This document shows, piece by piece, positions 1-36,631 of a stretch of 36,631 bases of DNA; position 1 is the first letter of the stretch, and the number at the start of each line of letters is the position of its first letter. The notes beneath the pieces were generated by a model, which worked only from the letters and a program-made list of their open reading frames with translations, had not been told where the DNA came from and ran no database searches. Origin of the DNA: an uncultured Granulosicoccaceae bacterium (GTDB lineage Bacteria; Pseudomonadota; Gammaproteobacteria; Granulosicoccales; Granulosicoccaceae); assembly GCA_937922015.1 (NCBI GenBank), contig CAKZVB010000320.1, positions 1-36,631 of the forward strand, in the 5' to 3' direction. The translations under genes were made by a program, and so were the position numbers.

Positions 1-553
1 ACCGGGGTCACTGATAAATTCAGGGGGATACCAGGCATTTTATCACGAGTGCGCATCACCGTGTGTTTCGTCGACACTCCAATGCACCATCTGAAGTCCG
101 CCCTTAGCGAGCCACAGCGATACATGTGTGATAGGGCAGACACCATTAGTAAAAAGCATTGCACAACCCATATAGAACAATTGTTTGATATGCCACTTAC
201 GCACCCCGAAAACTGTTGGCGAAGAAGCAGATTTCAGCAGGGCCACCAAGTCAAGTTGAGTTGGCATCTAAAACTACAGGACACTGACCTCAACACAGGC
301 ACCGGGATTGTCCGAACAAAGCACGCCTTGCCCATCCATACTGAAAACTCACCTCACTTTCCATATCGACAATTGACATCTGTTGATTCGGATCACCACT
401 AAACTTATCAATTTGCGACATATAGAGTCTCATTTTTCATGTTTTTACCCGACATCTGAACTAAACGCTGGTCGATCATGTCCACGCGGTAAGTCAGGAA
501 TTCTCGGATCCAGTACTGATCCATCAACGCGTCGACCTCACCGGAGATTCACT
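1..553. other. Non-coding stretch upstream of the CNPC cytochrome gene
   Basis: I see no convincing gene here. The open frames on both strands have no recognisable domain, signal peptide or good ribosome site. A perfect TTGACA lies at 373-378, but the hexamers 16-18 bases downstream (such as CCACTA) are poor -10 boxes, so a promoter is only suggested. The last 15 bases hold the Shine-Dalgarno site of the next gene. Confidence 0.5.
543..546 (+). promoter_or_regulatory. Shine-Dalgarno GGAG that sets a GTG start
   Basis: GGAG ends 7 bases before the GTG at 554-556. Starting there gives an N-terminus with basic residues, a hydrophobic segment and a lipobox, whereas the longer upstream reading adds 57 residues of no export character. 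This supports GTG-554 as the true start. Confidence 0.6.
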
Positions 554-1573
554 GTGAATCAACAACTCCCTAAGAAATACCATAGACACCCTCTATCCAC
601 CGCAGTTATAACTGGCTCGCTTGCAATGGCTGGCGCTATAACTCTTTCCGCCTGCAACAGTGCAAACTCTACAAAGGAAACAAATGAAGTCGCATCTGCG
701 GCAAGAGAAGTTCAGGCAGCAGCAAAAGCCTGTAACCCCTGCAACCCTTGCGCGGCAAAGGCATGTAACCCATGCGCTGCCAACGCGTGCAACCCCTGCG
801 CTGCCAAAGCCTGCAATCCGTGCAACCCCTGCGCTGCCAAGGCCTGCAACCCGTGCAATCCCTGTGCTGCCAAAGCCTGCAACCCGTGTAACCCCTGCGC
901 TGCCAAAGCCTGCAACCCGTGCAATCCCTGCGCTGCCAAAGCCTGCAACCCCTGTAACCCTTGCGCAGCGAATGCCTGCAATCCATGTAACCCCTGTGCC
1001 GCTGGCGGCATAAAGGCCTCACAGTTTGTTCGCCCGGCAGGTGTTGGACTTGACAGCGCAGCACTGGCTGGTCAAGCCGCGCTCGGTAAGCAACTCTGGA
1101 ATGACACCTCGTTGAGTTCGAACGGCTTGTCATGCAACAGCTGTCACAACGGCGGAGCGCTGCTCAACGCCTCTTTTGCACTACCTTATCCACATGAAGT
1201 TGCCATGCCTAAACAACAGGCCGGTGTCGGCGTGGTCGACATAGATGAAATGGTGAATTTCTGCATGCTTGCGCCTATGCAAACTGCCCCGCTAGCGTGG
1301 AACTCACAAGAGATTCTCGCGCTGTCTGCCTACAGCCTTGAGTTGCAAGCCTCTTTCAATCCATGCGCTGCAAAAGCTGCAAACGCGTGTAACCCCTGCA
1401 ACCCGTGTGCTGCGAACCCATGCAATCCATGCGCGGCAAAGAGCTGCAATCCATGCAACCCGTGCGCGGCAAAGGCCTGTAATCCTTGCGCAGCAAAGGC
1501 ATGCAACCCCTGCAACCCTTGCGCGGCAAAGAGTTGCAATCCGTGCAACCCTTGTGCGGCAAAAACAAACTAG
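554..1573 (+). CDS. Lipoprotein with a mono-haem cytochrome c domain between two CNPC-repeat arrays
   Basis: The 339-residue protein starts with a lipoprotein signal (hydrophobic stretch about residues 16-33, lipobox LSAC, lipidated Cys34), so it should be anchored in the outer membrane or on the periplasmic side of the envelope. Residues 58-150 form an array of nine units of the type KACNPCAA or [11 protein letters not shown]. Residues about 153-268 are a class I cytochrome c-like domain, with a CNSCH haem site at 194-198 and Met238 or Met242 as possible axial ligand. Residues 269-337 are a second CNPC array. I count 25 and 17 array cysteines. Haem attachment and export are inferred from motifs. 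Possible roles are electron transfer, binding of thiophilic metal ions, or a disulfide-linked scaffold; none is shown. I vaguely recall CNPC-rich proteins in other marine proteobacteria but cannot name a characterised one. Confidence 0.85.
725..1003 (+). repeat. N-terminal CNPC-coding tandem repeat array
   Basis: Nine degenerate in-frame units of 24 or 33 bases encode KACNPCAA or [11 protein letters not shown] (two carry N for K). Units differ mostly at third codon positions (AAC/AAT, TGC/TGT, CCC/CCT/CCG/CCA), so the peptide is better conserved than the DNA. No spacers are present, so it is not a CRISPR array. Confidence 0.9.
1358..1564 (+). repeat. C-terminal CNPC-coding tandem repeat array
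   Basis: A second block of the same repeat follows the cytochrome domain. It is less regular: units read [35 protein letters not shown] and KACNPCAA. It ends three codons before the stop. A Ser for Ala change (KSCNPC) occurs only in this array. Confidence 0.88.
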
Positions 1574-1607
1574 CACTTAGTCGCCAATTTGTTACGAGTC
1601 CGGGAAT

Positions 1608-1630
1608 ACCCCTGTTTATTGAGCAGGGGT
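1608..1630 (+). terminator. Hairpin after the CNPC cytochrome gene
   Basis: ACCCCTG (1608-1614) and CAGGGGT (1624-1630) form a perfect 7-bp stem with a 9-base loop, 34 bases after the stop codon. No T-run follows, so it is a weak candidate for an intrinsic terminator and may instead protect the mRNA end. Confidence 0.4.
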
Positions 1631-1742
1631 CATGAACAATCACGCAGCCCGCAACAGGTTCTGCGTAGTGCCGGATTCAAATGCCAGCGCATTTGGATTA
1701 CCAAACCTGCCCGGTCTTGCTAAAATCTCTATCAATGATTAG

Positions 1743-1762
1743 TTTGACTTTAAATAGTCAAA
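1743..1762. promoter_or_regulatory. Inverted repeat, possible operator
   Basis: TTTGACT (1743-1749), six bases, then AGTCAAA (1756-1762) make a perfect 7-bp inverted repeat 25 bases before the ATG of the next gene. Size and symmetry fit a dimeric regulator. It does not match the usual FNR (TTGAT-N4-ATCAA) or CRP (TGTGA-N6-TCACA) sites. A small RNA hairpin is the alternative. Confidence 0.4.
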
Positions 1763-1787
1763 TAACTCCGGCTACAAGTTACTAAAA

Positions 1788-2525
1788 ATGAATGATTCAA
1801 CTACGGCATCAGTCGAAAATAATTTATTCAACGATCTTTCATCCGATCAGCTAACGACCATGCAAGCCGCAGCTGGCACGATAGAGAATTGCTATCGATT
1901 GCTGCAAAAAAATGAAAGCTACGGCAATGTGGTCAGGGAAGTACTGAAAGAACAAGGGCAATTTGTAGAATACGACCATTACCCGAAAGGAGATGTTCAT
2001 GACAAAGAAACATTCTCCCAATACTTCTATCACGCACATCGCGGGCTAAACGGAGAAAACGGCCACTTCCACACCTTCCTTCGGGCTGGAGGCATGCCGA
2101 AACACATACAACCGGCTCCCTACAACGGAGAAGTAGCCTGGCCGGCCGGAGACGATGCATTAAGCCATATCATCGCTATTTCCATGGATCCCAGAGGCTA
2201 TCCGATAGGCTTATTCACCACTAATCGCTGGGTCACCGGTGAAACTTTCTACACCGCAGAACATGTAATAGAGATGCTGGATCACTTCAACATGGATCTT
2301 CTCTACCCTTCATGGCCGGTAAACCTGTGGATAACAGCCACCATCCAGCTATTTCGTCCACAGATCGAAACTTTGCTAAGACAGCGCGACAAAGCAATAA
2401 GTGACTGGCAACTAAAACACCCTGACCGGGATGCCTACGAAGACAGAGAACTGGAAATCACCAGCCAATTGAATATCGACGTTGATCAACAACTAACTCT
2501 TATAGAAGAGTCACTAAGGCAGTAA
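1788..2525 (+). CDS. Conserved cytoplasmic protein resembling DUF6969
   Basis: The 245-residue soluble protein has no signal peptide or membrane helix. Its middle contains a His- and aromatic-rich block at about residues 80-120 (YDHYPKGDV, YFYHAHRG, GHFHTFLRAGGMP). From memory this resembles the uncharacterised DUF6969 family; the function of that family is unknown to me. The clustered histidines suggest a metal or cofactor site, which is inference only. The C-terminal 50 residues are charged and probably helical. No clear Shine-Dalgarno site precedes the ATG, but no other start fits. The gene lies 214 bases after the CNPC cytochrome on the same strand, with a hairpin and an inverted repeat between, so it is probably a separate transcription unit. 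Confidence 0.75.
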   Translation: MNDSTTASVENNLFNDLSSDQLTTMQAAAGTIENCYRLLQKNESYGNVVREVLKEQGQFVEYDHYPKGDVHDKETFSQYFYHAHRGLNGENGHFHTFLRAGGMPKHIQPAPYNGEVAWPAGDDALSHIIAISMDPRGYPIGLFTTNRWVTGETFYTAEHVIEMLDHFNMDLLYPSWPVNLWITATIQLFRPQIETLLRQRDKAISDWQLKHPDRDAYEDRELEITSQLNIDVDQQLTLIEESLRQ

Positions 2526-2579
2526 CTCCGGGTACCGTCAACGCCATTCAGAACAAGCACTTCCGAACCACCAGGCAAA

Positions 2580-2603
2580 CGCATAACCCCCACGGGTTAT
2601 GCG
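2580..2603. terminator. Bidirectional hairpin between convergent genes
   Basis: A perfect 10-bp stem (arms CGCATAACCC and GGGTTATGCG, loop CCAC) lies 54 bases after the plus-strand stop and 8 bases beyond the minus-strand stop. The T-run is poor on both sides. Its position between convergent genes makes a shared terminator likely. Confidence 0.6.
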
Positions 2604-2611
2604 CTTCAAAT

Positions 2612-3121
2612 TTACTCCCAGACAATTACCCGGCGCTGGCCGTTCGCTGCCCGTATCCCGCGCGCCCCGCTCGCTGCAACAGAGTCTTCGATTGAGAACT
2701 CACGATGCAACGGAACCATTGTCGAATCCTGAAACCAGACAACTGCAACGACAGAATCAAACTCGTTAGTGATCTCCATACTATGGCTGAACACTCCATC
2801 AAGCATCGGACCGCGCACCGCGCAGCTTTCATAGTCAACATCATACGCGTCACCATCGACGTCATAGCTGGTACAGATAGAAACTGACGCTTCCATACCC
2901 CGTGCAGATTCCAGATCAAATTCAATATCAATACCTCTGGCAGTGTCAAAGTCAAAATCACTGGCTACATCCAAAGATTTTGTATCAGCCACTTTGTCTA
3001 CAATATCCGTAGAGCCGGTGCTCTCGGCTGCGGCTATTTCCGGTTCTTCTCCGCTCCCTCCGCAGCCAGCAACGACAGTAAGAGCCAAACCAACTGTTCC
3101 AATTAAAAGAGCGTTCTTCAT
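2612..3121 (-). CDS. Small secreted lipoprotein, unknown function
   Basis: The 169-residue product begins with a clear lipoprotein signal peptide (MKNALLIGTVGLALTVVAGC; lipidated Cys20), followed by a Gly/Ser/Glu-rich linker and an acidic region rich in Asp and Glu (about residues 30-110). The remainder looks like a small beta-rich domain with two cysteines near residues 83 and 97. I do not recognise the family. The start codon overlaps the stop of the upstream LruC-domain gene by ATGA, so translation is probably coupled and the two products may act together at the cell surface. A hairpin directly follows the stop. Confidence 0.75.
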   Translation of the reverse strand: MKNALLIGTVGLALTVVAGCGGSGEEPEIAAAESTGSTDIVDKVADTKSLDVASDFDFDTARGIDIEFDLESARGMEASVSICTSYDVDGDAYDVDYESCAVRGPMLDGVFSHSMEITNEFDSVVAVVWFQDSTMVPLHREFSIEDSVAASGARGIRAANGQRRVIVWE

Positions 3122-5232
3122 TCCGTCGCCTCATGGTTGCTGAAAATCAATTCAGGTGTAGTAAATTGCGGGTTGTACCAATACGAGTTGTCCAAGCCGC
3201 CGGAGCTTGCATACCGGGAAAATAACCGATACGCGTGGCCGACATCTCCGTTTTCAGTTGGATAATCCCATCGAGTGCCAATCTCCAATGCCCACGGAAG
3301 ACCATTTTCGGTCTGAAAGTAAGTGTCATGTGCCGGATCTGACACGTCGTCGCCGGGCTCGTCAAACAACGTCAGATCAAACGCCTCAGTAGGTTTCTGA
3401 TTTTTCAGATGTATCTCATAAGCTCTGCCGGGTGCGGTCATAAAATGACCACCATGCCATGCGCCTGGCGTGGCAAACAAAAACGGATCCATTACGCCAC
3501 GCAACGTCACATCGACAGGCTCGAGCATTGGAAGCTCGGCTTCAAATTTCATCTGGATTGATGAACCACAGCCGGGTTCGGTTCGGTAGTAGAGACATAG
3601 ATCACCAGTACCAACGTAGTCCCACAAGTTGTAAGTCACCATTAATATCGCTTCGTCTCGCCCCCCTTCAATCGGTTCAAAATCTACCGGCTTACCATTA
3701 ATTGTGTAGCGTACGTTAGCAAGGTCTACTTGCGAATACTTCACACCGGGAAGTCTGATCGCAAAGCCGTTGTGGTATGCAGCACCGACAGCCGCAACCT
3801 CACCGGAAATATTCACCTGCTTTACACCAAAACTTGTACTGGCAACAGCGGTGCGCATGTAGACAACCAGATCGTTCATGTCATAGTCGCCTTCCAGCGG
3901 CCAGTTGTCTTCAAAAGCGACTGTTGTCCAGCCTGTCGCCGACGGGTAGTGATTTACGGTAACTTCCTCGGCTCGCACTTCTACCTGATAATCCTCCACC
4001 TCACCATCTGCAACACCACCTGTTGCATATAAACCGGTCTCTGATGATAACCTGAAGCGCGCCCAGGTTTTTCCCTCGACTACCCCACCAGGCACTTCAA
4101 GGTATAGCGCCTGCTTACCCGGCTCGACTTTAACGTCGGTAAGAACCTGATCCTGTGCGTCAAACACACCGTCACCACCCACATCAATCCAGCCACTGAT
4201 ATACCCTGCAGCCGATGCAGTGACAATAGCTACGGCCTTGTCACCTTCAACGATGGCGGTAGCAAACTGGACTCCGTCTTCATCATCCTGTTGATTATTC
4301 TGATCATCTGACAGGGGAAATGCGAAGCTATCGGCTTCACCATCAACCCCTTCTCCAAGGAATAATTTCGGATCGGCTGTCAACCCGTGCCGCGCGCCGT
4401 TACTGGCAAGGTATGTTCCGTATGAATCGGGAGCGTCACCAAAATCCTGATCAAGGTCGGTAGTGTCGACAATCAGCGCGTTTGCACAACGAGCGCCATC
4501 GTTAACATTAGAAGAAGGGCCGGACGCAAAGTGGCGGGCTCTATAGTCACCAGCCCCGATTGCTATCCTGAAAATTACACCGTCACCATTTCTACTAATA
4601 TACATGTTGCCATCCGGGTCAAAATAGGCAGCACCAAAGAAACCGGTCTCACCGACATTATCGAGTAAAGCGCTATCCCCCGTATCAAGATCCACACTGT
4701 AAAGATCACCACCTGAACTGACCAGATAAGCGACACCATCGGCAGGGTTTATAGCGATATCAGCACCCTTAACAGGCAGCGAAGCGCCACCTGTTATCTG
4801 CTTCATCTGCAGGTAATCAGAAGCATCCTGATCAAGATTGATCGAGTAAAGGCCGAATTTTCTACCTTGCCTGTATACATAGTAGTGATTGTTATGTGGA
4901 TGAACATCTCCTATATAGAAATTGGTGCCGGCTATGTTGTCGACCTCAAGCGGCTCAATGGTAAAGTCGTCATGGACTCTCACAGGCGCACCATGCTCGT
5001 ACCCCCAGGCGTATATATAGTTATCGGCTGGGTTAAAACCTGCAGCGTTAACCGCTTTACGAGTGCCCATACTGGTGTTTTCCACACGATAATCACCAGT
5101 AGACAGATTTACCGCATAGGCTTGCGGCACGGCTCCCTGGATTAAAAAAGCCTGAGAAGGGCATGCATCAAACGGGGCAGCAAAAATGCTTTGGGTAAAC
5201 AGCAAAGCAGATACAGCAAGCAATTTTCTCAT
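3118..5232 (-). CDS. Secreted GEVED/LruC-domain protein
   Basis: The 704-residue protein starts MRKLLAVSALLFTQ with a Sec signal cut near FAA (residue 19). AGGA lies 8 bases upstream of this ATG, which favours it over a start 20 codons earlier. Residues about 25-250 look like beta-propeller strands. Residues about 263-420 match a GEVED-type module (DFGDAPDSYG near 263 and GEVEDYQVEV near 410). Residues about 428-690 match an LruC domain (NHYPSATGW...FEDNWP...GDYDMNDLVV, Asp-rich and probably calcium-binding). Such proteins are predicted to be secreted or surface adhesin-like, with unknown partners. It is cotranscribed with the following lipoprotein gene and is divergent from an ECF sigma factor and signal peptidase. 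Confidence 0.82.
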   Translation of the reverse strand: MRKLLAVSALLFTQSIFAAPFDACPSQAFLIQGAVPQAYAVNLSTGDYRVENTSMGTRKAVNAAGFNPADNYIYAWGYEHGAPVRVHDDFTIEPLEVDNIAGTNFYIGDVHPHNNHYYVYRQGRKFGLYSINLDQDASDYLQMKQITGGASLPVKGADIAINPADGVAYLVSSGGDLYSVDLDTGDSALLDNVGETGFFGAAYFDPDGNMYISRNGDGVIFRIAIGAGDYRARHFASGPSSNVNDGARCANALIVDTTDLDQDFGDAPDSYGTYLASNGARHGLTADPKLFLGEGVDGEADSFAFPLSDDQNNQQDDEDGVQFATAIVEGDKAVAIVTASAAGYISGWIDVGGDGVFDAQDQVLTDVKVEPGKQALYLEVPGGVVEGKTWARFRLSSETGLYATGGVADGEVEDYQVEVRAEEVTVNHYPSATGWTTVAFEDNWPLEGDYDMNDLVVYMRTAVASTSFGVKQVNISGEVAAVGAAYHNGFAIRLPGVKYSQVDLANVRYTINGKPVDFEPIEGGRDEAILMVTYNLWDYVGTGDLCLYYRTEPGCGSSIQMKFEAELPMLEPVDVTLRGVMDPFLFATPGAWHGGHFMTAPGRAYEIHLKNQKPTEAFDLTLFDEPGDDVSDPAHDTYFQTENGLPWALEIGTRWDYPTENGDVGHAYRLFSRYASSGGLDNSYWYNPQFTTPELIFSNHEATE

Positions 5233-5328
5233 CAAGATTAATCCTTTGATTAGTTCCAGGCGATTCGAAAAGGTACATAATTCGAATTGCACAGCCCTGA
5301 GATTTAAAAAAAACTTTAGTAATAAACG

Positions 5329-5357
5329 CGTATATTGTCGGAGTGCAAAATCAACAA
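5329..5357 (-). promoter_or_regulatory. Candidate promoter for the LruC-lipoprotein pair
   Basis: On the minus strand TTGTTG (5352-5357) and TATACG (5329-5334) are separated by 17 bases. The boxes match the sigma-70 consensus at 3 and 4 of 6 positions. The predicted leader is about 90 bases. This is a weak match judged by eye. Confidence 0.3.
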
Positions 5358-5668
5358 AACATTAAGTGACGGGAACAGCAAGACCGTAGGGCAGAACCAT
5401 TTTCGGTTCAAAATAAATCAGGTTTTTCAGCGCACCATTTAATTCGACCGATGTTACGGCGACGAGGTTATTTCCTTAATTTTAAATCAGTCGATCAGTT
5501 ACTATTTCGGGGGTGTTTTTGCAAAAATGAGAGTTCATCGAAATTTCCATCATAGCGACTCAACACTGAATCACCTCTTCCATGCACTGACCTGGTGCGA
5601 ATACACGAGTACCGTTCTGATTATCGAATGTTAACCAGTTATCATGTTTAACCTTTCGAATAATCAGG
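5358..5668. other. Intergenic stretch between divergent LruC and sigma genes
   Basis: This AT-rich spacer has no convincing gene. A minus-strand open frame crossing 5560-5841 overlaps the sigma gene and lacks protein-like features. A short dyad (GAACC, six bases, GGTTC) lies near 5394-5409. I looked for a c-di-GMP riboswitch and did not find its conserved core. Confidence 0.5.
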
Positions 5669-5698
5669 TGTAACGTTTCCGCACGATGACAGTATAAC
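5669..5698 (+). promoter_or_regulatory. Candidate promoter directly before the sigma factor gene
   Basis: TATAAC at 5693-5698 is a good -10 box. TGTAAC at 5669-5674, 18 bases upstream, is a poor sigma-70 -35 box but resembles -35 elements used by some ECF sigma factors. Transcription would start about at the ATG (5704), implying a leaderless or nearly leaderless message. Autoregulation is inference. Confidence 0.35.
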
Positions 5699-5703
5699 CG
5701 GAC

Positions 5704-6288
5704 ATGCGAGCCAAACTCCCCAATGCAGATGCCGAAGACCTGGAGACCCTGCAAACAGATAATCCTCACGTTTTCGGTCGATTTGTAAGCCGCTACGAGC
5801 GTCCTGTTTTCAGTTTTCTTGGTCAGATGGGATTTTCCCAAACTGATTCAGAGGACTTGGCACAAGAGGTATTTCTTCGTGTGTGGCGCAGCCGGAAATC
5901 ATATCAGTCACATCTGGCAAAAATATCAACGTGGTTATTCACTATCACCCGCAACGTTGCACTAACAGAAATACGCAAACGTGAGAAAAGACTACCGATA
6001 AACAGCAATGAAATTGAATCTTTCGCAGACCCCCACCCGTCACACAGTCCTGCCGGGCGTTTCATCGAAACAGAGAGAGCCGATCAATTACAAAAAGCAC
6101 TGCAACTACTTTCTATTGAAGATCGCGAGGTGATCGCATTATTTTATATCCGGCAACTATCTGCCAAAGATGCCTGCGCGATACAAAATTGCTCAGCAGC
6201 CACCTTTAGAACCCGACTGTCAAGAGCCAAACAAAGACTCATAGTTCTTCTATCAACAGTGAAAGACGCCGGAGCCGATCCGTTATGA
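5704..6288 (+). CDS. ECF-type RNA polymerase sigma factor
   Basis: The 194-residue protein has the two-domain layout of extracytoplasmic-function sigma factors. Region 2 is at about residues 23-95 (SEDLAQEVFLRVWR in 2.1/2.2 and STWLFTITRNVALTEIRKR in 2.3/2.4, which reads the -10 element). Region 4 is at about 130-185 (LSIEDREVIALFYI, then a helix-turn-helix ending TFRTRLSRAKQRL). It should direct RNA polymerase to a small regulon. It is followed by a gene for a one-helix membrane protein overlapping by ATGA, the usual position of an anti-sigma factor, and then by a signal peptidase. The target genes are unknown; the divergent LruC gene is an obvious candidate. Confidence 0.93.
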   Translation: MRAKLPNADAEDLETLQTDNPHVFGRFVSRYERPVFSFLGQMGFSQTDSEDLAQEVFLRVWRSRKSYQSHLAKISTWLFTITRNVALTEIRKREKRLPINSNEIESFADPHPSHSPAGRFIETERADQLQKALQLLSIEDREVIALFYIRQLSAKDACAIQNCSAATFRTRLSRAKQRLIVLLSTVKDAGADPL

Positions 6289-6584
6289 AAAAAAATGAAC
6301 CTCAGCTACCGGCTGATGTGGAGGAATTGCTCAGGAACAGCCTTGTGCATCCACCCGCAGATTTCAGTCAGAAGCTTGTACAGCGTATTTCACTAGTAGC
6401 AGATGCCAATAACGAGCTTACTGGCGACCATTTTTATACAAATCAACCACATCACCGTATTAACAATAGTCAGGTGAAAACACCTGTCTGGCAATGGCTT
6501 GCTCTGGCCGTGGGTAGTGTGCTGGGTCTGGTGCAAACGACAGGGTTTGTATTAGGTGTATGGGTTGCCACGGCAGCCGGATAA
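6285..6584 (+). CDS. Small membrane protein, possible anti-sigma factor
   Basis: The 99-residue protein has a soluble N-terminal part of about 65 residues and one hydrophobic helix at about residues 70-97 (WQWLALAVGSVLGLVQTTGF and on). It ends almost directly after the helix, so there is no periplasmic sensor domain. The N-terminal motif PPADFSQKLVQRIS is of the kind seen near the start of sigma-regulating membrane proteins. No HxxxCxxC zinc anti-sigma motif is present. The ATGA overlap with the sigma gene suggests matched production, so an anti-sigma role is inferred from position rather than from a recognised domain. A 12-base gap leads to the signal peptidase gene. Confidence 0.7.
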   Translation: MKKNEPQLPADVEELLRNSLVHPPADFSQKLVQRISLVADANNELTGDHFYTNQPHHRINNSQVKTPVWQWLALAVGSVLGLVQTTGFVLGVWVATAAG

Positions 6585-6596
6585 CAGGAAATATAT

Positions 6597-7562
6597 ATGA
6601 ATAATACCGACGAAATTGATCACACCAACCCAATCAGTAAATCAACAGAACAAGGTTTACAGCGCCCTCGCCAACCATTAATCGCAGCGCTCATGTCGGT
6701 GTTTCTGCCTGGTTTCGGGCAGTTGTACAACGGCCAGATCAATAGAGGCATATGGGTCTATCTGTGCTTTTGCGTTTTGGTTGTTCCGCTTATGGCGGGC
6801 ATCGCTTTGTATCTGCCTGTCGCGCTGACGTCCATTGTCCTGGGGTTAAGCCTGCTAATCACACTGGCTGTATGGATGTTTGGAACGCTCGATGCGTGGC
6901 GCCAGGCACGCCGACTACCCGACTACAGATTAAAACCCTGGCAAACAAACGGTTTATACGTTGTGGTTTTTGTAGTCTGCAATATCTTAATTCTGCAACT
7001 GATGATGAACTGGGTACGAACTCACCAGGTAGAAGCTTTTCGAATCCCGAGCAACAGCATGTCACCAACCGTATTAAAAGGGGATTTTCTTTTTGCCAAT
7101 AAGAACTATAACTGCCCCAACTGTCGCCATCTCGTTTCGCGTGGCGATGTGGCGATATTTGTCTACCCCGATAACCGCAACAGGTATTACATAAAACGAG
7201 TTCTCGGCCTGCCGGGTGATCGGGTTAGAGTGAGTTCTGACGGCTTATTCATTAACGATCAATTACTGGGACAGACACAAGGTTCAAGTGACAACCTCAT
7301 AACAGAAACTATGGATGGCAGACAATGGCAGGTTGACTGGGGCACCGCAACGATACAGAGTTTCGAGACAACAGTTGCTTCAGGTCATGCATTTGTATTG
7401 GGAGATAACAGGTCAAAGAGCATTGACTCGAGAGAATTTGGCCAGGTGCCTCTTGGCGATATCGTTGGCTTGTCACGGCAAGTCTGGTTTTCTAAAGGCG
7501 CTGATGGCATCCGCTGGTCACGGCTGGGGACATCACTACAACCTGCTGTGGCAACGCCATAA
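6597..7562 (+). CDS. lepB: Type I signal peptidase with extra N-terminal membrane domain
   Basis: The 321-residue protein has about four hydrophobic segments in residues 25-145, beginning with a motif (SVFLPGFGQLYNGQINRGI) typical of small TM2-like membrane modules. The peptidase domain follows. Ser154 in PSNSM is the nucleophile, Lys200 in YYIKRVLGLPGDRV is the general base, and VLGDNRSKSIDSREFG is the box E motif. It should cleave Sec/Tat signal peptides on the periplasmic side of the inner membrane. A CPNC motif at 173-176 in the region between Ser and Lys is unusual. AGGA precedes the ATG. The gene is not in the usual lepA-lepB-rnc context but in an operon with an ECF sigma factor, so it may be a second, dedicated signal peptidase; the symbol describes the family only. 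Confidence 0.88.
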   Translation: MNNTDEIDHTNPISKSTEQGLQRPRQPLIAALMSVFLPGFGQLYNGQINRGIWVYLCFCVLVVPLMAGIALYLPVALTSIVLGLSLLITLAVWMFGTLDAWRQARRLPDYRLKPWQTNGLYVVVFVVCNILILQLMMNWVRTHQVEAFRIPSNSMSPTVLKGDFLFANKNYNCPNCRHLVSRGDVAIFVYPDNRNRYYIKRVLGLPGDRVRVSSDGLFINDQLLGQTQGSSDNLITETMDGRQWQVDWGTATIQSFETTVASGHAFVLGDNRSKSIDSREFGQVPLGDIVGLSRQVWFSKGADGIRWSRLGTSLQPAVATP

Positions 7563-7570
7563 GTGCAGAT

Positions 7571-7606
7571 GTTGCAGCAAAGCCAGGCCTCGCATGGCGA
7601 TGCAAC
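7571..7606. terminator. Nested hairpin between convergent genes
   Basis: GTTGCA (7571-7576) pairs with TGCAAC (7601-7606), and inside it GCCA (7582-7585) pairs with TGGC (7595-7598). It lies 8 bases after the signal peptidase stop and 24 bases before the end of the convergent gene. There is no T-run, so terminator activity is uncertain. Confidence 0.4.
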
Positions 7607-7630
7607 AGTCCAACAGCTTGAGAAATTTGC

Positions 7631-9415
7631 TCAGGAGCTATTCCAACGACCAACTGTTATCCGGCTTTTACCCTCGATATCGATCGGCTCAGGCGCTTTT
7701 GCAGGATCAATAGATGCGGTATTTTCATAACCCAAAGCGATTAGCGTCTGCCTGAGATCATCGTCTTGCAGATGAAGTTCGACGTACTCCTGATCCCACC
7801 ATACTAATTCGCCATTGCTGACCCTCGCGTAGACAAAGGCTGTGTTCTGATCGGCAAGGTATATCTCCGGCACCTTTTGCGCGCACTCAACAATAAAACC
7901 GGTATTGAGATGCGCTGCAAGATCGGTGTCTTTAAATATCTCGTCTGGCCGGGTAGCTGAGATATTAACCTTCCGATACCGATCTATGTTTAAAAACAAA
8001 CTGACATCCAGGATGGTCAACGTATGGTTGCTACCGAATGCTCCGGTTCTGGGCAACTCGCCCTCCTCAACATCATTGTCGAGAAATTCAAAATGAATCT
8101 GCTTGGTTTCAGAGTTCACCCATGACAAAAACAACGACGGCATGCCATTGTATGCTTCAACGTTGTGGTACAAAAGATCATCAACCGCCTTATAGCGACC
8201 TGTTTTATTACCCCGACTCCAGGCTCTTACTACAGTTTCGGCCGGGTGTGTCACCATGAAAAACAAAAAAACACGATCACCAAACCTTGACAACAGACGA
8301 CTGTCTTTTTCTACCACAAAACTATCAAACCTGAAGCGGTCAATCAGCAGATGAGACAATTCTCCGCATGAAGACTTATAATTCATATACCGGTCAAGAC
8401 GCTTGTCTACAACTTCCAGCTCATTGCCGGTAAGCATCGCTGCGTATTTACGATCATCACCAAGAGACTCATAGTCGAGCAGGTACTTACGCCAGTAGTC
8501 GGTACTGATTAACGCAAAATCCTCCCAGCGCTTACCGAGCTTCGCTGCCAACTGTCGCTGTTGCGGTCTGATGGTGCTTTTGCCCGACGCAGAAGCCCCC
8601 TTCACATTTAACACTACTGGTTTATCCTGCGTTGGAAGCAACGTATAACCCTCGCCCACAATGCCGCGATCCCATAGTGGCTTGATGACCGCATCAATAA
8701 CATCAGCGCCATGGTTGTTAGCAACCTGATTAACAACTATGTCAGTCAATAGCTCGACGTCATGCATAAGCTTGCCGCGATGCCCGACAACTATATCTAC
8801 CGTTTTAGCCAATGCCGTCAGACAACTACGCTCAAGGGGAACTTCACATGATTCGGCAGCTATTTTCCATTGTTTCACTGCGACGAGTTCAATCGGTTCA
8901 TCAACGCTGCTATCAGATGCGTCAGCTACAGGTGCTGCACTTGAAAAAAGTCTTTGTAGCAGCGTCTGCTTTTCACCGACTAATTCTGTAGCTTGTCGCT
9001 TGAATATTCTGCTATTAAGTTGATCTTCGACATACTGCCTCGCCATCTTTTTTTCTGTATCAAATGCAGCGGTTATCTGACTCATTTCCGGCAGCATGTA
9101 CTTTGTGTAGATTGCGTGCACCATACCCCGAAGGTTAATACCTAAATCTTCGTAATTGGGCCCGTCGGGCACGGACAAGTCCGCCGTCACCCTGACCAAC
9201 AAGGCATGCACCACAAGTCGTTCAGGACGAAGTGCTATGAGTTCGAGAACCCGAAGGCCGGTAAGATCAGACAGTTCTTTCGCCTGCGCGTAACTGACAG
9301 TGGAATTCTCTTCACGCAGCAAAGTAACCAGCGGCCAGAGTGGAGCTGGTATATCTGAATTTAAACCCGGGTTCCATGCGTCGAATGGCTCAACGCCAGT
9401 GGTCTGTGCATTCAT
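7631..9415 (-). CDS. Large P-loop protein, predicted kinase-like, unknown function
   Basis: The 594-residue soluble protein has no signal peptide. Residues 1-260 are helical and lack motifs I recognise. A Walker A loop, GASASGKST, is centred on Lys279, followed by LISTDYWRKYLLDYESLG, which places an Asp shortly after the P-loop as in small-molecule or zeta-toxin-like kinases. Further on, LLIDRFRFDSF and VFLFFMVTHPAETVVRAW look like the later strands of a P-loop kinase, with arginines in the lid position (RAWSRGNKTGRY). The last 130 residues form a separate region. The start used is ATG-9415; a TTG at 9460 with AAGAG upstream would add 15 residues. It lies downstream of amiC, 57 bases away. 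Substrate and role are unknown. Confidence 0.72.
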   Translation of the reverse strand: MNAQTTGVEPFDAWNPGLNSDIPAPLWPLVTLLREENSTVSYAQAKELSDLTGLRVLELIALRPERLVVHALLVRVTADLSVPDGPNYEDLGINLRGMVHAIYTKYMLPEMSQITAAFDTEKKMARQYVEDQLNSRIFKRQATELVGEKQTLLQRLFSSAAPVADASDSSVDEPIELVAVKQWKIAAESCEVPLERSCLTALAKTVDIVVGHRGKLMHDVELLTDIVVNQVANNHGADVIDAVIKPLWDRGIVGEGYTLLPTQDKPVVLNVKGASASGKSTIRPQQRQLAAKLGKRWEDFALISTDYWRKYLLDYESLGDDRKYAAMLTGNELEVVDKRLDRYMNYKSSCGELSHLLIDRFRFDSFVVEKDSRLLSRFGDRVFLFFMVTHPAETVVRAWSRGNKTGRYKAVDDLLYHNVEAYNGMPSLFLSWVNSETKQIHFEFLDNDVEEGELPRTGAFGSNHTLTILDVSLFLNIDRYRKVNISATRPDEIFKDTDLAAHLNTGFIVECAQKVPEIYLADQNTAFVYARVSNGELVWWDQEYVELHLQDDDLRQTLIALGYENTASIDPAKAPEPIDIEGKSRITVGRWNSS

Positions 9416-9472
9416 ATTTTTCGTTGCGGTGACTTGGTATATGCCCTCGCCAAACAACAAACTCTTGTCGCG

Positions 9473-10693
9473 TCAGCCGCGATTTCTTTTGACCAGACTT
9501 GCGACTATTGAGTCAGGAGGTGCATTCTCGACAAAGTACTCAACCACGCCCTCGGTTATTGCTTTGGCAAGCTTGCGACGATGCCGTCGGGACTTTAATT
9601 TGGCCTCTTCTCGCGGGTTGGAGATGAATGCAGTTTCTACCAGCAATGAGGGCACATCCGGCGCTCTCAATACGGCAAAACCGGCCTGCTCTACATGCTC
9701 TTTATGCAGGGTATTAACTTTGCCCAACTGCTTGAGTATTAAACTTCCACACTCGATACTGGATTCAAGCACAGCGTTTTGCGCCAGATCTATAAGCGTT
9801 CGGGTGAGTGGCGCTGTTGAATCGCCAACGACAATTTCACCAAAGAGTTTGTCCGCCTGGTTTTCAGTTTCGGCCAGTAGCTCTGCAGCTCGCGAGCTAG
9901 CCCCTTTTGTCGATAACGCAAATACCGATGAGCCATGCGCTGACTTTTTAGGAAAGGCATCTGCGTGCACAGAAATCAGCAGATCTGCCCGGCCCGCGCG
10001 TGCTCTTCTGACACGCTCCGGCAACGATAGATAACGATCGTCGTCACGAATTAGCAGCGGCTTAAAACCCTTTCGCTTGCGAAGCTTCTTGTGAAGCTCC
10101 TTAGCGATCAGCAGTGTGATTTCTTTTTCCTGAGTCTTCTTGTGGCCGATAGCGCCGGGATCTTTGCCACCATGACCGGCATCGATAGCAATGACGATAT
10201 CGCGCAGATCGGCAGCGTCTACGGGTTCATCGGCTTCGACGGGTGTGATTGGTTTCAGACCCAGATCAACCACCAGCCGCTTTCGTTTAGTTCCTTTAAA
10301 TTGATAGATCCGGCCACTGACGTCAGCAGGCTTTCCATTGACATCAAGCACAATCCGCAAGTCATCGACATTGCGTTTGCCATAACGAATTCTTTTCACG
10401 GTACCGCGAGCCTTTAGATCACGCGATAACAGGGTAGACACCCGGCTGGACGCCAGATCAACCACCACCCGTTGCGGATTATCCAGAACAAACACCTTGA
10501 AGCTGGCAGGAATCTCGTCCAGATCAAGATGCAGCTTCATCCGTCCGCGATCTTCATGAAAATGCACACCGGTAATTTTTGTCCCGGCTGCGGCACCCGC
10601 GTGGGGTGCGAGCACAAGCCCGCTGCCAGCGCAGACCAGGCGTCCGGCAATATTCAGGAATTGCCGACGATCTTTATTGAGGTGTGATGCCAC
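9473..10693 (-). CDS. amiC: N-acetylmuramoyl-L-alanine amidase, AmiC type
   Basis: The 406-residue protein removes stem peptides from peptidoglycan, splitting the septal wall so that daughter cells separate. The N-terminus carries a twin-arginine signal (DRRQFLNIAG, then a hydrophobic stretch ending about AGAAAG), as in Escherichia coli AmiC. An AMIN domain follows at about residues 40-140 and the zinc-dependent Amidase_3 domain at about 165-395. Visible zinc or catalytic residues are His174 (DAGHGGKDPG), His243 (SVHADAF) and Glu353 (VETAFISN). The start is GTG. In many gammaproteobacteria tsaE is followed by amiB; here the amidase has a Tat signal, so amiC describes it better, although the orthology is not certain. 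Confidence 0.92.
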   Translation of the reverse strand: MASHLNKDRRQFLNIAGRLVCAGSGLVLAPHAGAAAGTKITGVHFHEDRGRMKLHLDLDEIPASFKVFVLDNPQRVVVDLASSRVSTLLSRDLKARGTVKRIRYGKRNVDDLRIVLDVNGKPADVSGRIYQFKGTKRKRLVVDLGLKPITPVEADEPVDAADLRDIVIAIDAGHGGKDPGAIGHKKTQEKEITLLIAKELHKKLRKRKGFKPLLIRDDDRYLSLPERVRRARAGRADLLISVHADAFPKKSAHGSSVFALSTKGASSRAAELLAETENQADKLFGEIVVGDSTAPLTRTLIDLAQNAVLESSIECGSLILKQLGKVNTLHKEHVEQAGFAVLRAPDVPSLLVETAFISNPREEAKLKSRRHRRKLAKAITEGVVEYFVENAPPDSIVASLVKRNRG

Positions 10694-10765
10694 TGCGTAG
10701 ACCTGTTGCTTTTATTATCTAGGTTGTAACAAAAAAGTTACGCACCGACAATATCGATTCTTCCT

Positions 10766-10809
10766 GTGAATTTAGCAAGATAGTGAGACACTTTAAAGTA
10801 AAAATTCAC
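10766..10809. promoter_or_regulatory. Nested inverted repeats in the tsaE-amiC gap
   Basis: GTGAATTT (10766-10773) and AAATTCAC (10802-10809) form a perfect 8-bp inverted repeat. Inside it is the perfect palindrome ACTTTAAAGT (10790-10799). Nearer amiC, GTAAC-six A/T-GTTAC lies around 10724-10740. The 217-base gap suggests amiC has its own control region or that a terminator follows tsaE. No protein can be assigned. Confidence 0.35.
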
Positions 10810-10910
10810 CGAAGCTTGCCACTGGTAACCAGCACGTAACAGTTATTACGGCGCATTTTGGCCGCCGGGCATAAACGACCGCTACGGTAGTCGTACTGCT
10901 ACCATCGGGA

Positions 10911-11390
10911 TCAAAGCCGGGTTACCGACAAAAGTCGTGATTCCGCATCGTTATGGCTTATTGATATTTCATAAGTGACGAGTCCTTTCAAGTCCGGTGC
11001 TCTTTCCGGCCACTCTATTAGCAGCGCCGAGTCTGTTGCCAGCAAGTCCCGAAAGCCGATAAATTCCAACTCCTCCGGATCGTTCAGGCGATATAAATCC
11101 AGATGACACACTCGCCCCGCTGGTGTGGAGTAGTCTTCCAGTAAAGTATAGGTTGGGCTTTTAACCGGCCCGCTATGCCCGCAGGCGCGAAGAAAGCCAC
11201 GACAGAAGGTGGTTTTTCCGGCCCCCAATTCACCGCTTAGTGTAATAAAAGACCCTGCTAACCGGCCGAACCCTATTAGCTGCCCGGCAAAGGAAGCGCC
11301 AGCTGATTCCATCGCAGACTCACCAGCCACTACCGACTGCCCGACAGCCTGGCTGGTGTCTACGCTATGTTCGTTAACGTGATCATTCAT
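10911..11390 (-). CDS. tsaE: tRNA threonylcarbamoyladenosine biosynthesis ATPase TsaE
   Basis: The 159-residue cytoplasmic protein is the ATPase partner of the TsaB-TsaD complex that makes the t6A modification at A37 of tRNAs reading ANN codons. The Walker A loop is SGELGAGKTT at about residues 54-63. The family-specific SPTYTLLEDY segment follows near residue 90, then HLDLYRL and the LLIEWPER motif near residue 131. Length is typical of the family. The neighbouring amidase downstream is the usual gammaproteobacterial arrangement. The N-terminal 25 residues are a Ser/Ala-rich extension, so a slightly later start is possible. Confidence 0.93.
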   Translation of the reverse strand: MNDHVNEHSVDTSQAVGQSVVAGESAMESAGASFAGQLIGFGRLAGSFITLSGELGAGKTTFCRGFLRACGHSGPVKSPTYTLLEDYSTPAGRVCHLDLYRLNDPEELEFIGFRDLLATDSALLIEWPERAPDLKGLVTYEISISHNDAESRLLSVTRL

Positions 11391-11481
11391 AGCCCAAGTG
11401 TGCCACTCAAAGTTTCCCGAGTGAAGAGCACCCGACCACCGACGCGACTACAAAGGCGCGTTGTTGCTGCTACGCAAACTG

Positions 11482-12507
11482 CTAGTGCTCAATTCTCAGA
11501 GCGGTAAGCTGATTCACCACACGATCAACAAAGCGGACGCCCATGTTATCTGTGAACTGGCTAAGCAAGCCATCGACGGGGGTGAAATTAACCAGCTTCT
11601 CCGCATCAAAGATATCCCGGGCAACTGACATTTCACTACCAATCGCATCGACCAGGCCATTCTCTACGGCCTGTTCTCCCGTCCATATCAAGCCACTGAA
11701 AATGTCCGGATCATCGTCAAGCGCATCGCCCCTGCCCTCACGAACCGCACTCTTGAACTGCTCATGAATATCTGCCAGCAGGGTTTCCATGTGGGCAACT
11801 TCCTCTGTTTTTAGCGGCGAGAAAGGATCGAGGAAGGCTTTATTGTTACCAGACGTTATCAGTCGCCTTTCGACACCCAGCTTCTCCAGCGTACCTTCAA
11901 AACCAAAACCACCACTTCGCACTCCGATAGAACCGACAAGACTGCCTTTGTCGGCAAAGATTTTGTCCGCTGCTGCAGCGATGTAGTATCCACCGGAGGC
12001 ACAAAGATCTTCGATAACAGCATAAAGCGGGATATCTTCGTGTTCTGCACGCAGGCGTCGAACTTCGTCAAAGACCCGGCCGGATTGCACCGGACTTCCG
12101 CCGGGGCTGTTAATACGCAGAATTACCCCAGCGGTATTTTCATGTTCAAAAGCCGCTTTAACACCGGCGATTATGCGATCTGCACTGGCATCTTTACCCG
12201 CGGCGATGGGTCCGCTTACATCGATAATCGCGGTATGGCTTTTACTTTCCTCAAATGGTGAGCTAAACATCCCTTTACCAAATGCCAGCAGCAAAGCGGT
12301 CGCCACGTAGGCAAAACCCAATAGTTTAAAAAAAATGCCCCAGCGTCTGCTACGTCGCTGCTCCCTGATAGATTCGGTCGCCAGCTTTTCGATAACGCTA
12401 CGTTCCCAGCCGGGCCGTCGCTCTGACCTGGCAGAGGACCGGTAACCCTGTCCGTAATCGTCGTGAGCTACTCGTTCACCGCGCGCCCATTTTTGATCGT
12501 CATTCAT
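11482..12507 (-). CDS. sppA: S49 family peptidase, short SppA type
   Basis: The 341-residue membrane-anchored serine protease has one N-terminal helix at about residues 59-80, with the catalytic domain in the periplasm. Signature segments are LRINSPGGSP, then Ser171 in CASGGYYIAAAADKI and Lys223 in SGNNKAFLDPFSP. The 52-residue spacing matches the Ser/Lys dyad of short bacterial SppA enzymes. It is thought to degrade leftover signal peptides and to take part in membrane protein quality control. The short single-domain form differs from the duplicated E. coli SppA. It sits 208 bases downstream of rluC, as in many gammaproteobacteria, although the HAD-phosphatase gene often found between them is absent. 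Confidence 0.9.
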   Translation of the reverse strand: MNDDQKWARGERVAHDDYGQGYRSSARSERRPGWERSVIEKLATESIREQRRSRRWGIFFKLLGFAYVATALLLAFGKGMFSSPFEESKSHTAIIDVSGPIAAGKDASADRIIAGVKAAFEHENTAGVILRINSPGGSPVQSGRVFDEVRRLRAEHEDIPLYAVIEDLCASGGYYIAAAADKIFADKGSLVGSIGVRSGGFGFEGTLEKLGVERRLITSGNNKAFLDPFSPLKTEEVAHMETLLADIHEQFKSAVREGRGDALDDDPDIFSGLIWTGEQAVENGLVDAIGSEMSVARDIFDAEKLVNFTPVDGLLSQFTDNMGVRFVDRVVNQLTALRIEH

Positions 12508-12715
12508 AATTTTTTTTCACTTTAATATCAGAGAATGCTTTACAAAGCAGTGGCATACACCGGTTTACAAACCAGCCTCACCGAATCAGTACTTCGGCAA
12601 ATGCTGCAAGTTACAGCCCGCAGACACAGCTAATACAGACCGTCGCACCCGCGACTAATGCAACTGGCGTACCTACGTGTGAGTGGCTAAAACAACCTCG
12701 GCTGCAAATGTGCCT

Positions 12716-13684
12716 TCACGATTTACTGCCATTTAGCAACGTATGCACGCTGCCCCAGTTTTCTGCCGGCTCAGATCTAAACTTCAGCAGCTCTGCGGCT
12801 TGCCGATCGTTTTGCCGAATGGCTGGAAATGCAATCGACGCCGCGTGCAGGTACATACGCGCCACGCCACCCTTCGAACCCAGTTTGTTTAACTGGCGAT
12901 CACCGTAACGGGAATCCCCAAGCACAGGGTGACCGCAATGGGCCCCGTGTACTCTTATTTGATGCGTGCGACCGGTTTCAATTTCAACATCAACCACCGA
13001 ACAAACTCTGCCGGGAGTATTCGGCGTAAAGCGTGAAAGTGCTGGTTTGCCCTGTTGATCGACCACCACCATGCGCTCTCCGGCCTCCGGTTGATTTTTA
13101 ACCAACGGCGCATCTACTGTCAGTGGATCAAGAAATTCCCCCTTCACAACCGCCTGATATCTCTTTTCCACGGCACCGTCACGCAACGCATCCTGAAAAT
13201 GCACGGCCGCTGGCCTGCTCCTTGCGAATACGAGACACCCGCTGGTCTCGCGATCAAGGCGGTGTACAAGGCTGATGGAAGAATCATCATAGATGCGTTG
13301 AATCAGATCTATGGCGCCGAATTTTATGCCGGTTCCTCCGTGTACAGCCAGACCCGATGGCTTGTTTACTACAATCCATTGTTCGTTTTCCCAGATAACC
13401 GCATTTTCCAGCTCTGCGATTAAGCCGGCCGGGAGATGAACGACTGTTTCGGCGCTGACGGTAACGGGCGGCACTCGTACATCGTCACCCTCGGAAAGCT
13501 TAAAACCCGGCTTCACGCGTCCTTTATTGACGCGCACCTGTCCGGTACGCAATAAACGATAAACCAGACTGCGAGGTACGGTTTTGAGCAAGCTCATCAG
13601 GAAGTTATCAATGCGTTGTCCTGAATTAGCCTGCGCTATAACAACGTGTTGAACCTGCCGGAAGTGTTCATCGGGAGGAAGCAT
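12716..13684 (-). CDS. rluC: 23S rRNA pseudouridine synthase RluC
   Basis: The 322-residue enzyme converts uridines 955, 2504 and 2580 of 23S rRNA (E. coli numbering) to pseudouridine. An S4 RNA-binding domain occupies about residues 21-85 (GQRIDNFLMSLLKTVPRSLVYRLLR cut short here, RVNKGRVKPGF). The RluA-type catalytic domain follows, with the active Asp144 in VHRLDRETSG. That is the same position as in E. coli RluC and supports the start chosen. GRTHQIRVH near the end of the fold is a family signature. The gene is divergent from rne, the classical gammaproteobacterial arrangement. No strong Shine-Dalgarno site precedes the ATG. Confidence 0.95.
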   Translation of the reverse strand: MLPPDEHFRQVQHVVIAQANSGQRIDNFLMSLLKTVPRSLVYRLLRTGQVRVNKGRVKPGFKLSEGDDVRVPPVTVSAETVVHLPAGLIAELENAVIWENEQWIVVNKPSGLAVHGGTGIKFGAIDLIQRIYDDSSISLVHRLDRETSGCLVFARSRPAAVHFQDALRDGAVEKRYQAVVKGEFLDPLTVDAPLVKNQPEAGERMVVVDQQGKPALSRFTPNTPGRVCSVVDVEIETGRTHQIRVHGAHCGHPVLGDSRYGDRQLNKLGSKGGVARMYLHAASIAFPAIRQNDRQAAELLKFRSEPAENWGSVHTLLNGSKS

Positions 13685-13709
13685 GGAGAAAGAATGTCAG
13701 TAGTCAGGT

Positions 13710-13738
13710 TTGAAGGGAGTCCAGTTGACTGCTATATT
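13710..13738 (+). promoter_or_regulatory. Candidate sigma-70 promoter for rne
   Basis: TTGAAG (13710-13715) and TATATT (13733-13738) are exactly 17 bases apart and match consensus at 4 and 5 of 6 positions. A start near 13745 would give an rne leader of about 440 bases, comparable to the 361-base leader of E. coli rne. The -35 box is only 26 bases from the divergent rluC start codon. Confidence 0.5.
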
Positions 13739-13744
13739 ACACCC

Positions 13745-14183
13745 AAGGGCTGGACAAATGTCTTTTATCATTCAGCCTGGAGAATAAACAATCAGGGCAA
13801 TCCGAGTTTCGACTACCCCCAGGAGTCCTAAAAGACACCTCCATTCGGGGAAACTACGCAGTCTCGTGTAGCCAAAAACACCACCCGTTCAACACACTGG
13901 AAATTAGGCCAAAAGCCTAACCCGCGAAGGCAAGGCCCTAATAACAACACACATAGAGTGTGGGCCCTCCCCAGACGGCGCCTGAAAATCAACAGCGAAC
14001 GGGCTCTAAGAACATTAAGTAGTTCGGCACCAATAACAAGACGGACAATCTGCTGACATGCAGTTATTTTTAAAACTACGAAAGGAATCACTTGTCACGA
14101 AGCGTGTAAACACACGAGTGTAAGGAGCGAATCAGCAAGTCCCATTGACCGAGGGTGCCGTCACATAACCAGACGAGAACCTC
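13745..14183 (+). promoter_or_regulatory. Long structured 5' leader of rne
   Basis: No gene is evident in this stretch. Hairpins visible by eye include CACAC-ATAGA-GTGTG (13948-13962), closed by GGCC/GGCC (13934-13937 with 13963-13966), and CACG-AAG-CGTG (14096-14106) inside a larger CACT/AGTG closure. In E. coli the rne leader is structured and is the target by which RNase E represses its own mRNA. The same role here is inferred from length and position. Homology of the individual hairpins was not tested. Confidence 0.45.
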
Positions 14184-17762
<3,579 letters not shown>

Positions 17763-17788
17763 CGTCGATACGCAGTTACAGCACCGGG

Positions 17789-17813
17789 AAGGCGCTCTCT
17801 GAGCGCCTTTTTT
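17789..17813 (+). terminator. Intrinsic terminator of rne
   Basis: GGCGCTC (17791-17797) and GAGCGCC (17801-17807) form a perfect GC-rich 7-bp stem with a three-base loop, extended by two A-T pairs and followed by TTTTTT (17808-17813). It lies 28 bases after the rne stop and separates rne from the pel operon. Confidence 0.93.
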
Positions 17814-18342
17814 ATATCAAAATAGCTATCGACATACCTTGATCTGCCTGCGGTCTTTGCCGCCACAACTTTGACTTCGCAGCAACTTACGCAGCATTTT
17901 CTGCACAATTCATCGTGTGCTTGCCAATTGCCCGTCGCGAAGCCCACACACAACACTTCCATCGCGTGTCGATGCCGGCCGCAAAATAACACCCTCGTTA
18001 TCCGACCGGATCCACCTATTACTCCTCGATTCTGGTAAACAACGGTGGCCGAGCGCACAAACCAGCCACCGGGAACCTGAGGCGATACAGGGTTTAACAC
18101 TTCGTCGCACTGCAGAAAACCATACAGCGGGGGACTAAATCCCGTTTTGCGTGTAACAACCCGGCAATGGAACGTTTCATGCTCCTTCTACGGCCGGTTT
18201 CTGTGACACAGCAACCAACATATGTGGGCCTTCGACTTTCGAGCGAGACCTGTGTTGATACATATAGGACCCCGGTGGAACACGGGTTGTACCAAAAACC
18301 GTTATTTCTACTTAATTAGAATCGAATTCGGAACCTGAACAC
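17814..18342. promoter_or_regulatory. Upstream region of the pel operon
   Basis: No credible gene lies in this 529-base gap, and its size suggests regulatory DNA. Near the 3' end, TTGTAC (18287-18292) and CTTAAT (18311-18316) are 18 bases apart and could be a weak promoter about 30 bases before pelC. An imperfect dyad, ACCCCGGTG-GAA-CACGGGT, lies around 18269-18287. I looked for the Pseudomonas FleQ box (GTCAAT-AA-ATTGAC type) and did not find one. The regulator is therefore unknown. Confidence 0.4.
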
Positions 18343-19107
18343 ATGCGATTACAATTTCTGACCAGCGTACTTTTCTTAGCCAGTACCCTACTCACCGCAT
18401 GCGAAACCATGACGGCCTCCCAACGCGTAGCAGTGAGTGCGGGAGAAAAATGGGCACTGCTGCCTATTCAAAATCTGTCAAAAACACCACTTGCAGGCAG
18501 CCGGGCGAAGGCACTGGTGGAAACACATTTACGTGCAAAGGGCGTTCGCAATGTTGAAGTATACGAGGCAGCCCCTGACCAATCGTTAATGGCACTGCTG
18601 GATGAAGCGGGACAGATCAACGCTGCAAAGCAATGGGCAAAGGACAATGGCTTCATCTACGCAGTCACAGGTGTAGTGCAGGAGTGGCAATACAAAAACG
18701 GCCTCGACAACGAACCATCTGTCGGGCTGTCACTGAAATTTATCAATGTACAAAACGATGAGGTGATGTGGGTAGCATCTGCGTCCAGAACAGGCTGGGG
18801 CTATAACAACCTATCCAACGTAGCCAGCAAAACCATTGCAGAAATCATGGCTGAAGTACGCTTCCAGGGGCCACGCCCCGGACGTGTATCCGCACAACCA
18901 ATGATCGCTGCATCTCCACCGCCAATACAGCCAGCAACACAGGCCGCAATTAATGCTCAACCGCTTCCCGCAAGCACGATGACAAGCCCGGCAGACGAGC
19001 CCCCGGTAGCAGCCGCGCTCCCGGACCCAACGAGTACTGCCCCCGCGGAGGTAGAAAAGCAATTGTCACCTTATGAAAACAATCTAAGGGAAAGCACAAA
19101 TCGATGA
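18343..19107 (+). CDS. pelC: PelC outer-membrane lipoprotein, with C-terminal extension
   Basis: The 254-residue lipoprotein has signal peptide MRLQFLTSVLFLASTLLTAC (lipidated Cys20; Glu at +2 fits the outer membrane). The core, about residues 35-172, begins EKWALLPIQNLS and has the alpha/beta fold of PelC/LpoB-like lipoproteins. In Pseudomonas PelC forms a ring at the periplasmic face of the outer membrane that guides Pel polymer to the PelB pore. An unusual Pro/Ala/Ser-rich tail of about 80 residues (175-254) makes it longer than the 172-residue Pseudomonas protein. The first gene of the pel operon here, it overlaps pelD by ATGA. Confidence 0.88.
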   Translation: MRLQFLTSVLFLASTLLTACETMTASQRVAVSAGEKWALLPIQNLSKTPLAGSRAKALVETHLRAKGVRNVEVYEAAPDQSLMALLDEAGQINAAKQWAKDNGFIYAVTGVVQEWQYKNGLDNEPSVGLSLKFINVQNDEVMWVASASRTGWGYNNLSNVASKTIAEIMAEVRFQGPRPGRVSAQPMIAASPPPIQPATQAAINAQPLPASTMTSPADEPPVAAALPDPTSTAPAEVEKQLSPYENNLRESTNR

Positions 19108-20510
19108 TCAGTTTTAACTTGCCCTCATCAGCAGTCAAGAAACATAAAAAAAGTTTCTCGTGGACCCGGACAGGCCACAATAAAAGCTGGACACACAAAG
19201 CTATTGAGCTTGTTATTTTCGCCGCCGCGGTACCCGCGATTGGATATTTGTTCTTCAGTCACGACCCGGTTGGCATGAATGCCGGATTTCCATGGTTTAT
19301 TGTTCCACCAGTGGTCTTTGCCGCCCGCTATGGCGCTATCTGGGGCTTCCTGTGCGCAATAGCATCGGCTGCTGCACTGGCCTATCCGTTTGTGGCCTAC
19401 GCAGGTGAAGCAAGCCATCTGATTGCACTGGGTGTTGGCACAACGATATTAAGTATTGTTGTTGGTGATTACTCTACTGCGGGTAAAAAACAAAGCGCAC
19501 AGGAGTTTGCCGAAAACCAATACTTGCGACATCGGTTAAAAGAGTTTTCAAAGGACTACCACATTCTTAAGGTTTCACACGGTCAGCTTGAAGAATTTAT
19601 GGCCGGTCAACGCTTAAGTGTACGGCAGGCTCTACAGCAGTTAAAGCCGCTCTTAACCACCAACAACAACGAAGAACTACAAGCTGGTAGTGAGCTGATG
19701 GCAGTATTTTCCCAGTTTGGTGCAGTACAGGTGGCAGGTCTATATGGTATTAAAAGCCGTGATCGAATCAACCCCCGACCCGTTGCAACTCATGGCAACA
19801 TGCCTGAACTGCAATTGTTTGATCCGTTGTTAAAACTCGCTATTGAAAGCCATCAACTGATAAGTGTCAAGCTTGAAGCACAAGCTAATGAGACTGTTGA
19901 AAGCCAGTTGCTCGCTGTGGTTCCTATCGTAGATTCACATGATCATCTGCATGGAGTGCTGGCTATTAAAGATATGCACTTCATGGCTTTTCAACAGGAA
20001 AACCTCAACGTACTGGCCTTACTCGGAAGCTACATCGGCGACATGCTCACGCGCTCCAAGAGTGTTGGTGAATCACGCAGCGGTTGGTTTCTCGCCGAGC
20101 TGGACAACGCCGTTCGATTTGCAACGACCAATCGGGTTCAATCAGCACTGCTGGCCATTAAACTAAAAAACACCGATCAGACTCAATTAGTCGCGGACTT
20201 TCTTGGTTCGAATATCCGAAGCCTGGACAGTTCATGGCAACCCCACTCTGCTACAGGCAACAATACCGTGGTTATCCTCATGCCACTGATGAACGAAGAT
20301 CAATGCAATGCCTATTTACAGCGTATAGCGAAGAAACTTTTTGACGAGCAGAACATCGAGCTCAACAATGTCGCTTCTGAAGTGCGTATGAAACAGATCA
20401 AAAAGAGAGATACACGGGAAACTTGTCTGAAGTTCATCAACAACATGACTGGCGGCAACGAAGGCGAGAAACCCAAAAAAACAAAAGGGTGGTTAAAACG
20501 TGTTGCGTAG
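19104..20510 (+). CDS. pelD: PelD, inner-membrane c-di-GMP receptor
   Basis: The 468-residue protein has about four N-terminal membrane helices (residues 33-125), a short coiled-coil-like linker (about 133-175), a GAF domain (about 180-325) and a degenerate GGDEF domain (about 335-445). The catalytic GGDEF signature is absent; the region reads TGNNTVVI. An RxxD inhibitory-type site is kept as Arg372-Ser-Leu-Asp375, close to Arg367/Asp370 of Pseudomonas PelD, so c-di-GMP binding is likely retained. In the known system c-di-GMP-bound PelD switches on Pel synthesis through PelE and PelF. It ends 11 bases inside pelE. Confidence 0.95.
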   Translation: MISFNLPSSAVKKHKKSFSWTRTGHNKSWTHKAIELVIFAAAVPAIGYLFFSHDPVGMNAGFPWFIVPPVVFAARYGAIWGFLCAIASAAALAYPFVAYAGEASHLIALGVGTTILSIVVGDYSTAGKKQSAQEFAENQYLRHRLKEFSKDYHILKVSHGQLEEFMAGQRLSVRQALQQLKPLLTTNNNEELQAGSELMAVFSQFGAVQVAGLYGIKSRDRINPRPVATHGNMPELQLFDPLLKLAIESHQLISVKLEAQANETVESQLLAVVPIVDSHDHLHGVLAIKDMHFMAFQQENLNVLALLGSYIGDMLTRSKSVGESRSGWFLAELDNAVRFATTNRVQSALLAIKLKNTDQTQLVADFLGSNIRSLDSSWQPHSATGNNTVVILMPLMNEDQCNAYLQRIAKKLFDEQNIELNNVASEVRMKQIKKRDTRETCLKFINNMTGGNEGEKPKKTKGWLKRVA

Positions 20511-21510
20511 TCTGTTTGGAGTACCGGTACTGTGTGTCGCGCTGGCAGCAGAATTTGTGCTCGGCGCACATTTACTGACCGATATTGGAATATCCATAAC
20601 TCGTGAGCTATGGCTGGGGGCACATACTCTCGCCACCATACTGGCAGCAATATCTATCACATCCATGCTGCACAATCTGGTGCCGGGCAGAAGACTTCCG
20701 CTGATATTGCTGTTCGCATCACTTTGTTTCTTTATGCCATTCGTAGGAGCACTGGGTACATGCCTGGCAGTTACATTCGGTGCGACAATTGCCAATGGAC
20801 GCCATAAAGATAATATCTTCTGGCAGGTAACCAGCAATGCTGATCTTCCCTTCGCCGCTCCTATCAACCGACCACTGCCAAAACTCGATAGTCGGGGATT
20901 TGTAGAGCAACTGGCCTTTGACAGCGAGACAGACAAACTCTACAACAAGGTCGCCGCTGCAAAACATATACGCAACAGTGAATCAGCCCCCATACTTAAA
21001 AATGCTGTAGGCCATTCAAACGAAAGAATCAGACTGGTGGCTTACCAGATGCTCGACAAGAAAGTGAACAATCTGAATAGGGAAATTCAACGGCTCGAAT
21101 CCGATGCATTAGTGGCAGAGGGAATCGGAAAATCAAATATCCACCTTCAGATCGCCAACAACTACTGGGAACTTCTAACGCTCGAAGACGATGAACCGGT
21201 GGCTCGTGAAGAACTACTAATGAAAGCCGCCGGCCAGGCAGCACAGTCTTTGGCTATCGAGCCCGGAAACGTCAACGGGCATTTTCTACTTGGCCAGATC
21301 TATCTAAAACAGGGACACACAGAGATGGCCGTCAGATCATTCGAACGATCTGTAGAACTGGGCATCTCACCCGACAAAGCAATGCCATATATCGCCGAGG
21401 CGGCATATAAAACACGGGACTTTAAAAAGCTGCGAGACACTCTTGATAATATCAGTCCCGCATTTAGAGCTTACCCACCCATGTCAAACGTCATAGAGTA
21501 CTGGGCATGA
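20500..21510 (+). CDS. pelE: PelE, inner-membrane TPR protein
   Basis: The 336-residue protein has two or three hydrophobic helices in residues 1-95 and then a cytoplasmic helical part. TPR-like helices are visible at about residues 235-330 (VNGHFLLGQIYLKQGHTEMA...SFERSVELG). In Pseudomonas PelE joins PelD, PelF and PelG in the inner-membrane synthase complex. The start is GTG and overlaps pelD by 11 bases; the stop overlaps pelF by ATGA, so translation is tightly coupled. Length is near that of the Pseudomonas protein (329). Confidence 0.9.
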   Translation: MLRSLFGVPVLCVALAAEFVLGAHLLTDIGISITRELWLGAHTLATILAAISITSMLHNLVPGRRLPLILLFASLCFFMPFVGALGTCLAVTFGATIANGRHKDNIFWQVTSNADLPFAAPINRPLPKLDSRGFVEQLAFDSETDKLYNKVAAAKHIRNSESAPILKNAVGHSNERIRLVAYQMLDKKVNNLNREIQRLESDALVAEGIGKSNIHLQIANNYWELLTLEDDEPVAREELLMKAAGQAAQSLAIEPGNVNGHFLLGQIYLKQGHTEMAVRSFERSVELGISPDKAMPYIAEAAYKTRDFKKLRDTLDNISPAFRAYPPMSNVIEYWA

Positions 21511-23087
21511 GTAAATCACCAAAGTACAGCCCCGATAGTCACGCCAACATTTGTCTGCTACTGGAGGGCACCTACCCTTATGTTCGCGGTGGTGTTTCAA
21601 GCTGGGTAAAACAATTGATCGAAGGAATGCCTGACCTTACCTTTTCAATTGTATTTCTAGGAGGCGCACAAGACGAGTACGACAAACCATCCTATGAAAT
21701 TCCCGCTAATGTGGTTCATATTGAAAACCACTTCCTGATCGGCTCTGATAAAGAACCGATGACCAAAAAGAAGTTCTGGCAGCGTAAAACGGACAAAACA
21801 GATCTCTTTGAGAGAAACAGGCAATTACACGACACACTGGCCAACAGTGATTGTGAGATAGGTGTTGAAGCGGTCGAGGATTTCACCAGCCTGCTGACCG
21901 ACTCTGATGCGATTTCCCGCACCGACCTGCTGCACAGTGATGAAGCATGGGAAGCTATCCGTGAAAAGTATATCGATGCCCCCCCGGGACTCGATTTCAA
22001 TCACTTTTTCTGGACTGTACGAAGCATGCACAGCCCGCTATTCACATTGGCGAATATAGTTGCCAATGCGCCACCTGCTGACATGTATCACTCAGTATCT
22101 ACAGGCTACGCCGGATACCTTGGTGCAATGCTGAAAAGTAAAACAGACGCTCCCTATATTATTAGTGAACACGGTATCTACACTAAGGAACGCGAAATTG
22201 ACCTGGCCCATGTTGACTGGATACCGGAAGACCTGGATCCGTTTCGCGTCGGACTTGACGATAACATGGGTTATTTACGTCAAACGTGGATTAAATTCTT
22301 TAAATCTCTGGGCCGTATGTCTTATAGCTCTGCCGATCACATCTATACGCTGTTCAACGGCAATCGGCTCAGGCAAATACAAGATGGCGCACCCGAAGAA
22401 CGTTTGACGATTATACCCAACGGCGTAGCGGTTGATAAACTGAAACTTGTTCGTCGCGCCGACGATGCCGAGGTTCCACCGGTAATCGCACTGATCGGAC
22501 GGATAGTACCTATTAAAGACATCAAGACTTTCATTCGCGGCATGCGAATTATCGTTGCCAAGGTGCCGGAGGCGCAGGGATGGCTGGTCGGGCCGGAGGA
22601 CGAAGACACGGCCTATGTTGAAGAATGCCGAGCGTTAATCAATAGCTTTGGCCTTCAGGAATCTGTGAAATTTCTGGGCTTTCAAAAGCTCGATGAAATA
22701 TTCCCGCAAATCGGTTTAACCGTATTAACCTCCGTTTCAGAGGGACAGCCTTTGACAACACTTGAAGGTTTTGCAGCCGGTATACCTTCAGTCACCACGG
22801 ATGTGGGCAGTTGCAGCGAACTTATCTATGGATCATCTGAGCAAGACAAGTCCATCGGCAGCGCTGGCGCCGTGGTTCCAATCGCTAATCCCGGTCGCTT
22901 CGCAGAAGAAGTCATCCCACTAATAACTGATACCAATAAATGGCGCAGTGCCAGAGATGCTGCTATCACCCGCGTTGAAAAATACTACGACGAGAATCAG
23001 ATGCTAGAGCGCTACCGCAAGATCTACATCGACAATTTAAACCGTGCGCAAGCACCCGAAGCACTGAAAAAAGCAGAGGGGTTCTAA
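21507..23087 (+). CDS. pelF: PelF, Pel polysaccharide glycosyltransferase
   Basis: The 526-residue cytoplasmic GT4-family glycosyltransferase polymerises the amino-sugar backbone of Pel from UDP-sugars. The typical family opening ICLLLEGTYPYVRGGVSSWV is at about residues 13-32, including the GG of the nucleotide-binding loop. The C-terminal Rossmann half carries LTIIPNGVAVDK, ALIGRIVPIKDIKTFI and SEGQPLTTLEGFAAG, the last being the GT4 donor-binding motif with its Glu. It is slightly longer than the Pseudomonas protein (507). The gene overlaps pelE by ATGA and is followed after one base by pelG. Confidence 0.97.
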   Translation: MSKSPKYSPDSHANICLLLEGTYPYVRGGVSSWVKQLIEGMPDLTFSIVFLGGAQDEYDKPSYEIPANVVHIENHFLIGSDKEPMTKKKFWQRKTDKTDLFERNRQLHDTLANSDCEIGVEAVEDFTSLLTDSDAISRTDLLHSDEAWEAIREKYIDAPPGLDFNHFFWTVRSMHSPLFTLANIVANAPPADMYHSVSTGYAGYLGAMLKSKTDAPYIISEHGIYTKEREIDLAHVDWIPEDLDPFRVGLDDNMGYLRQTWIKFFKSLGRMSYSSADHIYTLFNGNRLRQIQDGAPEERLTIIPNGVAVDKLKLVRRADDAEVPPVIALIGRIVPIKDIKTFIRGMRIIVAKVPEAQGWLVGPEDEDTAYVEECRALINSFGLQESVKFLGFQKLDEIFPQIGLTVLTSVSEGQPLTTLEGFAAGIPSVTTDVGSCSELIYGSSEQDKSIGSAGAVVPIANPGRFAEEVIPLITDTNKWRSARDAAITRVEKYYDENQMLERYRKIYIDNLNRAQAPEALKKAEGF

Positions 23088-23088
23088 A

Positions 23089-24474
23089 ATGGCTGGTATA
23101 GGCTTCGAGCTTCGAAAATACCTTGATGAAGATTCCTTTACTGGAACGCTAAAGGCATACGGTTTTGCTGGTCTCATTAGTGCCGGCCCCTGGGTACTGT
23201 CTATTCTGGGGGTTATGCTAATCGGTATTGTGGCGATATCCCAAAAAGTTGGTGGCCGGGAGGTTGAACAATTCACCACATCGGTTACCTGGATAATGGG
23301 TACCTCATTAATACTATCCGGGTTCCTGCAACTGGTTTTTACACGATACATTGCAGATCGACTATTTGAAGGGCGTGATCATCTGATCAACCCCAATCTT
23401 TTCGGTGCAATGCTGATAACGACTGTCATCAGTGGTGGTATGGGCATCGCTGTCATGTTGACGCTTTTTGAAGAGTCATTCAGCTACGAAGTGTTGATGA
23501 TCGCCAACTTCGTCACCCTTTCCAATATCTGGATACTGGTGATATTTGTCGCCGGACTCAAGAAATTCAAGGTTATTCTATATTCATTTTTCTTTGGTTA
23601 TACCACCACTATATTGCTATCGATAGTATTGATTCCTTACGGTATCAGTGGACTCCTGGGCGGGCTGCTGGTGGGACATGCACTGCTGTTTTTCCTGATG
23701 CTCGCGGTGATTATCCCCGAATACCCGATGACAGAAACTGTACGTGTAGACTTTCTAAAACGCAAAGAAATATTTCCGGTACTGATCTTTGTCGGTGTGT
23801 TCTACAACCTGGGCATCTGGATTGACAAGTTTATCTTCTGGACCTACCCCGGCACCTCTGAGGCAGTTATTGGTCCACTACGCGCTTCACTGATCTACGA
23901 TCTTCCGATATTTCTGGCTTATCTGTCAATCATACCCGGCATGGCTGTATTCTTACTTAGAATTGAAACCGATTTCGCAGAAGCATACGACGGGTTTTTC
24001 AATGCAGTGCGCGGAAACGCCAGCCTGCAGGAAATTGAAACGCTTGGTAATGAAATGATACTGGCGGTACGCGAAGGTATATTTCAAATCATTAGAGTTC
24101 AAGGTATCACCGTGCTGATACTCTACATGCTGGGCCCAAAAATAGTTAGCTGGCTGGGCATTTCCGATAAGTTCATCCACCTCTACTACATTGATCTGGT
24201 TGGTGTGGCGGCACAGGTTCTTATGCTCGCTGTGCTTAATGTACTTTTTTACCTTGATCGTCTGAAGGACGCATTCTGGTTAACTCTGACGTTGCTTATT
24301 ACCAACAGCTGTTTTACATGGATCACTCTGGAACTAGGCCCAATGTACTACGGCTACGGTTTTGGATTATCAATGACACTGACTGCTTTCGTCGGCATAT
24401 TTCTACTGTCCAGCGAACTCGAAAATATCGAATTTCGAACCTTTATGCGTCCACGTGATGTCGCGACCGATTAG
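23089..24474 (+). CDS. pelG: PelG, polytopic inner-membrane Pel transporter
   Basis: The 461-residue protein has about twelve hydrophobic segments and the conserved start MAGIGFELRKYL, which is diagnostic for PelG. It belongs to the polysaccharide transporter side of the MOP flippase superfamily. It is thought to move the growing polymer across the inner membrane, in complex with PelD, PelE and PelF. Length matches the Pseudomonas protein (456). The ATG is one base after the pelF stop. Confidence 0.96.
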   Translation: MAGIGFELRKYLDEDSFTGTLKAYGFAGLISAGPWVLSILGVMLIGIVAISQKVGGREVEQFTTSVTWIMGTSLILSGFLQLVFTRYIADRLFEGRDHLINPNLFGAMLITTVISGGMGIAVMLTLFEESFSYEVLMIANFVTLSNIWILVIFVAGLKKFKVILYSFFFGYTTTILLSIVLIPYGISGLLGGLLVGHALLFFLMLAVIIPEYPMTETVRVDFLKRKEIFPVLIFVGVFYNLGIWIDKFIFWTYPGTSEAVIGPLRASLIYDLPIFLAYLSIIPGMAVFLLRIETDFAEAYDGFFNAVRGNASLQEIETLGNEMILAVREGIFQIIRVQGITVLILYMLGPKIVSWLGISDKFIHLYYIDLVGVAAQVLMLAVLNVLFYLDRLKDAFWLTLTLLITNSCFTWITLELGPMYYGYGFGLSMTLTAFVGIFLLSSELENIEFRTFMRPRDVATD

Positions 24475-24509
24475 AAGCCATTAAGACAAGTGCTCTGGAT
24501 ACTAATAAC

Positions 24510-27299
24510 ATGCTCAATAGATCAATATTAACCTGTCTTACCCGGCTGTGGTGCTTCGCATCACTTTTTATTGCAGGTATCGGCCACGCATCAACGGGCG
24601 GCAGTGTTGCATTCTATTATGGTCCCAATCCGCCGGTAAACGCACTATCACAGTTTGATCGGATAATTGTTGAAGCCGATAACGTCCAGGCGGATGAACA
24701 CCGGGAACTGAAAAGAAACGGCGCTGCAACCTTCGCCTATGTAAGTGTGGGCGAAGTTGGTCCTCATCGTAAGTGGTTTGATCAGATTCCGGGTTCTGCT
24801 GGAATAGGCACTAACACGGATTGGAATAGCAAAGTGATGGACCTGGCCAGCCCGGACTGGCATCGGTTTTTACTGCAGCGAATAAACGAACTGGTCAGCC
24901 GTGGCTACGATGGTCTGTTCCTGGACACGATGGACAGCTACCGGTTGTTTGCCACGACTCCGGAACAAATAGCAGCACAAGAGAATGGTCTGTCAAACCT
25001 TTTGTATCGTATAAAACGAAAACACCCTGACATCAGACTAATCTCAAACCGTGGCTTTGAAGTCATTGATACGGTTGCTCCCTACCTCGAAGCCATCGCC
25101 GCAGAGTCTCTCTATGCAGGATGGGACAATGCCGGGCAGACCTATCGTGATGTGCCTGAAGCAGATCGAAATTGGTTGCAGACAACTCTTACCAACATTA
25201 AAAACAAACACGATATCGACGTAATCGCCATAGACTACCTGCCACCGTCAGCACGCAGCGAGGCAAGAGATGTGGCCTCGAAGATTGCCCGGGCAGGATT
25301 TATCCCCTGGGTTGCTAACCCGGCACTGGACTACGTGGGTATTGGAACCCAGGAAGTAATCGCCCGGGATGTTCTGATGATATACGACAGCAGAGAGACC
25401 GGTGAAATAGAATATGCACTGGTCCATACCTTAGCTGCAATGCCACTGGAATACATGGGCTATGTCCCTGTCTACCATGACATCGCAAAAAAGCCGTTGC
25501 CATCGAGTGTTCTAAAGGGCCGATACGCAGGCATAGTTATGTGGAACGGGCGTCCGTTGAATGCTGACGGTTACCCTCAGTGGCTGGAGAGGCAATTTCA
25601 AGACGAAACCCCCATCGCATTCTTCAGTTCAATAGGCATGGACACCACCACAGCGCTAAATGACTACATGGGTGTTACCGCTGTCACAGAAATAGATCGC
25701 AATTCGCTGGCACCGCTGCGCAAGGACCGCATGATCGGTTTTGAATCACCAGCACCAACGCGCATCGACTACCTGACGATGCCAGTTAAAAATTCATCTG
25801 CCGACAACACCGCTCATCTGACTTACGCAGACAAGCACGGCGTTGAGATTGATACCGTGATTACCGGCCCGTGGGGCGGTATCGCCATCAGTCCGACAGT
25901 CATCAACTCCAAGATCGACACGACCGTTGACTGGATTATTGATCCGTTCCTGTTTTTGAAAAAATCGCTTCACCTGACAGATGCACCGATGCCCGACATC
26001 ACCAGTGAAAACGGCACCAGATTATGGTTTGCACACATTGATGGCGACGCACTGCCCTCATGGGCTGAATTGCCAGGTCGCAGATTGGGGGCAGAAGTCA
26101 TCCATGAAGAAATAATACGACCCTATGACCTGCCACACACCGTTTCCATTGTTGAAGCAGAAATGACTGCGATAGATGCCTATGCAGATCGTCGCGAGCG
26201 GATGACAAAAATCATGCGCGAGTATTTCGCTATGGACAACGTCGAAATCGCTTCACATACTTTCAGTCACCCTTTCCACTGGCAGAAGCTTACGGACGGT
26301 GCAGCCAGTGGCAAGCACAACCTTCGTCTACCGGGATATCGCTATAGCCTGGAGCGGGAAATTGCCGGATCGGTAAAATACATTGATGAATACCTGGCCC
26401 CTCCGGGCAAACGAACCAAAGTGTTGCTCTGGTCAGGTGATGCAGAGCCTCCCGCAGAGGCACTGGACGTTGTGGCAAAGTATGGATTGTTAAATATGAA
26501 TGGTGGTAACACCAGGATTAATAAAACACTGCCAACCGTTACCGCCATCAGCGCAAACACACGAATGATTGGAGGGCATATTCAGGTCTATGCGCCGATC
26601 ATGAACGAGAATGTCTACACCAACGATTGGACGGGACCATTCGATGGTTTTCGAAATGTACTGGAAACACTCGATATGACAGAATTTCCACGCCGCATAA
26701 AACCCGTCAATGTGTACTACCACTTTTACATTGGTACCAAAGCCGCTTCATTGCGTTCTCTAAAGGAAGTATATAGCTGGACTGACAAACAGCAGCTGTT
26801 TCCTGTATTCAGCAGTGAATATATTGTCAAAGTACCCTATTTTAGAAGTGCCGGTGTGTCCCGTTATCTGGACGGGCGCTGGAAAATCAGTGGCCTGGGC
26901 CCTATTCGGTCGCTTCGCAATTTGAAAAAGAACGCATGGCCTGACCTGACATCAAGTCAGTCGTTAGCAGGTGCCAGACAACTGCACGATGGTGTGTACA
27001 TACACACAAACGGTGCAAATACATTAAGTTTCCGGACACAATCCACCAAGCCACAACAGCCGCATCTGGTCGCAGCCAATGCGACAATAGATCGGTGGGA
27101 GAACCGTAGAGATGGTCGCATTAGTATGCGTTTTAAAGGGCACTCGCCTGTCGTTATTGAACTAAACGGCGACAAAAGGTATTGCAACATCAGCAGTAAA
27201 AACTCCACCATCAACGGTGCATTGACACCCGATGGCAACACCAGATATGAATTTACAACAAAGGATACCGGCGATGCAGTCATCAACTGTGAAACGTGA
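24510..27299 (+). CDS. pelA: PelA, periplasmic Pel hydrolase/deacetylase
   Basis: The 929-residue protein has a Sec signal (cut near GHAS, residue 28). Residues about 35-290 form the TIM-barrel hydrolase domain, with DGLFLDTMDSY and candidate acid Glu199 (AAESLYAGW), equivalent by position to Glu218 of Pseudomonas PelA. A middle region (about 300-480) resembles the reductase-like linker. The deacetylase domain follows, with Asp511/Asp513 in HIDGD and the metal ligands His583 and His587 in SHTFSHPFHW. A C-terminal beta-sandwich ends the protein. PelA removes acetyl groups from Pel, giving it positive charge, and its hydrolase trims the polymer. Here it follows pelG by 35 bases instead of leading the operon. 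Confidence 0.96.
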   Translation: MLNRSILTCLTRLWCFASLFIAGIGHASTGGSVAFYYGPNPPVNALSQFDRIIVEADNVQADEHRELKRNGAATFAYVSVGEVGPHRKWFDQIPGSAGIGTNTDWNSKVMDLASPDWHRFLLQRINELVSRGYDGLFLDTMDSYRLFATTPEQIAAQENGLSNLLYRIKRKHPDIRLISNRGFEVIDTVAPYLEAIAAESLYAGWDNAGQTYRDVPEADRNWLQTTLTNIKNKHDIDVIAIDYLPPSARSEARDVASKIARAGFIPWVANPALDYVGIGTQEVIARDVLMIYDSRETGEIEYALVHTLAAMPLEYMGYVPVYHDIAKKPLPSSVLKGRYAGIVMWNGRPLNADGYPQWLERQFQDETPIAFFSSIGMDTTTALNDYMGVTAVTEIDRNSLAPLRKDRMIGFESPAPTRIDYLTMPVKNSSADNTAHLTYADKHGVEIDTVITGPWGGIAISPTVINSKIDTTVDWIIDPFLFLKKSLHLTDAPMPDITSENGTRLWFAHIDGDALPSWAELPGRRLGAEVIHEEIIRPYDLPHTVSIVEAEMTAIDAYADRRERMTKIMREYFAMDNVEIASHTFSHPFHWQKLTDGAASGKHNLRLPGYRYSLEREIAGSVKYIDEYLAPPGKRTKVLLWSGDAEPPAEALDVVAKYGLLNMNGGNTRINKTLPTVTAISANTRMIGGHIQVYAPIMNENVYTNDWTGPFDGFRNVLETLDMTEFPRRIKPVNVYYHFYIGTKAASLRSLKEVYSWTDKQQLFPVFSSEYIVKVPYFRSAGVSRYLDGRWKISGLGPIRSLRNLKKNAWPDLTSSQSLAGARQLHDGVYIHTNGANTLSFRTQSTKPQQPHLVAANATIDRWENRRDGRISMRFKGHSPVVIELNGDKRYCNISSKNSTINGALTPDGNTRYEFTTKDTGDAVINCET
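27261..27265 (+). promoter_or_regulatory. Shine-Dalgarno AAGGA that sets the pelB start
   Basis: AAGGA lies 8 bases before the ATG at 27274, inside the end of pelA. The next in-frame ATG upstream, at 27232, has no such site and would add 14 residues of pelA-overlapping sequence. Confidence 0.6.
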
Positions 27300-30200
27300 A
27301 AGCCTGATACCGCCAGCATACCTCGTCAGCATTGCGATACTTCTTACCGTTGCATTTATCGTATTGCTGCCCTCGCGGGAAACGTTCTCCGTCACAACCA
27401 CTGAAAAAACAACTCAGAAAGCGGATATTGATGATCTTGACCTCGCATACCTGAAAGCTCGCGACGCCGCCGGCGATCTGCCTGCACAGGAGGTGCGCGA
27501 TGCAATCCACACCATGATCCGCAATCAAAAGTGGGAGCAGGCAAGACAGCTGATGGCTGAGCGACCAGATATTACACCGAATGCACAGGACTCGTTCCTT
27601 CTTCGTCTGGAAACTGCAACGGTCGGTTACTACGGCGCCGGCAACGCTGCCGCCGCTGCCTCCTACGAGGCTGGATTGGTTAGCCTGCTAACAGACTTTC
27701 TCGATACACCATCATTGCATGATGCAGGAACTCTGCAACGTGCGTCTCAAATCAGTGCAGACCTGCAACAAGCAGAGATGTCTGCATCATACAGCCTGCT
27801 GCTGGCTATTAATGACCCTGAAAATGCCGTTACCCATCTGGAGCAATGCGCCAGAACGCTCGCACAATTTGACATGCACAGCGAATCTGCTTCCTGTTAT
27901 AGAAGTGCCATTGAAAAAGCGCACGATGAAAAAAAAATATTCACTTTGAAGCGCGGCCTGATAGGACTACTGATCAGCAGCGGAGATACGTTTGCAGCCA
28001 ACGCAGAGCTTGAGAATCTGGTAGAAACCGCTCCGCAGGATGCACGAATACTCTCTCAGCTGGCAACGCTCACACTGGCTTCTGAACGTCCTGACCTCGC
28101 CTACCCGATATACGCTCAACTATCTGTTATCGACGACCGCCGCGCTATCATGTGGCTCGAAAAAGCCGCCACGTGGTCAGAAGCCTCCAACCTGCCCGGT
28201 CTTGCGGCCGAATATGTACTGGACATCGAACAGATAGCTGATGAGCAGTACAAGTTACCGCTGACCAAACGCAGACAGAAACTACTGCTTGCTGCAGGTC
28301 GCAATGAAGAAGCACTGCAAGCACTTCATCAGCGTCTGAGACTGCAACCCGGAAGTGCCGAAATTCTCATCGAAGGTATTGATCTGGCCGATGGCATGGG
28401 ACTCGCCACGCAAGCAATGGAATGGAACGAAGAACTCCTGAGAATTCGTCCGTTTGATATTGATGCCATGGAACGACAGATCAATTTTACACTGGCAAAC
28501 AAACAACTGGGCAGTGCACTGCTGTGGGCCAGGAAAACAGTAGAAGCCGATCCCATGGAAAAAGGACACAGACTTAAGCTGGCCCAGCTCGAAGAATGGA
28601 ATGGCAATGTGCAAGCTGCACAAACTCAAAGAATGTGGCTGGCCAAACATCATCCCAATAACGTTAACGACAAAGAACTCATCAGACTTGCCGAACTCAA
28701 CTGGGATTCCGCCACCGCTGCCGCAACACTGCGCCGCGTCGCAAGCCGTGAACCTTTGAACACACAAAACATAATTAAGCTGGTCAAGCTGTATGAACAG
28801 GACGGCCGACCGGATTTAGCTGCCGAAGCGTTGCAGGAGATGATGACCGGAGGCCAGCGTGACGCCATGTTACTGCGCGAGCTGGCGGCGCTGCAGAAAC
28901 ATCACAGCAAGTACACTGAATCGCTGCAAGCCTGGCAGTCATTTGCAGCCAGATTCGGACAATCCAGTGAAGAATCGATTAATCAAATGGAACTTCACTG
29001 GCGACTCCGGCAATACGATGCAGCCGGATCTGCCGCCAGCCGTGTTAACCCACTTTACCTGAGCAGCGCCAGCGATTACCAGGTAAAACTGTACAGCGAG
29101 ATCGGCTGGCGGTATCGCAAACCGGCATACGTTATTGCAGCGGCACCGTATCTGGACCGGCTTGATATGGACAACAGCAACCGCCTGGAAGCAGGACAAA
29201 GACTGGTCCAGTCCTATGTAGATCTTGGTGAAATTGAAACCGCGATTGAGCATTCCGAAAAACTATGGCGACAAACTGATGAAACTGCATTTTTGTTATC
29301 TACCATGCGCCTTGCCCTCGATTATGATGTCTATCCACACCTCGAAAGATATCTGGACGCCAATGGTGATCTGTTGCAGCTTCGTGAGATACCGGAATAC
29401 TGGCTAACCCTTGGCGACTACTACAACAGGAAGTCTGACACCACAGCCGCGTTAGAGACCTATGAAAACACGCTGATGATTCTGCCCGACAATGAGCATG
29501 CTATTGCCGGTATTATCTGGACCATGCTGGGTGATGACAAGTACACCCAAAGACTCGAACAAACACTGACAAAGTATGAGAGTACAGCGGTCACAATGCC
29601 GGAATTATGGAGTCCTTACGCGGTCGGCTACATGAAAGCAAAGAAACCCGAGGCCAGTCTGCGTTGGTTTAGCAAGCTGATGGAAAAAGACGATCACGAC
29701 TACAACATTCTGCTGTCCTTTGCAGATGCACTGGAACAAACCGGAAATTCGAATCACGCGTTTACCGTTCGCAATTACGCCATTGCGAAACTGCGCCCAC
29801 TGGTACTGGCAAACGCCGGCGAGAAAACCAATGCGCTTGCTCGTGATTATATAGGTCTACTGCGCACTTACGGCAGCGTTGGTGAAAACGAATTGTGGAC
29901 ACAGCGTTTACTTAATGAATTACCCGGTGCAACGGAGAAAGAAGACGCCTGGCGACGCGAAATGGCTGCAGCCTGGTATTTGTCGACACAAAGAAATGAC
30001 TACGCGAGACTCATTCTTACTAAAATGCATGATCAGCGTCTGCAAACCCCCGTTTGGCAGCAACTGGCACTGGCACTTGGTGACAATGATCTGAACACTA
30101 TTCAGGAAATACTGGCCAGTGACAAAGAGCTGTCAGCGGGTGACCGCATTCTTGCCCTTCGCAAAATCGGCAATGAAAAAGAGGCATACCAGCTTGCCAG

Positions 30201-31212
30201 ACATAACATGGATAATGGCAAGACAGAAAACGAACGTTTTACCGCCAGGGAGCATGTAATAGCATTACGCACCAATCGACCCGGCTACTATGCCGGCGCG
30301 TTGAAACAGCATGACATCGGCAATTTGAATATCACCGAAACCGGCCTGTCATTGCGTCACACACTTGCCGCAGAAGACCTGGGTTTTGCGGTTGACTACA
30401 AGCGCAGCGTGCTGGCATCAGATAAGTTGGCTGCAGACGGCTCCACCGAGGACGACGTCGCAGTATCAGCGTATTTCGGCAATTCAACACTTGGTGGCAG
30501 ATTGACCACTGGCATAAACACTCAAGGTGACAGCGAGCTTAACTACTCGTCCGGTCAATACTATGTTCGAGACCGTCAGGGCCGCAAAGAGCTGACTACT
30601 GAAGTATCATTCAACGAAGTGGTACAAAACAACGCTGAACTGCGATTAGCCGCTAAACAGGATCGCGCAGAGCTTGCCTACCAGCATTCAGTTGGCAAGA
30701 ATGAATTCATCAAACTAAGCGGTAACATGAATGAACTCACTACCCGCAGCGACGATGAGCAAATCTCAAAAGGATTTGGCGCAAGCGTCGAGCTTGGTAC
30801 TCGTGGATCTTTCGGCAGCAATAGCTGGACAATGGGTATAGTCGCTACCGGTAGTACAAGCGAGACCAATGCAACACTGCCCGTCAACCTGAGCGGAATA
30901 CCTGAATATACTACTCTGAACGCGGCCACAACTGCCGAAGCCCAGCAAGTAGCTGTCAGTGCATCTCTATTTCGTGGTGGGATAAATTCAAATTACCCGC
31001 AAGCAGCGTCTCCCCGCTACCACATGACCGCCCGACTAGGTCACAACTGGCCAGCCGAATCGGTTGCACTGCAATTGCACGCAGGTGCAGGCTTTAGATT
31101 AATGGGTAACGATGAATTAAGCTTTGAGCTGCAACATGAACAAAGCGGTGATCTGCTGCTTCCGGATTCAACGAACTCCACCATTGGACTTCAATACCGA
31201 AACCACTTCTAG
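27274..31212 (+). CDS. pelB: PelB, outer-membrane Pel export porin with TPR scaffold
   Basis: The 1312-residue protein has an N-terminal membrane helix (about residues 12-33, PPAYLVSIAILLTVAFIVLL), a long periplasmic superhelix of TPR-like repeats (about 60-1000) and a C-terminal beta-barrel (about 1020-1312) ending in a terminal Phe, as is usual for outer-membrane proteins. In Pseudomonas the TPR region binds PelA and guides polymer to the pore, with PelC as electrostatic funnel. It is longer than the Pseudomonas protein (1193). The start codon overlaps pelA by 26 bases. It is the last gene of the operon. Confidence 0.93.
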   Translation: MQSSTVKRESLIPPAYLVSIAILLTVAFIVLLPSRETFSVTTTEKTTQKADIDDLDLAYLKARDAAGDLPAQEVRDAIHTMIRNQKWEQARQLMAERPDITPNAQDSFLLRLETATVGYYGAGNAAAAASYEAGLVSLLTDFLDTPSLHDAGTLQRASQISADLQQAEMSASYSLLLAINDPENAVTHLEQCARTLAQFDMHSESASCYRSAIEKAHDEKKIFTLKRGLIGLLISSGDTFAANAELENLVETAPQDARILSQLATLTLASERPDLAYPIYAQLSVIDDRRAIMWLEKAATWSEASNLPGLAAEYVLDIEQIADEQYKLPLTKRRQKLLLAAGRNEEALQALHQRLRLQPGSAEILIEGIDLADGMGLATQAMEWNEELLRIRPFDIDAMERQINFTLANKQLGSALLWARKTVEADPMEKGHRLKLAQLEEWNGNVQAAQTQRMWLAKHHPNNVNDKELIRLAELNWDSATAAATLRRVASREPLNTQNIIKLVKLYEQDGRPDLAAEALQEMMTGGQRDAMLLRELAALQKHHSKYTESLQAWQSFAARFGQSSEESINQMELHWRLRQYDAAGSAASRVNPLYLSSASDYQVKLYSEIGWRYRKPAYVIAAAPYLDRLDMDNSNRLEAGQRLVQSYVDLGEIETAIEHSEKLWRQTDETAFLLSTMRLALDYDVYPHLERYLDANGDLLQLREIPEYWLTLGDYYNRKSDTTAALETYENTLMILPDNEHAIAGIIWTMLGDDKYTQRLEQTLTKYESTAVTMPELWSPYAVGYMKAKKPEASLRWFSKLMEKDDHDYNILLSFADALEQTGNSNHAFTVRNYAIAKLRPLVLANAGEKTNALARDYIGLLRTYGSVGENELWTQRLLNELPGATEKEDAWRREMAAAWYLSTQRNDYARLILTKMHDQRLQTPVWQQLALALGDNDLNTIQEILASDKELSAGDRILALRKIGNEKEAYQLARHNMDNGKTENERFTAREHVIALRTNRPGYYAGALKQHDIGNLNITETGLSLRHTLAAEDLGFAVDYKRSVLASDKLAADGSTEDDVAVSAYFGNSTLGGRLTTGINTQGDSELNYSSGQYYVRDRQGRKELTTEVSFNEVVQNNAELRLAAKQDRAELAYQHSVGKNEFIKLSGNMNELTTRSDDEQISKGFGASVELGTRGSFGSNSWTMGIVATGSTSETNATLPVNLSGIPEYTTLNAATTAEAQQVAVSASLFRGGINSNYPQAASPRYHMTARLGHNWPAESVALQLHAGAGFRLMGNDELSFELQHEQSGDLLLPDSTNSTIGLQYRNHF

Positions 31213-31756
31213 TGGGCCGCGCTGGAAGATCGATAACAAAAATTTCACAATCACAGTTGCCAGAGCAAGGCGAAGAAATGTGTTCTCGAACTTTCCAAAC
31301 AGCCCGATAGCACACCTGTTAAGAAACACCATGTGCCTGTAACCTGGCACATGGTGCCCTGCCACCGTTCTACCGCATACCTGCTGCACCACTCTGTTCT
31401 GGCGCAAACAACACCCTCAATCTGCTACATAAAATTTACATTATTAGAGGAACATGGTGTTTCAAAGCTGAAATTTTATGCCTGGTCAAGTACCCATTTG
31501 GCTAATTTCGTTTTGTTCTAACCGCTGAAACTTCACTACCAATGTTCCCTGAACACCTATTTTTATAGTGTATTCTCTCAATCGAATTCCAAAAGCAGCC
31601 TCATAGGAAGCATGTTTATTACAATGTTTCGTTTTCCTTACGATGTTACATTTCCCTGTTGTAATCTTATCTTAACTAATCGTAAGCTTTTTGTGCTACT
31701 GCATGATGCAGAGCGCTTTAACGATAAATTCCAGAGAATTTGAAGAGGAAAAATTA
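31213..31756. other. Non-coding gap after the pel operon
   Basis: I see no convincing gene in this AT-rich 544-base gap. It holds a strong hairpin and a competing distal repeat (entered separately). The last 20 bases contain GAGGAA (31745-31750), the ribosome site of the next gene. TATAGT at 31565-31570 resembles a -10 box but lacks a good -35 partner. Confidence 0.5.
31323..31463 (+). promoter_or_regulatory. Strong hairpin with an alternative distal pairing partner
   Basis: CACCATGTGCC (31327-31337) pairs perfectly with GGCACATGGTG (31346-31356) over 11 bp with an 8-base loop. The left arm, as GAAACACCATGT (31323-31334), is also perfectly complementary to ACATGGTGTTTC (31452-31463). The two pairings exclude each other. 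There is no T-run after the first hairpin. It may end or stabilise the pel transcript. Confidence 0.5.
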
Positions 31757-32572
31757 ATGAGAACGTATATGTTGCAAACAGTGTTCAAGCGCAGCCATGC
31801 CCTGGCTGGAGTGATACTAGCCGCTATTGCTTTCAGCCCGACAAGCCAGGCAACTGGTGGTCATGATTACAAACCAGCAGACCTGGTACACGGCCATTGC
31901 GGCAGTGGCCACATCACCATTAAGGTTAAAGGACACAAGGAAGTGGTTTCCTGCAGCAACCTTGACACTCATACCGGCAAGGGCTATTACAGTAGAAAAA
32001 TGTGCCACCACAAGGGCAAAGATTATCGCCATGGGTATAAACACAAGCGCTGTGAGTATGTTACTCACTACTACCAGTTGCCGGTGATTGAAATACAAAA
32101 ATTTGCGTACAAGGATGGCAGGGTAATAACCACCAACCGCTCTCCTGAATTTCATTTCAATATAAGCACTAATGGCAGTTATCACAAAGGCTTCAAGTTG
32201 AAGTCAAAGCAGCGTCAATACTTCATAGTCGGCCGTGATACCTATACCATTGCAGAACATGCACGGGGTTATAAAACGAGAATTGAATGCAACGGGCGCT
32301 CTTATCACGACTACAAAGTGGATGTCACCATTTCAAAACCGGGACAACAGGTGAAATGTAACTTTTTGAACTCTCCGAAGCATCGCCACACCCCGAAACC
32401 GGATCATAAGCCAAAGCACTGCGCTGTTGCCGGACATTCGCTTGGGGATGCACGTGCCGCCTACGCCAAGGCATGTCACTATATTCCACGTAAAGATTGT
32501 GACTATGTGCATGGTAAATGGTACTGTTCCAGCCAACAAATTGGCCACGCAGCACCTAACCTGCGCTACTGA
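31757..32572 (+). CDS. Secreted His/Lys/Cys-rich protein with prealbumin-like domain
   Basis: The 271-residue protein has a Sec signal (about residues 1-32, cut after SQA). ATG-31757 is chosen because GAGGAA lies 6 bases upstream. The mature chain has ten Cys and about 23 His. Residues 36-108 are a Cys/His-rich part (four Cys, CHHKGKDYRHGYKHKRC at 83-99). Residues about 110-206 follow the pattern of prealbumin-like or CNA-B-like beta domains (FHFNISTNG, YFIVGRDTYTIAEHA, IECNGR, QQVKCNFLNS). A His/Lys/Pro linker (207-221) leads to a four-Cys tail module (222-263, DCDYVHGKWYCSSQQIG). The function is unknown. Its position between pelB and a diguanylate cyclase suggests, but does not show, a role in the biofilm matrix or metal binding. 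Confidence 0.78.
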   Translation: MRTYMLQTVFKRSHALAGVILAAIAFSPTSQATGGHDYKPADLVHGHCGSGHITIKVKGHKEVVSCSNLDTHTGKGYYSRKMCHHKGKDYRHGYKHKRCEYVTHYYQLPVIEIQKFAYKDGRVITTNRSPEFHFNISTNGSYHKGFKLKSKQRQYFIVGRDTYTIAEHARGYKTRIECNGRSYHDYKVDVTISKPGQQVKCNFLNSPKHRHTPKPDHKPKHCAVAGHSLGDARAAYAKACHYIPRKDCDYVHGKWYCSSQQIGHAAPNLRY

Positions 32573-32594
32573 TAATCCGTATGTAGCAATCACA

Positions 32595-32618
32595 GTGACG
32601 GTCAACTCCGGCCGTCAC
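32595..32618. terminator. Hairpin between convergent genes
   Basis: GTGACGG (32595-32601) and CCGTCAC (32612-32618) form a perfect 7-bp stem with a 10-base loop, 22 bases after the secreted-protein stop. Only CTTT follows. It is a plausible terminator between the convergent genes. Confidence 0.5.
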
Positions 32619-32752
32619 CTTTGCGCAAAGCAACAACACATTTTTATTAAAGTGTAGTTGCTCATGTAACAGCACTGACAACAGTTGCAACTCTTATATC
32701 AGCATTGTTGAATGGGTCATATCATTCCGGCCCTGCAGCACTATACGATCAT

Positions 32753-34294
32753 TCAGGTATTGGCGTCTGGTGCTCGTACCACTTGATTCTTACCGTTGTC
32801 CTTTGCCTCATACATGGCAAGATCAGCTGCTCTGCAGAGACCCTGGAGATTGTCAGCGCTGTGTGGATAAGACGCAACACCTGCAGACACTGTCACGGCA
32901 GGCAATTGCTGCCCCAGGTAACAGAAATCATGATCCTCTATTATTTGCACAAACTCTTCGGCTTTACCTAGCGCTTCATCAACCGTGCAGTCAGGCAATA
33001 AAATGGAGAACTCTTCTCCACCAGTTCGGCAACACACTTCCTCATGACTAAAGTACCGTCGGGTTAACTCACCCAAAGTACACAGCAGAAAATCCCCTGC
33101 ATCGTGACCGTAGTGATCGTTGTGACTTTTAAAGTTGTCTGCATCAAACGAAATCAGTGCCACCGACCCGCTCTCAGTGTCCAGTAACGACAGCGTCGAA
33201 CGGCATCGCTCGTTAAAATAACGTCGATTAAAAAGGCCGGTGAGAGGGTCTCTGGTTGATTGTTCGTGCAGTTCATCACGCAGTTTCACGTTAGCGATAG
33301 CGATACTGATTTGCTCTGCACAACGTTGTGCAAAAGCGGCAGTATCTGCATCAATAGGTGCCTCTGCGTCTGCTGCTGAGGGATCATCGTCGAAACTGAT
33401 GTGCAGCATTCCAACAGTATCACCCTGCGCAATAATCGGCAGACACAAATAGTGACTGGACACGTTTGCATTATCATCAGCGATGAAATGGTTACATGGG
33501 AATTTTACCACGCCATTGCCGTACTGGAAGGTTCTGCCACGTCGCAACCCCCAACAATCCTGTGGCTGGATACAACGTATCAGCTTCATCTTGCCCCAGG
33601 TCACTGCACCATCCAGCACATCACGGGAATTGCTGTATATGAATAACTGCCCTGACGACCCGGGAAACATACCGGCCATAGCCTGATGTACTATTTCATA
33701 CAATTCAGTGATCGACTTACAACACTGCAGCCAGTCACTCAATTCAGCAAGTGCACTGGTTTCAGCCTGCCGATCCCGCTCCAGCAGCAGCGCTGCACGG
33801 GCTTTTTTCTCGGCTTTCTCGGCACGGTCGATCGTCGTTGAAAGCATCTGCTGGTTTGTCTTGGTCGATGTAATATCAGTATAAGTCACCACATGGCCAC
33901 CCGACTTGATTGGTCGGATGTAGACAGCCACTTCCACACCACTGGGAACACGCCGCTCGATACTAAAGGGCTGACGCTTCTGTAAATCCGCTTCCAGCTG
34001 TTCAGCCACGGCCGGCGTGATATCGCCGCGATCCACCATCTTCTGAAAATAGTCACTACGATGCATACCAATGTACAGGTAGTCCCGGCCCTGGTTCAGA
34101 AGCTTGTAGTAGCGGTGATTAACCAGCTCGCAGACGCCTTCCGCAGACCAGACAATAATGCCCTGCTCCATTGATTCGAGAACTTCTGAATAAATCGATT
34201 GGGAATCGCGCACAGCGTCACCCTTTCCGGTGGCTGAGAAGGCCAGAGTAACCGGTTCAATTTGTTGTTTTTTTGCTGCTGAGCCTTTAGGCAT
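32753..34294 (-). CDS. PAS-GAF-GGDEF diguanylate cyclase
   Basis: The 513-residue cytoplasmic protein should make c-di-GMP from two GTP. A PAS domain lies at about residues 30-145 (SMEQGIIVWSAEGVCELVNHRYYKL cut short here), then a coiled segment (about 147-180), a GAF domain (about 185-330) and a GGDEF domain (about 340-505, opening DPLTGLFNRRYFNE). The active-site signature is intact: GGEEF at 425-429, with DADNFKSHNDHYGHDAGD upstream. The inhibitory-site position (416-419) reads SHEE, not RxxD. There is no membrane helix, so the signal is probably cytosolic. ATG-34294 is preferred for its AGGA site; ATG-34333 would add 13 residues. It is convergent with the His-rich secreted protein gene beyond pelB. 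Confidence 0.93.
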   Translation of the reverse strand: MPKGSAAKKQQIEPVTLAFSATGKGDAVRDSQSIYSEVLESMEQGIIVWSAEGVCELVNHRYYKLLNQGRDYLYIGMHRSDYFQKMVDRGDITPAVAEQLEADLQKRQPFSIERRVPSGVEVAVYIRPIKSGGHVVTYTDITSTKTNQQMLSTTIDRAEKAEKKARAALLLERDRQAETSALAELSDWLQCCKSITELYEIVHQAMAGMFPGSSGQLFIYSNSRDVLDGAVTWGKMKLIRCIQPQDCWGLRRGRTFQYGNGVVKFPCNHFIADDNANVSSHYLCLPIIAQGDTVGMLHISFDDDPSAADAEAPIDADTAAFAQRCAEQISIAIANVKLRDELHEQSTRDPLTGLFNRRYFNERCRSTLSLLDTESGSVALISFDADNFKSHNDHYGHDAGDFLLCTLGELTRRYFSHEEVCCRTGGEEFSILLPDCTVDEALGKAEEFVQIIEDHDFCYLGQQLPAVTVSAGVASYPHSADNLQGLCRAADLAMYEAKDNGKNQVVRAPDANT

Positions 34295-34299
34295 TCTGG

Positions 34300-34303
34300 T
34301 CCT
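34300..34303 (-). promoter_or_regulatory. Shine-Dalgarno AGGA that sets the cyclase start
   Basis: On the minus strand AGGA lies 5 bases before the ATG at 34294. The ATG at 34333 has no comparable site at proper spacing, so the shorter protein is preferred. Confidence 0.55.
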
Positions 34304-34473
34304 GATTCCACCGATGTGTGACGCACGCTGCATCTCGTCTGGTACGACGTCACGCTTCTCATTGTCTGCCCTGTTATAACGTCTACAAACCCACAGACTT
34401 TACAGAAAAATTACCAGCCGGGATTGATTACCGGGTCTCGGCGCGCAATGCCCGGAACCAGCGAAGCGCTTTT

Positions 34474-34482
34474 TGGTATAGT
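34474..34482 (+). promoter_or_regulatory. Candidate extended -10 promoter before the amidotransferase
   Basis: TGG-TATAGT is an extended -10 element (TGn plus a 5 of 6 match). There is no good -35 box at 17 bases, as is common for extended -10 promoters. The predicted start near 34489 leaves a leader of about 40 bases before ATG-34531. Confidence 0.4.
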
Positions 34483-34530
34483 AACCGGATCCCTGAAAGT
34501 GGCGGGGGTAACACATGAATCCCGGTCCTT

Positions 34531-35232
34531 ATGAAAATAGCAATTATTAATCTGTCAGCGCGAGACAAAGACTTCGATCAACACGGCACTGCCGGAGAGC
34601 TAATCACCCGGTGGCTTGCTCCCTGTTTCCCGGAAGCCACATTAACCGAGGTCTATGTGGCCAACGGTGTGTCACTGCCGTCACCACAGGACTATGATGG
34701 ATATGTCCTTTCCGGTTCAGAGAAAGGCGTTTACGATCCGGTATACTGGATAGAGCCGCTAAAACAATTTCTGATCGATCTGCGCAATAAAAACATCCCC
34801 GTTTTCGGCATTTGCTTCGGCCACCAGATTATGGCCGAAACCTTTGGCGGTAGCGCTCGCATGGCAGACAAGGGGTTTGTTGTCGGCGCTCGCGAATACA
34901 GTAAGGGTCATCAGAAATTTGCTGCATACGCAATGCACCGCGATCAGGTATTCGATGTACCACCCGGGGCCACAGTTACCGCAAGCTCACCCTATTGCCC
35001 GGTAGCAGCTCTGGAGTATGACTTTCCCGCACAATCAGTACAGTTCCACCCCGAGTTTCATAAACCGCTGGTCGCAGGCTCAATAGACTTATTTACCGGC
35101 AACCTGCTCAGTGCAGAAGAAGCCTCTGAATCGAAAGAATCCATCGCAGATAACGAAGTCGACACCGATCTGTATGCCATGCAGGTGGTCGATTTCTTCA
35201 ATAAAAACCTCCACTCGCGAAGCGATAAATAG
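34531..35232 (+). CDS. Class I glutamine amidotransferase family protein
   Basis: The 233-residue cytoplasmic protein has the GATase1 fold with a complete triad: Cys95 in GICFGHQ (nucleophile elbow), and His173 and Glu175 in QFHPEF. The fold resembles the free-standing glutaminase domains related to GMP synthase, which transfer ammonia from glutamine or hydrolyse gamma-glutamyl compounds. No partner synthetase gene is next to it, so the acceptor is unknown. A tail of about 40 acidic residues follows the fold. The Shine-Dalgarno site is poor. An overlapping short frame (34515-34550) lies at the start. The gene is divergent from the cyclase. Confidence 0.86.
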   Translation: MKIAIINLSARDKDFDQHGTAGELITRWLAPCFPEATLTEVYVANGVSLPSPQDYDGYVLSGSEKGVYDPVYWIEPLKQFLIDLRNKNIPVFGICFGHQIMAETFGGSARMADKGFVVGAREYSKGHQKFAAYAMHRDQVFDVPPGATVTASSPYCPVAALEYDFPAQSVQFHPEFHKPLVAGSIDLFTGNLLSAEEASESKESIADNEVDTDLYAMQVVDFFNKNLHSRSDK

Positions 35233-35312
35233 TAAAACAACAAGCAAATTCACCCTGACACGATCAAGGTGACTTACACTACCACCTTCCAATTCTCCGG
35301 ATCCTCTCATCT

Positions 35313-36449
35313 GTGCACGTTTTTCATTCAGCCTTTGGCAACCTGACGCTAAACCGATGGCCGGTGCGTAAAAACGATCAGCTGCAAGCCTGGGATGCCG
35401 CCGATGAATACCTGTTGAATCATCTGGCAGACAATAAACTCGTCACTGACACGGCGCGTGTGCTGGTGGTTAATGACGCACATGGCGCACTGTGCTGTGC
35501 TCTGTACAAAAACGACGTCACTCATTGGTCTGATTCTTCACTGAGCCAAACAGATACACAGCAAAACTCCGCGCAAAATCAAACACCCGCCAATCTCGAG
35601 TTCGTCAAATCAACCGGGCATTTGCATGGTGTATTCGATGTTGTGTTAATCAAAATCCCTAAGACTAACGCACTCCTTGAGGATCAACTGATTCGTCTGC
35701 GTGATCATATCAACAAAGACTCTGTGATCATTGCAGCGGCAATGATAAAACACCTGCAGAAATCGGCTTTTAAAAGTATTGAACAAATCATTGGACCACT
35801 GACCACATCACTAGCGGTAAAAAAATCCCGGCTAATCTTCACCAGCATAGACGATACTATACCACCTCCTCAAAACCCCTACCCCACGCAATATACTGAT
35901 CCGGATATCGGCATGACGCTTACAAACCACGCCAGTGTATTTTCCCGCGATCATCTCGATCTGGGCACGCGTTTTTTTCTGAGCGCTTTTCAGGATATTA
36001 AATCAGCCAACAGAGTCGTTGACCTGGCGTGTGGTAACGGCGTGTTAGGCATTAAGTACCAACAGCTTCATCACAATGCCAGAATTCAGTTTATCGACGA
36101 GTCCTTCATGGCCATAGAATCTGCCAGGAAAAACTATGCATCTGCTTTTCCCGGTCAGACAATTCAATCTATCTTTCTGGCACAAGACGGGTTGAAAAAT
36201 TCCAGTGCTGAATCCTGTGATTTAATCCTCTGCAACCCTCCGTTTCACATTCAACATACTGTTGGCGCTCAGTTAGCCAGTGGTATGTTTCATGATGCCA
36301 GGCGCTGCCTGTCCAGCGGTGGGGAAATGTGGGTGGTATCCAACCATCACCTGGACTACCGGTCTGTATTAAACAGGATCTTCGGCAATTGCCGTATGGT
36401 CGCTAAAAACAAAAAATTTGTTATAAACAAGGTCGTAAAACGACACTGA
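35313..36449 (+). CDS. rlmG: 23S rRNA guanine-N2 methyltransferase RlmG
   Basis: The 378-residue enzyme has the same length as E. coli RlmG, which methylates G1835 of 23S rRNA using S-adenosylmethionine. The N-terminal non-catalytic domain contains LQAWDAADEYLL and VLIKIPKTNALLEDQL, both characteristic of RlmG. The C-terminal Rossmann domain has the SAM loop VVDLACGNGVLG (about residue 233) and the catalytic NPPFH at 308-312. HARRCLSSGGE-like and NHHLDYRSVL segments follow. FSRDHLDLGTRFFL also matches the family. The start is GTG, 80 bases after the amidotransferase gene. A Ser/Gln/Asn-rich insertion lies near residues 75-92. Confidence 0.95.
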   Translation: MHVFHSAFGNLTLNRWPVRKNDQLQAWDAADEYLLNHLADNKLVTDTARVLVVNDAHGALCCALYKNDVTHWSDSSLSQTDTQQNSAQNQTPANLEFVKSTGHLHGVFDVVLIKIPKTNALLEDQLIRLRDHINKDSVIIAAAMIKHLQKSAFKSIEQIIGPLTTSLAVKKSRLIFTSIDDTIPPPQNPYPTQYTDPDIGMTLTNHASVFSRDHLDLGTRFFLSAFQDIKSANRVVDLACGNGVLGIKYQQLHHNARIQFIDESFMAIESARKNYASAFPGQTIQSIFLAQDGLKNSSAESCDLILCNPPFHIQHTVGAQLASGMFHDARRCLSSGGEMWVVSNHHLDYRSVLNRIFGNCRMVAKNKKFVINKVVKRH

Positions 36450-36631
36450 TTCTGAGACTCAATTCACGTCGTAGCTGTGCAGTGTCCAAACGGTATGAAG
36501 GATAGTGGCCAATGGTTCACAATATGTACCTAAGCACTTCAATTGATTAACTCATATGTAGTGTTTGGATGTTGTACGCACTGCCTAAAGCGCCACGCTT
36601 TTCCCATAACAACCAACCCGAAAGCAAAATC

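Follow-up and report, generated by a model that had tools for sequence, protein, structure and literature searches.

In an uncultured Granulosicoccaceae bacterium, a single SoxA/TsdA-like haem c domain is enclosed by two cysteine arrays that are maintained by selection; in relatives the array recurs as a module, and its genes are linked to those for DUF6969 and for an exported FGE-like protein. Three orphans are thereby tied together: the Cys-array module, DUF6969, the predicted fold of which finds no match in the PDB, and an atypical FGE-like protein. We tentatively read the system, at slightly under even confidence, as a poly-Cys scaffold that DUF6969 and the FGE-like protein would mature or load, that would carry a soft cargo and that would exchange electrons through its haem. 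The original prediction rightly took the protein for an undescribed one, as we found no existing name for a haem c domain between two selected Cys arrays, but it viewed the protein alone, from which the modular nature of the array and its linkage to two partner genes could not be seen.

Structure of the array gene

The window, by which we mean the whole stretch of 36,631 nt analyzed, contains the features listed in Table 1. All elements of the predicted Cys-array haem protein could be located, namely the ORF, the lipobox, the CNSCH motif and both arrays, and the earlier estimate of about 42 array cysteines agrees with a count of 42 (25 + 17), the remaining four being C34, C194, C197 and C237. 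The "nine CNPC units" ascribed to the N-terminal array hold as nine repeat blocks, seven of them double (CNPCNPC) and two single, which together contain 16 CNPC motifs. The product is probably exported and lipid-anchored, as had been proposed from the lipobox (LSAC34), and lipobox-like sites were seen, by inspection, in close relatives.

Table 1. Features of the array locus in the window
Feature	Position	Strand	Remarks
GGAG, Shine-Dalgarno-like	543..546	+	read from sequence; 7 bases to GTG
NPC-array cytochrome, probable lipoprotein	554..1573	+	339 aa, GTG start; relatives found
Lipobox LSAC, ending at Cys34	644..655	+	type II signal peptide, by inspection
N-terminal array	728..1003	+	residues 59-150; 16 CNPC, 25 Cys
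SoxA/TsdA-like monohaem cytochrome c domain	1004..1357	+	residues 151-268; PF21342, SoxA profile, Foldseek
Haem c attachment motif CNSCH	1133..1147	+	residues 194-198
Cys237 codon, candidate distal haem ligand	1262..1264	+	invariant in 27/27 aligned
C-terminal array	1358..1570	+	residues 269-339; 10 CNPC, 17 Cys
Intergenic gap	1574..1787		FGE-like position in 10 order genomes
DUF6969 protein	1788..2525	+	245 aa; PF22308, E = 2.3e-80; directly downstream of array gene

Asn-Pro-Cys (NPC) occurs 28 times in the protein, whereas 10,000 residue shuffles averaged 0.69 and never exceeded 7. Pairwise differences between 11 in-phase 33-nt CNPCNPC units amounted to 28/605, 28/605 and 342/605 at the three codon positions, or 4.6% at positions 1 and 2 combined vs 56.5% at position 3. 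Because the encoded residues are retained although the codons diverge, the array peptide is under selection, and the same differences led us to reject recent slippage as the origin of the array. The only Pfam model for the array was Cornifin, rejected as an identity since its score is below the cut-off; NCBIfam gave nothing, and no metallothionein model was among the Pfam and NCBIfam matches of the protein. A full-text literature search with the repeat strings, with most subscription papers outside its coverage, gave nothing relevant among the matches listed.

Elsewhere in the window, a Pel-type exopolysaccharide cluster occupies positions 18343-31212 of the + strand, with matches to PelD_GGDEF, a glycosyltransferase with DUF3492, PelG (E = 7e-148) and GH114, its other genes being Pel-like by position only.

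The haem domain

What had been described as a cytochrome c domain is indeed one haem c domain, more exactly a SoxA/TsdA-like one with an invariant cysteine, C237, that had gone unnoticed. It matches PF21342 (SoxA-TsdA_cyt-c) at E = 2.5e-7, with 31 bits against a cut-off of 27. PF03150 (CCP_MauG) likewise scores above its threshold (28.1 vs 25.6 bits, E = 3.7e-6), over residues 174-202 only; a di-haem peroxidase or MauG was rejected, as this match is limited to the CxxCH stretch and the protein has a single CxxCH. A family profile of 27 sequences, consisting of the window domain and 26 relatives (the alignment omits L045, which contains X, as well as P460-type rows and order-genome copies), was compared with PDB sequences and matched SoxA 1h31 at E = 1.4e-9, chiefly in a stretch that takes in most of the domain, followed by a second SoxA (4e-5) and TsdA (about 0.003), while peroxidases were matched at CxxCH only. 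In a Foldseek search with the AlphaFold2 model of the domain (pLDDT 92), TsdA or SoxA made up the top 13 of 29 rows, with probabilities of 0.95-1.00, TM to query of 0.54-0.60 and E of 0.02-0.13, none below 0.001.

Nine residues at domain positions 40-111 are invariant in all 27 sequences: C46, C49, H50, P65, H66, V68, M70, C89 and P93. C89, which is C237 of the protein, aligns in the profile alignment on a SoxA cysteine that we take to be the haem-1 ligand, Cys113. The haem is possibly His/Cys-ligated, with C237 as a candidate ligand, H66 and M70 of the domain being equally invariant. Between positions 40 and 111, none of the residues conserved in the 27 aligned sequences is an Arg, unlike in TsdA, where Arg109 and Arg119 are important (PMC4423706). 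We therefore speak of a SoxA-like haem without claiming a thiosulfate enzyme, and thiosulfate dehydrogenase was discarded as the first-choice activity.

The array as a module

Relatives were taken from the best 80 of 281 related stretches, which gave 79 loci; in 77 of them ORFs with ≥4 NPC were called, and L051 and L052, which gave no such ORF, were excluded. These 77 array loci were selected by similarity to the window protein and are not independent, because some of them come from one genome (e.g., L034 and L074). Repeat number is variable, at 5-52 NPC per ORF; some array ORFs are ~500 residues long, and many relatives are small and haem-free. The original prediction regarded CxxC spacing as essential, a view that the relatives contradict, since they keep NPC while CxxC dwindles or vanishes: L042 has 7 CNPC among 29 NPC, and in L096 and L209 none of the 14 and 17 NPC, respectively, is part of CNPC, CxxC being confined to the haem motif. 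By this comparison, the conserved unit of the array is Asn-Pro-Cys and not CxxC, which was dropped as the essential unit.

Judging from its domain contexts, the array is a module that occurs alone or fused to SoxA-like haem, P460-like or YceI domains. The first architecture, array-SoxA-like haem-array, is that seen in the window (best 80 of 281 stretches). In the second, two arrays are followed by a domain that by eye is cytochrome P460-like; a stand-alone P460-like relative in L094 matches PF16694 (9.5e-8), and the one fused protein run against Pfam, from L050, gave no match. The third, array-YceI-array, is found in Poribacterium (L086:7917-8921; PF04264, E = 3.7e-20) and has no CxxCH, and the fourth comprises short exported array-only proteins, often located beside other architectures. 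Record titles place arrays in Granulosicoccaceae, Rhodospirillales, Hyphomicrobiales, Vreelandella, Halospina and Hahella, and further in Entotheonella, SAR324, Nitrospirae, Zetaproteobacteria and Dadabacteria. One array-cytochrome (L049:7425-9017) has a C-terminal hydrophobic, arginine-ended tail resembling a sorting signal, and its gene is followed by one for a multihaem cytochrome.

The haem-domain profile matches 12 of 48 genomes of the order at E ≤ 1e-15, in each case within an array protein, and 24 of 274 genomes of the class. Seven of the class matches are strong (E < 1e-44), and all seven carry 6-28 NPC; the other 17 (1e-15 to 1e-20) have zero NPC repeats and look like a separate cytochrome family. 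Loss of arrays among homologs, which had been suggested as a check on their function, is thus not seen in any of the 12 order and seven strong class matches. Several of the array-less SoxA-like monohaem cytochromes (L241-L257) lie beside a twin-arginine-like exported protein, phosphoesterase-like by eye.

Linkage to DUF6969 and FGE-like genes

Clustering of neighbors at array loci (best 80 of 281 stretches) brought out two standout families, DUF6969 and an exported SUMF1/FGE-like family. Arrays are present in 18 of the 48 order genomes, or 17 without G033, a weak match (35% identity, 7 stops) that was dropped, tests being given with and without it. DUF6969 is found in 15 of the 48, all 15 within the array set (Fisher p = 1e-10 without G033 or 7e-10 with it, phylogeny ignored), and FGE-like genes in 13 at E ≤ 1e-20 and 12 at E < 1e-97, again without exception in genomes with arrays (Fisher p = 9e-8 for the 12 strong matches and 4e-8 for laxer sets, phylogeny ignored). 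Ten of these genomes (G006, G009-G011, G013-G018) have the order array, FGE-like, DUF6969 on one strand, as exemplified by contig 147 of G011 (array 38784-39764, FGE-like 39890-40678, DUF6969 40756-41364). The FGE-like gene lies apart in G005; G001 has array and FGE-like only, and G000, G031, G034 and G039 have array and DUF6969, with a strong FGE-like match absent. Across the 274 class genomes, the array profile, which misses some arrays (e.g., in G157), matched 11 and DUF6969 26, with an overlap of 9 (p = 7e-9, phylogeny ignored), and FGE-like genes at 1e-40 were found in three, two of them overlapping arrays (p = 0.004, phylogeny ignored). Array genomes G239 and G157 yielded no DUF6969 match and no FGE-like match at 1e-40, and DUF6969 was not found in array genome G108.

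Among the 77 array loci (best 80 of 281), 42 contain DUF6969 and 33 an FGE-like gene, for which the profile threshold was E ≤ 1e-30 in the locus and E ≤ 1e-40 genome-wide. Elsewhere in the genome, DUF6969 was found in 15 of 34 searched genomes without an in-locus copy (L074 was left out of this search and counted as without), and FGE-like genes in 26 of 44 lacking one, including a doubtful case, L086 (both for the best 80 of 281). At least in L036 and L084, DUF6969 adjoins the array and was overlooked by ORF calling. Overall, 57 of the 77 array loci are accompanied by DUF6969, 59 by FGE-like genes, 48 by both and 9 by neither, one or both partners thus being present in the same genome for 68/77 (best 80 of 281). 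An FGE-like frame shares the stretch (≤3.6 kb) with DUF6969 at 12 of the 18 DUF6969 loci obtained in this genome search, and eight of those 12 stretches have no array (best 80 of 281); therefore, the two pair even without an adjoining array.

DUF6969 of the window is probably cytosolic, acting before export, because no signal peptide was seen by inspection. Its conserved core is His-rich (H82, H84, E90, H93, H95, H127); Y81, H82, H84, E90, H93, H95, N146 and W148 are kept across 14 divergent members, H127 is nearly always conserved among them, and the conserved His/Glu residues suggest a metal center. The predicted model is confident (pLDDT 91, pTM 0.90), and a Foldseek comparison with the PDB gave no fold match (best E 1.8, TM at most 0.21), nor did a PDB sequence search give a useful one. 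Nothing on DUF6969 was found in the full-text literature, most subscription papers being outside coverage. A second DUF6969 copy is present in L183 (11122-12078 and 6792-7580), next to an animal-type haem peroxidase (PF03098) and with a GCPPK-repeat protein 3.5 kb off, and another in L182.

The FGE-like partner of most relatives examined belongs to the PF03781/SUMF1 superfamily (E = 3.8e-42 in L037), is exported by inspection, and scores below the cut-offs of the NCBIfam models matched. A C281-x-x-C284 pair in GGSWDDKGCGVCRPAARH, in the C-terminal GGSW region, is shared by 20 of 21 aligned members and by 22 of 30 further FGE-like frames, the other eight including fragments and distant SUMF1 members; the pair is missing in L064 and L228. 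Its CGVC spacing presumably differs from that of classical FGE. The share of CNPC is higher where the genome has an FGE-like gene (median 0.87 vs 0.56, p = 3e-5, phylogeny ignored, best 80 of 281). The window is a counterexample, being CNPC-rich, yet its own MAG (80.6% complete) did not yield the FGE-like subfamily, the best SUMF1-type match having E = 1e-18, and no FGE-like remnant was visible on inspection of the six-frame translation of 1574-1787. According to PMC12123546, FGE is a copper enzyme with the substrate motif CxPxR; the arrays do not conform to it, CNPC representing CxPx followed by N or A in place of Arg. The full-text literature on FGE with cysteine-rich proteins held nothing on point among the matches listed.

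Cysteine-repeat peptides next to DUF6969

In 17 of 26 class genomes, including that of the window, an ORF with Cys repeats and a hydrophobic stretch lies on the same strand as DUF6969 and ≤400 bases away from it; among 103 control genes taken from these loci, two have such a neighbor (p = 6e-13, the rule having been fixed after the peptides had been seen). By eye, such a protein is near DUF6969 in 22 of 26 (L143 being counted at ~0.9 kb), with 12 NPC cases and 10 with other repeats, and a recognizable one is absent in four. Repeat types include NPCAAK-like, SPCGL/SPCSL, and GCC or ATC, and the SPCGL/SPCSL and NPCAAK-like peptides have a similar leader, GSAxGLAAIAVAIDHTRHxLPEP. Short NPC-repeat ORFs missed by the array profile adjoin DUF6969 in G197, G204 and G240.

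Beyond the class, 4 of 168 records were inspected around DUF6969. On pSymA of S. meliloti 2011, 8 bases separate the end of an APC-repeat ORF from the aligned part of DUF6969, which follows it. On a B. glumae plasmid, an exported peptide with KC repeats (L226:3589-3858) precedes DUF6969 by 0.1 kb, and two Azospirillum records have no Cys-repeat neighbor in the surrounding 4-5 kb. The B. glumae peptide is also surrounded by thioredoxin, CcdA, sigma-70 family factor and arsenosugar genes. In L176, Pfam matches place an SPCGL/SPCSL-type peptide between a PF04143 sulphur transporter and a divergent DUF6969 with rhodanese; by eye, a mini-operon of YeeE-like transporter, xPC-repeat peptide, divergent DUF6969 and rhodanese-like protein recurs in L172, L173, L175-L177 and L179, with L176 being the Pfam-checked one. 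DUF6969 thereby gains a testable class of candidate substrates that extends over the alpha-, beta- and gammaproteobacteria, one host being the laboratory symbiont Sinorhizobium meliloti.

Possible mechanism and its alternatives

In the scheme that we favor, the Asn-Pro-Cys repeats of a Sec-exported, lipid-anchored scaffold would be the substrate of dedicated partner proteins, with DUF6969 acting on the array probably in the cytosol, before export, and an exported FGE-like oxidase serving as a further partner in most relatives examined. In the periplasm, the mature array would carry a cargo of soft, thiophilic character, and the SoxA-type haem, possibly His/Cys-ligated, would trade electrons with it. 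We consider it rather probable that the array is a substrate of the DUF6969 and FGE-like enzymes. The cargo could well be Cu(I) or sulfane sulfur, its most likely identities, at nearly even confidence, and electron exchange between haem and cargo is a more speculative step. The substrate-enzyme link draws on the linkage to DUF6969 and FGE-like genes, the conserved DUF6969 residues and the partial match of CNPC to CxPxR. Counted against maturation are the window MAG without the FGE-like subfamily, the 9 of 77 array loci with neither partner (best 80 of 281), the arrays without the Arg of CxPxR, and the Cys pair missing in L064 and L228.

A bolder extension, which we regard as doubtful, would make DUF6969 the founder of a new class of maturation enzymes for xPC-repeat cysteines of Sec-exported precursors, with an FGE-like copper oxidase acting alongside it. 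These precursors would range from ~60-residue peptides to ~500-residue haem proteins, and dozens of identical Cys-derived groups (formylglycine, thio-heterocycle, persulfide or similar) would be installed in them; if true, a redox protein would thereby acquire a polymeric surface that is reactive or binds metal.

The array may instead be an unmodified metallothionein-like buffer, with free thiols binding periplasmic Cu(I), Zn(II) or similar and the partners delivering metal or reducing thiols. Such a buffer would agree with the 42 array thiols of the window protein, the nature of FGE as a copper enzyme (PMC12123546), CtaG/Cox11 near L061, and an exported, conserved neighbor family, cupredoxin-like by eye, in 14 of 77 array loci (best 80 of 281), but we think it unlikely, since taken alone it leaves unexplained the dedicated DUF6969, the DUF6969-linked peptides with just 2-6 Cys (L173, L174, L176) and the retention of NPC although spacing changes. 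Two members of the cupredoxin-like family run against Pfam gave no match, and a weak EfeO match (E = 0.0045) was obtained for one; the family is exemplified by L047:6986-7492, and L073:6626-7120 is one of the members that terminate near YSCPLNTTPDY.

Also quite unlikely, and placed below the metal buffer, is a sulfur carrier in which the SoxA-like haem would join array cysteines to thiosulfate or sulfane sulfur, much as a SoxA fused to a multi-site SoxY might. The SoxA-family match and the cysteine aligned on SoxA point in this direction, as do the conjugation of thiosulfate to thiolates by SoxA enzymes (PMC4423706), the L176 operon described above, and YeeE/PF04143-type genes in 11 of 77 array loci, 10 of them within 5 kb (best 80 of 281). 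Against it stand the lack of a conserved counterpart to Arg109/Arg119 of TsdA at domain positions 40-111, the occurrence of arrays alone or with P460-like and YceI domains, and the position of the match on 1h31, the main part of which spans chain residues 57-144 and a weaker one 155-184, vs a SoxA catalytic domain at residues 177-282 (PMC4423706, the numbering of which may differ from that of the chain).

A disulfide-linked surface fiber, or a thiol redox relay in which haem passes electrons along the array, both already put forward in the original prediction, would suit the regular spacing, the probable lipid anchor, the haem and the multihaem cytochromes adjoining the L049 and L059 arrays; it is improbable, leaving the DUF6969 linkage unexplained and sitting poorly with highly variable array length and many small haem-free relatives. 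Neutral repeat expansion without function, already disfavored, would account for differing repeat numbers among relatives and is scarcely credible in view of the codon-position test on 11 units, the retention of arrays in 12/12 order and 7/7 strong class haem-domain matches, and the linkage with DUF6969 and FGE-like genes.

Comparison with known systems

If its cysteines are modified, the array would add a further class, next to the bufferins, to the Sec-exported precursors with modified Cys; if unmodified, it would still define a widespread haem-fused poly-thiol protein family for which we found no name. Metallothioneins resemble the array in their dense Cys in short motifs, whereas the array protein is exported, haem-fused and NPC-based. 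The SoxA/TsdA cytochromes (PF21342) share with the window domain the fold class, CxxCH and the Cys aligned on the SoxA cysteine; unlike them, the window domain carries only one haem, lacks a conserved Arg in the 40-111 region, and has Cys arrays on both sides. The FGE-like partner is connected to the FGE superfamily (PF03781, SUMF1) by the superfamily match and the Cys pair in the GGSW region, and departs from classical FGE in being exported, by inspection, and in scoring below the matched NCBIfam cut-offs.

No MNIO or DUF2063-type partner was found among the selected neighbors run against Pfam, a small part of the 671 within 5 kb. Bufferins and MNIO RiPPs, as described in PMC12452194, are like the present system in having Sec-exported Cys-motif precursors (export being judged here by inspection), some of them lipidated, with dedicated enzymes encoded next door; bufferins are copper-linked, and a few Buf1-cytochrome c-FGE fusions have been reported (PMC12452194). 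Unlike in bufferins, the repeat here is NPC/xPC, the linked genes are DUF6969 and FGE-like, and some array ORFs extend to ~500 residues and include SoxA-like, P460-like or YceI domains. We regard the array system as analogous to bufferins and do not claim membership; they are the nearest known kind, with different linked enzymes.
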